In this document: piece after piece, positions 1-64,000 of the stretch
Position numbering within the stretch: position 1 is the stretch's first letter
How the letters are laid out: each line of letters opens with the position of its first letter
Assembly (NCBI RefSeq): GCF_000733765.1
Contig: NZ_JPOG01000001.1
Location: 3,668,501-3,732,500, forward strand
Direction: 5' to 3'
Length of the DNA stretch: 64,000 bases
Source of the DNA: Algiphilus aromaticivorans DG1253
GTDB lineage: Bacteria > Pseudomonadota > Gammaproteobacteria > Nevskiales > Nevskiaceae
Made by a program: the position numbers and the translations under genes
Notes under the pieces: generated by a model
What the model was told of the DNA's origin: nothing
The model's input: the letters and a program-made list of their open reading frames with translations, nothing else
Databases searched by the model: none

Positions 1-1117
1 GGGCAACGAGGAGTCGCTGGCCGAAGCCGAGGCGCGCCTCGACGAGCGCCTGGGCACGCTGCGCGAGCTCTTCGGTGTTCTGCAGCAGGTGGCCGGCGAC
101 GCCCGCGGCACCTTCCAGGCTTCGATGATCACCTCGCAGTATCCGGAGCGCGACGACTTCCTCAAGCAGCTGATCGAAAAAGCCGGCTCTTCCAGCGAGC
201 TGCCCGAGATGGCGGAGCTGGAGCGTCTGTGGTTCGAGATGCAGCGCGAGATGGCGGAGTCCGCCAAGGTCGTGCGCTACCCGGCCGAGGTCACGGGGCC
301 CGACGGCAACAAGTCCGAAACCGAGGTCGTGCGCGTCGGCAGCTTCAATGTCATGAAGAACGCCGCCTATCTGGACTGGGAAGCCGATACCCAGCAGCTG
401 GTCGAGCTGCCGCGTCAGCCCTCCGGGCGCTTCCTGGCCAGCGTCGACGACTTCGTCAACGCCGATTCGGGCCAGGTCGAGCCCCTGTTCGTGGACCCCT
501 CACGTGGCTCCATCCTCGGTCTGCTCATTCAGACCCCGGATCTCGCCGAGCGCATCGATCAGGGCGGCATCGTCGGTTACGTGATCCTGGCGCTGGGTGG
601 CCTGGCGCTGCTGCTGGCGCTGGAGCGGCTGGTGACGCTGAACCTCGTCAACATGAAGGTGCGCCGCCAGCTGAACTCGGACGAGCCAGATGAGGGCAAT
701 CCGCTGGGCCGCATCATGGCGACCTACCGCAAGTACGAGTCCACCGACAACGAGACGCTGGAGCTCAAGCTCGGCGAGGCCATCGCCAACGAAACCCCGA
801 AGCTGCAGCGCTTCCTCGCCCTGCTCAAGATCATTGCCGTGGTTGCGCCGCTGCTCGGCCTGCTCGGCACCGTGACGGGCATGATCAATACCTTCCAGGT
901 GATCACCCTCTTCGGCACCGGCGATCCCAAGCTGATGGCCGGCGGCATCTCGCAGGCCCTGGTCACGACCGTGCTGGGCCTCTGCGTGGCGGTGCCGACG
1001 GTGCTGATGCACACGCTGGTGCAGGGCCGCGCCAAGGCCGTCACCCAGATCCTTCAGAAGCGGTCGATCGGCATCATCGCCGAGCATTCCGAGCAGGGCC
1101 ATGTATCTGCTGCTTGA
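1..1117 (+). CDS. ExbB-like proton channel with periplasmic N-terminal extension (TtpC type), 5' partial
   Basis: Reading frame 2 is open from the first base, so the gene starts upstream of the window. The visible part begins with a charged, helical, probably periplasmic region of about 170 residues. Three membrane segments of the MotA/TolQ/ExbB fold follow: one around GYVILALGGLALLLALE, the conserved PLLGLLGTVTGMI segment, and VTTVLGLCVAVPTVLM. ExbB proteins with such an extension (TtpC in Vibrio TonB2 systems) supply proton motive force to TonB. The next gene, a standard ExbB, starts 17 bases before this one ends, so the two are probably translationally coupled. The family call is firm; the TtpC label rests on domain layout and gene order. 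Confidence 0.9.
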   Translation, partial: GNEESLAEAEARLDERLGTLRELFGVLQQVAGDARGTFQASMITSQYPERDDFLKQLIEKAGSSSELPEMAELERLWFEMQREMAESAKVVRYPAEVTGPDGNKSETEVVRVGSFNVMKNAAYLDWEADTQQLVELPRQPSGRFLASVDDFVNADSGQVEPLFVDPSRGSILGLLIQTPDLAERIDQGGIVGYVILALGGLALLLALERLVTLNLVNMKVRRQLNSDEPDEGNPLGRIMATYRKYESTDNETLELKLGEAIANETPKLQRFLALLKIIAVVAPLLGLLGTVTGMINTFQVITLFGTGDPKLMAGGISQALVTTVLGLCVAVPTVLMHTLVQGRAKAVTQILQKRSIGIIAEHSEQGHVSAA

Positions 1118-1628
1118 ATCGATCCAGGATGTCCGCCTCTTCCTGGAGCGCGGCGGGGATGTGCTCATCCCCATCATGCTGCTCATCCTGGGCATGTGGA
1201 TCCTGATCATCGAGCGGGCGGTCTATTTCCGCTTCGGCTTTCCCCGGCTGGCCGCGCATCTGCGCGACCGCTGGGAAGCCAGGGGCGAACGTCAGTCCTG
1301 GCGGGCGCATCAGGTGCGCAAGGCGCTCGTCACCGAATCCTCGATGAGCCTCTTCCGCGGCCTGGATGTCATCAAGACGCTGATCGCCATCTGCCCGCTG
1401 CTCGGGCTGCTGGGTACGGTCACCGGAATGATGGAGGTTTTCGACGTCATGGCCTTCGTCGGCAACGGCAATGTCCGCGCCATGGCGGAGGGCATTTCCA
1501 AGGCCACGATCCCGACCATGTCCGGAATGGTGGGCGCGCTGACCGGCGTCTTCTTCATCGCCCTGCTCGAGCGCCGCGCGAAGTTGCAGCAGACCCATCT
1601 CGAAGACGCACTCACCTTCGACCACTAG
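1101..1628 (+). CDS. exbB: ExbB/TolQ-type proton channel subunit
   Basis: The 175-residue inner-membrane protein has the three-helix MotA/TolQ/ExbB topology: VLIPIMLLILGMWILII near the start, CPLLGLLGTVTGMMEVF in the middle and SGMVGALTGVFFIALL near the end. It lacks the long extension of the preceding paralogue. ExbB pentamers with ExbD form the proton-driven motor that energises TonB-dependent outer-membrane transport. It overlaps the upstream gene by 17 bases and lies 24 bases before exbD. Two different ExbB-family members in series is the TonB2 arrangement rather than the single exbB of classical systems. Confidence 0.93.
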   Translation: MYLLLESIQDVRLFLERGGDVLIPIMLLILGMWILIIERAVYFRFGFPRLAAHLRDRWEARGERQSWRAHQVRKALVTESSMSLFRGLDVIKTLIAICPLLGLLGTVTGMMEVFDVMAFVGNGNVRAMAEGISKATIPTMSGMVGALTGVFFIALLERRAKLQQTHLEDALTFDH

Positions 1629-1652
1629 CGCTCCAACAGGAACGAATCTCCC

Positions 1653-2063
1653 ATGCGTGAGCTATTCAGCCAGGCCGTCGAACAGGAAGAGGAATCGGCG
1701 ATCGACATCACGCCGATGCTCGACATCGTCTTCATCATGCTGATCTTCTTCATCGTCACGGCCACCTTCGTCAAGGAATCGGGCATCGACGTCAACCGGC
1801 CCGACGCCAATACCGCCACCCAGCAGGACCGCGCGAGCATTCTCATCGCCATCGACGACACGGGCGCCGTCTTCATTGACCGTCGGCGGGTCGAGCTCGA
1901 CGCCGTGCGCGCCAACATCGAGCGACTGCACGCCGAGAATCCGCAGGGAACGGTCGTCATCCAGGCCGACGAGAACGCTTCCACCAAGCAGCTCGTCGCT
2001 GTCATGGACGCCTCGCGCGAAGCGGGCGTCTACGAAGTCTCGATCGCGACTGAGCGCCGATGA
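1653..2063 (+). CDS. exbD: ExbD/TolR-family biopolymer transport protein
   Basis: The protein has 136 residues: a short cytoplasmic N-terminus, one membrane helix at about residues 22-42 and a periplasmic ExbD/TolR domain. Asp24, in PMLDIVFIML, is at the position of the protonatable aspartate essential in ExbD. It forms the rotor and stator with the ExbB proteins encoded just upstream. The stop overlaps the tonB start by four bases (ATGA), indicating translational coupling. TolR is the alternative, but the adjacent tonB and the absence of tolA/tolB favour ExbD. Confidence 0.93.
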   Translation: MRELFSQAVEQEEESAIDITPMLDIVFIMLIFFIVTATFVKESGIDVNRPDANTATQQDRASILIAIDDTGAVFIDRRRVELDAVRANIERLHAENPQGTVVIQADENASTKQLVAVMDASREAGVYEVSIATERR

Positions 2064-2713
2064 CCGCGGCAGTGGCCAGCAGCGGTGGCGGAGGCGGGCG
2101 CGGCCCGCTGCGCCTGTTGGTGGCGATCCCGGTCGCCGTCGTAGTGACCTTCTCGGTCTTCTTCCTGATGCAGCTGCTCATCGAATCGGGCAAGAGCGCG
2201 CTCACCGACGAGTACGAGGGCCGCACGGTCGACTTCGTGCGCGTCGATCAGGAAGAACAGGTGCAGGAGAAGCGCCGCAAACCCGACAAGCCGCCCGAGC
2301 CCGAGGAACCGCCGCCACAGCCGGATACGCCCCAGCAGCAGGCCTCCGCCGAAGTCAATCAGTCCATGAGTATTGGCGCGGTCGGAATCGATCCGAACAT
2401 CGACGTCCAGGCCGGCGACATGGGCGGCGGCTCCGGCGACGGCGAGTATCTGCCCATTGTCAAGGTCTCGCCACAGTACCCGCAGCGCGCGCTACAGCGC
2501 GGGTTGGAAGGCTGGGTGCTGGTCGAGTTCACGGTCACTTCGGCGGGAACCGTGAAGGACGTCAAGGTGGTCGACGCCGAGCCGGCCGACATCTTCAACC
2601 GCGCCGCGGTCGATGCGGCGAAGAAGTTCAAGTACAAGCCGCGCGTCATCGATGGCCAGGCTGTCGAGGTCTCTGGCGTGCAGAACCTGATCCGTTTCGA
2701 GATGGAGCGATGA
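2060..2713 (+). CDS. tonB: TonB energy transducer
   Basis: The protein has 217 residues. An N-terminal anchor (about residues 17-41) is followed by a Pro/Glu/Lys-rich linker (PPEPEEPPPQP) that would span the periplasm. The C-terminal TonB domain (about residues 130-217) contains QYPQRALQRGLEGWVLVEF and ends near NLIRFEME. TonB passes ExbBD energy to outer-membrane receptors. It overlaps exbD by ATGA at its start and the TPR gene by ATGA at its end, so all five genes look like one tightly coupled operon. No TonB-dependent receptor is in the window, so the substrate is unknown. Confidence 0.94.
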   Translation: MTAAVASSGGGGGRGPLRLLVAIPVAVVVTFSVFFLMQLLIESGKSALTDEYEGRTVDFVRVDQEEQVQEKRRKPDKPPEPEEPPPQPDTPQQQASAEVNQSMSIGAVGIDPNIDVQAGDMGGGSGDGEYLPIVKVSPQYPQRALQRGLEGWVLVEFTVTSAGTVKDVKVVDAEPADIFNRAAVDAAKKFKYKPRVIDGQAVEVSGVQNLIRFEMER

Positions 2714-4038
2714 CGACCATGCGCAAGGCATCTAACCCGCTGTCCTCCCGCCTCATCGCCGGCATCGTCGCCGCCTGCCTTCTCGCGCCGGTCGCATGGC
2801 AGACAGCGTCTGCCCAGGACCAGCGCCAGGCTGACGTCAAGACCAAGCGCACGCCCTCGATGCGCGAGAATGTCTACAAGCAGATCAATCGCGCACGGGA
2901 TGCCGCCGAGCAGGAAGACTTCACGGCCGCGATGAAGGATCTGGAAGGCTTGCTCGACTCGAACCTCAACAGCTACGAGGCGGCGATGGCCTACAACCTC
3001 GTGGCCTACATCGAGTACAGCCGCGAGAATTACCAGGCGGCCATGAAGGCGTACGAGCAGGTGCTGGCCCAGGAGGCGCTGCCGGCGTCATTGCAGAAGA
3101 ACACGCTCTACAGCCTCGGCCAGATCCAGGTGGTCTCCGAGCGCTATGCCGATGCCGTCAAGACACTGCGCCGCTGGTTCGACTTGGAGGAATCGCCGCG
3201 CGCCAATGCCTACATTCTGCTCGGCCAGGCGCTGTTTCAGCTGGAGCGCTACGATGAGGCGCTGAAGCCCATCCAGACCGCCGTGCGCATGACGCGCGAA
3301 GAAGGCGGCCAGGTGCGCGAGAACTGGTTGCTGTTGCTGCGCGCCATCCACTACTCGCAGGGCAACTATGCGCGTCTGCGCGATGTCCTCAAGGACCTGA
3401 TCGCGAACTATCCCAAGCGCGAGTACTGGAGCCAGCTGTCGGCGGTCTACGGCGAACTCGGCGAGCGCAAGAAGCAGCTCGCCACCATGGAGAGCGCCTA
3501 CGACCAAGGCCTGCTCGACACGGCAGCCGACTACCGCAACCTTGCACAGTTGTTGCTGTCGGGTGACGTCCCCTACAAGGCCGCACACGTACTCAACGAG
3601 GCTTTCGACAGGGGCATCCTCGAAAAGGACATGCAGAACCTGCGCACCCTGGCTGACGCCTGGATGCTGGCGAAGGAGTATGACCGCGCCGAGTCCGCCC
3701 TCGGTCAGGCCGCGGGCATGGCCGACGACGGCGAGCTCTATCTGCGGCTCGCGCAGATCCACGCCGAACAGGCCGAGTGGTCGCAGGCTCTGGAGGCGGC
3801 CCGGAACGCTCTGAATCGCGGCGACATTGATCGTCCCGATCAGGCGCGCGTCATTGAGGGACTGGCGCTCTACAACACGGACCGGCTGGAAGAGGCGAAA
3901 GCCGCCTTCGGCCGCGCCGCGCGCTACGAGGAGTCGCAGGCCGTTGCACGCCAGTGGCGCAGCTACATTGAGCGCGAGCAGGAACGCCTCGCCGCGCTGG
4001 AGCGCGCACGCCGGGCGCAGGAAGAAGGCGCCGGCTGA
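2710..4038 (+). CDS. Periplasmic TPR-repeat protein of the TonB2 operon
   Basis: The protein has 442 residues with a Sec signal peptide (MTTMRKAS..., hydrophobic core LIAGIVAACLLAPVAW, cleavage near AQD). The rest is helical tetratricopeptide-like repeats, for example EAMAYNLVAYIEYSRENYQAAMKAYEQ. The ATG at 2710 is chosen because it overlaps the tonB stop and precedes the signal peptide; the frame stays open upstream but those codons lie inside tonB. TPR proteins end TonB2 operons in Vibrio and relatives and are thought to help the complex work. The role here is inferred from position. Confidence 0.85.
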   Translation: MTTMRKASNPLSSRLIAGIVAACLLAPVAWQTASAQDQRQADVKTKRTPSMRENVYKQINRARDAAEQEDFTAAMKDLEGLLDSNLNSYEAAMAYNLVAYIEYSRENYQAAMKAYEQVLAQEALPASLQKNTLYSLGQIQVVSERYADAVKTLRRWFDLEESPRANAYILLGQALFQLERYDEALKPIQTAVRMTREEGGQVRENWLLLLRAIHYSQGNYARLRDVLKDLIANYPKREYWSQLSAVYGELGERKKQLATMESAYDQGLLDTAADYRNLAQLLLSGDVPYKAAHVLNEAFDRGILEKDMQNLRTLADAWMLAKEYDRAESALGQAAGMADDGELYLRLAQIHAEQAEWSQALEAARNALNRGDIDRPDQARVIEGLALYNTDRLEEAKAAFGRAARYEESQAVARQWRSYIEREQERLAALERARRAQEEGAG

Positions 4039-4162
4039 GCTGTCGCGCTGACGCCCGGCACCACGCGCACCCGTGGGTCGGACTGCAGCCCGACATGTGG
4101 GACTCAGCAAAGCGGGCAAAAAAGCGGAAGACATCGCCACATAGCCCGTGGCTAGGGGATCA

Positions 4163-4178
4163 GTCCGGCCGGCCGGAC
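4163..4178. repeat. 16-bp perfect palindrome between converging genes
   Basis: GTCCGGCCGGCCGGAC is a perfect palindrome in the 153-base gap between the end of the TonB operon and the end of the minus-strand envelope cluster. It could form a hairpin at both 3' ends, but no T-run follows on either strand, so a standard intrinsic terminator is not supported. Confidence 0.5.
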
Positions 4179-4191
4179 CGGCTACGCCCCC

Positions 4192-5073
4192 TCATCGCCG
4201 ATCCGTGGCCTCGCCGGGCAGCTCCCGGCCCGGTGCCACCGGCCGCTCCGCCATCGGTACGCCCGCTGGCCCCCAGACGGAGTCGCTGCGTTGCGGCTTG
4301 TCCGGGGCCTCAGTGACCGACAGCTCGATGTCGCGCACGAGGCCGCTGATCGGCAGACGCGTGATGGTCGTGCGCAGTGGCTGGGCGGGCCCGATCGTGC
4401 GCATGGGAATTCTCGCGATCACCGGTGCGCTGACACGTTCGTGTACGTCGAGCTGCGTATTGATGACGGTATCCACCTCGGTCGTGATGGTCTGGTCCAG
4501 ATTCATCACCAGCGGGCCGTCGTAGCGCAGCTCGATGCGGTCATCCACCGGCGCCGTCAGGTGCACCGGCAGCCCGAACTGCATGGGCAGCTTGGCGCGG
4601 ATGTCGAGATTGCGCAGCGTCTTGGCGCCCATGTAGTTGAAGTCGGTGCGAATCTGGATATCCGCCACCGTATCGACCGGGATGATGCCGTCGTAGACGA
4701 CGTCGAACTGCACCGGCACGTCGGCGTTCATCAGCACCTCCGAGCGGTAGCGTCCCTGCAGCGGCAGCGTCAGCTCCTGCTGGAAGGGCACCTGCGCGGT
4801 GATGACGCCCGCCATCAGGATGTCGAGTTCCTCGGCGATCTGCGCGCTGATATCGAAGCGCTCGGGCAGCGTCACCGCCATCGGCTGATCGCTGACCGTC
4901 AGGCCGAAGCTCAATCGCATGAAGACCCAGAAACCGGCAAAGGCACCCATCGCCACCACGGCCAGCCCGCCGCCACCCAGCGCCAGCCAGCCCAGGATGC
5001 GCCGACCGCGTCGCGCATGCGGCGCGCTTCGCCGCGTGGTGGTGGGCTCAGGTGCCTGTCGCCGCTGGCTCAC
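4192..5073 (-). CDS. Membrane-anchored beta-rich periplasmic protein (paralogue 2), unknown function
   Basis: The protein has 293 residues and a GTG start that overlaps the upstream stop by four bases (GTGA). A basic N-terminus precedes one membrane helix (about residues 27-52, LGWLALGGGGLAVVAMGAFAGFWVF). The rest is a regular run of short amphipathic beta-like strands with alternating V/I/L and D/E/R/Q, such as PVQFDVVYDGIIPVDTVADI, and a Pro-rich C-terminus. It resembles the preceding gene's product in length, topology (both have FWVF at the helix end) and strand pattern, so the two probably arose by duplication. I recognise no named family. The cluster suggests a periplasmic role alongside the DUF1302 barrel. 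Confidence 0.75.
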   Translation of the reverse strand: MSQRRQAPEPTTTRRSAPHARRGRRILGWLALGGGGLAVVAMGAFAGFWVFMRLSFGLTVSDQPMAVTLPERFDISAQIAEELDILMAGVITAQVPFQQELTLPLQGRYRSEVLMNADVPVQFDVVYDGIIPVDTVADIQIRTDFNYMGAKTLRNLDIRAKLPMQFGLPVHLTAPVDDRIELRYDGPLVMNLDQTITTEVDTVINTQLDVHERVSAPVIARIPMRTIGPAQPLRTTITRLPISGLVRDIELSVTEAPDKPQRSDSVWGPAGVPMAERPVAPGRELPGEATDRR

Positions 5074-5858
5074 GGCGTCGACTCGCCTTCGTCGTCGCCG
5101 GTCGGCGGCTCGTCGTCATCGCGCAGGCCGAGGCGCAGCGTGCGCAGGGGCAGCGTCAGATCGGCGTAGTCGATCAGCACATCCAGCGGCTGGGCGCGCG
5201 GCAACGTGACCTCGGCCTGCAGATCCGAAAGCAGCGGCACGCTCATCTCGCTCTGGATCGGGATCGTGGTGTTAATCGTTGTCTGCAGCGGCACCTGCAG
5301 GTTGTCCTTCAGGCGTGCGGTCACCGGTGCGGTGAACTGCAGGCGCACCATTTCGTCGACCGGAATCAGCAGGTCGATGGGCACCGTGGCGTTGACCGGG
5401 ATCTTTCCGCGGATGGGCAGCTTGTGCCAGTCGCCCAGCACCTTGGCCTCGATGACCGTATCGACGTCCAGCACCTGATCGATGGTGATCTCGTCCTGCA
5501 CGCGCACATCGAGCTGGATCGGCACTTCGGAGTCGAACTCGGCCTCGATCTGGAGCGGCTCACGCACTGGAAGACTGAGCTGCTCGTCGACCGGCACGGA
5601 GGTGGTGATGCGCTCGTCGATGCGAATGCGCAGATCCTCGGTGACCGAGGCGCGCGCCTTGAAAGGTTCCTCGACAATCACCTTGGCGTGTTCGTTGCGC
5701 AGCAGGATGCGCGCGTCGACATTGCTGAAGACCCAGAAGCCCACCAGCGCGCCGCCCAGCACCGCGCCCACCAGTAGAGCCAGCAGGATGATCCAGAGCA
5801 AGGCACCGCCGCGCTGGGTGCGCATGGGGCCGCCTGCGTGTAGCTTCGTATCATTCAT
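5070..5858 (-). CDS. Membrane-anchored beta-rich periplasmic protein (paralogue 1), unknown function
   Basis: The protein has 262 residues from the ATG at 5858, chosen because GAGGA lies about 8 bases upstream and the start is just after the DUF1302 stop; the frame is open further upstream but only inside that gene. One membrane helix (about residues 18-43, LLWIILLALLVGAVLGGALV) anchors a periplasmic domain of repeated short strands, such as VPIQLDVRVQDEITIDQV. The C-terminal tail is acidic (DDDEPPTGDDEGE). Its downstream neighbour has the same architecture. No named domain was recognised; a strand-repeat bridge or lipid-handling surface is a guess. Confidence 0.78.
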   Translation of the reverse strand: MNDTKLHAGGPMRTQRGGALLWIILLALLVGAVLGGALVGFWVFSNVDARILLRNEHAKVIVEEPFKARASVTEDLRIRIDERITTSVPVDEQLSLPVREPLQIEAEFDSEVPIQLDVRVQDEITIDQVLDVDTVIEAKVLGDWHKLPIRGKIPVNATVPIDLLIPVDEMVRLQFTAPVTARLKDNLQVPLQTTINTTIPIQSEMSVPLLSDLQAEVTLPRAQPLDVLIDYADLTLPLRTLRLGLRDDDEPPTGDDEGESTP

Positions 5859-5868
5859 GAAGGCGTCC

Positions 5869-8100
5869 TCAGAACTGGTAGGAAAGGGTGACGGTGATGG
5901 TGTCGCGGTCTCCCAGTGGGTTGCGCCGCCCGGCGCCCGCAAAGAGGGCGTACTGCAGATCCAGGCCGACGTCGCGATAGCGGAAATGCAGCTCGCTGAG
6001 CGAGATGATGCGGCCCTCCAGGTGGTTCTCGGCCAGCCCCGGCGCCACGCCGTGCAGATCGTGCAACAGCACCAGCGTCGGCCGGATCATCAGCCCGGGC
6101 ATGAAGGCGTCATTGAAGACCGCCAGAAAACCGGTGCGATAGCCTCCCGACCATTCCGTGACGAAGCCGTCCGTGGTGCGCCTGGGGTTGATGCGCAGAC
6201 CGTTGCCGGTTTCGGCGACGCCCGGCGAGAAATGCGTGAAGGTGCCGGGTCCTTCCAGCTGCAGGCGGTTCAAAGAGGGCAGCTCCGGCAGCCAGATGGC
6301 GTTGGCCTCGAAGAGCCAGCCCAACTGGTCCGCGCCCGGTAGCGTGTCCGGCCCCCATAGCCGAAGAAAACCCAGACTGAACTGGAACATCTTCATTTCT
6401 TCGTAACCGCGGACATAAGATCCGGGCACGGTCTCGCCCGGCTCGCCGCCGCGGAAGGCCGTGACGAAGTCGGGCAGTGCGGTGCGCGAGTCCGTCAGCG
6501 TCGCGCCCCCCAGCGCGCCCAGCGACGGCAGTGGACCGATCCCCGGTGTGCTGTCGAGAATCGGGCCGAGCACGGGCGCATCGAGAAGATTGCCCACCCC
6601 GTCCGGAACAATGGTGATCTCCTGGCGCGGGAAGACTGGCTGCAGCGCCGAAAAGAAGACATCCTCCAGATCCACCTGCACCGGCTGGTTCGGTCGGTAG
6701 CTCAGCTCGCCGTGCAGGTTCGCCCCCAGCAGCGAACGATTAAAGCTCAGCGCGAACAGACGAATGTCCTCGGGGTAGTCGAGGAAATAGCGCGCGGTAT
6801 CGATGGGCAGCGCCTCGAAGCCGTCCTCGCCAGGGGTGTCCACAAAGGGCACGCCGCAGTCGTTGAGGAACTCCAGCAGATTGCTCGTATCGTTGTTGTT
6901 GGGGTTGCCCTCGCGACGCGTGCAGCTCGCCTGAGAGGCCGTGAAGCTCGCCGAAGGGATGCGCGAGTGGTAGTTCGCGAAGTGGAAGCCGATCTCGGTG
7001 CCGCCGCCCAGCCAGTCGGCGTAGTGATAGAGCGAGAAGCCGAACTGTCCCGTATCGGGCGGCTCATGATTGGCGTCGCGCAGCGCCGAGAAGCTGGTGG
7101 CGGATACCGCCGCCGCCAGCGGGCTCGCCGGCGTTCCTACCTGCTGCGGGTCGTCCGGTACCTTCGAGAAAGGCAGCGGTATGGCCTCGCCGGGCTCGGG
7201 ATCGTTGCCGGCGTCGAAGAAGGAGTAATAGGAGCCCTTGGCTGGAAAACCGTAGGGCCGCCATTCCAGCTGATACCAGGCATCGAATCCCCAGTCTTCG
7301 GTGATGCCGGCCTTCAGCGTGACCATGTTCTGCGGCGTGAAGAGCTCGAAGAGCTCGCCGCCGGGGCGCGCCAGCGCGTTGAGATCGGCAGGGTTGATGA
7401 TGTTGATATTGGTGGCGATGCCGAAAGTGGCCACGCCCCAGGTCATGACCTGCCGCCCGACGCGCAGCTCTGCCTGCTGCTCGTTCCAGACCGGGAGACG
7501 CAGCCAGAGGTTGGCGTTGCGCATCACGAAGTCGCTGCCCACGCTCTCCTCGGCGTTGGCGCTGCGAGGGATGCTCGCGGCCACGCCGGGTTGCGGACAA
7601 TCCTGCCCGGGTTCGCCGGCGCAATTCTCCGGCAGGATGATGTTGGGCTTGCTCTCGTCAAAGCCCTGGTTCACCGGGTCGAAGAAATAGATGCCGCTGA
7701 ACTCGAAGCCGAAGCGGTCCCAGTCCAGGTTGAGGCGGCTATTCCACTTGGCGGTGGCGAAAACGAGATCGCCGCGGTCGTAGTTGAGATTGCCGTCGTC
7801 GGTGTAGGCCGCAGTCTGACCGGGGGCGGCAAGGAAGCGCGCGTTGGGCTCGGTATCGCTCTCGCTCAGGCCGATGCAGTCGTCGGGGGCGCAGAGCCCG
7901 CGGTTCTCCGGCAGGTTGGCCTTGCCTACGAGCCTGGGGTCGCGAGCTTCCACACGCCAGCCGGCGCCGGCCGAGACGGTGTTGCGCAGCTCCACGGCCA
8001 ACGGCCCGGCGTCGGTTTCGAGCTCCCATTCCAGCGCGCCCGCCGGCAGGCTGCAGACAAACAGCAGCGCGCCCAGCGCACTTCGCGGTCCTGTTGTCAC
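5869..8100 (-). CDS. DUF1302 family outer-membrane beta-barrel protein
   Basis: The protein has 743 residues, a GTG start with AGGAGGAG just upstream and a signal peptide (SALGALLFVCSLPAGALE). The remainder has the long alternating pattern of a large barrel and ends in an aromatic strand, TVTLSYQF, typical of BamA substrates. Features such as VGRQVMTWG, NRSLLGANLHGELSYRPNQPV and the length match DUF1302, a porin-like family often found with DUF1329 or LolA-like proteins and RND exporters and linked to hydrophobic compounds. The substrate is unknown. It is followed after 10 bases by the first anchored paralogue and preceded at 159 bases by the LolA-like gene. Confidence 0.85.
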   Translation of the reverse strand: MTTGPRSALGALLFVCSLPAGALEWELETDAGPLAVELRNTVSAGAGWRVEARDPRLVGKANLPENRGLCAPDDCIGLSESDTEPNARFLAAPGQTAAYTDDGNLNYDRGDLVFATAKWNSRLNLDWDRFGFEFSGIYFFDPVNQGFDESKPNIILPENCAGEPGQDCPQPGVAASIPRSANAEESVGSDFVMRNANLWLRLPVWNEQQAELRVGRQVMTWGVATFGIATNINIINPADLNALARPGGELFELFTPQNMVTLKAGITEDWGFDAWYQLEWRPYGFPAKGSYYSFFDAGNDPEPGEAIPLPFSKVPDDPQQVGTPASPLAAAVSATSFSALRDANHEPPDTGQFGFSLYHYADWLGGGTEIGFHFANYHSRIPSASFTASQASCTRREGNPNNNDTSNLLEFLNDCGVPFVDTPGEDGFEALPIDTARYFLDYPEDIRLFALSFNRSLLGANLHGELSYRPNQPVQVDLEDVFFSALQPVFPRQEITIVPDGVGNLLDAPVLGPILDSTPGIGPLPSLGALGGATLTDSRTALPDFVTAFRGGEPGETVPGSYVRGYEEMKMFQFSLGFLRLWGPDTLPGADQLGWLFEANAIWLPELPSLNRLQLEGPGTFTHFSPGVAETGNGLRINPRRTTDGFVTEWSGGYRTGFLAVFNDAFMPGLMIRPTLVLLHDLHGVAPGLAENHLEGRIISLSELHFRYRDVGLDLQYALFAGAGRRNPLGDRDTITVTLSYQF

Positions 8101-8259
8101 GTCTCCTCCTGCGCGACATCACGTCCATGCTGATCGCAGGCATTCGGCCTTCAGATCAGTGGATGCTCCGACTTATGTCATGTTGTCATCATTTAATGTA
8201 GCGAACGCAGATTACCCGAGTCCGAGTTTAGGACGCGAATTCTCCACTGTGTCGGATAT

Positions 8260-9057
8260 CTATTCCCGGATGTAGAAGCGCTCTGGCGAGAAGCGCGCCT
8301 CGGGCAGTTGCTCCGGCAGGCGCAGACGCTGGATCTCCACTTCGCTGTGTCTGCCGCTGGCATGATCCTCGATGATCAGGCGTTGCGGGTACCAGAAGCC
8401 AGCCTCGCGGCGCGCCAGCGCGTCCTCGGGGACCCGGAAGCGCCGTGCCAGCTCACCGTCCCGAGAGGCAGCCTCGGCAGCGATCACGAAGCAGCGTTCG
8501 GTGTCGACGGTCATGTCGATACGCCCGAAGGGCGATCTGGCCGAAGGGGTGGGCAGTACCGTGAAGCGACGGTGATGTGATGGGTCGGCTGCGCGCTCAC
8601 CGCGCAGCGCGATGCTGGCGCTACGCATGGTGCGTTCGATGTTGTCGAAGTCGGAAAGTGACAGCGCCGACCCGAAGATGCCGGCGCCCTCGCTGTCGCC
8701 GTGAATGGCGCGGACGCGATCCAGCTCCGGGTTGTAGTAGTGCAGCGCTGCTCCGTCGGCATCGCGAAGAAACAGGTAGGCGCTGCCTGCCAGCGCCGAG
8801 GGCGCTGTGACGATAGCGCTGATGCTCAGCTTGCCATTGCCATCCCGCACCGCGACCTCGAAGGCGATGCGCTCCGTTGCGGTGTCAGGCGCATCCAGCG
8901 GACGCGTCCGAACCACGGCCTCGATCACGCGCGGCGAGCCGGGCAGATTGTCGCGCACGCATTCGAGAATGCGCTGCGACTCAGGAACTTCCTCACCGAG
9001 CGCCTCACCGGTATCGAGAGCCAGCATCACCATCAGTGCCAGTCGTAGCATCCTCAT
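8260..9057 (-). CDS. LolA-like outer-membrane lipoprotein-sorting protein
   Basis: The protein has 265 residues from the ATG at 9057, which begins a short signal peptide (MRMLRLALMVMLALDTGEAL). The frame continues upstream only inside the neighbouring gene. The mature part looks like the LolA/LppX fold seen in proteins annotated as outer membrane lipoprotein-sorting protein: an early hydrophobic beta region, then AYLFLRDADG, a SLSDFDNIERT segment and a C-terminal RLIIEDHASGRHSEVEIQRL. These proteins are periplasmic lipid or hydrophobic-ligand shuttles, often paired with DUF1302 barrels. Family assignment is moderate because there is no short diagnostic motif. Confidence 0.7.
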   Translation of the reverse strand: MRMLRLALMVMLALDTGEALGEEVPESQRILECVRDNLPGSPRVIEAVVRTRPLDAPDTATERIAFEVAVRDGNGKLSISAIVTAPSALAGSAYLFLRDADGAALHYYNPELDRVRAIHGDSEGAGIFGSALSLSDFDNIERTMRSASIALRGERAADPSHHRRFTVLPTPSARSPFGRIDMTVDTERCFVIAAEAASRDGELARRFRVPEDALARREAGFWYPQRLIIEDHASGRHSEVEIQRLRLPEQLPEARFSPERFYIRE

Positions 9058-9068
9058 GGGGCGCCGGC

Positions 9069-10526
9069 TCAGTTGGTGGCCGGCGCGCCCAGGGCTTCGG
9101 TGACCAGCTGCGATCCGCTGGCATCCGCGGCTGCTGCCAGGCGCTCGCGCTCCGTGGCTTCGCGCCGAGCCAGCACGCGCATTGCCTGCGAGCGATGGGC
9201 TTCCGGCGTGTGTGCCAGCACGACGAGCAGGTGCTCCAGAGTGTCGGGGCTGTCCATGCAATGGTCGAGCAGCAGATCGAGCAGGGTGCCGCCGTCGCTC
9301 AGCATGGCGCCGGCGGCGCTGCGCTGCGTGGCCTCCGGCGCGCGCGCGAGGATGGACAGCGCCGTCTCGGCAGTGACCGGGTCGCGTACTTCCGCGATCA
9401 GCGCCTCGGCAACATCCGGGCGCTGCAGCATCGCGAGCCCTGCGATCTGATCGCGTTCGGCGTCGCCGACGTACTGCACCAGATCGAGCAGCGTCGCCCA
9501 CTCGCCGGCGACCTGAGCCGCCTCGAGCGCGGCCTCGGCAACTTCTTCGCCCTGGCGCAGTGCCGCGGTGGCGACGATGCGCTTGTGCTCGCGGCGCATC
9601 TGACGGGCCAGTGGCAGCGCCACGGCCATCAGCCCCTGCTCGAAGGCGACCTGTACCAGCTCGCCGAGCAGTGCTTCGTCGCGCAGCGACGGCAGGTTGA
9701 CAATCTTGCGCATATGGCGCGGGTGCATATGCGCCAGTGCACGCAGGATCGGCCCCCACAGGTTCTGCCGGCGCGCGACCATAACCAGTGCATCGAGCAC
9801 GGTTTCGTCCTGGCTCCCCATCAAATCGGCCAGCCGGGCCTTCAGCTCGTCGGTCACATGATCAACGACGAAGAGCGCCTCGGGTAGCAGCTCGGCCTGT
9901 GCGCCGCTGCGCATGATGCGGGCGATGCGCGCGTTGTCGATGTTGTGGACGATGCGCGCCAGCTGCTCCCGGTTCTCCAGATAGAAAGCCGTGCGCAGCA
10001 GCGTGGCATCGTCATCGATGGCCCCCACCACTGCGCGCAGCGCCTGCGGCGACAGCGCGTCCGCAAAGCGCCCCATGGTGACGAAATCCGCACGTTCGAC
10101 CAGCAGCAGGGCGGCGTCGCGCACCAGCTCCGTGCGCAGATGCGGAACGATGACGCGGACGCTCTCCGGGTCGATGATCGGAGCGATGTCGGCGACGAAG
10201 CTTGGTGTGATATGGCGGGCGATGCCACGCACGCGGTAGGGGTCCATGCGTGCCACCACGCGCGCCGCCAGTAGGGGCCCGAGCCCCTCCATCGCGATGC
10301 GTGCCACCGTCCGCGCCGGCAGGAAACGCGCCAGCCGCGCCAGCCGCCGGAAGCGCTCGTGGCGGTTGTCGAAGACCTGTCGTTCGATGGTGCGACGCAG
10401 CCGCCGAAGCTCTTCGCTGCCGGTTGCGCCCAGGGCCGTTAGCTCGGCTTCCGGGCTGTCGAGAAGCCGGGCGAGCTTGCCAACCTCGGCACGGGTTTCC
10501 AGCGGAAGCGGTTCCGGGGCCGTCAT
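9069..10526 (-). CDS. Alpha-helical repeat protein, unknown function
   Basis: The protein has 485 residues. The ATG at 10526 overlaps the stop of the small upstream gene, which fixes the start. It has no signal peptide or membrane segment. Helical pairs recur through most of the length, each rich in A, L, R and D/E (for example ARVVARMDPYRVRGIARHIT and DPESVRVIVPHLRTELVRDA), suggesting a cytoplasmic HEAT/ARM-like or DUF2336-like solenoid. No catalytic motif is visible. It may be a scaffold for the envelope genes that follow, but that is inferred only from their position. Confidence 0.72.
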   Translation of the reverse strand: MTAPEPLPLETRAEVGKLARLLDSPEAELTALGATGSEELRRLRRTIERQVFDNRHERFRRLARLARFLPARTVARIAMEGLGPLLAARVVARMDPYRVRGIARHITPSFVADIAPIIDPESVRVIVPHLRTELVRDAALLLVERADFVTMGRFADALSPQALRAVVGAIDDDATLLRTAFYLENREQLARIVHNIDNARIARIMRSGAQAELLPEALFVVDHVTDELKARLADLMGSQDETVLDALVMVARRQNLWGPILRALAHMHPRHMRKIVNLPSLRDEALLGELVQVAFEQGLMAVALPLARQMRREHKRIVATAALRQGEEVAEAALEAAQVAGEWATLLDLVQYVGDAERDQIAGLAMLQRPDVAEALIAEVRDPVTAETALSILARAPEATQRSAAGAMLSDGGTLLDLLLDHCMDSPDTLEHLLVVLAHTPEAHRSQAMRVLARREATERERLAAAADASGSQLVTEALGAPATN

Positions 10527-10747
10527 GATTGATCCGTCAGCAGGGCGCGTACGCTGCCGCGCAGCCAGCCCGGCAGGCGCGGCAACGCCGCTTCCACAGC
10601 GGTATCCACGGCCTGACGTTCCGCCACCAGCCGCGACTCGGTGCGTCGGGCGATGGCTTCGACCGTCTCCACCGGGACCAGATCCAGGAAGCTGAAGGCT
10701 TCCGGTGAATCGAGTGTTGCTTCGAGCTCTTGTCTCGCCTTGCTCAT
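10523..10747 (-). CDS. Small helical hypothetical protein
   Basis: The protein has 74 residues from the ATG at 10747, preceded by a strong ribosome site (GGAGGAGAG). The frame extends further upstream without such a signal. The product is helical and charged (MSKARQELEATLDSPEAFSF, then ETVEAIARRTESRLVAERQA) with no membrane segment. It overlaps the next gene by four bases and is the first gene of the minus-strand envelope cluster. It may form a complex with the helical repeat protein it is coupled to. No family was recognised. Confidence 0.68.
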   Translation of the reverse strand: MSKARQELEATLDSPEAFSFLDLVPVETVEAIARRTESRLVAERQAVDTAVEAALPRLPGWLRGSVRALLTDQS

Positions 10748-10948
10748 CTGGGCTCTCCTCCCTGCCGTGCACTCGCTCAGCGCGCCGAGCGCGCGAATGG
10801 CTGGCACTTCGACGTCGTTTGATGTCAAGATAGCATGACAACGTATTCAGTTTCCCGCGTCCAAGGTACTCTGCGGGGAACGGAATGGCGATCAACGACA
10901 AGACGGCGCAAGCCGCGAAGCCGCCCAATGGCGGCATGGCAGGGAGAC

Positions 10949-11656
10949 ATGACGAGAGGAGGCCCCCGGCAATCCGACGAGCCCGAGCGCGAGGACGCCT
11001 CGCGTTTGCTGGAAACGTTGCCCTTCGCGGCGTACGCATTGCGGCAGGCGCAGGCTGTGGAGTCGCGCCTGCTCGCGACGCTCAAGCGCAAGCTCGACGA
11101 CATGACGCCAGCCGGCGGCAGCGCGCCGCTGCCGCTTCGTGGAGAGGACCCCGGCGATGCCGAGCGCGAGCCGGGCGCGATCCTCGCGCAGCTGCTGGAC
11201 CGTTCACTGGAGCAGCGCGAGGAAGCTGCCGAGCGCCAGCTGCTGCTGCGCGTGGTCGATCAGCTCGGCTGTGACGAGGCACGCATTCTCGCCGCGCTCT
11301 CCGACGGTCAGGCAGCAGCCGCCTGCCAGGTCGGCGCGGCCTCGCGCGTCGGTCTCACCGCCGTGCCGGTGCTGCGCTATGCCTCGCGCGTCGGTGTCGA
11401 GGCCGGCGTCATGCTGCGCGCCCAGGTGCCCGCCTACATCGGCCATCTGCTGGCGCTGGGGCTCATCGAGACTGCGCCGGAGGATCGCGAGCAGGCCGAG
11501 GCCTACGACATGCTGATGAGCGACGAGGCGGTGCGCGAGGCCGTGCGCCATATCCAGCAGGAACTGAAGCTGCAGGTGCGCATCAGCCGCTTCAGCCTGC
11601 AGCTTTCCGGCCTGGGTCGCCGACTCTGGGAGTGCGGCGACGCTGCACGTAGCTGA
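10949..11656 (+). CDS. DUF4393 (Abi-alpha-like) family protein
   Basis: The protein has 235 residues. The ATG at 10949 is chosen because AGGGAGAC sits directly upstream; earlier in-frame starts lack a ribosome site. Segments such as LLDRSLEQREEAAERQLLLRV and DEARILAALSDG resemble DUF4393, sometimes named Abi-alpha after a Lactococcus phage-abortive protein. In proteobacteria these proteins are widespread and usually chromosomal, so a defence role is not implied. It is divergent from the envelope cluster (about 200-base gap) and precedes the DUF445 gene. Confidence 0.7.
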   Translation: MTRGGPRQSDEPEREDASRLLETLPFAAYALRQAQAVESRLLATLKRKLDDMTPAGGSAPLPLRGEDPGDAEREPGAILAQLLDRSLEQREEAAERQLLLRVVDQLGCDEARILAALSDGQAAAACQVGAASRVGLTAVPVLRYASRVGVEAGVMLRAQVPAYIGHLLALGLIETAPEDREQAEAYDMLMSDEAVREAVRHIQQELKLQVRISRFSLQLSGLGRRLWECGDAARS

Positions 11657-11697
11657 GACCGCCGCGCAGCGCACCGAAAAGAACTTGGGGGTGACTC

Positions 11698-13020
11698 ATG
11701 ATTGAAGCCGGTATCGCCGATTTCCTCGCCAATCCGTGGGTCTATCTTTCGATGCCGGTGATCAGCGCCATCGTCGGCTATGGCACGAATGTGGTGGCCA
11801 TCTACATGATGTTCCACCCGGTAGAGTTCCTGGGCATCAAGGTCAAGGGCTGGCCGAACATCCTCGGCTGGCAGGGGATCATTCCCCGCCGGGCGGCACA
11901 TATGGCCGGCGTCTGCGTCGACACCATCACCACCCATCTCATCACCCAGGAGGAGATGTTCGAGCGCCTCGACACCGAGCGCATCGCACGTGAGCTGGAA
12001 GGGCCGCTCAACACGATGGTCGAGGAGATCACCGACGCAGTGATGCTGCAGCACCAGCCAACGCTGTGGGAGTCGCTGCCGGAAGTGGTCAAGCGCCGGA
12101 TCTACAAGCGCATCAAGCGCGACATGCCGGCGGTGATCAGCGAGATCATGGCTGAGATCAAGGTCAACATCAATCGCATGTATGACCTCAAGGACATGGT
12201 CATCACCAACCTCACCCGCGACAAGGCGCTGCTCAACGAGATCTTCGCCGAGGTGGGGCACGCCGAGTTCAAGTTCATCGCGCGCTCGGGCATTTACTTC
12301 GGCGGGCTCTTTGGCGTGCTGCAGATGGGGGTCTGGGTCTTCTATCAGGCCTGGTGGTTGCTACCGGCCTTCGGGCTGGCAGTGGGGTACGCCACCAACT
12401 GGATCGCCCTGCAGATGATCTTCAACCCCAAGGAGATCGTGCGCGTCGGCCCCTTCAATATCCAGGGCCTCTTCATGAAGCGCCAGCCCGAAGTGGCACG
12501 CGACTTCGGCAAGCTGGTCGCCGCCAAGGTGCTGACGCCGGCCAATATCATCGAGGGCATTCTCAAGGGGCCCTATTCGGACAAGGTCTTCACCACCATC
12601 GCGCGGCATGCTCAGCGCACCATCGACGAGCAGACCAGCATCGTGAAACCCTTCGTGACCTTCACGGTGGGCACGCAGGCCTACCGCGACATGAAGGCAA
12701 TGGCGGTGGAGCGGATCATCCTTCAGCTGCCCGAGGCACTGCACCACGTCGAAGCCTACGCCGACGAAGCGCTGGATCTGGAGAGCACCCTGTCGACGCG
12801 CCTGGCGGGGCTGCCGCCGCACGATTTCGAGAGCATGCTGCGGCCGGCCTTCGAACAGGACGAGTGGATCCTCATCGCGGTCGGCGCTCTGCTCGGCATG
12901 TTGGTAGGCGTCTTCCAGCTCGTCGTTCTCTTCGGTGACGAGATGGGCATCTGGGACGGTGGCGCCTCCGGCACGGCCCAGGCGGCGCTGGTCGTGCTTC
13001 GAGGGATCGGCCTTGGCTGA
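11698..13020 (+). CDS. DUF445 family inner-membrane protein
   Basis: The protein has 440 residues with GGGGGTGAC before the ATG. Membrane segments lie near residues 10-38 (SMPVISAIVGYGTNVVAIYM), 206-235 (LLPAFGLAVGYATNWIALQM) and 397-420 (WILIAVGALLGMLVGVFQLV). The paired GYGTN/GYATN elements followed by MMF or MIF are typical of DUF445, as is the long helical middle. The function of the family is unknown; the topology suggests a large cytoplasmic or periplasmic coiled region between anchors. It lies 41 bases after the DUF4393 gene and is probably co-transcribed with it and the next small gene. Confidence 0.88.
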   Translation: MIEAGIADFLANPWVYLSMPVISAIVGYGTNVVAIYMMFHPVEFLGIKVKGWPNILGWQGIIPRRAAHMAGVCVDTITTHLITQEEMFERLDTERIARELEGPLNTMVEEITDAVMLQHQPTLWESLPEVVKRRIYKRIKRDMPAVISEIMAEIKVNINRMYDLKDMVITNLTRDKALLNEIFAEVGHAEFKFIARSGIYFGGLFGVLQMGVWVFYQAWWLLPAFGLAVGYATNWIALQMIFNPKEIVRVGPFNIQGLFMKRQPEVARDFGKLVAAKVLTPANIIEGILKGPYSDKVFTTIARHAQRTIDEQTSIVKPFVTFTVGTQAYRDMKAMAVERIILQLPEALHHVEAYADEALDLESTLSTRLAGLPPHDFESMLRPAFEQDEWILIAVGALLGMLVGVFQLVVLFGDEMGIWDGGASGTAQAALVVLRGIGLG

Positions 13021-13047
13021 GACGCTTTGGCGCCCGCTCATGCGGCC

Positions 13048-13317
13048 ATGAGCACGACCGGTACGGTACTACTGGTGTTGTTGTCGGCTGTCTTCTTCGG
13101 TGCCGGCTTCGGGCTGTCCTGGGTGCGCGCACGGCGTCGCGTGCAGGCGCGCATGGAGGCTCGGCTGCGCGAGGAAATGGAGCGCCGCATCGCCGAAGAG
13201 GTTCTGCAGCGCCTGCAGGACGGTGAGCTGGCCGAGCGCGTCGACGCCGCGATGCGCGAGGAAGTGGCCGGCCGTGACGCCGCCGAAGCGGATGGAGGGC
13301 GGGCGCCGCCGCGCTGA
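13048..13317 (+). CDS. Small single-pass membrane protein with coiled coil
   Basis: The protein has 89 residues from the ATG at 13048; a TTG seven codons earlier is possible. One N-terminal membrane helix (TVLLVLLSAVFFGAGFGLSW) is followed by a highly charged Arg/Glu helix (about residues 30-75, RLREEMERRIAEEVLQRLQD) that would form a coiled coil in the cytoplasm. It follows the DUF445 gene and converges on tamB. It could be an accessory of the DUF445 protein. No family was recognised. Confidence 0.62.
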   Translation: MSTTGTVLLVLLSAVFFGAGFGLSWVRARRRVQARMEARLREEMERRIAEEVLQRLQDGELAERVDAAMREEVAGRDAAEADGGRAPPR

Positions 13318-13323
13318 GCGGCT

Positions 13324-16300
13324 TCAGCGCTCGAGCGTGTAGAGCAGATCGCCGCCGCTTTCGACGCCGGTTTCTGTCTGCAGTGCGAAGCCGCGGCCGA
13401 TGTCGTAGCGCATGCGGAAGACGTGGCCCGGCTGAAAGAGGCTGACGCCGTAGGCGACGTAGAGACGGGTTCCGATGTATTTGCCAACGGTGAGCTGGGC
13501 CTGCGAGTTCTCCTGCCCGTCCTTGGTGCCCACGGAGATCTCGTCCACCCCCAGCGTGCTGCCCAGGCGCTCTGCGATCCAGTTGCCGCCGGACAGCCCC
13601 ATCGCCAGCGCTGCTGCTGCCATTGCGTCACCGTCGCCCGCGCTCTGGCCGCGCTTGGGTGGCGGGCGCCCGAGCACCAGCCAGGACAGCTGTGCGTTCT
13701 GCTCCATGTTGGGGTCGGAGAAGAGCTGGAACTCAGGCTGATCAATGGAGCCGCGCACGCGTATGCCGACGCGGATATTCTCGCGCGGCGTGCGCACGGC
13801 CTCGAAGTCCAGCCCTGGCTGGGTAATGGGGCCGCCGGCGAAGACGATGCGCCCGCGCTCGATCTTCAGGCGCTGGCCGTAGGCGTCGTAGCGGCCGTCA
13901 ATAAGGGTGAGCGCGCCGCGTGCGCGGGTGACGCGGTTCGGCTCTTCGATCACCGTGATCGAGCCGCCGAGGCGGGTATCGAGCCCGTAGCCGCTGAGCG
14001 AGACAGCGTCGCCCAGGGCCACGATCACGTTCGCATCGATAGGAAGGCCGCGGCCGCTTACGTTGCCTTCGGCGTCGACGATGATCTGATCGGCATGTGC
14101 ACTCTGGCCGCTGTCGCCACCGGAGAATTTCTGAGGCTCGATGACCGCGCGCGGCACGTCGACGCGCCCCCGGATGTTCACGGTTTCGGCGATCTGGATC
14201 TTCAGATCCGGTGAGATCCAGACGCGTGCCTCCGGGAGGTTTGCGATCTGGAAGTCCTGGCCCTGCAACTGCAACTCCGCGCGCAGTGGATCGGCATCGA
14301 GCGCTGCTTCGCCGTCGAGCTGTACCGTGCCCTGATCCGAGCGCGCCGAACCCGTCAGCGTCAGCTTGCGGCCATCGCGGCTCTCGACACGCGCGCTGAT
14401 GTCGGCGATCTCCAGACCCGGCGTGAACAGGCGCAGGCGGCCATCGCTCAGCTGCAGGCTCGCGCTCCACTGCGGCTCGGCCAGCGTGCCACCAATGTCG
14501 GCACGGCCGCTGATACGCCCGGCGGCTTCGGTGACTTCCGCTGTGAACAGCGGCAGGAAATCGATCTGCGGAAGATCGAGCGCGAGACTCCCATCCACCG
14601 CCCGCGTTTCATCGGGATCCACGGCCAGATCGCCCGTCAGTTCGCCTCCGGCAATGGCCAGCTCCAGCTCGCCGCGAAGACGTTGCTCGTCCTCGTCGCG
14701 CGCCACCAGCCGGCCGGGGCCGAAGCGCAACTCGGGCCGCCTGGGCACGCTCAGCGTGCCCTCGCTGATGTCGAGGCCGGCCGCCAGCTCGGCAATAGCG
14801 CCCTCGCGCAGCCGCAGTCGGCCCTCGCCGGAGGCGCTGCCTTCGATGCGCATGCCGGCGGGCAGGAAGGCGCTCAGCACGGCGAAGTCCAGGCGTTCGA
14901 GCTGATAGCCGGCAGTCACCTCGCCGTCAGCCATCGTCGCCTCCAGGCAGAGTGCGTTGTCATCCTCGTCGCCCAGGCAGAAGTTCTTCAGCACGAAATT
15001 GCCGGGGCCGGCGCGCAGCGGCGCGGCTTCGCGTAGCCGCAGCGGTGCGACACGCGAATCGGCAGGGTCGAGCGCCAGCGCAGACAGTCGGCCGTCCCAC
15101 TGCCGTTCTTCGATATCGGCGCCGCCGTCGAGCTGCAGCGCCAGCGCGCCCTGGGGGAATTGCGCATCGAGGCGGAGCTGGTGCGCGTCGATGCGGCCAT
15201 CGAGATTCAGCTGCAGGCGCTCGACCTGCGGCTCGGCGGCGCCTCCCGCGCGCAGATCCGCCAGCACAAGACGCGCGCGGGTGTCGCCGTCGAGGGCGAT
15301 ATCGGCGTCGATCTCGGCGCGGCCGAGCTGTTGGCCGGCCGCCACGACATCCTGCAGCCACCCGTCGAGGCGGGCGGTGAGCGCCGGCATTTCGCCGCGG
15401 AGGCGCGCTTGCAGTTCCGCGCTGCCGCTCAGCTCGGGCGCCATCTCGCCGAGATCGGGGCTTTTCAGTGTGGCGCGCAGGTCGAAGGGCGGCGTAGCGC
15501 GGCCGGAGGCGGTGAGCGTGGACTGCCCCGACTGCAGTCGCGCGCGTTGCAGGCTCAGCACGGCGTCACGGAAGCCGCCTTCCAGCGCCAGGCTCAGGGA
15601 ATGGCCACGCAGAGTGCTGTCGCCCAGCGCCAGCTGGAAACCGGCGTCCGGCCCCGATTCCTTCATGGTCAGGTCAAGGCGGCCGTCGCCGTTGAACCGA
15701 CCCGGGAAGTCGGCCAGCAGCGTCCCGGGGTTGAGGTCTTCCAGCCGCAGTTCCAACCCCGCCTTCAGCTGCGGTACCCACGCAACCTCCCCTGTAGCGC
15801 GCAGCACACCGTCGAGCGTCTCCAGCGCCAGCTGCTCGATGCGCGCGCTCTCGAGATCGCCGCGCGCGGCCAATGCCAGGGAGGCCTCCAGCGTCTCCGC
15901 CAGCGTGCCGCCCGCCTCGGCGACGCGCAGGCTGGCGCGGGTCTGCAACTCGGCCTGCCAGTCCTCGGGATGGCCGCTGGCCTGCAGGCTCCCCTCCGGA
16001 CTGCGCCACAGCGGCTGTTCGGGATCGAGCGGGTCGGCGAAGTCGCGCCAGTCCAGCTGGGCCTCGAAGCCGGCGTCGCCGCGCCACTGGCCGGTAACCG
16101 CGATCTCGCCCTGCGGCGCCACAGTTGCCGTGGCCTCGATTTCCGGCTGCGTGAGGGAGCCGGCGATTCGTGCGCCGCCCTGCGGGCTGGTGAAGAGCCG
16201 CTCCGCATCCGGAGCGCCGGCCGGCCAGTGCAGGTCCTTCCAGTCCAGCTGTAGCGCCAGCGGTCCGTCACTGCCGACGGGGATGTCGCCGGAAGCCGTC

Positions 16301-16950
16301 AGTGTGCCGGGGCCCTCCAGGCGGAGGCTGTCGATGCGGATGCCGCCGGTGGGTGTGCCAAGCCTCGCCTCCAGACGGTAGTTGCCGAACTCGGGCTGCT
16401 CGACGACCAATTGCTCGATGGCGATGCGCCGGCCCGCTGCCCAGCCGCTGAATGCCAGTCGATCCAGGCCGGGCAGCGCCTCGCCGTCGCGCGTGATGCG
16501 CAGGTCGCGCAGTTCCGCCTCGGCAATCACCACGCGCAGCGGCAGCGACAGGTCGAGCGGTGTGCTCTCGGTGTCTTCCTCGGGCGTGGTCTCGCCGGCA
16601 TCCTTCAGCGCCACCTGCACGCCTTCTATCTGCAGGCTGCGCACGTGGAAGCGCAGGCCGGGCAGCCAGCCGGCAGTCCATCCGAAGCTCAGACGCTCGA
16701 TGTCGACATCGGCTGCGGGTGTCTCGCTACGAATGCCGCTGAGCCGCATCGTTCCGAAGAGGCGGCCTTCGGCATGCTCGACACTGAAGGCCGGCCCGGC
16801 GACGAGATCGGCCGTCTGCACGGCGAAGCGCAGGCCGCTCTTGCTCATCAGGAGCCATCCCGTCGCCAGCAGCAGGAGCAGCAGCAGCGCCGTGGTGATT
16901 CCGCCGAGAAGGCGCGTCAGCGCCTGCAGCCAGTCGGTCAGCCTTTTCAT
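13324..16950 (-). CDS. tamB: Translocation and assembly module subunit TamB
   Basis: The protein has 1208 residues with one N-terminal membrane anchor (about residues 15-34, GGITTALLLLLLLATGWLLM). A very long beta-helical AsmA/TamB-type region follows, with repeats of the kind LRLEGPGTLTASGDIPVG. The C-terminal DUF490/TamB domain is recognisable from RVRGSIDQPEFQLFSDPNM to the end. TamB spans the periplasm as a lipid-conducting groove and works with TamA in outer-membrane assembly and phospholipid transport. Its start overlaps the tamA stop by four bases. The length is close to the usual 1250-1300 residues. Confidence 0.93.
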   Translation of the reverse strand: MKRLTDWLQALTRLLGGITTALLLLLLLATGWLLMSKSGLRFAVQTADLVAGPAFSVEHAEGRLFGTMRLSGIRSETPAADVDIERLSFGWTAGWLPGLRFHVRSLQIEGVQVALKDAGETTPEEDTESTPLDLSLPLRVVIAEAELRDLRITRDGEALPGLDRLAFSGWAAGRRIAIEQLVVEQPEFGNYRLEARLGTPTGGIRIDSLRLEGPGTLTASGDIPVGSDGPLALQLDWKDLHWPAGAPDAERLFTSPQGGARIAGSLTQPEIEATATVAPQGEIAVTGQWRGDAGFEAQLDWRDFADPLDPEQPLWRSPEGSLQASGHPEDWQAELQTRASLRVAEAGGTLAETLEASLALAARGDLESARIEQLALETLDGVLRATGEVAWVPQLKAGLELRLEDLNPGTLLADFPGRFNGDGRLDLTMKESGPDAGFQLALGDSTLRGHSLSLALEGGFRDAVLSLQRARLQSGQSTLTASGRATPPFDLRATLKSPDLGEMAPELSGSAELQARLRGEMPALTARLDGWLQDVVAAGQQLGRAEIDADIALDGDTRARLVLADLRAGGAAEPQVERLQLNLDGRIDAHQLRLDAQFPQGALALQLDGGADIEERQWDGRLSALALDPADSRVAPLRLREAAPLRAGPGNFVLKNFCLGDEDDNALCLEATMADGEVTAGYQLERLDFAVLSAFLPAGMRIEGSASGEGRLRLREGAIAELAAGLDISEGTLSVPRRPELRFGPGRLVARDEDEQRLRGELELAIAGGELTGDLAVDPDETRAVDGSLALDLPQIDFLPLFTAEVTEAAGRISGRADIGGTLAEPQWSASLQLSDGRLRLFTPGLEIADISARVESRDGRKLTLTGSARSDQGTVQLDGEAALDADPLRAELQLQGQDFQIANLPEARVWISPDLKIQIAETVNIRGRVDVPRAVIEPQKFSGGDSGQSAHADQIIVDAEGNVSGRGLPIDANVIVALGDAVSLSGYGLDTRLGGSITVIEEPNRVTRARGALTLIDGRYDAYGQRLKIERGRIVFAGGPITQPGLDFEAVRTPRENIRVGIRVRGSIDQPEFQLFSDPNMEQNAQLSWLVLGRPPPKRGQSAGDGDAMAAAALAMGLSGGNWIAERLGSTLGVDEISVGTKDGQENSQAQLTVGKYIGTRLYVAYGVSLFQPGHVFRMRYDIGRGFALQTETGVESGGDLLYTLER

Positions 16951-18683
16951 AAGCCCACCCGGATCCCGATATGAAGCCGCACGCTGCGCGTGGCGTCCAG
17001 CGGATGTGCCAGATCCAGGCGCAGCGACCCAATGGGCGAGCGGTAGCGCACGCCAACCCCGACGCTGCGAGAAAGCTCGGGGAAGCTCTTGTTGGCTGCC
17101 CCGCCGGCGTCCATGAAGATGGCGGCGCCGGTGTTGCCCCAGAAGAGGTACTCGGCCTCGGCGCTCATGGTCGCCAGATAGCGCCCGCCGATGACGTTGC
17201 CTTCCGCGTCGCGCTCGCCCAGCGACTGATAGGCGTAGCCGCGCACACTCTGGTCACCGCCGGCGTAGAAGCGCTCCGACAGCGGCAGACGCTCGAAACT
17301 GTCGACGAAGCTGGCGCCATATTCGAAGCGGCCGAGCAGCCGGGCCTTGTCCCAGAGTGGGAGGATGCCGTTGGTGGCTACGCGCGTCTGCGCGAAGCTC
17401 GTGCTGGACAGCACCGGCTCGCCGGCGCCATGTACATCGAAGAAGACGCGCCAGCCGTTGCGCGGATAGATCGGGTCGTCCGACTCGCTGCGCTCGAAGG
17501 AGACGCCGGGAACGAGCAGATCGGTAGTGCGGCGCAGGTCGCCGACGTTGAAGCGCTCGCTGGAGTACTCCAGATAGGTGCGCCGGCGCCATGAACCCGG
17601 CTGGCGCGACAGCGATACGCCCAGCTCGTAGCGCTCCGACGTGCCGTCCTCGAAGCGCTCGTCGCTGTAAGTTCCGGTGAAACTGAGGCGCTCGCCGGGC
17701 ACATCGCCCAACGGGATGTTGTAGCTGATGCCGGCGTTGCTGCGCCGCTCGGCCAGGCGGATGTCGCTGTCGATCCAGTGGCCGCGGCGATTGATGCGAC
17801 GCAGCTCGGTCTTCAGCGACAGCCGCGCCCCAGTATCGGTGCCGTAGCCGATGCCGGTGCTGTAGCGCTGCGACGGCAGATACTCGGGCGCGATGCGGAT
17901 GGGCATCCGGCCCTCCTCCGCCTCCTCGCGCATCGGGTGGACGTCGACACGTGAGAAATAGCCCAGGTCCATCAACTGGAATTGCGTGTCGAGCAGCTTG
18001 TCGGGAGCGAAGGGCTCGCCTTCGTGGATGGGTAGATAGCGGCGCAGCACGTCGTCGTCGAGGGTGTGCTGGTCGATGCTGATGGCACCGATGCTGTAGC
18101 TCGGCCCGGTGTCCAGCACCAGCGCGACGGCGGCGCTGTTGGTGGAGGGGGTCACGCGGATCTCCGCGGATTCGTAGCTCGTGTCGAAATAGCCCAGGCC
18201 GAAGGCGGCGCGGCTCAGTCTCTCCTTCGCCCTGCCGTAGCGCTCGTGGCGCAGTGGTTGTCCCTCGTGCATGTCCAGCTTCGCCAGCTCGCGCCGCAGC
18301 CGGCGGTCCTTGGCGCCTTCGCCCTTGAAGCCGACGCGGAGTTCCTCGATATACGTGCGCGGCCCCGCTTCCACGCGGTATGTCGCGCGCAGACGCTCTT
18401 CGTCCAGGCTTTCCAGTTCGGCTTCGATGATCGGGTTGTAATAGCCGAAGGGCTGCAGCGCGCCGCGAATGTCATCGGGCGCGCGCTCATGCATTCGCTC
18501 CAGCATGTAGCGCGGCTGGCTGCCGCCCTGAGCGGCGTTACGGATGCCCAAACGCGCTCGAACATTCGCCAGCAGCTCGCCATCGAGCCCTTCGATGCGC
18601 ACTTCCGCCGTGGCTCCGGCGGCTGGAGTCGACAAGCCGGCCGCCAGCAGAAGGGCTGCGGCGCTGAGGGCCATCCGGAGCAC
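16947..18683 (-). CDS. tamA: Autotransporter assembly outer-membrane protein TamA
   Basis: The protein has 578 residues: a signal peptide (MALSAAALLLAAGLSTPAAG), three POTRA domains to about residue 265, then an Omp85 beta-barrel with GIGYGTDTGARLSLKTE at its start and FYAGGDQSVRGYAYQSLG, the conserved RGY motif of the Omp85 lid loop. It ends in SVRLHIGIRVGL. TamA is the barrel partner of TamB, encoded directly downstream with an ATGA overlap. It lies 12 bases after the NAGGN peptidase gene on the same strand, so some read-through from the osmolyte genes is possible. Confidence 0.93.
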   Translation of the reverse strand: MLRMALSAAALLLAAGLSTPAAGATAEVRIEGLDGELLANVRARLGIRNAAQGGSQPRYMLERMHERAPDDIRGALQPFGYYNPIIEAELESLDEERLRATYRVEAGPRTYIEELRVGFKGEGAKDRRLRRELAKLDMHEGQPLRHERYGRAKERLSRAAFGLGYFDTSYESAEIRVTPSTNSAAVALVLDTGPSYSIGAISIDQHTLDDDVLRRYLPIHEGEPFAPDKLLDTQFQLMDLGYFSRVDVHPMREEAEEGRMPIRIAPEYLPSQRYSTGIGYGTDTGARLSLKTELRRINRRGHWIDSDIRLAERRSNAGISYNIPLGDVPGERLSFTGTYSDERFEDGTSERYELGVSLSRQPGSWRRRTYLEYSSERFNVGDLRRTTDLLVPGVSFERSESDDPIYPRNGWRVFFDVHGAGEPVLSSTSFAQTRVATNGILPLWDKARLLGRFEYGASFVDSFERLPLSERFYAGGDQSVRGYAYQSLGERDAEGNVIGGRYLATMSAEAEYLFWGNTGAAIFMDAGGAANKSFPELSRSVGVGVRYRSPIGSLRLDLAHPLDATRSVRLHIGIRVGL

Positions 18684-18695
18684 GAGCGCTTCCGG

Positions 18696-19859
18696 CTAGA
18701 GGAATTCCTTCGGGTCGGGCAGCTCCTGATGCGGGTGGGTCATCTCCTCCAGATCGACCTGGTGTGGGAAACCTTCCATCGGGCCGAGCATGCGCTGGTC
18801 ACGCGCGATCACCGGGCCGTTCTGCGCGTAGAGGGTCATCAGCTCGGCGATGGCCGTCAGCGAGGACAGATGCGTGCGCTCCCAGCCGTGCGAGGAGTCC
18901 GCGCCGAAGCCGATCAGCGCATGCCGGATGTCGTAGCCGGCGCGCAGCGCGGCGGCCGAATCCGAAAAGTAGTAGGGAAAGACGTCGCGCTGGTGGTCGA
19001 TGTGGTGCTCCTCGCAGAGGTGCAGCAGCTTGCGCGTCAGGTGGTAGTCGAAGGGCCCGGAGGAATCGGCGATAGCCAGCGTCACGCCGCGCTCGCGCGA
19101 GTTCTGCCCGGTGCCGGGGATGGCGATGTCGATACCCACCATCTCGCTGATGCGCTCGTCGAGAATGGCCGAGGCGCCGAAGCCGACTTCCTCGGTGACC
19201 GTGAACATGGGGTGGAAGTACACCGGAAGTTTCAGGTCGGATTCGACGATGGCCTTGCAGGCGGCCAGCAGAGCGGCGACGCCGGCCTTGTCGTCGAGAT
19301 GCCGCGAGGAGATGTAGCCGCTGGGCGTGATCTCCGGCTGCGGGTCGACGGCGACGAAGTCACCGACATTTACGCCCAGATTGCGCAGATCCTCATCGTT
19401 GTCGGCGTACTCGTCGATGCGCAGCTCGACCTGCTGCCAGTTCACGGGCTGGTCGTCGACGGCGGTGTTGTAGGCGTGCCCCGAGGCCATCAGCGGCAGG
19501 ATCGTGCCGCGGTAGGCATGGAGATCGGTGAACAGCGTCACGCGCGCGCCTTCAGCGAAGCGGCTCGACCAGGTGCCGATGGGCAGCAGGCTCATGCGCC
19601 CGTTCGGCTTGATGGCGCGGATATTGGCGCCGAGGGTGTCGACGTGCGCGACCACTGCGCAGGCCGGCCGATCGGTCTCGCCCTTGATGGTGGCGCGGAT
19701 GGCGCCGCGCCGGGTCAGTTCGAAGGGGATGCCGAGCTGGCTCAGCTTGCCGCCGACGTAGTGCACCACTTCATCGGTGAAGCCCACGGGGCTCGGGATC
19801 GCCAGCAGCTCGAGCAGCGTCTGGCGGATGTAATCGTTGTCGATGGGGAGTTTTTGCAT
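18696..19859 (-). CDS. M42 family metallopeptidase of the NAGGN osmoprotectant system
   Basis: The protein has 387 residues. Metal-site segments of M42 aminopeptidases are visible: VVAHVDTLG (His/Asp), SSRHLDDKAG (bridging Asp), VTEEVGFGA (catalytic Glu pair), GIDIAIPG and the late SSHGWERTH (His). This subfamily is almost always next to the N-acetylglutaminylglutamine amide genes and is presumed to degrade or recycle the dipeptide osmolyte. It follows the synthetase gene by 20 bases on the same strand. The reaction is inferred from gene neighbourhood, not from the sequence alone. Confidence 0.9.
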   Translation of the reverse strand: MQKLPIDNDYIRQTLLELLAIPSPVGFTDEVVHYVGGKLSQLGIPFELTRRGAIRATIKGETDRPACAVVAHVDTLGANIRAIKPNGRMSLLPIGTWSSRFAEGARVTLFTDLHAYRGTILPLMASGHAYNTAVDDQPVNWQQVELRIDEYADNDEDLRNLGVNVGDFVAVDPQPEITPSGYISSRHLDDKAGVAALLAACKAIVESDLKLPVYFHPMFTVTEEVGFGASAILDERISEMVGIDIAIPGTGQNSRERGVTLAIADSSGPFDYHLTRKLLHLCEEHHIDHQRDVFPYYFSDSAAALRAGYDIRHALIGFGADSSHGWERTHLSSLTAIAELMTLYAQNGPVIARDQRMLGPMEGFPHQVDLEEMTHPHQELPDPKEFL

Positions 19860-19879
19860 GGCTCTATTGTGGCGTCTCC

Positions 19880-21622
19880 TCAGGCCACCGCGCTGCGCGG
19901 AAAGAGGAAATCGATGAAGCGCTGCGCCGTGGGTTGCGGCTCGTGATTGGCGAGGCCGGGTCGCTCGTTGGCCTCGATGATGACGTACTCGGCCTCCGAG
20001 GCCGCCGGTACCAGGAAGTCCAGGCCGGTGACCGGAATCTCCAGCGCCCGCGCCGCGCTGACCGCTGCCTGCACTAAGCGTGGGTGCAGCATGGGGGTGA
20101 CATCCTGCAGCGTTCCACCGGTGTGCAGATTCGCGGTCTTGCGCACGGCCAGTGTCTCGCCTTGTGGCAGCACCGCGTCCATGCTGTGACCTGCGAGTTT
20201 GACGCAGCGTTCCGTTTCTTCGTCGAGCGGGATGCGCGCCTCGCCGTCGGTGGCGGCCTCGCGCCGTCGCGACAGCTTCTCGACCAGCTCGCGGATGGGG
20301 GTGACGCCGTCGCCGGTAATGATCGGCGGCCGGCGAATCGCGGCGGCCACGACCTTGTAGCCGATGACGATGATGCGCAGGTCATCGCCGGCGCAGAACT
20401 GCTCCAGAAGTACGTTCTGATCGTGCTTGCTGGCACTGGCGATGGCAGTGCGCAGGCTGCTTTCGTCGCGGACATCCACCGAGATGCCGGCGCCCTGTTC
20501 GCCGTCGGCGGGCTTGACCACCACCGAGCCGTGTTCGCGCAGGAAATCAATGTCGGCCTCACTGCCGTCGGCCAGCCGCTGGTCGGGCACGTTCAGTCCG
20601 GCGCGATCCAGGATGCGGCGGGTGACGCGCTTGTCCGCGCAGCGCGACATGGCGATGGCCGAGGTCAGCGCCGACAGCGACTCGCGGCAGGTGATGGCGC
20701 GGCCACCCAGCGTCAGCTTGAAGTAGCCCGCCTCGGCGTCGAGGATCTCGACGCGGATGCCGCGGCGGCGCGCTTCATTGGTGATGATGGCGGCGTAGAC
20801 GTTGAGGCCGGAATCGTCCTCGGCCGGCTCGGTGAACAGCGGTTCGTTGATGGCGTTCTTGCACTTGACGGTGAACACCGGAACGCGCGTGAAGCCGAGT
20901 TTCTCGTAGAGGGCAATGGCCTGCTTGTTGTCGTGCATCACCGACAGATCCATGAAGCCCCGGCCACGCGCCTGATAGTGCTCGGCGAGGAAGCGCACCA
21001 GCGACTGCCCCAGTCCGGGCAGGGTCGCGTCCGGATCCACCGCCAGACACCACAGCGAGGAACCGCCTTCCGGATCGCCGAAGGCCTCGACGTGATCGAC
21101 GCCGGTGGTCGTGCCCACCACGCGCCCGGTGGCCAGGTCTTCCGCCACGACGTAGATCGCCTGCTTCGAGGCGCGCTGTTTCCAGGCCATGCCCTCGTCG
21201 ATGGGCACCATGTTGTGCGAGCTGTAGATGCGGTTGATGGCCTGGGCGTCCTCCAGCGTGCGCAACCGGCGCACGGCGTAGCCACGTGAGCGGCGCGCCG
21301 GCGAGCGGTAGTGCGCCAGCCACAGCCGGAAAGTGTGGCTGGGATCGAGGAAGAGTCGCTGCGGGTTCTGCGCCAGGATGACGTGCGGATCCCGCACATA
21401 GATGGCGAGGTTGCGCCGCCCCGTCGGCTCGTCGAGCAGCGCCTTCGCCACCGTGTTCGGGCCGCTGAAAGTGTGCGCGAAGATGAGATCGCCCCATCCC
21501 ATGTCGAGGGCGACGCTCTCGGCCTCCAGCGGTTGGTTGGGTTGCGGTGTGTTCTGCTGGTGATCCAGGCTCAGCGCGTGGCGCTGCTCAAGGCGGGGAT
21601 CGCTGTGTCCGCGACGTGACAT
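19880..21622 (-). CDS. ngg: N-acetylglutaminylglutamine synthetase
   Basis: The protein has 580 residues and an ATG with GGAG upstream. The N-terminal half has a GNAT acetyltransferase domain (about residues 105-240, with LWCLAVDPDATLPGLGQSLV). The C-terminal half is an ATP-grasp ligase (about 320-580, with VVVKPADGEQGAGISVDV and IIEANERPGLANHEPQP). This fusion is characteristic of the enzyme that acetylates glutamine and joins a second glutamine to make the N-acetylglutaminylglutamine backbone. The amidotransferase gene upstream and the M42 peptidase gene downstream complete the pathway. It supports growth at high osmolarity, as shown in Sinorhizobium and Pseudomonas. Confidence 0.95.
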   Translation of the reverse strand: MSRRGHSDPRLEQRHALSLDHQQNTPQPNQPLEAESVALDMGWGDLIFAHTFSGPNTVAKALLDEPTGRRNLAIYVRDPHVILAQNPQRLFLDPSHTFRLWLAHYRSPARRSRGYAVRRLRTLEDAQAINRIYSSHNMVPIDEGMAWKQRASKQAIYVVAEDLATGRVVGTTTGVDHVEAFGDPEGGSSLWCLAVDPDATLPGLGQSLVRFLAEHYQARGRGFMDLSVMHDNKQAIALYEKLGFTRVPVFTVKCKNAINEPLFTEPAEDDSGLNVYAAIITNEARRRGIRVEILDAEAGYFKLTLGGRAITCRESLSALTSAIAMSRCADKRVTRRILDRAGLNVPDQRLADGSEADIDFLREHGSVVVKPADGEQGAGISVDVRDESSLRTAIASASKHDQNVLLEQFCAGDDLRIIVIGYKVVAAAIRRPPIITGDGVTPIRELVEKLSRRREAATDGEARIPLDEETERCVKLAGHSMDAVLPQGETLAVRKTANLHTGGTLQDVTPMLHPRLVQAAVSAARALEIPVTGLDFLVPAASEAEYVIIEANERPGLANHEPQPTAQRFIDFLFPRSAVA

Positions 21623-21711
21623 GGCTCAGCTCCAGTACGTTTGCCGTTGCCGGCCCGTCGATGCAAAACAGGGGCCGTCGTGGACGCGTGCGCCGGTCGT
21701 GAGCCAGCCCT

Positions 21712-23481
21712 TCATACCCCGTGGGCCTGCAGCCAGCCTTCGAGCGCCGCGCACTGCCACAGCTTGGAGCCTCTGAGCGGCGTGATGTGTGCTTCCGGAT
21801 CGGCCAGCAGCGTGTCCAGATAGGCGCGTTGGAAGATGCCGCGGTCGCGTGCGACCTGGGCATCGAGCAAGTCGCGCGTGTAGTCCAGGAAGTCGCCCTG
21901 CAGATACTTCAGCGCCGGCACCGGGAAATAGCCCTTGGGCCGGTCGATGACCGCCGCCGGGATGACCTTGCGCGCGGCCTCCTTCAGAACGTATTTGCCA
22001 CCCTCGGCGATCTTGTGCTGCGCTGGGATGCGCGCGGCCAGCTCCACCAGCTCGTGGTCGAGGAAGGGCACGCGCGCCTCCAGGCCGTGCGCCATGGTCA
22101 TGTTGTCGACCCGCTTGACTGGGTCGTCGACCAGCATGATCTGGGTGTCCATGCGCAGCGTCTTGTCCACCGGCTCGATGGCGCCGGGGCGCGAGAACCA
22201 GTCGGCGATGAAGGCCCGGGCGTGGTCGTCACCGTGGAAGCGCGGGTTCACCGCCTGCAGGAACTCCTCGTGGCTGCGGTCGCAGAAGCCCTTGGCGTAG
22301 TCGGCAGCGGCATCCGAGGACTCCATCATCGGCGGGTACCAGTGGTAGCCGCCGAAGACCTCGTCGGCGCCCTGGCCGGACTGCACCACCTTGCTGCGCT
22401 TGGAGACCTCCTGGGAGAGCAGATAGAAGGCCACGCAGTCGTGGCTGACCATGGGCTCGCTCATCGCCTTCATGGCTTCCGGCAGCCGCGGCAGCAGCTC
22501 GCGCGAGTCGATGAAGATCTTCTCGTGCTGCGTGCCGAAGTGTTGCGCGACGACGTCCGAATACTCGAACTCGTTGCCCTTCTCGTCGCCGACATCCTCG
22601 AAGCCGATGGAGTAGCTGCGCAGATTGGCGCCGGCCTCGGCCATCAGCCCGACGATGAGGCTGGAATCGACACCGCCCGAGAGCAGTGCGCCCACCGGCT
22701 CGTCCGACACCAGGCGGCGCTTCACCGCCAGGCGCAGGCCGTCCAGTACCTGGTCGCGCCAATCCTCGAAGCTGCGCGCGCGGTCGGCGTCGCTGCGTTC
22801 GAAGGAGAGATCCCAGTAGGTCTTCTCGCGCGTGGCGCCGTCGGCCTCGACGATCATCAGCGTGCCGGGTGCGAGCTTGCGCACGCCCTTGAGCATGGTG
22901 TGCGGCGCCGGTACCACGGCGTGGAAATGCATGTAGTAGTGCAGCGCCACCGGATCGATGTCGCGGTCGATGCCGTCTGCGCAGAGCAGCGCCGGTAGTG
23001 TCGAAGCGAAGCGCAGCGCGATGGCGTCGCGGGCGAAGTACAGCGGCTTGATGCCGAGCCGGTCGCGGCCCAGCACCATGCGGCCGCTGTCGCGCTCGAA
23101 GATGGCGAAGGCGAACATGCCCTGCAGGTGGTCGACGAAATCGAGGCCCCAGCAGTCATAGGCCTTGAGCAGCACCTCGGTGTCGCCCTCGGAGTAGAAG
23201 CGATAGCCCAGGCCGGACAGCTCGGCGCGCAACTCGGGATGGTTGTAGATGGCGCCGTTGAAGACGATGCTCAGCCCCAGCGCCGGATCGACCATGGGCT
23301 GCTGCGAGAGATCGCTGCGATCCATGATCTTGAGCCGGCGATGGCCGAGGCCGACCAGGCCGTGCACCTGCACGCCCAGGCCATCGGGGCCGCGCGGGGC
23401 GTGACAGTCGTTCATGCGCGCGATCAGCCCGATATCGGCCGAGCGGCCGTCGAAACGGCGTTCTCCGGCAATGCCACACAT
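21712..23481 (-). CDS. asnO: N-acetylglutaminylglutamine amidotransferase (asparagine synthase-like)
   Basis: The protein has 589 residues with AGGAG before the ATG. Cys2 of MCGIAGERRFDG is the class II glutaminase nucleophile after Met removal. The synthetase half has the pyrophosphate-binding loop LLSGGVDSSLIVGLMAE near residue 265 and SGQGADEVFGGYHWYP. The sequence is AsnB-like, but its position directly upstream of ngg identifies the NAGGN amidotransferase that forms the C-terminal amide. It is the first gene of the minus-strand run asnO-ngg-M42-tamA-tamB. The 133-base gap upstream probably holds the promoter, but I could not pick a convincing -35/-10 pair. Confidence 0.95.
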   Translation of the reverse strand: MCGIAGERRFDGRSADIGLIARMNDCHAPRGPDGLGVQVHGLVGLGHRRLKIMDRSDLSQQPMVDPALGLSIVFNGAIYNHPELRAELSGLGYRFYSEGDTEVLLKAYDCWGLDFVDHLQGMFAFAIFERDSGRMVLGRDRLGIKPLYFARDAIALRFASTLPALLCADGIDRDIDPVALHYYMHFHAVVPAPHTMLKGVRKLAPGTLMIVEADGATREKTYWDLSFERSDADRARSFEDWRDQVLDGLRLAVKRRLVSDEPVGALLSGGVDSSLIVGLMAEAGANLRSYSIGFEDVGDEKGNEFEYSDVVAQHFGTQHEKIFIDSRELLPRLPEAMKAMSEPMVSHDCVAFYLLSQEVSKRSKVVQSGQGADEVFGGYHWYPPMMESSDAAADYAKGFCDRSHEEFLQAVNPRFHGDDHARAFIADWFSRPGAIEPVDKTLRMDTQIMLVDDPVKRVDNMTMAHGLEARVPFLDHELVELAARIPAQHKIAEGGKYVLKEAARKVIPAAVIDRPKGYFPVPALKYLQGDFLDYTRDLLDAQVARDRGIFQRAYLDTLLADPEAHITPLRGSKLWQCAALEGWLQAHGV

Positions 23482-23614
23482 GCGTTATCTCCTGCTCGTC
23501 TCTTGGTTGGGGGGCGACCGGCCGAGGTGACCGGCTCAGCCGTGCAGCAGCTGCCTACAGTCTGCCCCCTGAGCCTCGAGCCTGCCAGCTGCGTCGGGCG
23601 TGCGGCGCGCTTTC

Positions 23615-24547
23615 TCAGCCCAGCGCGAAGCTGCAGCCGGTGAGTCGCTCCGACAGTTCCCACAGTCGATCGGCCAGATCTTCGTCGCGCGCGGCGCGGC
23701 GGCAGGGAACGCGGGTGGGGTGGCCGCGCATCTGCTGGAAGCCGTCGGGGCCGAAGAAGTCGCCGGAGCGGACGTCCGGGGCGGTGGCGGCGTAAAGGCT
23801 GGGCAGCGCGCCCATCGCCCCGCTCTGCGCGAGGACCCGGTTGCCCAGATTCATGATGGCGGCCTCCAGCTTCGACTGCTTCTGCTCGGCCGCCACCAGC
23901 TGCAGGTGGGTGGCAGCGTAACCGGGGTGCGCGGCGACCACGGTCCAGCCGCGGCCGGCGGCCTCGGCGCGCCGCGCCAGTCCGAAGTGGAAGAGCAGAT
24001 TCGCCAGCTTGCTGTCGCCGTAAGCCTGCCAGCGCTTGTAGTTGCGCTGCTGCCAGTTGATGTCATCGAGATCGATGCCCGGCGTCCAGCGATGCGCCTG
24101 GCTGGAGACCGTCACAACGCGTGCGTCGTCGGCGAGCACGGGGGCGAGCAGGGCGGTGAGCGCGAAGTGGCCGAAGTGGTTGGTGCCGATCTGCGTTTCG
24201 AAGCCGTCCTCGGTGCGCGCGTAGGGCACGGCCATGACGCCGGCGTTGTTGAGCAGCACGTCGATGCGGGCGCCGGCCTGCGCCTGCTCGGACGCGAAGC
24301 GACGCACCGAGGCGAGACTGGCGAGGTCCAGCGCTGCCACTTCGACGCTGGCGCCTGGCGTGACTGCCATCACCTCGTCGCGCGCCTGCGCGCCCTTCTG
24401 CTGGTTGCGGCAGGCCATCACGAGCTGGGCGCCGGCCGCGGCCAGGGCGGTGGCGCTGTGCAGGCCCAGTCCCGAGCTGGCGCCGGTGATGACGATGCGT
24501 TGTCCCTTGAGATCGCCGATATCGGCGCTTGTCCATTTCTGCTTCAT
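23615..24547 (-). CDS. SDR family oxidoreductase
   Basis: The 310-residue short-chain dehydrogenase/reductase has the nucleotide-binding motif TGASSGLG near residue 19, LNNAGVMAVPY (NNAG) and the active-site YGDSK (YxxxK) with a preceding VTVSSQAH serine. The layout resembles retinol dehydrogenase/WW-oxidoreductase-like SDRs, which reduce or oxidise lipophilic alcohols and ketones with NAD(P). The substrate cannot be read from the sequence. It is divergent from the hydrolase at 24627 and stands alone on its strand. Confidence 0.88.
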   Translation of the reverse strand: MKQKWTSADIGDLKGQRIVITGASSGLGLHSATALAAAGAQLVMACRNQQKGAQARDEVMAVTPGASVEVAALDLASLASVRRFASEQAQAGARIDVLLNNAGVMAVPYARTEDGFETQIGTNHFGHFALTALLAPVLADDARVVTVSSQAHRWTPGIDLDDINWQQRNYKRWQAYGDSKLANLLFHFGLARRAEAAGRGWTVVAAHPGYAATHLQLVAAEQKQSKLEAAIMNLGNRVLAQSGAMGALPSLYAATAPDVRSGDFFGPDGFQQMRGHPTRVPCRRAARDEDLADRLWELSERLTGCSFALG

Positions 24548-24626
24548 CGCTTTGCCTCCCTGCTCCGTAGATGGGGCAGGATAGCGGCGCGTCGGTCATC
24601 CGTGTCGGCGCGCGAAGGGAGGATGG

Positions 24627-25592
24627 ATGGCGCGCATGCTGATGATCACTGCACTGCTGATCGCGGGGCTGCTGCTGATACTGGTGCTGTACAGCGCCTG
24701 GGGCGCAACCCGCGTCGAGCAGCGCTTCCCGCCGGCGGGCGATTTCGTCACCGTCGACGGACTGCGTCTGCACTATCGTGAGCGGGGCAGCGGGAGCGGT
24801 ACGCCGCTGCTGCTGGTGCATGGCGCCAGCTCGAATCTGCGCGACTTCGGACGCATTCAGCCGCTGATCGCCACCAATCGCCGCGTCATCGCCTTCGACC
24901 GGCCCGGTTACGGCTACAGCCAGCGGCCGGAGGGCGACTGGCCCGACCCGGCGCGGGTGGCACGGCTGTTGCTGGACGCCGCCGCCAAGCTGGGCGTCGA
25001 GCGGCCGGTCATGCTGGGGCATTCCTGGGCCGGTTCCGTCGTCATGGCCGGTCTCGTCGAGATGCCCGAACGTCTGGCCGGCGGCGTATTGCTCTCCGGC
25101 GTAGCGGGCCATTGGGCAGGGTCTGTGGGTTGGAGCTACGACGTCGGCGGCCTGCCTGTGCTTGGGCCGTTGTTCGCACGCACGCTGGTTTATCCGGCCG
25201 GAAGCCGGATGCTCGACGATGTGGTCAAGAGCGTGCTGGCGCCGAATCCCGTGCCCGATGACTATGTCGAGTCCATCGGCGCGCCCCTGGCTTTGCGTCC
25301 GCGGCAGTTCCGTCACAACGTGCAGGACATGAAGCGACTCAGCACCTATCTGCAGCGGCTGAGTCCGCGCTATCGCAAGATCGACAAGCCGTTGCTGCTG
25401 ATCCACGGCGCCGACGATGAACTGGTGCCCTTCTGGAATCACGGCGAGCGCCTGCTGCCCGTGGTCGAGAAGGCGCAGGTCGAAATGCTCCCGGACACCG
25501 GTCATGCGCCCCATCACGCCCGACCGGAGAGAACGGCAGAGCTGCTGAGCGATTTTCTCGCCACGCAGATCGACGCGCGGCCGGGCGACTGA
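24627..25592 (+). CDS. Membrane-anchored alpha/beta hydrolase
   Basis: The protein has 321 residues. An N-terminal hydrophobic helix (MLMITALLIAGLLLILVLY) anchors or exports it. The alpha/beta hydrolase fold shows the oxyanion loop LLLVHGASSN, the nucleophile elbow GHSWAGS with Ser133, the acid in LLIHGADDELVPF and the His in PDTGHAPHH. Substrates of such enzymes range from epoxides to lipids and esters; none can be assigned. It diverges from the SDR gene and converges on the carboxylesterase gene. Confidence 0.88.
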   Translation: MARMLMITALLIAGLLLILVLYSAWGATRVEQRFPPAGDFVTVDGLRLHYRERGSGSGTPLLLVHGASSNLRDFGRIQPLIATNRRVIAFDRPGYGYSQRPEGDWPDPARVARLLLDAAAKLGVERPVMLGHSWAGSVVMAGLVEMPERLAGGVLLSGVAGHWAGSVGWSYDVGGLPVLGPLFARTLVYPAGSRMLDDVVKSVLAPNPVPDDYVESIGAPLALRPRQFRHNVQDMKRLSTYLQRLSPRYRKIDKPLLLIHGADDELVPFWNHGERLLPVVEKAQVEMLPDTGHAPHHARPERTAELLSDFLATQIDARPGD

Positions 25593-25602
25593 AGGGAGGG
25601 GG

Positions 25603-26286
25603 TCAGTTGCCCAGCACGCGCTGCAGCCAGTCGGCTATGTCGCGGATTTCCTCCATGCAGACCTGATGCTCCATGGGGTACTCGCGCCACTCCGGCTGCC
25701 AGCCCAGGCGCGCCAGTTGCTGGCAGCTGCCCTGGCCGAGCGTCATGGGGAGCATGGGGTCGCGGCTGCCGTGGCACATCAGGATGGGGATGTCCCGATT
25801 GGCGGCGCTGGCCTCGGCCTCCAGCGTGTGATCCAGCGGCAGATAGGTGGATAGGCCCATGATCCCGGCCAGGCGCTGCGGGTGCCGCAGGCCCGCATGC
25901 AGCGCGATGGCACCGCCCTGCGAGAAACCGGCGACCACGATGCGCGAGCGCGCCACACCGGCTGACTCCTGCTCTTCGATGAGGGTGTCGACGCGCGCCG
26001 CCGAGGCGCGGACGCCGGCCTCGTCCTGCTTGCCGCCGCGATCCAGGGAGAGGATGTCGTACCAGGCGCGCATGGCCATGCCGCCGTTGAGCGTCACCGG
26101 CCGCACCTCGGCATGCGGAAACACGAAGCGCGGCTGCAGCGCCTCGGGCAGGCTCAGTTCGGGCACGATGGGCACGAAGTCGAAGCCATCGGCGCCCAGG
26201 CCGTGCAGCCAGATGACGGCCGCATCGGGCGTGCGCTCGGGCTCCATGACAACGGCGGATTCGGACTCGCTCTGGCGGTAGGACAT
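25603..26286 (-). CDS. Carboxylesterase/phospholipase family alpha/beta hydrolase
   Basis: The protein has 227 residues from the ATG at 26286; the frame is open far upstream but only opposite lysA. It has the compact esterase/thioesterase layout: VIWLHGLGADGFDF, nucleophile elbow VAGFSQGGAIAL, acid in MCHGSRDPMLP and His in YPMEHQVCMEE. This is the acyl-protein thioesterase/carboxylesterase 2 family (PF02230), which cleaves short to medium acyl esters. The gene is monocistronic and diverges from lptM. Confidence 0.92.
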   Translation of the reverse strand: MSYRQSESESAVVMEPERTPDAAVIWLHGLGADGFDFVPIVPELSLPEALQPRFVFPHAEVRPVTLNGGMAMRAWYDILSLDRGGKQDEAGVRASAARVDTLIEEQESAGVARSRIVVAGFSQGGAIALHAGLRHPQRLAGIMGLSTYLPLDHTLEAEASAANRDIPILMCHGSRDPMLPMTLGQGSCQQLARLGWQPEWREYPMEHQVCMEEIRDIADWLQRVLGN

Positions 26287-26396
26287 CGGGGACTCGCTGG
26301 GAACAATTCGGCGCGCGATTGTCGACGCCGGGGGCGCCCGCGGCAAGCGCGCTAGACTTGCGGATTGACCCGATCCGGCTGGAGACCCGCCGCCGT

Positions 26397-26555
26397 ATGG
26401 CTCGCGCGCTGATTCCCCTGCTCCTGCTCCTGCTCCTGCTCGCTGGCTGTGGCCAGTCCGGCGATCTCTATCTGCCCGAGAAGGCCGACGATGCGTCGAA
26501 CGGGCAGGCCGAGGCATCCGACAACGACGAGGCCGAGCGCGGCGATGACGACTGA
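26397..26555 (+). CDS. lptM: LPS translocon maturation chaperone LptM
   Basis: The protein has 52 residues from the ATG at 26397. A leucine-rich signal peptide ends in the lipobox LLAGC with Cys18, followed directly by GQSGDLYLPE, which matches the conserved G-x-L-Y-x-P segment of LptM (YifL). This small lipoprotein binds LptD and promotes its correct disulfide formation. It lies upstream of lysA as in many gammaproteobacteria and overlaps it by 11 bases in another frame. An earlier in-frame start would put extra residues before the signal peptide and is unlikely. Confidence 0.9.
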   Translation: MARALIPLLLLLLLLAGCGQSGDLYLPEKADDASNGQAEASDNDEAERGDDD

Positions 26556-27819
26556 CGATCCCTTCCACTGGCGCGCCGGCGTGTTGTATGCCGAGGACGT
26601 TTCCTGCGAGCAACTCGCCCAGCGCTTCGGCACGCCGCTCTACGTCTATTCGCGCGCCGCGCTGGAGTCGGCCTATCGCGCCTTCGATGAGGCCTTTGCC
26701 GAGCTGCCGCACCGCGTCTGCTTCGCGGTCAAGGCCAACAGCAATCTTGCCGTTCTGCAGACGCTGGCGCGCGCCGGAAGCGGCTTCGACATCGTCTCCG
26801 GCGGCGAGCTGGCGCGCGTGCTGGCCGCGGGCGGCGACCCGGCGGGCATCGTCTTCTCCGGCGTCGGCAAGGCGCGCGAGGAAATGGCCGCAGCCCTGGA
26901 TGCCGGCATTGGCTGCTTCAACATCGAGTCGGTGGCCGAGCTCGATCTGCTCGACCGCACCGCCCGCGACAAGGGCATGTCCGCGCCGGTGGCGCTGCGC
27001 GTGAACCCGGACGTGGACCCGAAGACGCATCCCTACATCGCCACCGGCCTGGCGCAGAGCAAGTTCGGCATTGCCATCGCCGACGCCCCGGCCCTCTACG
27101 CCGAGGCCATGCAGCGCCCCGGCTTGCAGGTGGTGGGGCTGGCCTGCCACATCGGCTCGCAGCTGCTCGATCTCGACCCCTTCGAGGATGCCCTCGACCG
27201 GCTGCTGGAGCTGGCCGGGCAGCTGCAGGCGCAGGGCGTGCCGCTGGCGCATCTCGACATCGGCGGCGGTCTCGGCGTGCGCTACGGCGACGAGCTGCCG
27301 CCCTCGCCGGCGGCCTATGCCGCAAGGCTGAAGCCGAAGCTGGCCGCGACCGGGCTGGCGGTGCATCTGGAGCCGGGCCGCGCCATTGCCGCCAACGCCG
27401 GCCTGCTGCTGACGCGGGTGCACTACCTGAAGGCGAGCAGCGCGCGCAACTTCGCCATCGTCGACGCGGCGATGAATGATCTGCTGCGCCCGGCGCTCTA
27501 CGACGCCTGGCAGGAGATCGTCGCCGTGCATCCGCACAATGGTGAGGACGAGCAGCTGCTCTACGACATCGTCGGCCCGGTCTGCGAAAGCGGCGACTTC
27601 CTCGGCAAGCAGCGGCCGCTGGCGCTGCGCGCGGACGATCTGCTGGCCGTGCGCGGCGCCGGCGCCTACGGCTTCGTCATGGCCTCGAACTACAACACGC
27701 GCCCGCGGCCGGCGGAAGTCCTGGTCGACGGCGGCAACGAGCATCTGGCGCGCGCCCGCGAAACTCTCGAAGACCTGATGCGCGGCGAGCAGTTGCTGCC
27801 GGAGGCCGGCAATGGCTGA
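26545..27819 (+). CDS. lysA: Diaminopimelate decarboxylase
   Basis: The protein has 424 residues from the ATG at 26545. It is a fold-III PLP decarboxylase: Lys63 in CFAVKANSN binds PLP, the glycine-rich phosphate loop is in DIGGGLGVRYG, and the late CESGDFLG supplies the active-site Cys from the partner subunit. It makes L-lysine from meso-diaminopimelate in the last step of lysine biosynthesis. It overlaps lptM at its 5' end and polA by 8 bases at its 3' end. dapF and xerC, which often follow lysA, are absent here and polA follows directly. Confidence 0.97.
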   Translation: MTTDDPFHWRAGVLYAEDVSCEQLAQRFGTPLYVYSRAALESAYRAFDEAFAELPHRVCFAVKANSNLAVLQTLARAGSGFDIVSGGELARVLAAGGDPAGIVFSGVGKAREEMAAALDAGIGCFNIESVAELDLLDRTARDKGMSAPVALRVNPDVDPKTHPYIATGLAQSKFGIAIADAPALYAEAMQRPGLQVVGLACHIGSQLLDLDPFEDALDRLLELAGQLQAQGVPLAHLDIGGGLGVRYGDELPPSPAAYAARLKPKLAATGLAVHLEPGRAIAANAGLLLTRVHYLKASSARNFAIVDAAMNDLLRPALYDAWQEIVAVHPHNGEDEQLLYDIVGPVCESGDFLGKQRPLALRADDLLAVRGAGAYGFVMASNYNTRPRPAEVLVDGGNEHLARARETLEDLMRGEQLLPEAGNG

Positions 27820-30535
27820 AGCCCGGGAAGCAGGCCCGCTGATCCTGATCGACGGCTCCAGCTGGCTGTATCGCGCCTTCCACGCGCTGCCGGCGCTGAC
27901 GGCACCGGACGGCAGCCCCACCGGCGCCATCTACGGCATGGCGAACATGCTCAAGAAGCTCTTCGCCGACTACGACTGCTCGCGCATCGCCGTGATCTTC
28001 GACCCGCGCGGGCCGACCTTCCGCAACGATCTCTACGCCGACTACAAGGCCAACCGCCCGCCGGTCCCCGAGGAGCTGGGATCGCAGTTCGGGCCGATGA
28101 AGGAGCTGATTGCCGCACTCGGCGTGCCGCTTTTGCAGGTCGACGGCTATGAGGCTGACGACGTCATCGCCACGCTGTCGCGCGCCGCCAGCGCCGACGG
28201 CCAGCAGGTGCTCATCGTCAGCGGCGACAAGGATCTCGCCCAGCTGGTCGACGAGCGTGTGCAGCTGCTCGACACCATGAAGCAGACCACCCTCGACCCC
28301 GAGGCCGTGAAGACGAAGTACGGCGTGTCGCCGGAACGCATCGTCGACTGGCTGGCGTTGATGGGTGATACCTCCGACAACATCCCCGGCATTCCCGGCG
28401 TCGGCCCCAAGACTGCCGCCAAGTGGCTCGACGAGCACGGCAGCCTGGACGCGCTGCTGGAGGCGGCCGACTCGATCAAGGGCAAGGCCGGCGAGCGCCT
28501 GCGCGAGCACGCCGAGCAGCTGCCGATGTCGCGCGAGCTGGCCACGGTGCGCGACGATGTCGACCTCGACCGCAGCTGGCGCGAGCTGCAGCGCAGCGCC
28601 CCCGACAACGACACCCTGCTGGCGCTCTACCGCCAGCTCGGCTTCCGCCGCTGGGTGGAAGCGCTGGAGGCCGAGGCCGGCGGCAGCGCCGAAGCCGGCA
28701 GCGCCGACGCCGAGCCGCCGGCCGCCCCCATCACCGTCACCACGGTTCGCGATGACGCCGCGCTCAAGGAACTGGTTGCCGCGCTGGTTGCCGCCGAACT
28801 GATCTGCCTGGATACCGAGACCGACAGTCTGGATGCGGTCAGCGCCGGCCTGGTCGGCATGTCCTTCGCCGTCGCGCCGGGCGCGGCCTGGTACCTGCCG
28901 CTGGCGCATCGCGGCATGGATACGCCCGAGCAGCTCGACGCCGATGTTGTGCGCAAGGCGCTGGCGCCAATACTGGAGGACGCCAAACGGCCCAAGGTCG
29001 GCCAGAATCTGAAATTCGACATCAACGTTCTGGCCGGCGCCGGCTATCGGCTGGCGGGCGTGGTGCACGACACCATGCTGCAGTCCTACGTGCTCGACCC
29101 GACCTCGCGCCACGACATGGACGCGCTGGCCGAGGCCGAGCTGGGGCACAAGACCATCCCCTACAGCGCCATCACCGGCACCGGCAAGAAGCAGATCGGC
29201 TTCGAGGAAGTCGCCATCGAGCAGGCCGCCGAGTACGCCGGCGAGGACGCCGAGGTGACGCTGCGCCTGCATCAGTCGATGTGGCCGCGGTTGTCCGCCG
29301 ACGCCACCCTGAAGCGCGTCTACGAGGCCATCGACATGCCGCTGGTGCCGGTGCTGGCCGAGATGGAGGCTGCCGGCGTGCGCGTCGACGGCGACGTACT
29401 GGCGCGTGTCTCCAAGGAGCTGGGCGGTCGCATGGAGACGCTGCAGGCCGAATGCTGGGAGCTGGCCGGCGAGCAGTTCAACCTGGCCTCCTCGCAGCAG
29501 CTGCAGCGCGTGCTCTTCGACAAGCTGGAGCTGCCGGTCTCCGTGCGTACGCCCAAGGGCGCGCCCTCCACTAACGAGGAGGCGCTGGAGGCACTGGCCG
29601 ATCGCCACGAGCTGCCGGCGCGCATCCTGGAGTGGCGCAGCCTCTCCAAGCTGCGCGGCACCTACGCCGACGCGCTGCCGAAGAAGATCAACCCCGCCAC
29701 CGGGCGCATCCACACGCACTACCACCAGGCCGGCACCACCACGGGGCGTCTGTCCTCATCCGAGCCGAATCTACAGAACATCCCCATCCGCAGCGAGGAA
29801 GGCCGGCGCATCCGCGACGCCTTCGTCGCGGAAGAGGGGCAGACGCTGATGGCGGTGGATTACTCCCAGATCGAGCTGCGCCTGATGGCGCATTTCTCCG
29901 AAGATGAGCGCCTGATTGCGGCTTTTCGCGACGGCCAGGATATTCATCGCGCCACGGCGGCCGAAGTTTTCGACAGCCCCATCGATGAAGTGAGCGGCGA
30001 GCAGCGGCGCGCGGCCAAGGCCATCAATTTCGGGCTGATCTACGGGATTTCCGCCTTCGGCCTGGCGCGCAACCTCGGCATCGGCCGCGATGAAGCGGCG
30101 CAGACCATCGAGCGCTTCTTCCATCGCTATCCCGGCGTCAAGGCCTATATGGATGGCCAGCGCGAGAAAGGGCGAGAGCAGGGCTTTGTGGAGACTCTGT
30201 GGGGGCGGCGATTACAGCTGCCGCAGATCCGTTCGCGTAACGCCAACCAGCGGCAGTACGCCGAACGCACGGCCATCAATGCGCCGCTGCAGGGCACGGC
30301 CGCCGATCTCATCAAGCTGGCGATGATCGATCTGCATGCCTGGCTGAGCGACAAGCACCCCGAGGTGCGCATGATCATGCAGGTGCACGACGAACTGGTC
30401 TTCGAGGGGCCGGAAAAGGCCCTGCGCGCGGCCGCCGACGACGTGGCGGCGCGCATGTGCGGGGTGACCGAACTCGCCGTGCCGCTGTTGGCGGAGCCGG
30501 GCTTCGGCCGCAGCTGGAACGAGGCGCATGCCTGA
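27812..30535 (+). CDS. polA: DNA polymerase I
   Basis: The 907-residue protein has all three domains. The 5' nuclease (about 1-290) has LILIDGSSWLYRAFHALPA and YEADDVIATL. The 3'-5' exonuclease (about 310-490) has the intact catalytic CLDTETDSLD and the late YAGEDAEVTLRL. The polymerase domain has motif A VDYSQIELRLMAHFS, motif B RRAAKAINFGLIYGIS and motif C QVHDELVFE. It fills gaps after Okazaki primer removal and in repair. It overlaps lysA by 8 bases. A small RNA locus and engB follow, as in Pseudomonas and enteric bacteria. Confidence 0.98.
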   Translation: MAEAREAGPLILIDGSSWLYRAFHALPALTAPDGSPTGAIYGMANMLKKLFADYDCSRIAVIFDPRGPTFRNDLYADYKANRPPVPEELGSQFGPMKELIAALGVPLLQVDGYEADDVIATLSRAASADGQQVLIVSGDKDLAQLVDERVQLLDTMKQTTLDPEAVKTKYGVSPERIVDWLALMGDTSDNIPGIPGVGPKTAAKWLDEHGSLDALLEAADSIKGKAGERLREHAEQLPMSRELATVRDDVDLDRSWRELQRSAPDNDTLLALYRQLGFRRWVEALEAEAGGSAEAGSADAEPPAAPITVTTVRDDAALKELVAALVAAELICLDTETDSLDAVSAGLVGMSFAVAPGAAWYLPLAHRGMDTPEQLDADVVRKALAPILEDAKRPKVGQNLKFDINVLAGAGYRLAGVVHDTMLQSYVLDPTSRHDMDALAEAELGHKTIPYSAITGTGKKQIGFEEVAIEQAAEYAGEDAEVTLRLHQSMWPRLSADATLKRVYEAIDMPLVPVLAEMEAAGVRVDGDVLARVSKELGGRMETLQAECWELAGEQFNLASSQQLQRVLFDKLELPVSVRTPKGAPSTNEEALEALADRHELPARILEWRSLSKLRGTYADALPKKINPATGRIHTHYHQAGTTTGRLSSSEPNLQNIPIRSEEGRRIRDAFVAEEGQTLMAVDYSQIELRLMAHFSEDERLIAAFRDGQDIHRATAAEVFDSPIDEVSGEQRRAAKAINFGLIYGISAFGLARNLGIGRDEAAQTIERFFHRYPGVKAYMDGQREKGREQGFVETLWGRRLQLPQIRSRNANQRQYAERTAINAPLQGTAADLIKLAMIDLHAWLSDKHPEVRMIMQVHDELVFEGPEKALRAAADDVAARMCGVTELAVPLLAEPGFGRSWNEAHA

Positions 30536-30616
30536 GAAAATTTTTCGCAAATACAGTGGATTGCGATAAAGCAGGCGGCTGGAGGCCCTTGGCGGCGAAA
30601 TTTTTCCAGTCAGCCG

Positions 30617-30644
30617 GGAACCCGCGCCCGCACCCTCTGTCTGA
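30617..30644 (+). promoter_or_regulatory. Sigma-E/AlgU-type promoter for the polA-engB small RNA
   Basis: GGAACC at 30617-30622 and TCTGA at 30640-30644 give GAACCC, 16 bases, TCTGA, close to the extracytoplasmic sigma consensus GAACTT-N16/17-TCTGA. Transcription would begin at about 30651. The P. aeruginosa small RNA ErsA, at the same locus, is driven by AlgU (sigma-22). The match was found by eye. Confidence 0.65.
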
Positions 30645-30650
30645 TCTGGT

Positions 30651-30766
30651 GAGCGTTATCCCCTTGACGCTCCTCTGTCTCCACTCCCTGGACAGAGTTC
30701 CGGCATTCCCCCCTGAAGCCGGAGATGCTGCCGGGCGATTTCCCCCGAGTCGCCCGGCACTTTTTT
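30651..30766 (+). ncRNA. Probable trans-acting small RNA (ErsA/Spot 42 locus)
   Basis: The 252-base gap between polA and engB has no reading frame resembling its neighbours. From the predicted start it holds two successive hairpins with C-rich loops. Hairpin 1 is TCCGGC/GCCGGA at 30699-30723 with CCCCCC in the loop. Hairpin 2 is a perfect 10-bp stem at 30729-30759 with CCCCC in the loop, followed by TTTTTT. C-rich loops can pair with Shine-Dalgarno sequences. Spot 42 in enteric bacteria and ErsA in Pseudomonas occupy this same place. The predicted length, about 116 nt, is similar. Sequence homology was not tested; the 5' end is estimated. Confidence 0.68.
30729..30766 (+). terminator. Intrinsic terminator of the small RNA
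   Basis: TGCCGGGCGA (30729-30738) pairs perfectly with TCGCCCGGCA (30750-30759) around an 11-base loop, then one C and six T (30761-30766). On the minus strand no T-run follows the stem, so it would not end engB transcription the same way. Confidence 0.9.
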
Positions 30767-30787
30767 GGGCGCCCTGATAGTTTTTGA

Positions 30788-31387
30788 CTATAGCCCCGGT
30801 TCTCCCTTCAACCAGGCTCCCAGCTTGGTCTGCGCCTGCTCGCAGCCGCTGCCGTCGGCGGCCGAGAAGGTTTGACAGGTGGCGCGCTCGCCCAGCGCCT
30901 TCTGCACCTGCTGGCGGACGTTGGCGGCGCGGCCGCGCGAGAATTTGTCGGCCTTGGTCAGCAGCACGTGCACGCGCCGTCCGGATGACTCCGCCCAGGT
31001 CAGCATCTGCTCGTCGTGCGGTGTCAGCGGGTGGCGGATGTCCATGATCAGCGCGATGCCCACCAGCTGGTCGCGGCTCGCGATGTAGCCGCCCACCATC
31101 ACGTTCCATTCCCGGCGGATCTTCTCTGGAACATTGGCGTAGCCGTAGCCGGGCAGGTCCACCAGATGGCCGCCGGGCAGACTGAAGATATTGAGCAGCT
31201 GCGTGCGACCGGGCGTCTTCGACGTGCGCGCGAGCTTACGGCGCTGGCAGATCTTGTTCAGCGCGCTGGACTTGCCGGCGTTGGAGCGGCCGGCGAAGGC
31301 GATCTCCGGAAGCGACTCGGTGGGCAGCTGCTCGTGGCGCGCGCAGGAGCGCAGGAACTCGGCTTTGGGGAAGGGGTTGTCGCTCAC
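30788..31387 (-). CDS. engB: Ribosome biogenesis GTP-binding protein EngB (YihA/YsxC)
   Basis: The protein has 199 residues from the GTG at 31387 ([11 protein letters not shown]...). It is a TRAFAC GTPase with the P-loop [12 protein letters not shown], switch element [17 protein letters not shown] and the specificity motif TKADK. EngB helps large-subunit assembly and is usually essential. The frame is open upstream, but GTG fits the usual family N-terminus. No Shine-Dalgarno sequence precedes it on its strand (GCGGCCCTCCC). It lies 3' to the small RNA and is divergent from the cytochrome c4 gene. Confidence 0.95.
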
Positions 31388-31485
31388 GGGAGGGCCGCAT
31401 CGGGTATATTTGCGCGCGGCAAACCTTAAACCTTTCCGCCGTCGGCCGTACGAAAAGCCGGCGCGTGACACTCCACGGAGCAGCA

Positions 31486-32112
31486 ATGAAGCGCATCCTC
31501 CTTGCCGCCTGGCTGTTAGCCAGCGGCTCCGCATTGGCCGCAGAGAATCCGCTGGTCGGAGGCGACGCCGAGGCCGGTCAGCAGAAAGCGGCGGTCTGCG
31601 CCGCCTGCCACGGTCCGAACGGCAACAGCAACAATCCGGAGTGGCCGGTACTCGCCGGGCAGCATGCACGCTACACCGTCGACCAGCTCAAGGCCTACAA
31701 GAGTGGCGCGCGCAAGAACGCGGTCATGCAGGGCCAGGCCGCAGGCCTGTCCGAGCAGGACATGCAGGATCTCGCCGCCTATTTCGCCGAGCAGGAGCCG
31801 AAGCCGCGCACCGCCCGCGAAGAGGCGGTGGCGATCGCTCAGCCGCTGTGGCGCGCCGGTGACGCCGAGCGCGATCTGCCCGCCTGCGCGGCCTGTCACG
31901 GTCCCGCCGGTATCGGTAATGCGGGGGCGGCTTATCCACGCATCGCCAATCAGCATCCGCAGTACACCGCCACCCAGCTGCGCGCTTACCGCGCCGGTGA
32001 ACGTGGACAGGGCACCTCGGGTCAGATGATGCAGCGCGTGGCTACCGAGCTGACGGACGAGGAAATCGAGGCACTCGCCTCCTACGCTGCCGGCCTGCAG
32101 CCGCGCCACTGA
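31486..32112 (+). CDS. Cytochrome c4, di-heme
   Basis: The protein has 208 residues with GGAGCA before the ATG. A signal peptide ([16 protein letters not shown]) directs it to the periplasm. Two haem-binding motifs, C38AACH42 and C134AACH138, lie in two similar halves, with downstream Met-containing segments as sixth-ligand candidates. Cytochrome c4 carries electrons between the bc1 complex and terminal oxidases. It lies 29 bases before dsbA. The neighbourhood engB / cytochrome c4 / dsbA is common in Pseudomonas-like gammaproteobacteria. Confidence 0.95.
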
Positions 32113-32141
32113 ACTTCACCGTACGAAAGGAGCACAGCCGC

Positions 32142-32780
32142 ATGCTGAGAACGATCGCGACCCGACTTCTGACCGCCGCGGCCATCCTGCTGCCTGTGGC
32201 CTGTAGCGCCCAGCCCGAGACTTACGTCGAGGGCGAGCACTACAAGGAAGTGCGCAATGTCGAGCAGAGCGAAGGGGCTGACATCCGCGTCACCGAGGTT
32301 TTCTGGTACGGCTGCCCGCATTGCTTCAGATTCGAGCCGCACGTACGCGAATGGAAGGCGGATCTGCCCGAAGACGTCGTATTCGAGCGCCTTCCTACCG
32401 CCCTCGGGCGTGCGGCGGGTCGTCTGCAGGTGAAAGCCTTCTACGCCGCCAGTGTTCTCGACGTGCAGGAAGAGGTGCACAGCGCCATCTTCGATGCCGT
32501 CCATAACAAGCGGCGCCAGCTGGCGAGCGAGGAAGCCCTCGCCGGCATTTTCGAGTCAGCCGGCGTGTCGCGCGAGGAGTTCGAGAAGGCCTTCAACGGT
32601 TTCACTGTGGAAAGCCGGACGCGTCAATCCGAGAAGCGCGTCAGCGACTTCGGCATCTCCTCGGTGCCCACCGTCATCGTCGACGGGCGCTGGCAGGTCG
32701 GGGCTGGCAGTGCCGGTAGCTTCGAGGAGATGATCGCCATCGTCGACTTTCTGGTCGCCAAGGCGCGCAGCGCGCGTTAG
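32142..32780 (+). CDS. dsbA: Thiol:disulfide interchange protein DsbA
   Basis: The protein has 212 residues with a signal peptide (LLTAAAILLPVACSA). The thioredoxin-fold active site is C58PHC61 in FWYGCPHCFRFEP, with the cis-proline loop SSVPTVIV near residue 173. It introduces disulfides into secreted proteins and is reoxidised by DsbB, which is not in the window. Cys21 lies at the end of the signal peptide, but Pro at -3 makes a lipobox unlikely. It is convergent with the L,D-transpeptidase gene, only three bases away. Confidence 0.95.
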   Translation: MLRTIATRLLTAAAILLPVACSAQPETYVEGEHYKEVRNVEQSEGADIRVTEVFWYGCPHCFRFEPHVREWKADLPEDVVFERLPTALGRAAGRLQVKAFYAASVLDVQEEVHSAIFDAVHNKRRQLASEEALAGIFESAGVSREEFEKAFNGFTVESRTRQSEKRVSDFGISSVPTVIVDGRWQVGAGSAGSFEEMIAIVDFLVAKARSAR

Positions 32781-32783
32781 GCG

Positions 32784-34106
32784 CTAGTCTCCGCGCGCTG
32801 CCATCTCGGCGGTACGCAGCGCTTCGGGCGGCATTGGTCGCTCGTCGTGTTCGAAAACGCGTTCGATGCGCCAACTGCCATCGGCCTGCCGCCGCCAGAA
32901 CTGACGCTTGCGTGATATCGAGGCGTAATTGTCGCTGGCGTAGCGCTGCTCGAAGCTGACCAGGCGCAGGCCCTCTTCGCCCGGATAGTCGTAGATCGCC
33001 AGCCCGCGCAGCTCCACGGAGACCCAGCGCTTGGCGGCATTGACCGCGCGCTTGTGCGCGGCGAAGTCGGCGAAGTCCCGGCCAGCGTCGTCCTCGAAGT
33101 TCTCGGCGTAGAACGACAGGTAGGCGTCGGTGTCGCGGTGCTCCCAGGCGCGGCGCCACGCTTCCAGCTCGGCCTCGAAGTTCTCGCGCCGCTCGCGCAG
33201 TTGCTCTGGCGTCTGCCAGCGCAGCCGGTCGGCCAGGATCACCGGCGTATGCCCGAGCGAGACGATTTCGCCGAGAGCGCTCAGATCGGCGTTGGCCAGC
33301 GTCACGCAGCCCTCCGATGAGCGCGGCAAGCGCGCGTAAGAGTCGCCGGGCACGCCGTGCAGCCAGATGCCGTAGCCGGTGCGGCCATGGGCGCGGTCCC
33401 AGTCGTTGGGGTAATCCACCGGAAAGGCGCCGCTGCCGTAGAGTTCCGGTAGCGTCCCGCCGTCCAGCCAGCGCAGGATGCGATAGACGCCCAGCGGCGT
33501 ACGGTTATCGCCCTCACGTTCCTTGCCGAAACCGGCGCTGCCCATGGCCGCATAGTGATCGCGCGTCACGCGCAGGCTGTCGTCGCCACGCGAGATGACA
33601 TAGAGGCGCGCCGCGGAGAGGTCGACGGCGATGGCATGCGCGACGTTCTCGGGTAGCCGCAGCAGGGCGGAGGGAAGATTCCCGGCTTCGTGCGCGTCAG
33701 GGGCGATGCGCAGCCGTGCCTCCTCGGCGAGCTGCGCATGCCTGTCACCCATCTCACCGGTGAGGGCGGGGCGGACGCCGCCGCGCGCGGCGAGAATCTC
33801 GGCGCGAAGGAAGTGCGCAGCGCGGAAGTCCGGCTGTTTCTGCAGGAGCTGATCCAGCGCCCCCAGCGCGGCACGCCAGTCGCCGTGTCGCCACTCGCGT
33901 GCGGCTGCGCGCAGCATGGTGTCGGGGTCCTGCCTGTCGGCCGGACGCGAGAGGAGTGGCGTGGACACTGCCTGCCCGACATCCAGGTCGGGCAGCAGCA
34001 GGCGCGACAGAGACTGCTCGGCATCGCTGACAGCGAGGCCGGGGGGAGTCAGAGCCAGCAGGAGCAAGCCGAGGAAGCTTTGCCGGCGCACTGCCGGGCT
34101 GCGCAA
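32784..34106 (-). CDS. L,D-transpeptidase (YkuD) with C-terminal NTF2-like domain
   Basis: The protein has about 440 residues, with no ATG near the start. TTG at 34106, with CGGAGC upstream and a hydrophobic LGLLLLALTPPGLA segment after it, is preferred; GTG at 34091 and TTG at 34154 are alternatives. The catalytic domain has GIWLHGVPGDSY and SSEGCVTLAN (about His250, Cys267), the signature of peptidoglycan L,D-transpeptidases. A C-terminal domain of about 110 residues resembles the NTF2-like Cds6-type domain, and a related copy ends the upstream TPR protein. It probably modifies peptidoglycan or attaches lipoproteins to it. Confidence 0.88.
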   Translation of the reverse strand: MRSPAVRRQSFLGLLLLALTPPGLAVSDAEQSLSRLLLPDLDVGQAVSTPLLSRPADRQDPDTMLRAAAREWRHGDWRAALGALDQLLQKQPDFRAAHFLRAEILAARGGVRPALTGEMGDRHAQLAEEARLRIAPDAHEAGNLPSALLRLPENVAHAIAVDLSAARLYVISRGDDSLRVTRDHYAAMGSAGFGKEREGDNRTPLGVYRILRWLDGGTLPELYGSGAFPVDYPNDWDRAHGRTGYGIWLHGVPGDSYARLPRSSEGCVTLANADLSALGEIVSLGHTPVILADRLRWQTPEQLRERRENFEAELEAWRRAWEHRDTDAYLSFYAENFEDDAGRDFADFAAHKRAVNAAKRWVSVELRGLAIYDYPGEEGLRLVSFEQRYASDNYASISRKRQFWRRQADGSWRIERVFEHDERPMPPEALRTAEMAARGD

Positions 34107-34123
34107 TGGGGCGAAGCTCCGGT

Positions 34124-35122
34124 TCAGCGGGTGGTCTCCCGCAGGATCAGCCAACGATTACCGGCGCGGCGCAGGTCGAGCACCTTGTTGGTGACGTCGC
34201 TGTAGCTGTCCGACTCGTATTCCTGCTCGAAGGTGACGCGCGCACGCTCGTCGTTGACGATCTCGATGTCGGGGTTGCGCACGCGCACGCGAATGCTGTC
34301 GGGGCTGCCGACGCGATCGCGGCGCTGGGCCTCCCAGGCTTCGCGGCTGAGACCGCCTGCAGGCTGGAAGTCCGGTGCGTAGGCGGCGAGATAGGCGTCG
34401 AGGTTCTGGTCCTGCCAGGCCTGCGCCCAGTCATAGACCGCCGCCGAGATGCGCTCGCGCGTGGCGCGCTCGCTGCCCGAGGTGGGGGCGGCCGGCGCCT
34501 GTGCCGGCGGTGCCATGGTCGCGTCGGTTTCTGCCGCGGTCGTCGTCGTCTCCGCCGCACGCTCCTGCGTTGGCTGTCCATCCGTTGAGGACGGCGCTAC
34601 GCTGGCGGTCACCGCGCCGGTGCCGCTCAGCTGTTCGAGAACGCGCAGCTTCTGGCGGGCGCTGCCCCTGTCGCCATCGTCGAGCGACAGCGCGCGGCCG
34701 TAAGAGGCAGAGGCCAGCGCGGCGTAGATGTCGCCGAGGTTCTCGTGCGCGGTGGCGTAGCTCGGGTGCGTGGCCAGTGCCGATTCCAGCGCCTTGCGGG
34801 CCTTCTCGTAGTCGCCCTGCTGGGCATAGATGACGGCCAGATTGTTGTAGGGCTCGGGCAGCTGCGGGTAATCGCTGCTCAGCTTCTTGAAGTTCTCGAT
34901 GGCCTCTTCGCGGCGGCCGGTGCGCGACAGCGCCAGCCCGCGCAGGAAGCGCGCCTCGGCGTCCTGTGGGCTGCCGGCGAGCTGCTCGTCCAGCACGCGC
35001 AGAGCCTGCCCGGCGCGGCCTTCGGCGAGCAACTTGCGCGCCTGCTCGGTGTCGGCCTGCGCGGGCAGGGTGACCGCCGCCGCGAGCAGCGCGGCGGCAA
35101 AGGGAAGAAGCTTGAAGACCAT
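34124..35122 (-). CDS. TPR protein with C-terminal NTF2-like domain
   Basis: The protein has 332 residues from the ATG at 35122, which begins a signal peptide (LLPFAAALLAAAVTLPAQA). TPR repeats fill about residues 25-170 (EPYNNLAVIYAQQGDYEKAR). A Thr/Ala/Pro-rich linker follows. The last 110 residues resemble the C-terminal domain of the L,D-transpeptidase encoded just downstream (WAQAWQDQNLDAYLAAYAPD here, WRRAWEHRDTDAYLSFYAEN there). It ends 17 bases before that gene, so the two are probably co-translated. The periplasmic pair may act together on the cell wall. Confidence 0.85.
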   Translation of the reverse strand: MVFKLLPFAAALLAAAVTLPAQADTEQARKLLAEGRAGQALRVLDEQLAGSPQDAEARFLRGLALSRTGRREEAIENFKKLSSDYPQLPEPYNNLAVIYAQQGDYEKARKALESALATHPSYATAHENLGDIYAALASASYGRALSLDDGDRGSARQKLRVLEQLSGTGAVTASVAPSSTDGQPTQERAAETTTTAAETDATMAPPAQAPAAPTSGSERATRERISAAVYDWAQAWQDQNLDAYLAAYAPDFQPAGGLSREAWEAQRRDRVGSPDSIRVRVRNPDIEIVNDERARVTFEQEYESDSYSDVTNKVLDLRRAGNRWLILRETTR

Positions 35123-35217
35123 GGCGGTGCCGGGGCTCGAGGGAATTGGGATCAAAGCGCTCCAATACTACCCAACCGCGACCGGCTCGCGCAGCCGGTC
35201 GGCAACGACCCCGGCTT

Positions 35218-36138
35218 TCAACGCCGCTCAGGGTAGACCGGCGGGGCTCCGAGCGGCTGGAGTTTGAAGCGGCGGTGGATCCAGAAATAGTCCGGCACGG
35301 CCTCGCGGACCGCTGCCTCGATGGCGGCGTTCACTCTGCGCGCGTCGGCCTCTTCATCGCCGCTCGGGAAATTCTCCCAGGCGGGGAGCACGCGCACCAC
35401 CAGTTCGCCGTTCTCGCGGTGTGGAAAGAAGGGCACCACGCTTGCCCGGCCAAAGCCCGCCAGCTTGGCGGTAGCGGTGAGAGTGGGCGTGGGCACACCG
35501 AAGAAGTCCACGAAGACGCTGTCGCGGGGTAGCGTCTGATCCGGGCCATACCAAATAGCGCCGCCGTCGCGCAGCGCGCGCAGAAGTGGGCGTAGGCGCT
35601 CGCGCGGTAGCGGCTCCGCGCCCGAGCGTTTTCGGCGCAGGCGACACATGATGTGGTCGATGACCGGATTGCCGTGCGAGCGATACATGGCGTGGAAGAC
35701 CACGCCAGCATCACAGAGTGCACGCGCTGCCAGTTCGAGCGTGGTGAAGTGACCGGTCAGCAGGATGACGCCGCCCTTCGCCTGGGCTTCATGCAGATGC
35801 TCGATGCCTTCGACGCGCAGCCGCGACGCGAGCACCTTCGGCGGCTTCCACCAGGCTGCGAGCGTTTCCAGCATGCCGCGGCCGAGGGAAACGAAATGCG
35901 CGTGAACCAGCGCTTCGATGGCCTCGGAGGATTTGTCCGGAAAGCAGCGCCGCAGATTGATGCGCGTGACGCGCCGTCGCGCCGGAAGCAGCCAATAGGT
36001 CAGCCTGCCGATGCCGCTGCCCAGCGCGCTCAGCAGCCCCATCGGCAACAGTGCGATGACACGGAGCAGGCCCACGAGCAGCCAGACAGGCCAGTGTCGC
36101 GGGTGGGCGAGATGGGTTTCAGTTCGCTTCTTGGCCAT
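35218..36138 (-). CDS. lpxL: Lipid A biosynthesis acyltransferase (LpxL/HtrB family)
   Basis: The protein has 306 residues with a membrane-anchoring N-terminus (WLLVGLLRVIALLPMGLL). The HTFTLE-type acyltransferase motif appears as GHFTTLELAARAL, with downstream FHAMYRSHGNPVID and IWYGPDQTLPRDSVFVDFFG as in LpxL/LpxM. These enzymes add secondary acyl chains to Kdo2-lipid A on the inner membrane. It diverges from kdkA and waaA, which make and modify the Kdo that LpxL needs. Whether it is LpxL, LpxM or LpxP cannot be decided by eye. Confidence 0.92.
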   Translation of the reverse strand: MAKKRTETHLAHPRHWPVWLLVGLLRVIALLPMGLLSALGSGIGRLTYWLLPARRRVTRINLRRCFPDKSSEAIEALVHAHFVSLGRGMLETLAAWWKPPKVLASRLRVEGIEHLHEAQAKGGVILLTGHFTTLELAARALCDAGVVFHAMYRSHGNPVIDHIMCRLRRKRSGAEPLPRERLRPLLRALRDGGAIWYGPDQTLPRDSVFVDFFGVPTPTLTATAKLAGFGRASVVPFFPHRENGELVVRVLPAWENFPSGDEEADARRVNAAIEAAVREAVPDYFWIHRRFKLQPLGAPPVYPERR

Positions 36139-36246
36139 GGAGGGCTTTCGCGGCGCGTGCGAAAGTCGTACAGAAGGGTGGCGCCTGCAGCGGCTAGACT
36201 GCGCAGTGTATCTATCGTCCTAAGAGTCCGGGAGGCACGGCGCCCG

Positions 36247-36993
36247 ATGCCGGCAGCAGCCAGTGAAGAAAGCGGGGCGCTCGTGGAGCAGGACGGGTTG
36301 GCGATGCTCTGTGATCGCCGCCTGATCGATGCGCCCGGCGCCTGGCTCTTCGACGCGCAGGGCTGGCGCGCCCGCGGCGCCGAAGCGCATGCCGGCGGGC
36401 GCGATAGCGTGCTCTACATCGACGACGCCGAACGCCACTGGGTGCTGCGCTTCTACCGGCGTGGCGGGCTGCCCGGAAAGCTTGTCGAGCAGCGCTATGT
36501 TTGGCCCGGTCTCTGGCGCACGCGCCCCTTTCGCGAATACCGCCTGCTCGAGCGGCTGAGTGAGGAGGGCTTCCCGGTGCCGGCGCCGGTGGCTGCCGGC
36601 GTATGGCGCGAGGGCGCGGCCTATCGAGGTGCCCTGCTCATGCAGCGCATCACCGGCGTGACGACGCTGGGCGAGCGGCTGCGCGCCGAGGCACTGGACG
36701 CGAGCGCATGGCAGAGGATCGGCGCGCTGATCGGACGGCTGCACGCCCGCGCCGTGCACCACGCCGACATCAACGTCGCCAATGTGCTGCTCGATGCCGA
36801 CGATGACCCCTGGCTGGTCGACTTTGACCGCGGGCGCGAAGAGGCGCCGGAATGGCTGCTCGGCTTGGGGTTGGCGCGCTTCCGGCGCTCGCTGCGCCGT
36901 GCGGTGAACGCCAGCGCGATGTGCCACTACGACGACGTCGCGGACTGGCAGCAGCTGCTGCAGGCTTATCGCGTGGCGCGGAACAACGGCTGA
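36247..36993 (+). CDS. kdkA: 3-deoxy-D-manno-octulosonic acid kinase
   Basis: The protein has 248 residues from the ATG at 36247, with GGGAGG upstream. It has the small protein-kinase-like fold of KdkA: VLRFYRRGGLPGKLV, catalytic loop HHADINVANVLLD and metal-binding LVDFDRGR. KdkA phosphorylates the 4-OH of Kdo on lipid A, typical of organisms with a single Kdo (Haemophilus, Pseudomonas-like). Its stop TGA overlaps the waaA start (TGATG), so translation is coupled. The frame is open upstream only opposite lpxL. Confidence 0.93.
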   Translation: MPAAASEESGALVEQDGLAMLCDRRLIDAPGAWLFDAQGWRARGAEAHAGGRDSVLYIDDAERHWVLRFYRRGGLPGKLVEQRYVWPGLWRTRPFREYRLLERLSEEGFPVPAPVAAGVWREGAAYRGALLMQRITGVTTLGERLRAEALDASAWQRIGALIGRLHARAVHHADINVANVLLDADDDPWLVDFDRGREEAPEWLLGLGLARFRRSLRRAVNASAMCHYDDVADWQQLLQAYRVARNNG

Positions 36994-38285
36994 TGCTGCG
37001 ATTGGCTTATCAGCTGCTGCTCTGGATCTCCGTAGTGCCGGCGCTGGTCTTCCTCGCGTTGCGCGCGCGCCGCCAGGGTGACGCGCCTGGGCGCTGGGCC
37101 GAGCGGCTCGGCTGGATTCCCCGGCCGAAGGCGCCGGTATCGGTCTGGTTGCATGCCGCTTCGCTGGGCGAGGTCGTGGCTGCGAAGCCGCTGATCGATG
37201 CCCTGGTCGAGCGCCACGGTACGGAAGGGATCTGGATCACGACCATGACCACCAGCGGCTCGCAGGCCGTGCGCCGCATGTGGGGAGATGCCATCGGGCA
37301 CAGTTATCTGCCCTTCGATCTGGAGCGCCCGCTAGGCCGCTTCCTGAGGCGCGTTCAGCCGCAGCGCTGCATCGTCCTGGAAACCGAAATCTGGCCGAAC
37401 TGCTACGACCTGCTCGCGCGCTATCGCATCCCGCTGCTGATCGCCAACGCGCGCCTGTCGCCGCGCTCGGCCACCGGATACCGGCGCGTGCGCGGCGCCA
37501 TCGCGCGCGTGCTGGCAAAGGTCACCATCGTCGCCGCCCAGTCCGAGGCCGACGCCGAGCGCTTCCGTGCTCTGGGTGCGCCGAGGGTGGTGACTGCCGG
37601 CAATATCAAATTCGATCTCTCCGCCCCCGAGGCGCAGATCGAGCAAGGGTGGCGATGGCGCCAGGCCTGCGGCGAGCGCCCCGTCTGGGTCGCCGCCAGC
37701 ACGCACGACGGCGAGGAGGCCGCCGTGCTGGCGGCGCACCGCGACCTGCTGCGCTGGTATCCGGAAGCCCTGCTGGTGCTCGTGCCTCGCCACCCGCAGC
37801 GCTTCGAGACGGTGGCGCGCAGCCTGGGCCGCGACGGCTGGTCCTTCGCGCGGCGGAGCGCGCACGGCGAGAGCGTGGAAGTCCACTGCGAGCAGCCCAT
37901 CCTGCTGGGCGACAGCACCGGCGATATGTTTGCCTACTTGGCGATGGCCGATACCGCCTTCGTCGGCGGCAGCCTTGTCGAGATCGGCGGCCACAACATC
38001 CTGGAGCCTGCAGCCATCGGTTTGCCGGTGCTTTTCGGCCCGCACATGTTTCATTTCGTCGATGCCCGACGTCTGCTGCTCGACGCCGGTGGCGCGCAGG
38101 AGGTCGCCAGCGCGCAGGACCTCGCCGTGGCCGTGGCCGCCTTTTTCGCACGGCCGGCGCGCCGCCACGAAGTCGGGCAGGCGGCGGCCAATGCCGTGGC
38201 AGCCAACCGCGGCGCCGTCGCCCGGCATCTCGAATTGTTGGATGAATTGCGGGCAGCGTGGCCGCCGGAGCCGGGCGGAAGCTAG
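36993..38285 (+). CDS. waaA: Kdo transferase
   Basis: The protein has 430 residues with an N-terminal membrane anchor (YQLLLWISVVPALVFLAL). The N-terminal domain has VWLHAASLGEVVAA, ETEIWPN and the acceptor loop; the C-terminal GT-B domain has WVAASTHDGEE, PRHPQRFE and VGGSLVEIGGHNILEPAA. WaaA (KdtA) transfers Kdo from CMP-Kdo to lipid IVA. Its start overlaps kdkA. Together kdkA and waaA set the inner core, and LpxL acts on their product. It is followed after 9 bases by the exonuclease gene. Confidence 0.95.
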   Translation: MLRLAYQLLLWISVVPALVFLALRARRQGDAPGRWAERLGWIPRPKAPVSVWLHAASLGEVVAAKPLIDALVERHGTEGIWITTMTTSGSQAVRRMWGDAIGHSYLPFDLERPLGRFLRRVQPQRCIVLETEIWPNCYDLLARYRIPLLIANARLSPRSATGYRRVRGAIARVLAKVTIVAAQSEADAERFRALGAPRVVTAGNIKFDLSAPEAQIEQGWRWRQACGERPVWVAASTHDGEEAAVLAAHRDLLRWYPEALLVLVPRHPQRFETVARSLGRDGWSFARRSAHGESVEVHCEQPILLGDSTGDMFAYLAMADTAFVGGSLVEIGGHNILEPAAIGLPVLFGPHMFHFVDARRLLLDAGGAQEVASAQDLAVAVAAFFARPARRHEVGQAAANAVAANRGAVARHLELLDELRAAWPPEPGGS

Positions 38286-38294
38286 CCTGCGGGC

Positions 38295-39293
38295 ATGACC
38301 GATCTCATCGTGCGCGCGGCCGAGGGGCTCTACTGCCCGGCCGGCGACTTCCATATCGACCCCTGGCGCCCGGTGCCACGCGCGGTCATCACCCATGCCC
38401 ACGCCGACCACGCGCGCGCCGGTCATGGCGCGATCTGGGCGGCCGAGGAGGGTCTGGGTGTCCTGCGCCGGCGGCTGGGCGCCGAGGCACCCATTCGGCC
38501 GCTGGCCTACGGCGAAACGCTTGATCTGGGTCGGGTGCGCGTCAGCCTGCATCCGGCCGGTCATATCCTGGGCTCCGCCCAGGTGCGCGTGGAAGCCGCC
38601 GAGGGGGTCTGGGTGGCCTCGGGCGACTACAAGCGGGATGCCGACCCCACCTGCACGCCCTTCGAGGTCGTGCCCTGCGATACCTTCATCAGCGAGGCCA
38701 CCTTCGCGCTGCCGATCTACCGCTGGCCGGAACCGCAGGTCGTCTTCGCTGAGATCTTTGCATGGTGGCAACAGGCGGCCGCCGAGCAGCGCCCCGCCGT
38801 GCTCTTCAGCTACGCCCTGGGCAAGGCGCAGCGGGTGCTCAACGGGCTGCTCGCACACACGCGGGACACGGTCTATCTGCACGGCGCGATGTCGCCGCTG
38901 GTGGCCGACTATCGTGCCGCCGGCGTGGCGATGGTGCCGACAATGCCCGTGTCCGAAGCGCCGGGCGACATGGACTGGCGCGGCCGCTTGCTGCTGGCGC
39001 CCCCGAGCGCAGCCGGCGGCGCGTGGATGAAGCGCTTCCGCGGTGCGGCCACTGGCTTCGTATCGGGCTGGATGCGGCTGCGCGGCAACCGCCGCCGACG
39101 CGGCTACGACCGCGGCTTCGTGCTCTCCGACCACGCCGACTGGCCGGCGCTGGTGAATACCATCACGGCCACCGGCGCGCGTCGCGTACTGGTGACCCAC
39201 GGCCGCAGCGACACCCTGGTGCGCCATCTGCGCGAGCGCGGCCTGCGCGCCGAGGCACTTGGCACCGAGTTCGAGGGCGAGGCCGATACATGA
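38295..39293 (+). CDS. Ligase-associated DNA exonuclease (metallo-beta-lactamase fold)
   Basis: The protein has 332 residues of the MBL/beta-CASP type: H34-A-H36-A-D38-H39 in ITHAHADHARAG, HPAGHILGSAQV and a C-terminal beta-CASP region (VLFSYALGKAQRV, LSDHADWPALV). It belongs to the Snm1-like exonuclease group found beside the ATP-dependent ligase in a four-part DNA repair module (helicase Lhr, this exonuclease, ligase, PdeM). Its stop overlaps the ligase start by four bases. No lhr gene is in the window. Confidence 0.92.
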   Translation: MTDLIVRAAEGLYCPAGDFHIDPWRPVPRAVITHAHADHARAGHGAIWAAEEGLGVLRRRLGAEAPIRPLAYGETLDLGRVRVSLHPAGHILGSAQVRVEAAEGVWVASGDYKRDADPTCTPFEVVPCDTFISEATFALPIYRWPEPQVVFAEIFAWWQQAAAEQRPAVLFSYALGKAQRVLNGLLAHTRDTVYLHGAMSPLVADYRAAGVAMVPTMPVSEAPGDMDWRGRLLLAPPSAAGGAWMKRFRGAATGFVSGWMRLRGNRRRRGYDRGFVLSDHADWPALVNTITATGARRVLVTHGRSDTLVRHLRERGLRAEALGTEFEGEADT

Positions 39294-40870
39294 AGCGCTT
39301 CGCCGCGCTGTATGAGCAGCTCGACGGCACCCGCGCCACCAGCCGCAAGCTGACGTTGATGCGCGACTGCTTCAAGGATGCCGCGGACGCTGACGCTGCC
39401 TGGATGCTCTACTTCCTGAGCGGCCGGCGCCTCAAGCGCGTGGTGGCACCAGCACGGCTGCGCGCGGCAGCCGCTCAGGTTGCCGGCATTCCGGACTGGA
39501 TGCTGGAAGCCAGTCACGCCCACGTCGGCGATCTCGCCGAGACCATAGCCCTGCTCACCGACGACGGCCGCGCACCGGACCCGCAGCTTGCCGAACGCGG
39601 ATTGGCGGAATGGGTGGACGCGCTGCGTGAGGCCGAGGAAGCGGAGCGCATCGAAAGCCTCGGGCAGTGGTGGCACGGCCTGCCGGTACGCGAGGCCTTC
39701 CTGCTCAACAAGCTGCGCACCGGCGCGTTGCGCGTGGGCGTGTCGCGCGGGCTCGCCACGCGCGCGCTGGCTGAGGCGCTGGAACAGGACGAGAATCTGG
39801 TCGCCCAGCGCCTGATGGGCGACTGGCAGCCCGACGCCGGTCTCATGCAGCGCCTGCGCGCGCCGCCGGCGGCCGGCACGGTGGCCTCCGCGCCCTATCC
39901 CTTCTGCCTGGCGGCGCCCTTCGAGGACGCGCCGGCTGATCTCGGGCCGGCGACGGACTATCTGGTTGAATGGAAGTGGGACGGCATCCGCGCCCAGCTG
40001 ATTCGGCGCGAGGGTCAGGTCTTCCTCTGGTCGCGCGGCGAGGAACTGCTCGCCGGCCGCTTTCCCGAAGTCGAGGCCGCCGCGATGGAATCGCTGCCCG
40101 ACGGCACCGTGCTCGACGGCGAGCTACTGGCCTGGAATGACGGCGTGCTGCCTTTTACCCAGCTGCAGCGGCGCATCAACAAGCTGAAGCCCGGCCCCAA
40201 GCTGCTGCGCGAGGCACCGGTGGTCTTCCAGGCCTACGATCTGCTGGAAGCCGAGGGCCACGACATCCGCGAGGAACGCCAGCGCGCGCGCCGCGAGCAG
40301 CTGGAGGCCGTGACCACGCAGGCCGGCAGCCCGCAGCTACGCCTGTCGCCGCAGGTCGACGGCGATTGGGAGGCGCTGGCGAAGCTGCGCGGCGAGGCTC
40401 GCTCGCGCGGCGTCGAGGGGCTGATGGTCAAGCGCCTGGACGTGCCCTACACGCGCGGCCGCCGGCGCGGCATCTGGTGGAAATGGAAGGTCGCGCCCAT
40501 GATCGTCGATGCCGTGCTCATCTACGCCCAGGCTGGCCACGGTCGCCGTTCCAATCTCTACACCGACTACACGCTGGCGGTCTGGGAAGGCGAGGCGCTG
40601 GTGCCAGTGGCCAAGGCCTACTCGGGTCTGACCGACGAAGAGCTCACCGCCATGGACCGCTGGATTCGCCGCAACACCCGCGAGCGCTTCGGGCCGGTGC
40701 GCAGCGTCACTCCCGAGCAGGTCTTCGAGATCGCCTTCGAGAACATCCAGCTCAGCAGCCGCCACAAGGCCGGCCTGGCGCTACGCTTTCCGCGCATCCA
40801 CCGCTGGCGGCACGACAAGCCGGCCGCGGAGGCCGATACGCTGGACACCCTCAAGCGCCTGCTGCCCTGA
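39290..40870 (+). CDS. ATP-dependent DNA ligase (cisplatin damage response type)
   Basis: The protein has 526 residues. An N-terminal DNA-binding region (about 1-200) precedes the nucleotidyltransferase core with motif I VEWKWDGIRAQL (Lys229, adenylated). VLDGELLAWN, VEGLMVKRLD and WWKWKVAP are motifs III, IV and V. A C-terminal OB-fold region follows, ending after SRHKAGLALRFPRIHRWR. This family joins DNA ends in the module with the adjacent exonuclease and PdeM and is linked to cross-link damage response. The ATG at 39290 is fixed by overlap with the exonuclease stop. Confidence 0.94.
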   Translation: MKRFAALYEQLDGTRATSRKLTLMRDCFKDAADADAAWMLYFLSGRRLKRVVAPARLRAAAAQVAGIPDWMLEASHAHVGDLAETIALLTDDGRAPDPQLAERGLAEWVDALREAEEAERIESLGQWWHGLPVREAFLLNKLRTGALRVGVSRGLATRALAEALEQDENLVAQRLMGDWQPDAGLMQRLRAPPAAGTVASAPYPFCLAAPFEDAPADLGPATDYLVEWKWDGIRAQLIRREGQVFLWSRGEELLAGRFPEVEAAAMESLPDGTVLDGELLAWNDGVLPFTQLQRRINKLKPGPKLLREAPVVFQAYDLLEAEGHDIREERQRARREQLEAVTTQAGSPQLRLSPQVDGDWEALAKLRGEARSRGVEGLMVKRLDVPYTRGRRRGIWWKWKVAPMIVDAVLIYAQAGHGRRSNLYTDYTLAVWEGEALVPVAKAYSGLTDEELTAMDRWIRRNTRERFGPVRSVTPEQVFEIAFENIQLSSRHKAGLALRFPRIHRWRHDKPAAEADTLDTLKRLLP

Positions 40871-41155
40871 GCTTCCGTGTGCCCCGGCTCGGTTCTTTCT
40901 GTACGCGCGGGCCGCGTTGTCGCCGATATCGTGTTCGCCGCGACGGTATGGGTGCCGTGCCCGGAATGGTGTACCGGATGCCCCGCCTCGCACTCCTTCT
41001 CAAGGCGTAGTGGCACCATTGGCACCTGAGCGCCAAATGCTACCGCCGACCGCATGGGTGGTACTGGGGCTGGCAAGCACCGCGCGTCATCAGGGTATTG
41101 CCTGCTGAGCGTCAGCTCATGTCGGCCCCCGACAATCGCCGCGAGGCCAACCCCG

Positions 41156-41575
41156 ATGCCCTGTCCCTTTCATCTCGCCATTCCCGTTGACGATCTCGCC
41201 GCGGCCCGCCATTTCTACGGCGTGTTGATGGGTTGCCGCGAGGGGCGCAGCGCCGCCCACTGGATCGACTTCGACTTCTTCGGCCATCAACTGGTCACGC
41301 ACTTGGCCGATCTCGGTATGAAGCATGGGACGCACAATGCCGTCGACGGCGACGACGTGCCGGTACCGCATTTCGGCATCGTGCTCGACATGGGACAGTG
41401 GCGCGATCTGGCCGCTCGACTGCGAGAAGCCGATGTGGATTTCCTGATCGCACCGCGCATCCGTTTCGCGGGCGAGGTCGGCGAGCAAGGCACCCTTTTC
41501 GTCCGCGATCCGGCCGGCAACGCGCTTGAGTTCAAGGGCTTTGTCGACGTCGAAGGCCAGTTGTTTCGTCGCTGA
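41156..41575 (+). CDS. VOC family protein (glyoxalase-like)
   Basis: The protein has 139 residues from the ATG at 41156. It has a single vicinal-oxygen-chelate module: [20 protein letters not shown] opens the first half and [15 protein letters not shown] closes the second, with His and Glu at the expected metal positions. Members include dioxygenases, glyoxalases and resistance proteins; no substrate is evident. The gene stands alone, with about 285 non-coding bases upstream and 112 downstream. Confidence 0.88.
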
Positions 41576-41687
41576 TCGGTGGTCGATCTTCCCGACGCAC
41601 CGCTACCGCTGACAAACGGTAGGCCGTGGCTGTCGCGCCCAGGCCAATATGGCTCGGTAATTGGGACAGTCCTGTCAGACGACCGAA

Positions 41688-42956
41688 ATGCTCAGCGACA
41701 CGCCAGTCACACCCCCAAAAATGGCCGCCACGGCCATGACGGATAAACCCGACGAAGCGCTGCGCATACTGGTCGTCGACGATTCGCTGTCGATCCGTCA
41801 GTTCCTTGAAGAGATACTGAAGCGGATCGGTGTTCGCGAGGTCCTCACCGCCGAGGATGGTAATGCGGCCATCCGTCGTCTCGACCAGAGTCAGGAAGCC
41901 ATCGATCTAGTGTTCTGCAACTTGATGATGCCGGGCATGGACGGTGTGGAGTTGCTGCGAGAAGTCGGACGGCGCTGTCCGGGTGTTGCGGTTCTCACCA
42001 TTTCCTCTCTTGACGCGCGGTTGCGGCTCTCGGTGTCCGAGATGGCGCGACGCATGGGCATGACCGTGCTCGGCGTACTGGGCAAGCCATTCACCGAGGC
42101 CGACATCAGAAAGGCGCTGGCGGGCTTTCACGATGCCCGCCAGAAGGGTGTCAAGCCGTGCAGCGCGCCGATGACCGATGCCGAGATCGACAGCGCGCTC
42201 AACAACAAGCAGGTCGTGGTGCACTACCAACCCAAGGTTCGGGTCGACAGCGCCCATGTGGTTGGTGTGGAAGCCCTAGTGCGTTTGCGCGATCCGCAGC
42301 GCGGTCTGGTATCACCCGACGCCTTCATCGAGTTGACCGAGGCTGGCGGGCACATCGAGAACCTCACTTATCAGGTGATCGACATCGCACTGCGCGAGAC
42401 CGGCGTCTGGGCGCGGGAAGGGCTTCGTCTGAATATCGGCATCAATCTTTCCAGCTCGGCCATCCACCGCCTGGACCTCCCCGAACACGTCCAGTCCGTC
42501 GCGCATAACCATGGCCTCAGTCCCTCGCAGGTCACCCTGGAAATCACCGAGTCCGAGTTGGCCAATGCCACCGAGCTGCTGGATGTGTGCGCGCGCTTCC
42601 GGATGCGCGGTTTCGGCCTGTCTATCGACGATTACGGTACCGGCGAATCCGGGCTGTCCCGCCTGAGTTCCCTGCCTTTCACCGAACTCAAGATCGACAG
42701 GCAGTATGTCGACGGTGCCTCCGAGAGCGACGAATTGCGGGCCATCCTGTCGACCTCCATCGACCTGGGAAAGCGTCTGGGCATGACCGTGGTGGCCGAA
42801 GGCGTGCAGCAGGTTGCCGACTGGGAGCTCCTTGAATCTCTGGGCTGCGACGTTGCCCAGGGATTCCTGATCAGCCGTCCGCTGCCAGGGGACAAGATCA
42901 TGAAATGGGCGTTGCGTTGGCAGCGCCTCACGGACGAAGGAACCAACAACGGCTAG
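41688..42956 (+). CDS. Receiver-EAL protein; c-di-GMP phosphodiesterase with pseudo-receiver
   Basis: The protein has 422 residues from ATG 41688; starts at 41721 or 41736 would only shorten a short tail. The N-terminal receiver (about 25-150) has D31/D32 and Lys133, but the phospho-acceptor position is Asn78 (FCNLMMPGMDG), so it probably cannot be phosphorylated there. The EAL domain (about 165-410) keeps the expected active-site residues: E195 in EALVR, N253, E285, D314 and D315 in IDDYGTG, K335 and E371. It should cleave c-di-GMP and resembles the RocR/PvrR layout. No histidine kinase is nearby. Confidence 0.9.
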   Translation: MLSDTPVTPPKMAATAMTDKPDEALRILVVDDSLSIRQFLEEILKRIGVREVLTAEDGNAAIRRLDQSQEAIDLVFCNLMMPGMDGVELLREVGRRCPGVAVLTISSLDARLRLSVSEMARRMGMTVLGVLGKPFTEADIRKALAGFHDARQKGVKPCSAPMTDAEIDSALNNKQVVVHYQPKVRVDSAHVVGVEALVRLRDPQRGLVSPDAFIELTEAGGHIENLTYQVIDIALRETGVWAREGLRLNIGINLSSSAIHRLDLPEHVQSVAHNHGLSPSQVTLEITESELANATELLDVCARFRMRGFGLSIDDYGTGESGLSRLSSLPFTELKIDRQYVDGASESDELRAILSTSIDLGKRLGMTVVAEGVQQVADWELLESLGCDVAQGFLISRPLPGDKIMKWALRWQRLTDEGTNNG

Positions 42957-43006
42957 CCTAAGGCTCTGCTAACGCGGGCGGTGCCCGCGAAGCCGGGCAG
43001 CGTCTA

Positions 43007-43486
43007 GTGATGCGCCTTGCCTGCGGCATTGCTTGCAGGACAGGGGCTTTCACGGGCGATGGCTGGCTGACCACGCACGATCCGAACGGCGACGTGCTCT
43101 ATGGGGTCGATGTCTGCGTCGATCCGGAGTACCGGAAGATGCGCCTCGGCCGCCGTCTCTACGACGCGCGCAAGGAGTTCTGCCGACGGCTGAACCTGCG
43201 CGCGATCGTCGCCGGCGGACGCATCCCGGGCTATCGCGCGCACGCCGACCGGATGTCGCCCGAGGAATACATCGAGCTGGTACGCCGCAGCGAGATCTAC
43301 GACCCGATACTCAGCTTCCAGCTCGCCAACGAGTTTCACGTGCGCCGCGTGATTCGGAAATACGTCCCCGATGCGGCCTTGCAGGACAATGTGGAGAACA
43401 TGGACATCCAGTACTCGCAGTCGGCCGTGTTCTCCCTGGCCGATTTTGCCTTTCGGCCCGACGCGATTCGAGTGGCTCGGCGGTAG
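43007..43486 (+). pseudogene. Truncated GNAT acetyltransferase remnant
   Basis: About 159 residues are open, starting GTG/ATG. The middle (YGVDVCVDPEYRKMRLGRRL, then IVAGGRIPGYRAHADRM and YDPILSFQLANEFHVRRVIR) matches the second half of the GNAT domain found in fused GNAT/carbon-nitrogen hydrolases. The first part of the acetyltransferase fold and the whole nitrilase domain are missing, and the last 35 residues do not fit the family. I read it as a remnant, but an expressed short protein cannot be excluded. No ribosome site is evident before the start. Confidence 0.6.
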
Positions 43487-43574
43487 CGGGAGCATGAGCG
43501 GCACAGGCGGTTAACGCTACACGCGAGTCGAGCGCGAATGAATGTCCGTATTGATGGGGTAGAACCCGCCGCGC

Positions 43575-44435
43575 TCAGCTTGCTCGCGGCCGCAGGCTCC
43601 GCCACAGATGAATCGCCAGCGCCGCCCAGATCATGCCGAAGCCGATCGCGCGGGCGCCGTCGAAGGGTTCGCCGAAGAGCAGCACGCCCAGCAGCAGCTG
43701 CGTGGTGGGCGCCATGTACTGCAGCAGGCCGAGGCTGGCCAGCGGCATGCCGCGCGCGGCCAGTGCGTAGAGCGCCAGCGGCAGCGCGGTGACGGCGCCG
43801 CCACCGGCAAGCAGCAACCAGTCGACCGCGCCGCGCTCGGCCGGCCCGCTCAGCCAGACCACCATTGCCAGCGCCGGTACGGCCCAGAGACAGGTTTCGG
43901 CGGCCAGGCCGGTGACGGCGTCGACATCCAGCCGTTTACGCACCAGACCGTAGAGCGCGAAGCTTGTCGCCAGCACCAGCGCCACCCAGGGCAGGCCGCC
44001 GGCGCGCGTCGTCAGCCAGACCACGCCGGCTGCGGCCAGGCCGACCGCCATCCAGCGCAGCGGCTCCAGGCGCTCGCCGAGCACGATCACGCCGAGGGCC
44101 ACCGACATCAGCGGCGAGATGAAATAGCCCAGGCTGGCCTCGACCACGCGCTCGGCCGCCACGGCCCAGACGTAGATGCCCCAGTTCGCCGAGATCACCC
44201 CGCCCGAGGCGGCCAGCCACAGCCATTGGCGGCGGCTCAGCGTCGTCAGATTGCGCAGCTGCCCGCGCAGCAGCAGGAAAGCGACGACGAAGACGAAGCT
44301 CCAGAACAGCCGGTGCGCGGCGACTTCCAGCGCCGGCACGTGCGCCAGTGCCTTCCAGTACAGCGGGAAGAGCCCCCAGATCCCGAAGGCTCCAAGGGCG
44401 GCGAGCAGGGCGTGTTGGCGTTCGACGGCGGGCAC
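43575..44435 (-). CDS. rarD: EamA-family transporter RarD
   Basis: The protein has 286 residues and a GTG start. Ten hydrophobic segments are arranged as two EamA repeats, beginning LLAALGAFGIWGLFPLYWKA and including WGIYVWAVAAERVVEASLGYFISPL, the RarD signature region. RarD proteins are drug/metabolite exporters of unclear substrate (chloramphenicol-sensitive in name). It is monocistronic and diverges from the small gene upstream of pdeM. Confidence 0.92.
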   Translation of the reverse strand: MPAVERQHALLAALGAFGIWGLFPLYWKALAHVPALEVAAHRLFWSFVFVVAFLLLRGQLRNLTTLSRRQWLWLAASGGVISANWGIYVWAVAAERVVEASLGYFISPLMSVALGVIVLGERLEPLRWMAVGLAAAGVVWLTTRAGGLPWVALVLATSFALYGLVRKRLDVDAVTGLAAETCLWAVPALAMVVWLSGPAERGAVDWLLLAGGGAVTALPLALYALAARGMPLASLGLLQYMAPTTQLLLGVLLFGEPFDGARAIGFGMIWAALAIHLWRSLRPRAS

Positions 44436-44488
44436 GGCGGACTTCGACGAGGGTCGGACACGGCGGGGCGGCCGGGCATCATAGATTG

Positions 44489-44728
44489 ATGACCGATTCG
44501 GTGCCTTTGGAGACGAGCGAGTCCGGTGTGCGCTTCGCAGCGTGCTACGGGCGCGTGGGCGGCGCGGGCGAGTGCGTGAAGCAGGCGTGGGCCTCCAGTG
44601 GTCTGATCTCAGACGGGTTGTCGCGCTACGATCCGGAATACCTGCTCACTGCCCAGGCGCAGGAGGAAGGCTTGGCCCAGAAGCATGACCCGGCGCGCGT
44701 GTTCTGTCGCCTGAGAGCGCGGATATGA
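44489..44728 (+). CDS. Small hypothetical protein upstream of pdeM-like gene
   Basis: A 79-residue frame starts at ATG 44489 and overlaps the next gene by four bases (ATGA). The product (MTDSVPLETSESGVRFAACY...) is polar with no membrane segment or motif I recognise. No Shine-Dalgarno sequence is visible. The stop/start overlap is the main reason to list it; it may be translated only weakly or be a leader that couples translation of the next gene. Confidence 0.35.
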   Translation: MTDSVPLETSESGVRFAACYGRVGGAGECVKQAWASSGLISDGLSRYDPEYLLTAQAQEEGLAQKHDPARVFCRLRARI

Positions 44729-45417
44729 GCGCAGCGCTGCCTATCACGCTGGCCGGCGAGCCGGTCATGCTCGATTCTCGCCGCGCGCTCTACTGGCCGG
44801 GTGGCGGCGTGCTGGCGCTGGCCGACGTGCATCTGGGCAAAGGCGCGCTGCTGCGCAGCCGTGACGCCGCCGGCCTGCACACGGCCGCCGATATTGAGGA
44901 GATCGCTGATCTGCTCGATGACTACCGCCCGCAGCGGCTTATCTTCTGCGGCAATCCCGTGCACCCGCTCGCGCGTGACAACGAGGCATGGTTGGACGCT
45001 CTGCGCGGTCTGCGCCAGCGCTACAAAGACACGCACTTCGAGGTCGCACTGGGCAACGACGACTCCGGTGCGCAGCTGCCGGCCGATCTCGACACTTCGG
45101 TTGCCGAACGCATAACAGCGCCACCCTTCGTTTTCCTGCACGAGCCGGAGGAGTTGACCGAGGGTTACGGCATTGCCGGACACTGGCATCCGGTGACGGT
45201 GCTGCGCGGCATGGGTGATGCGCTAAGCCAGCCCGTCTTCTGGACGCGCGCCGGCTTTGCGGTGCTGCCGGCCTTCGGCAGCTTCACCGGCGGCATGGAA
45301 GCCGCGCCCGAGCCCGGCGATCAACTATTTGCTGTCAGCCCGCAGGCTGTGCAGGCCATCCCGCTCCCGCATTCGTCATCCAACGCATCCCAAAGGAATC
45401 CCCCATGCGCATCCTGA
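44725..45417 (+). CDS. PdeM-like ligase-associated phosphoesterase with altered metal ligands
   Basis: The 230-residue calcineurin-fold phosphoesterase is related to PdeM, the endonuclease of the ligase-exonuclease-helicase module. D34-x-H36 (ADVHLGKG) and the C-terminal GHWHP are kept. The GD motif is G76-N77 (FCGNPVHP) and GNH is G110-N111-D112 (ALGNDDSG), so two usual metal ligands are replaced. Activity may be lost or changed. The gene lies about 4 kb downstream of the exonuclease and ligase genes, not next to them. It overlaps the yfcH-like gene by 13 bases, and its last 15 or so residues may be extra to the family. Confidence 0.85.
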   Translation: MSAALPITLAGEPVMLDSRRALYWPGGGVLALADVHLGKGALLRSRDAAGLHTAADIEEIADLLDDYRPQRLIFCGNPVHPLARDNEAWLDALRGLRQRYKDTHFEVALGNDDSGAQLPADLDTSVAERITAPPFVFLHEPEELTEGYGIAGHWHPVTVLRGMGDALSQPVFWTRAGFAVLPAFGSFTGGMEAAPEPGDQLFAVSPQAVQAIPLPHSSSNASQRNPPCAS

Positions 45418-46310
45418 TCACCGGCGGTACCGGCTTTATCGGTCGGCCTTTGACGCAGCATCTGATGGCGCGCGAGCACGAGGTCGTAGTTTGGTCGCGC
45501 GATCCTGAGGCTGCGCGCGCGCTCCTTCCCGACGGCGCCGAGGTTGTGGCTACGCCGGAGGAGGCCACGGGCGTCGACGCCGCCATCAATCTGGCCGGCG
45601 AGAATCTTGGCTCCGGGCGCTGGACGGTGAAGCGCAAGCAGCGCTTCCTGGAGAGCCGGCTGAATGTCACGCAGCGGCTAACCGAGGCCCTGCGCACGGC
45701 CGGCGTGCAGCGGTTGGTATCGGCCTCGGCCATCGGCTTCTACGGCGCGCGCGGCGACGAGATCGTCACCGAAAACGATCCGCCGTCCGCCAAGCTGCAG
45801 GGCGGGCTGGATATCTGCGCTGCCTGGGAGGCCGAGGCCTGCCGCGCCGAGGATTTCGGAGCGCGCGTGGCGCGGGTGCGCATCGGCCTGGTGCTGCATC
45901 CGGAGGGCGGCGGCCTGCAGCAGATGCTGACGCCCTTCAAGTTTGGAATCGGCGGCCCGATGGGCTCGGGCCGGCAGTGGTGGAGCTGGATCCACCGCCA
46001 TGATCTGGTCCAGCTCTTCGCTTTCCTGGTCGAGAACGATGCAGCCTCCGGCGCCTTCAACGGCACGGCACCGAATCCGCTGACGCAGCGTGACTTTGCC
46101 CGCACCCTCGGCCGCGTCATGGGCCGGCCCAGCTTCATGCCGACGCCGGCCTTTGCGCTCAAGCTCGCCCTCGGCGACATGGCCGAATTGCTCACCACGG
46201 GGCAGCGCGTGCTGCCCAAGCGCACGCAGGAGGCCGGCTTCGAGTTCGAGTACCCGGAGCTGGAGCCGGCCCTGCGCGATCTGCTGGCCCGGCCGGCGCA
46301 GGCGGCCTGA
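45405..46310 (+). CDS. TIGR01777 family epimerase (YfcH-like)
   Basis: The 301-residue extended SDR of the NAD-dependent epimerase group starts MRILITGGTGFIGRPL (Rossmann GxxGxxG). NLAGENLGSGRWTVKRKQ and LVSASAIGFYGARGDE are characteristic of the YfcH/TIGR01777 family, and a DUF1731-type C-terminal region (about residues 245-297, PAFALKLALGDMAELLTTGQ) follows. The substrate is unknown. It overlaps the pdeM-like gene and converges on the photolyase gene with a three-base gap. Confidence 0.92.
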   Translation: MRILITGGTGFIGRPLTQHLMAREHEVVVWSRDPEAARALLPDGAEVVATPEEATGVDAAINLAGENLGSGRWTVKRKQRFLESRLNVTQRLTEALRTAGVQRLVSASAIGFYGARGDEIVTENDPPSAKLQGGLDICAAWEAEACRAEDFGARVARVRIGLVLHPEGGGLQQMLTPFKFGIGGPMGSGRQWWSWIHRHDLVQLFAFLVENDAASGAFNGTAPNPLTQRDFARTLGRVMGRPSFMPTPAFALKLALGDMAELLTTGQRVLPKRTQEAGFEFEYPELEPALRDLLARPAQAA

Positions 46311-46313
46311 GCC

Positions 46314-47855
46314 TCAGGCCGCGTCCGGGTTGGCGCGGTGGGCGTCGGCCGCTTCCCGGATCGCCGTGCGTGCCTCATCGCCCTTCCGGCGCAGATTGTT
46401 GATCTGCATCTTCAGCCGCGGGTGTCCCGCAAAGCGGTTCTCGTGGCGATCGAGAAAATCCCAGTACAGCGTCGTGAAGGGGCAGGCCTTCGGGCCCGTA
46501 GCGGTGTCGGGCCGGTAGCGGCAGCCGTCGCAGTAATTCGACATGCGCTGGATGTACTTCCCGGAGGCGACATAGGGCTTGGAGGCCATGACGCCGCCGT
46601 CGGCCCACTGGCTCATTCCGAGGACATTGGGCAGCTCCACCCACTCCACAGCGTCGACGTAGATGGCCAGATACCAGGCGTGGATGGCGCCCGGTCGCAC
46701 GCCCAGCAGCAGCGCATAAAGGCCGGTGACCATCAGTCGCTGGATGTGGTGGGCGTAGCCGTTCTCCAGCGTGTCACCGACGGTTTCACGCAGGCAGTTC
46801 ATGCTGGTGTCGCCGCTCCAGTAGAAGGCGGGCAGTGGCGCATCGGCTTCCAGCGCGTTCGCTTCGCGATAGCCCGGCATGCGCGCCCAGTACAGCCCGC
46901 GCACGTACTCGCGCCAGCCTAGGATCTGGCGCACGAAGCCCTCGACGGCGTTCAGCGGCGCGTGGCCGTCGCGCCAGGCGGACTCGGCCGCCGCACAGGC
47001 CTCGCGCGGGTCGAGCAGCTTCAGGTTCAGCGCCGCCGCGATGCGGGCGTGGTACAGCCAGGGCGCGCCCGTCCACATGGCGTCCTGGTAGTCGCCGAAA
47101 TGCGGCAGGCGATGCGTGATGAAGTCCGCGAGCGCGGCCTGCGCCAGATCCGGCGTCACCGGCCAGTCAAAGTTGTCCAGCGACCCCGGGTGTCCGCCAA
47201 AGTGGGTCTCGACATCGGCGATCGCCTGCTGCGTCAGGGTATCCGGCGCGAAGCTGACGGGCTGCGGCAGCGCGCCCGGGCCATCCTTGCCGAAGCTGGC
47301 GCGGTTGTCGGCGTCGAAGTTCCAGCGCCCGCCGGCGGGCTCCAAACCTTCCATCAGCAGCCCGCTCTCGCGTCGCATGACACGGTAGAAGTGCTCCATG
47401 CGCGGCTGCTTGCGGTCAGCCAGCCAGTCGGCGAAGGCGGCGCGGCTGCAGAGGAAGTGCTCGTCCTCCCGCGTTTCCAGCGACAGACCGGCGGCATCCA
47501 CCGTCGCCGCGACCTCGCTGGCGACATCCCACTCGCCGGCCTCGGTCATCGCCACGGTAGCCGGCTTCAGCGCGCGCAGATCCTCGGCCAGCGCCTCGCC
47601 GAGGCGGTTGTGCGCGTGCTCGCCGATGTGTCGGTAGTGCACCGTCCAACCGCGCGCACGCAACGCCTCCGCGAAGTGCCGCATCGCGGCGAAGAAGAGC
47701 GTGATGCGCGCCTTGTGCGACCAGACCTTGTCCGCCTCGAAGGCGCACTCGCACATCCAGATGGCGTCGCGGGCCGGATCGGCGTTGTGCAGCAGCGGTG
47801 CATTCGCGTCGAGCTGGTCGCCCAGTACGACGAGCAGCCGGCGCGGCTCAGCCAT
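46314..47855 (-). CDS. phrB: Fe-S bacterial cryptochrome/(6-4) photolyase
   Basis: The 513-residue member of the FeS-BCP/CryPro group starts at the ATG at 47855. An N-terminal alpha/beta domain ([18 protein letters not shown]) precedes the helical FAD domain. Cys354, Cys442, Cys445 and Cys458 have the same spacing (88, 3, 13) as the [4Fe-4S] ligands I recall for Agrobacterium PhrB. The FAD region includes [15 protein letters not shown] and [15 protein letters not shown]. It repairs (6-4) photoproducts or senses light. Its start overlaps the DUF2256 stop by 8 bases, a typical pairing. Confidence 0.94.
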
Positions 47856-48012
47856 GGGCCGCCCCGCGGTTGCGGCTGCAGCGCTCCGAGCAATAGCGCA
47901 CCGCCTCCCAGTCCCTTGCCCACTTGCGACGCCAGGCGAAAGGCCTGCGGCAGACCGGACAGTTCTTTTCGGGAAGTGTCGACTTTTTCCGACTTTCGGT
48001 AACCCGTGGCAT
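47848..48012 (-). CDS. DUF2256 small zinc-finger-like protein
   Basis: The protein has 54 residues from the ATG at 48012. Cys pairs in [20 protein letters not shown] and [13 protein letters not shown] form a probable four-Cys metal site, the DUF2256 pattern. Such proteins are encoded next to, or fused with, Fe-S cryptochrome/photolyase proteins. The gene overlaps the photolyase start by 8 bases. Its role is unknown; help with the Fe-S cluster is only a suggestion. The frame is open further upstream without homology. Confidence 0.88.
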
Positions 48013-48088
48013 CGCCGCATGATAGGCAAGCGGTTCCGGCAGCGCCGGCCGAGATCCGCGTTCACTTCGACAGGCGCTGAGAGCAGGG

Positions 48089-48442
48089 ATGCAACGACCG
48101 AGGCAGGAAGCCCATGACCCCATGCGCGGGGTGCCGCCCGTGGCCCCGAATGGCACGTCGCGCGCCGCTTGCGCGGGCCGCATGGATCTCGATGGCCGGC
48201 TGGCCGCGCCGCCTTCCCGCGGCCAGCTCGATTATGCCGGCCTGTTCAGCGAAGACGAGCGAGAGCGTGGTCTGCCCACCGAGCTTATGCGCCTGGCCCG
48301 CCGCCACGGCTGCGTGCGTGACCGCGTGAAGCGCAGCGATGGCCAAGGCCACATCCGCATGCAGCGGATCTCCCTTCAATCGCTGCATGACGACGATGGC
48401 CGCGTGATCGGCTTCGTCGAGACGCTGGAGAGCACCGACTGA
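48089..48442 (+). CDS. Small PAS-like protein
   Basis: The protein has about 117 residues; the ATG at 48089 or a later ATG at 48122 could be used. The C-terminal 70 residues look like the second half of a PAS domain ([20 protein letters not shown], then [20 protein letters not shown]). There is no attached kinase, GGDEF or other output domain, so it is either a lone sensor-like protein or a remnant of a larger one. It lies divergently upstream of the DUF2256 gene and ends 43 bases before the tRNA gene. Confidence 0.5.
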
Positions 48443-48445
48443 GCC

Positions 48446-48474
48446 TGTGCCCGCCGGCGGCCAGTCTGTATCAT
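48446..48474 (+). promoter_or_regulatory. Probable tRNA-Arg promoter
   Basis: TATCAT at 48469-48474 is a good -10 box, followed by a GC-rich stretch (GTCCGCC) typical of the discriminator of stable-RNA promoters. The -35 (TGTGCC, 17 bases upstream) is weak. Transcription would begin about 5 bases before the tRNA. Confidence 0.45.
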
Positions 48475-48485
48475 GTCCGCCCTAC

Positions 48486-48562
48486 GCGCCCGTAGCTCAG
48501 CTGGATAGAGTGTCGGCCTCCGAAGCCGAAGGTCGCAGGTTCGAATCCTGCCGGGCGCGCCA
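48486..48562 (+). tRNA. tRNA-Arg (anticodon CCG)
   Basis: The 77-nt cloverleaf is complete. Acceptor GCGCCCG pairs with CGGGCGC; the D arm is GCTC/GAGT; the anticodon stem TCGGC/GCCGA holds loop CTCCGAA with anticodon CCG at 48520-48522; the T arm is GCAGG/CCTGC with TTCGAAT; CCA is encoded. It reads CGG arginine codons. Its 3' end is partly repeated 150 bp downstream, at the start of a region with accessory content. Confidence 0.97.
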
Positions 48563-48712
48563 ATTCCTTCTCGTACGCAGAGTGGCCGGATTCTCACCTG
48601 CGACGTTGTCGCAGGTTACTCGGGCCATCCTTGGCCCTCGCCCTTCGGGCTCCCTTCGGTCGTGCGAAGAGCCCCTCCATGGGCTCTTCGTCGAATCCGG
48701 CCGGGCGCGCTA
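48563..48712. repeat. tRNA-Arg 3'-end repeat unit with two hairpins
   Basis: The last 22 bases of the tRNA (48541-48562) recur at 48691-48712 with two mismatches (T to G, C to T), exactly 150 bases apart. The T-arm decamer GTCGCAGGTT at 48532-48541 recurs at 48608-48617. Between them lie a 9-bp hairpin (ACCTGCGAC/GTCGCAGGT, 48596-48616) and a perfect 10-bp hairpin (CGAAGAGCCC/GGGCTCTTCG, 48665-48690). The pattern recalls tRNA-linked repeats such as rtT of E. coli tyrT, or a decayed attachment site. Confidence 0.8.
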
Positions 48713-48834
48713 GATCTGGGGTAATGCACCACGCAGCTCAGGGCTGTGTTCCCTTCGCCGCGCGCGCTGAAAGCGCAGCGGCCTCCAGCGGAGCCACTGC
48801 TCGGGTGCCTCATAGCCTGAAGCTTTGTGTAGGT

Positions 48835-48849
48835 ATAGCTGGCGCCTAT
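48835..48849 (+). promoter_or_regulatory. OxyR-like half-site upstream of katG
   Basis: ATAGCTGGCGCCTAT matches 9 of the 10 defined positions of one OxyR element (ATAGntnnnanCTAT). It lies 50 bases before the katG start. A second element 7 bases further on is poor. Peroxide-responsive control of katG by OxyR is well known, which supports but does not prove the call. Confidence 0.45.
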
Positions 48850-48863
48850 TTTTTAATCGATAG

Positions 48864-51125
<2,262 letters not shown>

Positions 51126-51182
51126 AGCAAGCCCAACGCGTGGCGGCCGCAAGGCCGCTGCGCGGCAGGCTCTAGAAAACCC

Positions 51183-51209
51183 AACGGCGGCGCCATCGGT
51201 GCCGCCGTT
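51183..51209 (+). terminator. Hairpin downstream of katG
   Basis: AACGGCGGC pairs perfectly with GCCGCCGTT around a 9-base loop, 57 bases after the katG stop. The following GTCGTTCT is only weakly T-rich, so termination is likely but not certain. The rest of the 260-base gap up to 51386 shows nothing recognisable. Confidence 0.5.
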
Positions 51210-51385
51210 GTCGTTCTGGAGGCCGCTCGCCGCCGTACCCCGTGCCACCCCGGGCGTCTGGTGCGGCCGTCCCGGTCGTGGCGGCCCCGCCCGCACATCT
51301 GTAGATTCCGTGTGGAAGGTGGCGCCCGCTCCACCTCTTCCCGGCTGCAATCGCGCCACGCGTCAGGGAGTTCAAGGTCGCGAAT

Positions 51386-52225
51386 ATGCTCATCCTCGCT
51401 TTCGGACTCGCGCTGCTCGCGCTCCTACTGCTGGCCGGACTTGCCCTGCGGCTCCTGGACGCCCGCGCCGACCGCGCCGAATGGCGCCGGCTGGTGGCAA
51501 AGCAAACCCCGGCCGGCAAGACTTTCGACCCGGCGCAGATCGCGCACCTGCCGGAGCCCGCACGGCGCTACTTCGGCTACGTCATCGCACCCGGCGTGCC
51601 CCTGCACAGCGTGGTCGAGATCGCCATGGCCGGCAGCTTCAGCCTGGGCAGCCAGGCTAAGCCCGACTACCAGCCCATGCACGCCGAGCAGATTCTTGCC
51701 GTGCCCCACGGCTTCGTCTGGCGCGTGCGCTTGCATGGCGGCATGTGCATATCCGGCTCCGACACCGGCCGATGGACGCGCTTCCGCATTCTCGGCATCG
51801 TCCCGGTCGCGCGGCTGGGCGGCGGGCCGGATCACGCGCTGGCCGCTTACGGCCGCTTCGTTGCCGAGGCCGTCTTCTGGGCGCCGGCCTCGCTGCTACC
51901 CGGCCCGGGCGTGCGCTGGGAAGCCGTCGACGATAATACGGCACGCGTCACCGTCACCAGTGGCGAGCTGGAGCAGGTCGTCGACGTCACCGTCGCAGAG
52001 AACGGCTGCCCGAAAGTTGTCGCTTTCCAGCGCTGGAGCAACGCCAATCCCGAAAAGGTCTGGCGCCGCCAGCCCTTCGGCGGCTACCTCTCCGACTTCC
52101 GCACCAAGGACGGCTACTGCCTGCCGTACCGGGTAGAGGCCGGCAACATGTTCGACACGCCGGACTACTTCCCCTTCTTCCGCGCCGAAGTCACCGCCAT
52201 CCGTTACCCCGAGGGTGCTGCGTGA
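51386..52225 (+). CDS. DUF6544 family protein
   Basis: The protein has 279 residues with one N-terminal membrane helix (LILAFGLALLALLLLAGLAL) and a soluble domain of about 240 residues. Segments such as LPEPARRYFGYVIAPGVPLH, SVVEIAMAGSF and RWEAVDDNTARVTVT match the DUF6544 pattern, a family of unknown function with a START/LolA-like beta-rich appearance. It overlaps the M23 peptidase gene by four bases, so the two are coupled. It may be an envelope-associated binding protein. Confidence 0.75.
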   Translation: MLILAFGLALLALLLLAGLALRLLDARADRAEWRRLVAKQTPAGKTFDPAQIAHLPEPARRYFGYVIAPGVPLHSVVEIAMAGSFSLGSQAKPDYQPMHAEQILAVPHGFVWRVRLHGGMCISGSDTGRWTRFRILGIVPVARLGGGPDHALAAYGRFVAEAVFWAPASLLPGPGVRWEAVDDNTARVTVTSGELEQVVDVTVAENGCPKVVAFQRWSNANPEKVWRRQPFGGYLSDFRTKDGYCLPYRVEAGNMFDTPDYFPFFRAEVTAIRYPEGAA

Positions 52226-53169
52226 TCTTCGTGGCCTTCCAGGTCGGCCTGCCGCTGCTGCTGATCGCCTGGCTGGCTTTCCTCCCGGCGAAGAGTCTTC
52301 TCGCATACGCATTCCAGCTACTCGGCGTCGGCCTCGTCCTGCTCGCCCTTGGCCTGGTAGCGCTGTGGGCGCTGCCACCGTGGTGGACGCCTTGGCTGTT
52401 CGCGGCCCTTTGGCTTGTAGCCGTCGTCCGCCATCTCGCGCGATCCGCTCGCATATCGCCGCTATGGCCGACAGGCACAAGCTGGGTCCCCCTGATCTGC
52501 GGACTCGCGCTAGCGGCAGTCGGAGGATGGGCCAGCGTCACCGCCCTGGCCGGCAGAAGCCCATCGCCGGGCGAGATCGTCGATATCCCCAACCCCATGG
52601 GGCCGGGCCGCTACCTCGTCGCGCACGGCGGCTCGCGCGAGCTCATCAACGTCCATCTCAAGACGCTCAACCCCGATGTGCCGCGCTTCGCCGACTGGCG
52701 CGGCCAGAGCTATGCCATCGACCTGCTGGCCATCAACAAGCTCGGCCTGCGCGTCGACGGCCTGCTGCCGCCGGACCCGGCGCGCTACGTCATCTTCGGG
52801 CGGCCCCTCCACGCCCCCTGCGCCGGCACCGTTACCAGCGCGGAAGACGCGCTGCCGGACAACCGCGTGCCCCGAATGAACCGGGACCGGATGCTGGGCA
52901 ACCATGTCCTGCTGCGCTGTGGCGATGTCGAACTGGTATTCGCCCACCTGCGTCATGGGACGGTGCAGGTCGAGCAAGGCCAGTCCGTCAGCAAGGGCGC
53001 GCTGCTCGGCGAAGTCGGCAACTCCGGCAACAGCTCCGAGCCCCACCTGCACATCCACGCCCAGCGCCCCAGCCTGAGTGATGCACCGGCGGCAGGCGAG
53101 CCGCTGGCCCTGCGGATCGATGGTCGGTATCCAGTTCGGAATGATGTGATCAGCGGGCACGAATGGTAA
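52222..53169 (+). CDS. Polytopic membrane M23 family metallopeptidase
   Basis: The protein has 315 residues. About four hydrophobic helices (residues 1-110) precede an M23/LytM domain. The domain shows YAIDLLAINK (Asp ligand), GNHVLLRC, VFAHLRHGTVQVEQGQ and GNSGNSSEPHLHIHAQ (HxH metal and catalytic His). The first ligand His before the Asp is not in the usual HxxxD form (GQSYAID), so the metal site may be incomplete. M23 enzymes cut peptidoglycan cross-bridges. The stop is followed by 166 bases without a supported gene. Confidence 0.85.
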   Translation: MIFVAFQVGLPLLLIAWLAFLPAKSLLAYAFQLLGVGLVLLALGLVALWALPPWWTPWLFAALWLVAVVRHLARSARISPLWPTGTSWVPLICGLALAAVGGWASVTALAGRSPSPGEIVDIPNPMGPGRYLVAHGGSRELINVHLKTLNPDVPRFADWRGQSYAIDLLAINKLGLRVDGLLPPDPARYVIFGRPLHAPCAGTVTSAEDALPDNRVPRMNRDRMLGNHVLLRCGDVELVFAHLRHGTVQVEQGQSVSKGALLGEVGNSGNSSEPHLHIHAQRPSLSDAPAAGEPLALRIDGRYPVRNDVISGHEW

Positions 53170-53335
53170 GGGCGCCGGTGGAGCGAGTGTTGGAGTGTTA
53201 CGCGCGAGTCGGCTTGTGGCATTGTCGGCTTACAGCCCGAACCGGACGTCCACGGCGAGTCGATGCGCCTGAGCCCCCGATCGTTGGCGGCGTAGCCATG
53301 GTCCGGAGGGGTATGAACCGTCCGAGGAGCGCGTG

Positions 53336-53530
53336 ATGACTAAGTGCGAAATGAAGCGGTCACGCGAATGCATGGACGAGACCATCGTTGCAGCACAAAA
53401 CTATGATTCCATTGACTTCGTTATGCCTACAGGCCGTCCCGCGCGGCGGACTTATGAAGCGCGCAACATGATTGCTTCAACGAGCGCGCGGTCTATGCAC
53501 TGTTCGGCGTCACAGGAAAGGGAGAGCTAA
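53336..53530 (+). CDS. Small hypothetical protein before NucS-like gene
   Basis: A 64-residue frame starts at ATG 53336, with GAGGAG 6 bases upstream. The product (MTKCEMKRSRECMDETIVAA...) is polar and has no recognisable domain. Its base composition is lower in G+C than the DNA to its left, like the genes that follow. It ends 3 bases before the start chosen for the nuclease. It could be an accessory or antitoxin, or a chance frame. Confidence 0.35.
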   Translation: MTKCEMKRSRECMDETIVAAQNYDSIDFVMPTGRPARRTYEARNMIASTSARSMHCSASQERES

Positions 53531-53533
53531 ATT

Positions 53534-54211
53534 TTGACGACAATGGCGCGTGCAATTCGGGAAGTCCTTGAGCCAATGAGTAGGCCCGCCACTTCGGACG
53601 AGATCAAAGCCGCTGTGATGTCGGCGTATCCTGGCAAATGGCAAAGATCAACTTTGCAGGCTCATCTGTACGGCTGCGCGGTCAACAACCCGAAGGGTTA
53701 CATTCATCATCCTAATGCTCAAAAGTTTCTGTACAAGAACTCGGATGGAACGTTTGAGATTTATGCGGAAGAGAAGCATGGCCCGAATGAATGGGAACCA
53801 ACTGAAGGCGAAGACGAATCGTCCGGAACAGCCGAACTCGTCGAGGCTTCTATTGGGTTAGAACGAGACATCGAAGACCATCTTGTCAACAACCTTGAGT
53901 TGATTGAAAGGGGCTTGGAGTTCGTTGCGCGGCAATTTGTGACAGAGGTAGGCCGAATAGACATATTGGCCCGTGATTCCAGCGGAAACCGGGTCGTGAT
54001 TGAACTCAAGGTCGGGGAGGCGAAAGATTCGTCCGTGGGGCAAATTGCACGATATCTCGGGTGGTTCAGAAAGCTAGATGGAAAGGATTGCAGAGGTCTC
54101 CTCATCGCAAGTGGATTCCCCGAAGGAGCGCGCTACGCGGCATCCGTATTTCCGAACTTGAAACTGCTTGCCTACAGAGTTCAGTTTAGCTTTGGCGATT
54201 CCGGCCTGTGA
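53534..54211 (+). CDS. NucS-like PD-(D/E)XK nuclease with N-terminal winged-helix region
   Basis: The protein has 225 residues from TTG 53534, chosen because AAGGGAGAG lies 8 bases upstream; ATG 53543 is the alternative. The N-terminus (about 1-80, REVLEPMSRPATSDEIKAAV then GYIHHPNAQKFLYKN) looks like a winged-helix DNA-binding domain. The C-terminus resembles the NucS/RecB-like nuclease fold: LERDIEDHLVNNLELIERGL, then D143 and E157-L-K159 in GRIDILARD and VVIELKVGEA, and a later QIARYLGWF. It may be a restriction or defence nuclease; no methylase is nearby. Codon composition is less G+C-rich than the flanks. Confidence 0.75.
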   Translation: MTTMARAIREVLEPMSRPATSDEIKAAVMSAYPGKWQRSTLQAHLYGCAVNNPKGYIHHPNAQKFLYKNSDGTFEIYAEEKHGPNEWEPTEGEDESSGTAELVEASIGLERDIEDHLVNNLELIERGLEFVARQFVTEVGRIDILARDSSGNRVVIELKVGEAKDSSVGQIARYLGWFRKLDGKDCRGLLIASGFPEGARYAASVFPNLKLLAYRVQFSFGDSGL

Positions 54212-54253
54212 GTCTGGTGAAGGTGACGCCGAACAAATCGCGGCAGGTGACAT

Positions 54254-54595
54254 TTGACCCGCCACCCATTTCTGGCGAAGTGGGCGCTATGGCTGCTTCC
54301 CGCGTTCTTCCTCGTTTTCGCGGGCGCGCAGCTACAGGTTGCTGCCCAGTTGGCAGATCCGGCTGGGCTCACGTTGATGGAAGCCGTACACCTTTGGATT
54401 GTCGGTGTTGAGCCCGGGGGTGCCTACAGTGGTCTTTTGCTCGCGGCCATTGTTCGCGTCGAACGCGCACTCGGAATGTTTTGCGTCGGCCTCGCATTCG
54501 CGGGGTTCGCAGCCGCTGCGACAGTCTTGCGGGGCCGGGAGCGGCGCCTCTATGCAGCGTGTTCCATCCGCGGTGAGGAAGAGTCCAATGCATAA
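54254..54595 (+). CDS. Small membrane protein ending at an integron attC site
   Basis: The protein has 113 residues from TTG 54254; no in-frame ATG occurs early. Two to three hydrophobic helices are visible (FLAKWALWLLPAFFLVFAGA, MEAVHLWIVG, GMFCVGLAFAGFAAAATVL). The stop TAA lies inside the attC inverse core (GCATAAC), as is common for cassette genes. No recombination site was found upstream, so the left edge of its cassette is not defined. Function unknown. Confidence 0.55.
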   Translation: MTRHPFLAKWALWLLPAFFLVFAGAQLQVAAQLADPAGLTLMEAVHLWIVGVEPGGAYSGLLLAAIVRVERALGMFCVGLAFAGFAAAATVLRGRERRLYAACSIRGEEESNA

Positions 54596-54661
54596 CAATG
54601 CGCTGCAGTGCGACGCGGAACCGCTGGGCGGTTTCCGCGCGGCTGAGCGCCGCCGTTAGGC
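54590..54661 (+). other. Integron attC site 1
   Basis: 72 bp from the inverse core GCATAAC to the core GTTAGGC (GTTRRRY). The inner halves pair: GCGCTGCAG against the complement of CTGAGCGC with an unpaired G, and CGCGGAA-CCGC against GCGGTTTCCGCG with an unpaired T. Extra-helical bases are a hallmark of attC sites. The inverse core deviates at one position from RYYYAAC. Confidence 0.8.
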
Positions 54662-54694
54662 TGCGCTGTTTAGCTTGAAATGATTGCGCAATAC

Positions 54695-54734
54695 TTGAAC
54701 TCGCAATTATTCCGGTGTATAGTTGCGAGCTCAA
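54695..54734 (+). promoter_or_regulatory. Promoter with overlapping palindromic operator for marR-hydrolase
   Basis: TTGAAC (54695-54700), 17 bases, TATAGT (54718-54723) is a strong sigma-70 promoter. TTGAACTCGCAA (54695-54706) and TTGCGAGCTCAA (54723-54734) form an inverted repeat with one mismatch in 12. One arm covers the -35 and the other begins at the last base of the -10. This suits repression by the MarR-family protein encoded 21 bases downstream. Confidence 0.75.
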
Positions 54735-54755
54735 GGAGTACGCAAAGAGGTGCTC

Positions 54756-55178
54756 GTGTCGAAAAATGTAGAAGCTGGATTGGTGATAAGCATCATCAAT
54801 ATGCAAAGCAAAATTCAGAGAAGGATTGGCGCCGCACTTTCTCCGCACGGTATTGGTCTATCAGAATATCTTGTTCTAAATCAGCTATGTGTCGCTACAA
54901 ATCAGAAAATTCGGCGTAGCGATCTTGCGGAGAAAGTAGGTTTAAGCCCGTCCGGCGTTACCCGTCTTCTAAACCCTATGGAAAAAATAGGTCTTATTAT
55001 AAAAGAAGAAAATCCTCGTGATGCCAGGGTTAGCCTGGTCGCTCTTTCAGAGGCTGGGAAAAAACTTATTGAAGATGCGCAAATTTCGTTCGACCATGCT
55101 TCGGTCACGCTATTTGATTCACTCGACCAAAAAAGGTTAAGCGCATTCTCGGATCTACTTAAGGTTGTAATAAAATGA
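54756..55178 (+). CDS. MarR family transcriptional regulator
   Basis: The protein has 140 residues from GTG 54756, with AGAGG close upstream; the frame starts slightly earlier but within the promoter. The winged-helix DNA-binding core is seen in IGLSEYLVLNQLCV, then RSDLAEKVGLSPSGVTRLLN (recognition helix) and the wing EENPRDARVSLVALSEAG, with the DxR motif. Helical ends form the dimer interface. It overlaps the hydrolase start by four bases (ATGA). It probably represses its own promoter, released by a small, perhaps aromatic, ligand. Confidence 0.92.
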   Translation: MSKNVEAGLVISIINMQSKIQRRIGAALSPHGIGLSEYLVLNQLCVATNQKIRRSDLAEKVGLSPSGVTRLLNPMEKIGLIIKEENPRDARVSLVALSEAGKKLIEDAQISFDHASVTLFDSLDQKRLSAFSDLLKVVIK

Positions 55179-56038
55179 CTAGCAAACACTACCGGCAAGC
55201 TTTGATAGATAAAATCGAAACATCTGTCACTCAAAGCAATGTTATGGTTGGTTTGGTTAAAACGGCCTACTTATCCTCCGGCTCTGGTCAACCTCTGATT
55301 TTTCTACATGGAGCCGGAGCAGGGGCGGTGACTTGGTATCCGTCCATTGGGGCTGTATCACAGCATTTCCACGTGATTGCTCCTGACATAGTTGGTTACG
55401 GTGAATCCGATAAGCCTGAGGGAGCCTATGATCGCGCTTATTTTTCCAACTGGTTAAAGGGCTTCCTGTTGGCAGTAAATATCCCTAAAGCACATATTGT
55501 GGGCTTGTCTCAGGGAGGGGCAATTGCCCTCCAGTTCGTTCTGGATAATCCTGAAATGGTCGACAAGCTCGTTCTGGCTGATTCTGGTGCACTTGGTGCT
55601 CAGCCTTCTTTTGCTTCTTTTTTGGGTATGCTTTGGCTGAACAGTTTCCCGTCTTCTCTGGCTAATCGATTCTACTCGAGATTTATATTGTTCAATCCCG
55701 AGAAAAGAGATTCCAATCATGCGCACTATTCCGTCGAAATTATTAAGAGTAAGGGCGGTAAGAATGCGTTTCGCCAGGGTCGAGGGGCGGCTGTGTCAGA
55801 AATGTCAGAAAATTCGCTTCGTCAGATAGTAAAAGATACTCTGATTATTTGGGGGGAGAATGATCAATTATTTTCTGTTGAACATGGCAAAGCCGCGGCT
55901 GAGGTTATGCGTAATGCGAGGTTTTGTAGCATTCCGAACGCTGGGCACCTGCCGCTGATGGATCAGCCTGAGGTCTTTAACAATGCTCTTCTTGGATTTT
56001 TAATAGAAAGTGAAAAAGTCGAGGAAAAACAGGCCTAA
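55175..56038 (+). CDS. Alpha/beta hydrolase, meta-cleavage-product hydrolase-like
   Basis: The protein has 287 residues. Its hydrolase fold has IFLHGAGAGAVTWYPSIGAV, nucleophile elbow VGLSQGGAIAL (Ser112), acid Asp230 in IIWGENDQLFS and His258 in PNAGHLPLMDQP. The GAGAGA and GHLPLMDQP elements recall C-C hydrolases of aromatic ring cleavage (BphD/TodF type), but other esterases share them. It is coupled to marR by ATGA, and its stop TAA lies inside the attC inverse core. The codons are AT-richer than its chromosomal neighbours. Detoxification or turnover of an aromatic compound is an inference. Confidence 0.87.
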   Translation: MTSKHYRQALIDKIETSVTQSNVMVGLVKTAYLSSGSGQPLIFLHGAGAGAVTWYPSIGAVSQHFHVIAPDIVGYGESDKPEGAYDRAYFSNWLKGFLLAVNIPKAHIVGLSQGGAIALQFVLDNPEMVDKLVLADSGALGAQPSFASFLGMLWLNSFPSSLANRFYSRFILFNPEKRDSNHAHYSVEIIKSKGGKNAFRQGRGAAVSEMSENSLRQIVKDTLIIWGENDQLFSVEHGKAAAEVMRNARFCSIPNAGHLPLMDQPEVFNNALLGFLIESEKVEEKQA

Positions 56039-56080
56039 CAATGCATTGCACCGGACAAGCCGGTGAATGCGGCGTTAGAC
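56033..56080 (+). other. Integron attC site 2
   Basis: 48 bp from GCCTAAC (a perfect RYYYAAC) to GTTAGAC (a perfect GTTRRRY). The interior folds as GCATT(G)CACCGG against CCGGTGAATGC around ACAAG, with one unpaired G, the typical extra-helical base. After it, 56081-56291 has no start-to-stop gene; it shows an open run without a start ending at a TAG near 56220. Confidence 0.88.
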
Positions 56081-56291
56081 AGAAGTCCACTTATTGGCAC
56101 AAAGCCGTCAAGGAGCGCGCTGACGGCAAGAGAGCTACGCCGTGGCGCAACCTCCAAGACCGGCCAGCTGGGTGACGGCAGCAAATGGCTCAAGGCCGTG
56201 AAGCTCCCACAAACGGAGTAGAAGCCAGCGGCGGCTTTTGGCCATACTTGCCGGCATTACAGTGGGGTTACAACAGCCCGGGGGAGAGTTC

Positions 56292-57791
56292 ATGGAGGCA
56301 TCCGTCTGGCGCCGTCTTGCCGGCGTATTTGTCGTGTCGTTGGCGCTTGTGGCGTGCGGCTCATCCGGGGACCAGAGTCAGGCTGACGTTCAGGGGCCGG
56401 ACGACACGGGGGCCGAGCCGCCGAATGAGGGCGTGATCCTCGCGCAGGAGCTGGCGCACATGGTCGAGCGGGCTGGCCTGCTTTCGCTGCCGACCGATCT
56501 CGAAACGGTGCAGAACGCCATCACGACCCTGCCCAATGGGCTGGGCGATGTGGTCGCGATGCATGTCGGGCGGCTGTATGCGACGCCGAACGACGCCCTG
56601 CCCGCCGTCGGGCCGCTGCTGGACCTGCTGCAGGCGCGCCTGGAGCTGTTGCTGGGCGGCGAGCAGGCGACGCGCCTGGCGCAGGACCTGGCGGATGGCG
56701 AGGCCTCCATCCTGTTGCTGCCGGTGGATGCGACGACGGTGATCGTGATCCTGCCGACGCAGGTGGTGAAAGCCGCGCCTTCCGGCCCGGCGCTTCCGGA
56801 AGCCAAGGTCGACCTCGGTCAGATCACCTATGAGGTAAACGGCCGCACGCGCACGGTCGACGAGTTCATGCAGAGCGGCACGACGAACGCGATCGGGTTC
56901 ATGCACAACGGCCAGTTCATCTACGAGGACTACCAGAACGGCTACAACCCCGACACCCGGGCGCATATGTGGTCGGTGACGAAGTCGGTGACGACGGCGC
57001 TGGTGGGCATCGCCGTTTCGGAGGGCCTGGTCGACTCGATTCACGACCCCATCAAGAAGTACATCCCGGATGCAGCCGACACGGTCTGGGAAGGCGTGAC
57101 CGTCGAGGATCTGCTGCAGATGGAGTCCGGCACCTACTGGGTGGATGTGCCCGTGCACCAGCCCGAGCAGCTCGTGCTGATGGGCGCGGACTTCCACACC
57201 AACGGCCTGTTCGGGATGACCCGCGACGAGTACCTGCTGCGGTTGACGCGCGTCTCCGAGCCGGGCGAGTTCTACCGCTACAACAGCGGCGATGCGCAGA
57301 TGCTGGCGTGGCTGCTGGAGAACGTCTACGACCGACCCTATGCGGAGATTCTGTCGGAGAAGATCTGGCGGCCCGCGGGCATGCAGGACGATGCGCTGGT
57401 CGCGGTCGACCGCCTGGGCAACACCTTCGCGTCGATGGGGCTGATGGCCACGCCGCGGGACATGCTCCGCTTCGGCGAGATCTTCCGCAACGGCGGGCGC
57501 ACCTTCGACGGGCTGCAAATCGTGCCGGAGGCCTGGGTGGAAGCCTCGCACAACTACGACAAGGCCAACGGCGGCGGCCCGCGCGGCTACATGTGGCCGC
57601 ACTGGGGCGGCGTCGAGTCCGGCAACTACACGGCCGCGGGGTACGGGCACCAGCGCGTCAGCGTGGCGCCGTCCCTGAACATGGTCGGCGTCCGTTTCGG
57701 CAACGACCCGGTCGATTCGGTGGCGCCGAAGGAGTGGGACGCCCTTCTGACGGCGGTGGGCAACTACCTGCAGTTCGGCGAGACGCAGTAG
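56292..57791 (+). CDS. Lipoprotein serine hydrolase (class C beta-lactamase fold)
   Basis: The protein has 499 residues from the ATG at 56292, with GGGGGAGAG upstream. The signal peptide ends in a lipobox LVAC (Cys22). A linker and a helical region of about 150 residues precede a beta-lactamase/transpeptidase-like domain: catalytic Ser228 and Lys231 in MWSVTKSVTTAL, Tyr330 in EFYRYNSGDAQ and a late AGYGHQRVS. Such proteins are esterases, D-aminopeptidases or 6-aminohexanoate-dimer hydrolases; true beta-lactamase activity is not implied. It lies just after the attC array but is G+C-rich like the chromosome. Confidence 0.87.
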   Translation: MEASVWRRLAGVFVVSLALVACGSSGDQSQADVQGPDDTGAEPPNEGVILAQELAHMVERAGLLSLPTDLETVQNAITTLPNGLGDVVAMHVGRLYATPNDALPAVGPLLDLLQARLELLLGGEQATRLAQDLADGEASILLLPVDATTVIVILPTQVVKAAPSGPALPEAKVDLGQITYEVNGRTRTVDEFMQSGTTNAIGFMHNGQFIYEDYQNGYNPDTRAHMWSVTKSVTTALVGIAVSEGLVDSIHDPIKKYIPDAADTVWEGVTVEDLLQMESGTYWVDVPVHQPEQLVLMGADFHTNGLFGMTRDEYLLRLTRVSEPGEFYRYNSGDAQMLAWLLENVYDRPYAEILSEKIWRPAGMQDDALVAVDRLGNTFASMGLMATPRDMLRFGEIFRNGGRTFDGLQIVPEAWVEASHNYDKANGGGPRGYMWPHWGGVESGNYTAAGYGHQRVSVAPSLNMVGVRFGNDPVDSVAPKEWDALLTAVGNYLQFGETQ

Positions 57792-57822
57792 GCACCGAGG
57801 GAGGCTTCGCGCTTCCGGCCCG

Positions 57823-59481
57823 CTAGCGAATGCAGCCCATGGAGGCAACCGCCACGGTTTCCCGATAGTGCGCCAGCATGCCCGTGAGGCGCTCCGGCGA
57901 AGCCGGCCGATGGGGCGCTTCCCCGCGCTCGTCGAGGGCAGCGCAGTCGATGCGGTTGTTGCGCAGGTCGATCGTCACGGTGTCGCCGCTCTGCAGCCTT
58001 GCGATCGGCCCGTGGTCGTAGGCTTCCGGGACCACATGGCCGATCAGCAGGCCGTGTGATCCTCCGGAGAAGCGGCCGTCGGTCACCAGGGCGACCCGGC
58101 CGGCCAGCCCCGCGCCGGCCAGCGCCGCGCTGGGGGTGAGCATTTCCGGCATGCCGGGGCCGCCGCGCGGGCCCTGATTGCGGATGACCACCACGTCGCC
58201 CTCGACGATCGCGCCCTCGGAGAGGCCGTCGAGCATGGCCTGCTCGGTTTCGAAGACCCTGGCCGGGCCGGTGAAAGCGTCCGGGATGCCGTGGCCGACC
58301 TTGGCGATGGCACCGCCCGGCGCGAAATTTCCGCGCAGCACGTGGATATGGCCGCGATCCCGGATGAAGGGCGCGCTGAGGCGCACCACCTCCTGGTCGG
58401 CGCCCAGCTCGGGCGCCGCCGCGACGTTCTCGGCCAGTGACCTGCCGGTGATGGTGGGCGTGTCCCCGTTGACGAGGCCACGCGCGATCAGGTGCCTGAG
58501 GACGGCCGGTGTGCCGCCGATGCGGTGCACATCGGCCATGACGAAGCGCCCGGCTGGCTTCATGTCGGCAAGCACCGGCACGGACTCGGCGACGGCGTGC
58601 ACATCCTCCAGCGACAGCGGCACGCCGGCGCTGTGCGCGATGGCCAGCAGATGCAGCACCGCATTCGTCGAGCCGCCCATGGCCATGACCACTGCCAGCG
58701 CATTGCGCAGGCTTGCCGGCGTCAAGAGGTCGCGGGGCAGCGGGCCGTCCGTCATCACGCTGCGGATGGTCTCGCCGACCCGGTCGCACTCGCGGCGCTT
58801 GTCGTCGCTCAGCGCCGGCGCGGAGGAGCTTCCCGGCAGGCAGAAGCCCAGCGTCTCGATGACCATCGCCATGGTGCTGGCCGTGTACATGCCGCCGCAG
58901 GCACCGGCCCCCGGGCAGGCGCTGCGCACGATGGCACGGTGGCGGCCTTCGTCGATGCTTCCCCGGACCAGCTCGCCATAGGCCTGGAAGGCGCTGATGA
59001 CGTCGACATCCCGCCCGTCCAGGCGGCCGGGCGCGATGTGCCCGCCGAAGAGCACCATCGCGGGCCGGTTCATTCGCGCGATCGCCATGAGGGAGCCCGG
59101 GAGATTCTTGTCGCATCCGGGGATGGCCACGAGGGCGTCGTAGCCGTGCGCGCACATCACCGTCTCCATGGAGTCCGCGATGAGGTCGCGCGATGGCAGC
59201 GAGTAGCGCATCGCCTCCCTGCCCATCGCGATGGCGTCGTTCACGCCGGCGGCGACGAAGCGCATGCCGACCATGTCCGCACCGGCAACCGCCTCGCGGA
59301 CCCGTGTCGCGAAGTCCAGCAGATGCTGATTGCAGGTGCTGCCGTCGTACCAGACGGTGCCGATGCCGACTTGCGCCTTTCCGAGCTGATCCGGCGTCAG
59401 GCCGGTTCCGCAGAGAATGGCCTGCGCCGCCCCCTGCGAGGCGGGCTGGGTGACCTTGCGGCTGTGGCGGTTGAGGGACAT
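57823..59481 (-). CDS. ilvD: Dihydroxy-acid dehydratase family protein
   Basis: The protein has 552 residues from the ATG at 59481 with GGAG upstream; an earlier in-frame start would reach into the lysR promoter region. IlvD/Edd family Cys segments are present: [21 protein letters not shown] and [15 protein letters not shown], which would hold an Fe-S cluster; [14 protein letters not shown] and [10 protein letters not shown] are also typical. IlvD makes 2-keto acids for valine and isoleucine, but paralogues dehydrate sugar acids. The divergent LysR-type regulator suggests a specialised, regulated copy, so the substrate is open. Confidence 0.88.
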
Positions 59482-59573
59482 CGCGATTTCTCCATGGCGT
59501 GGGCCATGAAGACTGGACATGCGGACCGATACCTTCCAATACTATCTAGGTTGCAATATATAAAGTTTTCGGT

Positions 59574-60488
59574 ATGGATCCAGCGATCACGCTTCGCCAC
59601 ATCCGCTGTTTCGGCGTGGTGGCAGAGGAAGCGCACATCGGCCGCGCCGCGCAGCGGCTGCATGTCTCCCAGCCACCGCTCACGCGGACGATCCGCGAGC
59701 TGGAGGAGCGCCTCGGCTTCGCCCTGATCGAGAAGCGGGGCCGGGGCATCCGGATCACGGCCGCCGGTCGGTGCTTCGCGAGCAGGGCGGCCGAAGCCGT
59801 GCAGGGCCTGGACGAGGCGGTGGCATCCGCCCGGCGCGTGGCGGAAGGCACGGTCGGCGAGATTCGCATGGGTTTCGTGAGCACGGCGCTCTACGGCCCG
59901 CTCCTGGCGCGCCTGGCAAGCTTTCAGCAAGACAAGCCCGAGGTGTCGGTCCTGCTCAGCGAACAGACGCTGGTCGATCAGCTTGCCGGCCTGCACGCGG
60001 GCAAGCTCGATGTCGGCATCGCCATCGAGGTGCAGGGTATCGAACCGCTGCTTGCGGTCCCGTTATGGGACGAGGCGCTGAGCGTTTGCCTGCCGCGCCG
60101 GCATCCGCTTGCGCGCAGCGAAGAAGCGCTGAGCCCCGAGGGGATTCTCCGCGAGCCGATGGTCGGCTTTCCCTCGGAGCGCGCGCCCGGCCTCCAGAAG
60201 AAGATCGCCCGCGCGCTGGCAACCGAGCCGGACCGGCTGCGCTTCGCGCAGGTCGCCGTGCAGATGCAGACCATCATCGGGCTGGTCGCGGCCGGCTACG
60301 GCCTGAGCATCGTGCCGGCCTCCATGCGGAATCTGGGGCGCTCGGAAGTGGTGTACCGGGATATCGCGGGCAGCCGGGAGCGGGCCACGACCTACCTGCT
60401 GCGACGCAGCTTCCCGCCGCCGCTGGTGCAGAAGCTCGAAGCGGCACTGGCAACCGCCGACAGCGAGCACCGCGACGCGAGCGATTGA
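59574..60488 (+). CDS. LysR family transcriptional regulator
   Basis: The protein has 304 residues. The N-terminal winged helix is clear (TLRHIRCFGVVAEEAHIGRA, then RLHVSQPPLTRTIRELEERL and IEKRGRGIRITAAG). The substrate-binding domain follows (GEIRMGFVSTALYGPLLARL and later GLVAAGYGLSIVPASM). It is transcribed away from the ilvD-like gene with 92 bases between starts, the usual layout for a LysR regulator controlling its divergent neighbour. The AT-richer shared gap (59530-59570, ATCTAGGTTGCAATATATAA) probably holds both promoters and the operator. Confidence 0.93.
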   Translation: MDPAITLRHIRCFGVVAEEAHIGRAAQRLHVSQPPLTRTIRELEERLGFALIEKRGRGIRITAAGRCFASRAAEAVQGLDEAVASARRVAEGTVGEIRMGFVSTALYGPLLARLASFQQDKPEVSVLLSEQTLVDQLAGLHAGKLDVGIAIEVQGIEPLLAVPLWDEALSVCLPRRHPLARSEEALSPEGILREPMVGFPSERAPGLQKKIARALATEPDRLRFAQVAVQMQTIIGLVAAGYGLSIVPASMRNLGRSEVVYRDIAGSRERATTYLLRRSFPPPLVQKLEAALATADSEHRDASD

Positions 60489-60795
60489 GGCAGCGCTTTC
60501 GCGCCAACCGTCTGCGACAAGCCAGCGGGTACCGCCTGCTTTCGGCCATTGGGCGGCGGGATGCGGTGGCTGAGAAATCCGGGCGCAGGAATATGCCCGG
60601 CAGCCCTGCTACATCGTGACCCGCGCCGAAGGCAACCACGCGCCCGCCGGGCCCGAGCTCGAGGTGGTGGTCGAAGACCTTGAGATCCCGAGGAGTAGTA
60701 GGGTAATCGGGGATCGACCATGGCCCATTTCGACCGGTGCTTCCGGAAGACCGCTTTTGGCACATATTCGCCTTACGGCTCCTGCACGCAGACAA
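60489..60795. other. Gap of about 307 bases without a supported gene
   Basis: No frame here has a ribosome site, family resemblance or a plausible start together. Frames on both strands stay open only because of high G+C. A short CCGAGGAGTAGTAGGGTAATCGG stretch breaks the usual composition. I see no tRNA, terminator or repeat. It may be the remnant of a lost gene at the right edge of the accessory region. Confidence 0.5.
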
Positions 60796-61461
60796 TTAGA
60801 CGACGTCGGCCAATCCGCCACTCTTGATCCACACGCGGCAGCCATTCGCCCCGGCCGTGGCGGCCAGCGGCTCGCCCGGTGGCAGGCGCAGCCAGCTGTG
60901 CTTGCTTAGCGCTTCGCCGGATTCGATGCAGTCGCCTTCCAGTAGCAGTAGCTCGATGCCGCCTTCGGCTTTCAGACGCACGGCGGTGTCGGCTTCCCAG
61001 TGCTCGATGCGCACCTGCTCGCGATTGTCGGCGTGCAGGGTGGCGGCGGTTACGCCGGGACGGGTGGGCGTCATGTGCGTAGCGATGTCTACCGGGAAAA
61101 CGCTTACCTGGCTGCAGTCGTCGGGGTGGAACTGGCGCAGCTTGACGAAGATGGTGCAGCCGGTCTCGGAAGCCGGTACGTGCTCGGAGCCGGGTGGGTT
61201 GCGTACGTAGGTTCCGGCGGGGAAGTCGCCGGACTCGTCCTGGAAGACGCCCGCCAGCACCAGGAACTCTTCGCCCAGTTCGTGGCGGTGGGCGGAGAAG
61301 GCGCTGCCTGGGGCGTAGCGCACTAGCGAGGTGGCGCGGGCGACTTCGTCGCCGACGCGGTCGAGCATGCGGCGCTCGACGCCGGGCATGGGCGATGCCA
61401 CCCAATCGAGCTCGCCGGCGTGGACCACGGCGCGTTGTTGGAAGTCGGCGTTGATCCTCAT
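60796..61461 (-). CDS. ChrR-like cupin protein
   Basis: The protein has 221 residues with two cupin modules. The first has SAFSAHRHELGEEFLVLAGV and NPPGSEHVPASETG, with His and Glu metal ligands; the second is shorter (IELLLLEGDCIESGEAL). This is the ChrR/cupin_7 layout. ChrR is an anti-sigma factor in Rhodobacter, but there the cupin follows a zinc-binding anti-sigma domain, absent here. This protein may bind a metal or act as a small enzyme. It is on the same strand as, and 52 bases after, the DUF1631 gene. Confidence 0.85.
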   Translation of the reverse strand: MRINADFQQRAVVHAGELDWVASPMPGVERRMLDRVGDEVARATSLVRYAPGSAFSAHRHELGEEFLVLAGVFQDESGDFPAGTYVRNPPGSEHVPASETGCTIFVKLRQFHPDDCSQVSVFPVDIATHMTPTRPGVTAATLHADNREQVRIEHWEADTAVRLKAEGGIELLLLEGDCIESGEALSKHSWLRLPPGEPLAATAGANGCRVWIKSGGLADVV

Positions 61462-61513
61462 GCGCTGATTCTGCGCTGCGCACGGCTTCGGCGCAGCGGC
61501 GTCGATGCGCGCT

Positions 61514-63544
61514 TCAGGCAGCCTGGCGGCGGATGTAGGTGCTGAAGCCGGGTGAGGGGTGCAGCGGCCGCGAGCGGCCGGCCATGACGGAGTCCCTCAG
61601 CGCATTCCAGTCGATGCGCTCAAGGCCGCTGTCATCGATGGGGGAGAAGTGCAGGTCCTCATCGCGGCGAGCGCTGCTTTCCAGGCGCGCGAAGAGAGGA
61701 CGGTCGCCTTCGCTGACGGCGATGCGCCACCAGTCGCCGACGCGCAGCTGGCCGACCAGCCAGCTGTCCTGCCCGCCCGGCTCGTTGTCCTCGATGGCCG
61801 CGGCGGGCTCATCGCCTGCCTCTGACGGGGCGGTGGGCGCTTGGCCGGCGTCGGCACTTGCCATGGCCTGCGGCGCCGGGGCGTCGCGGTCCTGGAAGCG
61901 CTGGTCGCCCATCAGCTCGTCGAGGGAGACGCCGGCTTCGCGTGCCTTGGCGTAGAGCTCGCGCAGCCGCACCATGATGCGGTTGAGGGCGGGGAGCTTG
62001 GCACCGGCGCCGCGCAGCATCTGCGCGCCACGCTCGATGACGGCTTCCATCTCCTCGTGCATGGCGATGGCGGCCTTGGGTTCCAGCAGCGACGCGAGGT
62101 CTTCCAGCAGGCCGCGTGCCTGCTGCATGGCCTGGGTGCGCTCGCCCTTGCTAGCCCATACCCAGGCCAGGTAGGGAACCATCACCGTGCGCATCCAGGC
62201 GTTGCCGCCGGCGACGAAGGTGCGGCGGGAGATGAGATATTCGATCTCGTCGCTGGCGAAGCGGCGGGCTCGCTCCAGCATGCGCTGGCTGCGCAGCCGG
62301 CGGCTTTCGCCGAGGGATTCGCTGACGGCTTCCTCGTCCGGGATGCGGCGCTGCTGGTGCGCGAGGTCGCGCGGCAGGTCGACGGTATCGGCGAGGCGGG
62401 AAATGACGTCCTGCAGCTCTTCGAGGATGCGCGCGGTGTGCTCGTCGCGCGTTGGCGAGGCGCCTTCGGCGACGACCTGGTCGAGCAGGCCGCGGATGCG
62501 GTGGCGTGGGTCGGCGAGCAGCTCGGGCTGTGCGGCGGAGAGCCGCATCAGCGGCACCACCATCGGCTGCAGCACGTTGCGGGCCTGCTCGCGCGACGGC
62601 GCCATGGAGGCGTAACCGCCCAGCATCTGGTCCAGCCGCTGGCTGTGCAGTTGAGCGAACTGCTGTGCCATCTGCACCTGCGATCCACCGAAGCCGCCCT
62701 GACCGCCGCCCCATTGGCCGGGCGCGGCTGGCATGCCGGCTAGCTGCTGCGCGAACTGCTGCGTCACACCGCTCTGGCCGACGCCGAAAGGCTGGGTGTT
62801 GTAGTGCGAGGCAGCCTGGGCGGCGGCCGCGGCCTGCTCCATGAAGGAGTAGGGACTTTCCTGCTCGGCGGCTTTCTCGTCCTCGTCGTCGTTGACGTCG
62901 CGCGGCGCGACGACGCCGGCGGCGGTGAGGTCGCGGTCGATGAGGGCGTAGCCCGCGCTCAGCGCCGGGGTGGCACAGCGTTCGAAGAGCTTGAAGAGCA
63001 CGATCTGCATGCCCGGCTCCATCTCCAGCCGGCCGGCAGCCTCACGGAAAGTCTCCGCGACGTGCTCGGTGGACATGCGCCAGGACAGCCCGCGCTTGGG
63101 CTTCTTCTCGTGCGGGTCGGCTTCCGGGTCGATGACGGCCAGCCGCCGCAGCAGGTCACCGTGCAGCGAATCCGAATGATTGGTGACCGTGCTGATGAAG
63201 TTCTGCACGGCGCATTCCAGCTCCTGCTGCTCGTCCGATTTCAGCTCCAGCTTGAATTCGCCGACGGTGGCCTTCTGCTGCTCCTCGGGCGAGGGGGATC
63301 CGCGGTCGAAGTGCTCCAGGAAGGTCTCGACGAAGCTCTCGCGACGCAGGCGCAGCATGCGCATCAGGTCGATGCAGTCCTGCGTGGTCTTGCTCTTCAG
63401 GCTCTGCGTGTAGGCCCAGTCGAAGAGCACGTCGTCCGCTGCGCGCAATGCGCCTTCGACGGCGCTTTTCAGCTGATCACGGAAACGCGTCGAGATGCTT
63501 TCACGCAGCTCGTCGAATTCGGCTTCCGGTTTGGTTTCGCTCAT
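61514..63544 (-). CDS. DUF1631 family protein
   Basis: The protein has 676 residues and no membrane segment. The N-terminus (DWAYTQSLKSKTTQDCIDLM, FVETFLEHFD) and the middle (ARRFASDEIEYLISRRTFVA, MRTVMVPYLAWVWASKGE) match the DUF1631 family of gammaproteobacteria, sometimes misnamed thymidine phosphorylase. A Gln/Gly/Ala-rich linker lies near residues 245-300. The C-terminal part (SWLVGQLRVGDWWRIAVSEG) looks like a small beta domain, perhaps PilZ-like, but no clear c-di-GMP motif is seen. The function is unknown. Confidence 0.85.
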   Translation of the reverse strand: MSETKPEAEFDELRESISTRFRDQLKSAVEGALRAADDVLFDWAYTQSLKSKTTQDCIDLMRMLRLRRESFVETFLEHFDRGSPSPEEQQKATVGEFKLELKSDEQQELECAVQNFISTVTNHSDSLHGDLLRRLAVIDPEADPHEKKPKRGLSWRMSTEHVAETFREAAGRLEMEPGMQIVLFKLFERCATPALSAGYALIDRDLTAAGVVAPRDVNDDEDEKAAEQESPYSFMEQAAAAAQAASHYNTQPFGVGQSGVTQQFAQQLAGMPAAPGQWGGGQGGFGGSQVQMAQQFAQLHSQRLDQMLGGYASMAPSREQARNVLQPMVVPLMRLSAAQPELLADPRHRIRGLLDQVVAEGASPTRDEHTARILEELQDVISRLADTVDLPRDLAHQQRRIPDEEAVSESLGESRRLRSQRMLERARRFASDEIEYLISRRTFVAGGNAWMRTVMVPYLAWVWASKGERTQAMQQARGLLEDLASLLEPKAAIAMHEEMEAVIERGAQMLRGAGAKLPALNRIMVRLRELYAKAREAGVSLDELMGDQRFQDRDAPAPQAMASADAGQAPTAPSEAGDEPAAAIEDNEPGGQDSWLVGQLRVGDWWRIAVSEGDRPLFARLESSARRDEDLHFSPIDDSGLERIDWNALRDSVMAGRSRPLHPSPGFSTYIRRQAA

Positions 63545-63715
63545 GCGCGGGCGAATACGGGTCTAGAGATTGCGGAATGTAGCAGGGCGCAGAGCCGGAT
63601 AGAAGCGCCATTCCTGCTTACCCGAGAGAAGGCAGCAGCGGCGCGACGAACTGCGTCTTGTGACGGCGGTGCCTGCCGCGTCTCGGCGACGTCTATGCCG
63701 CATTCATCCACGGTC

Positions 63716-64000
63716 CTACAACACTGCAGTCAGGACTTCCACGACGCGGTCCAGCTGCTGCGTCGTGACGTGGCGGTGTGGCGCCACGCGCAGGGCGCCG
63801 TCGCGGATGGAGAGCACCACGCCCGCCTCGCGCAGCGCGTTGGCGGCGGCTTGCAGGTGCTCGGCGGGCGGGCGGATGGCGCAGAGATGCGGCAGATGGC
63901 CGTTCGGCATCAGCGCGCCCATGCCGGCGGCCTCCATGCGTGCGTGCAGATGCGTCGTCAGTGCGCCCAGGGCGGCTTCGACCTCGGCGATGCGCCAGTC
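63716..64000 (-). CDS. Class V aminotransferase, C-terminal fragment (cut by window edge)
   Basis: The frame is open from the right edge to a stop at 63716 and gives 94 residues. LPHLCAIRPP, then EAGVVLSIRDGALRVAPHRH and a final helix QLDRVVEVL, are typical of the C-terminal domain of PLP-dependent aminotransferase class V (selenocysteine lyase/isopenicillin epimerase-like). The PLP lysine lies outside the window. The 171 bases between it and the DUF1631 start show nothing I can support. Confidence 0.8.
   Translation of the reverse strand, partial: DWRIAEVEAALGALTTHLHARMEAAGMGALMPNGHLPHLCAIRPPAEHLQAAANALREAGVVLSIRDGALRVAPHRHVTTQQLDRVVEVLTAVL

Follow-up and report, generated by a model that had tools for sequence, protein, structure and literature searches.

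The gap between polA and engB in Algiphilus aromaticivorans DG1253 raises the question of whether it carries a small RNA (sRNA) gene of its own, how such a gene might be controlled, and how it is related to the sRNAs described beside polA in other bacteria. In the window, by which we mean the whole 64,000-nucleotide stretch of DNA that was analysed, this gap contains GGGAACCC, 16 bases, TCTGA, and then 116 nt arranged in four predicted hairpins that end in six T. The features of the locus are:

27812-30535, + strand: polA (DNA polymerase I), an open reading frame with Pfam PF00476 (518 bits) and exonuclease domains.
30617-30623, + strand: GGAACCC, the -35-like box of a sigma-E-type promoter motif, read from the sequence and kept in position in relatives.
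30640-30644, + strand: TCTGA, the -10-like box, 16 bases 3' of GAACCC (30618-30623).
30651-30766, + strand: predicted sRNA of ~116 nt, start inferred (fold z -9.15; 95.1 bits with model R1 and 86.6 bits with model R2, both of which include the window copy in their training set).
30651-30672, + strand: hairpin 1 of the predicted fold, loop UCCCCU at 30659-30664.
30673-30697, + strand: hairpin 2 of the predicted fold, loop CCACUCCCU at 30681-30689, its UCCCU core invariant in 70 aligned copies.
30698-30724, + strand: hairpin 3 of the predicted fold, loop CCCCCU at 30709-30714.
30729-30759, + strand: hairpin 4, the intrinsic terminator stem by fold and terminator scan, loop CCCCC at 30742-30746.
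30760-30766, + strand: terminator tail in the sequence, C and then six T.
30788-31669, - strand: engB/yihA GTPase (TIGR03598, 213.1 bits, cut-off 124.45; PF01926).

The predicted RNA begins 115 nt after the stop codon of polA, its upstream neighbour, and is convergent with engB/yihA, whose reading frame stays open further upstream and whose true start is uncertain. The original prediction, made from the letters of this DNA, had described GAACCC, 16 bases and TCTGA ahead of a 116-nt RNA with two hairpins and a perfect 10-bp terminator stem followed by six T. Both boxes and the 16-base spacer are present (GAACCC at 30618-30623, TCTGA at 30640-30644), and the 116-nt fold was borne out, with a folding energy of -58 kcal/mol compared to a shuffle mean of -31.09 (sd 2.94; z -9.15) and none of 200 shuffles as good. 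The terminator stem comprises 13 pairs, the outer 10 of which are perfect, and leads into C and six T. The count of two hairpins was an undercount, because four were found and all four carry C-rich loops. A single terminator-like site, which is hairpin 4 and lies on one strand only, was detected between 30450 and 30850, and the same region contained no sigma-70-like promoter. When the window was searched with R2 up to E 10, the predicted sRNA was the sole match. On the comparative evidence, we consider that the feature is a real and conserved RNA gene, its transcription being inferred.

Within the family, which includes Solimonas, Nevskia and Stagnimonas, polA was located in 57 of 58 genomes, our own included, and the sequence 3' of polA was taken from the 56 other genomes and the window. 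Model R1 was built from 70 family copies of the RNA and holds no flanking genes. Counted within ~900 bases after polA, R1 places the RNA 3' of polA in 54 of the 57 genomes (53 of the 56 others plus the window), with 74 copies altogether: one copy in 39 genomes, two in ten and three in five (15 tandem). The three misses were a locus at a contig end (L161), a locus where no polA end was found (L197) and a locus (L179, genome G010) that has polA and enough sequence, yet no copy within ~900 bases 3' of polA. Since R1 was built from 70 of these 74 copies, its scores for them are not independent evidence; most family copies were first found by a terminator scan, independent of R1. One copy (L183_1), missed by the rule used to set copy starts, stands outside the alignment, and the second L149 copy, the third L183 copy and an L167 copy cut by a contig end were added later via R1. 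At two loci from one genus (L144 and L195), the three copies share 54-67% identity inside one genome and 92-100% with their counterparts in the other, and have therefore been kept apart. The tandem copies at L151 and L168, which are 94-97% alike within the genome, look recent. Two further loci (L182:162-187 and L196:161-186) display an extra terminator-like hairpin with a CCCC loop soon after polA, besides the sRNA.

The four-hairpin structure was found in all 70 folded family copies. RNAalifold predicted 25 pairs, 20 of them with compensated double changes, and in alignment A1 the paired cells amounted to 96.1%, compared to 84.9% in shuffles and 31.6-48.5% when the alignment was slid; double-change cells numbered 242 versus 66.5 in shuffles. 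These A1 counts include a misplacement of hairpin 1 by a few columns in the window copy and L142. With alignment A3, double changes were seen in 24 of 25 pairs, a count that leans towards structure because A3 was fitted to it. A CCC run is present in all four loops of 59 copies and in three loops of the other 11. Of the 70 copies, 61 have CUCCC in loop 1 and 65 in loop 2, and 67 have CCCC in loop 3 and 68 in loop 4; unlike most family copies, the window copy has a CCCC-type loop 1 as well. The UCCCU of loop 2 is invariant across the 70 aligned copies. Mean column entropy is nearly equal in loops (0.59) and pairs (0.66), which counts against a simple story. In one genus, the terminator loops at L191:296-407 and L192:591-702 read CAGAA and CAAAA and lack a C run, and loops 1-3 keep theirs.

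We scored upstream sequences out of 12 points against the rule GGAACTT (AAC required), 15-17 bases and TC[TA][GA]A, which rests on what we take to be the sigma-E consensus. In the family, 65 of the 70 copies scored at least 10, compared to 1.2% of dinucleotide shuffles. The same level was reached at named non-family polA loci by 18 of 23 copies and across the class by 25 of 29 loci (the sets overlap, L210 with L067 and L220 with L059), with 1.2-1.7% of shuffles reaching it over all the comparisons. A stricter rule was satisfied by 61 of 71 copies. Among aligned copies from multi-copy genomes, 27 of 29 scored at least 10 and all 29 at least 9. The usual -35 box in the family is TTGAACTT, of which GGAACCC in the window is a weak version; the window scores 10/12, and both the position of the box and the 16-base spacing are kept in relatives. 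The relative from the same genus, with GGAACCC and a -10 box TCCTA, scores 8/12 and is the sole copy of the 70 below 9. This lowest score, together with GGAACCC in the window, indicates that sigma-E may control the RNA only weakly in this genus, or no longer at all. Our own genome encodes RpoE (279.7 bits, cut-off 236.15) and Hfq (101.7 bits). Autoregulation of rpoE was considered and set aside, as the 700 bases before rpoE hold no good sigma-E site (best 8/12).

Outside the family the RNA is found in many genomes. At 80 named polA loci, R1 detected 29 copies in 22 loci (E <=1e-3), all on the + strand 3' of polA; four of these loci (L032, L034, L036 and L037) belong to family genomes used in training and were counted apart, which leaves 23 copies at 18 named non-family loci, 16 of which also show engB in the fetched stretch. 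The remaining 58 named loci gave no R1 match at E 1e-3, including loci labelled Achromobacter, Variovorax, Marinobacter and Methylomonas. In a draw of 274 genomes across the class, 88 matched R1 at E <=1e-3, our own included, and 186 did not; the distribution across the class is patchy. Among the best 29 of the 87 other class genomes, 24 loci lie beside polA and/or engB, and nine have engB and no polA in the fetched stretch. The five not beside polA or engB include L206, which ends shortly after the match. Tandem arrays also occur outside the family, with four copies in genome G029 (L201), three in Salinisphaera shabanensis (L104) and three at a locus labelled Endozoicomonas sp. G2_2 (L052).

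Across the phylum, R1 matched 30 genomes in a draw of 299 (E <=0.05). Five of the matched loci (L276, L278, L279, L281 and L285) adjoin hemB, and four sit between engB and hemB. A match to RF02837, the Rfam family anti-hemB, in genome G435 likewise lies between engB and hemB (hemB confirmed by NCBIfam, 506.2 bits), and in G179 the RNA precedes hemB, with no engB within 6 kb. We take these hemB-side genomes for Burkholderiales-type. By eye, GAACTT-16-TCTTA and GAACTT-16-TCATA precede the hemB-side copies at L276 and L278, and the motif was absent by eye at L285. For six further matches (L280, L290-L292, L294 and L295), which come from other classes of the phylum, probably Alphaproteobacteria, tblastn of the fetched stretch revealed neither polA nor engB nor hemB. 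With R3, a model that includes ErsA, sX13 and anti-hemB, L280, L290, L291, L294 and L295 scored 31.6-33.8 bits and L292 scored 25; in L280, L291 and L295 the loop of the terminator is not rich in C. We did not extend the RNA beyond the class on these matches, since they lie away from polA, engB and hemB and may reflect convergence or another family.

The original claim is supported in so far as it proposes a separate RNA gene at polA-engB that has C-rich loops and a promoter motif of sigma-E type, and the hairpins, loops and promoter motif, whose conservation had been named in advance as a possible point of refutation, are all kept in relatives. The accompanying view that the lineage lacks a described homologue did not survive. 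At gathering thresholds, Rfam recognised one tRNA alone in the window, and below threshold the best match at the RNA was anti-hemB (38.6 bits, E 1.7e-7, cut-off 49.5), followed by BjrC80 (33.5 bits, cut-off 80) and ErsA (19.8 bits, cut-off 50); in contrast to this local scan, the window copy was absent altogether when the whole genome was scanned with RF02837. When 20 family loci were scanned, 11 copies in seven of them passed the RF02837 gathering score, with up to 57.2 bits, and sX13 proved to be a relative as well. ErsA and Spot 42, the RNAs originally named for comparison, stand further away: ErsA reaches the 19.8 bits given above, and Spot 42 (RF00021, Spot 42 of enteric bacteria, gathering 80 bits) is absent from the matches of the window up to E 10.

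Anti-hemB (Burkholderia; ncS04 of B. cenocepacia) and the window RNA have hairpins 2-4 and a CUCCCUG loop in common. Its Rfam model spans 81 positions and lacks hairpin 1. Seven hemB-side loci pass RF02837 at 55.2-76.5 bits; in five (L242, L276, L278, L279 and L281) the RNA is flanked by engB and hemB and converges on engB, as in the window, and the other two (L241 and L285) show no engB in the fetched stretch. The window copy, in contrast, falls below the cut-off and sits at polA-engB. Among 20 non-family loci scanned, two passed RF02837 (L205, 58.4 bits; L214, 51.7 bits). For sX13 of the Xanthomonadaceae (RF02232, gathering 50 bits), the window was not listed up to E 10, and the best family copies, at two of 20 loci, reached 37.3 and 35.9 bits, below the cut-off. 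According to the available text of the sX13 paper (PMC3771888), this RNA lies 3' of polA and has C-rich apical loops, like the window RNA, and is 115 nt long with three stem-loops, compared to four here. Two true sX13 genes, the ones also scored with R2 below, were detected by R1 in whole genomes (34.3 and 29.1 bits); neither copy shows a clear sigma-E motif by eye. ErsA (Pseudomon-1, RF01719) of Pseudomonas, in its true copy at L244, is also located 3' of polA, with TTGAACTT...TCATA upstream and C-rich loops. Spot 42 shares the position 3' of polA; in two alignments most of the match falls on the terminator, and the loops of Spot 42 are not C-rich.

We additionally scored these RNAs with model R2, which comprises 69 copies; the 47 non-family loci tested for it show no hemB, and its training set holds no true sX13, ErsA or Spot 42 gene, although some of its copies themselves pass RF02837. 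The seven hemB-side anti-hemB loci, five of which had first been found by R1, scored 38.6-51.7 bits, both true sX13 genes 42.0 and 41.6 bits, the one true ErsA 27.9 bits and three Spot 42 genes 18.2-22.0 bits. At 56 other named polA loci, R2 gave nine matches in eight loci at E <=1, all on the + strand and within ~320 bases after polA. R1 did not match the true ErsA up to E 1. The four tandem copies at L201 include matches to the models of sX13, anti-hemB, ErsA and ar14, all with E no higher than 0.0017. Because of the R2 scores on one side, and the miss of ErsA by R1 and the other-class matches of R3 on the other, we regard descent as well supported for anti-hemB and sX13 and kinship with ErsA, argued from place, promoter motif and intermediates, as probable. 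The comparisons suggest that sX13, anti-hemB and probably ErsA share one ancestor with the window RNA. Spot 42 could not be accepted as a clear relative, since its scores (18.2-22.0 bits with R2, 19.2-23.4 with R3) are about those of four weak RF02837 loci (20.3-22.3).

We think it likely that the locus is a trans-acting sRNA gene of sigma-E type whose C-rich loops act on G-rich ribosome-binding regions and which is kin to anti-hemB, sX13 and probably ErsA. A sigma-E/AlgU-type promoter, as its motif suggests, would transcribe the sRNA under envelope stress; the ~116-nt RNA would fold into four rigid hairpins, as fold and covariation support, and in most family copies would expose two CUCCC-type and two CCCC-type loops. 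By analogy with sX13, these loops would pair with G-rich Shine-Dalgarno or nearby mRNA sequence and block translation. The RNA would be the Solimonas/Nevskia-family member of an RNA that stands beside polA, engB or hemB in many, though not all, Gammaproteobacteria in the wide sense. A search of our own genome for AGGGAGTG-N2..10-ATG, the 8-base complement of loop 2, gave three matches compared to one for the reversed control. At L306:1501-1514, AGGGAGTG, the exact complement of loop 2 CACUCCCU, lies three bases before the ATG of a polysaccharide-export gene (PF02563, 52.4 bits), and we regard this gene as a lead only; the other two matches open frames of five and 164 residues. The ribosome-binding site of hfq, a target of sX13, contains no G run here, and GGGGG occurs ~100 bases upstream. 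Our own genome also holds, outside the window (L199:1501-1597, G000:C1:2226109-2226205), a second candidate RNA of 97 nt (z -3.70), with a run of TTCCCCCC, seven T at its terminator and, by eye, GGAACTC-16-TCAGA upstream; it scores 20.0 bits with R1 and 24.9 with R3 and is below the RF02278 and RF02837 cut-offs.

Several other explanations bear on this interpretation. The element could be a mere terminator or 3' stabiliser of polA, or a shared end of polA and engB, given that it lies 115 nt after polA, has an intrinsic terminator and is the only terminator-like site in 30450-30850. One hairpin suffices for a terminator, however, whereas four with C-rich loops are kept here; the site lies on a single strand; the promoter motif is conserved upstream, including before the 27 of 29 aligned copies in multi-copy genomes; and nine of the best 29 class loci have engB without polA in the stretch while seven loci lie beside hemB, all of which makes this account highly improbable. 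It is also conceivable, although unlikely, that the RNA is a real sRNA of the family that in this genus is constitutive or uses another sigma factor, and is no envelope-stress RNA. The GGAACCC box of the window, the sister copy with GGAACCC and TCCTA as lowest of the 70 and the two true sX13 genes lacking a clear sigma-E motif all speak for it, and it is opposed by the conserved position and 16-base spacing, the window score of 10/12 and the lack of a sigma-70-like site in the region.

What the loops do is a separate matter. Four of them per RNA, together with tandem copies (up to three in the family and four in a genome of the same order), could titrate a partner, and the target search returned only three matches against one in the control; binding of a protein or sponging of G-rich RNAs, instead of the blocking of ribosome-binding sites, nonetheless seems quite improbable, as the relative sX13 reportedly acts via its loops on G-rich mRNA motifs (PMC3771888). 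As for descent, C-rich loops are known in sRNAs of distant bacteria according to the same source (PMC3771888), the direct ErsA score is low, and five other-class sequences away from polA reach 31.6-33.8 bits with R3, although these were chosen as the best of a scan of 299 whole genomes and ErsA came from a 7.5-kb stretch. The likeness to ErsA, sX13 and anti-hemB might on these grounds be convergent, with C-rich-loop sRNAs having arisen separately at one locus. We find this improbable in view of the place, orientation and promoter motif common to these RNAs, the single loci matched by several of these Rfam models (two each at L104 and L090, three at L201), and the 38.6-51.7 bits of sX13 and hemB-side anti-hemB with R2, which holds neither, even though some of its training copies pass RF02837.

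For sX13, function is reported to require C-rich loops and G-rich mRNA motifs and to be independent of Hfq, and the available text of that paper notes the polA locus shared with Spot 42 and no sequence similarity to Spot 42 or alpha-r7 (PMC3771888). ErsA is reported to depend on sigma-22 and to repress oprD and algC (PMC7565897, PMC8395346, PMC7264166), acting on oprD together with Hfq (PMC7264166), and Spot 42 to be repressed by CRP (PMC8672173). Anti-hemB, of 105 nt, is described among RNAs strongly expressed in B. cenocepacia biofilms (PMC5688073), and a survey of Burkholderia counts it among the known homologues (PMC3521395). We found no paper naming both ErsA and sX13, in a literature that covers few subscription papers and leaves priority uncertain, and the sX13 paper (PMC3771888) was the only one with both Spot 42 and sX13. 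The available part of a review that treats ErsA, polA and Spot 42 draws no link among these, and a link to other polA-side sRNAs was not found in the accessible text on Spot 42 and polA synteny. That these three Rfam families, each filed on its own, look like a single RNA linked to polA and engB is a reading absent from the literature that we found.

A tentative extension, which we hold at somewhat below even, is that the ancestor of the Gammaproteobacteria including Burkholderiales carried, between polA and engB, a single sigma-E-driven sRNA with C-rich loops. Anti-hemB, sX13, ErsA and the window RNA would be direct descendants of this sRNA, and Spot 42 an enteric descendant in which the C-rich loops disappeared and envelope-stress control gave way to regulation by CRP and carbon supply. 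In some lineages the RNA would have been amplified into tandem arrays of diverged, retained copies, and in others it would have been lost.

Taken together, the RNA is found in nearly all of one family and in part of its class (88 of 274 genomes), and it would tie together three Rfam families that have no clan. If this is true, the sigma-E control of ErsA and the action of sX13 through C-rich loops on G-rich sites would become testable in the other members and in unstudied bacteria, and the tandem arrays would serve as natural experiments on how an RNA of this kind divides up its targets. The interest of the locus lies chiefly in this wider unification of sRNA families.
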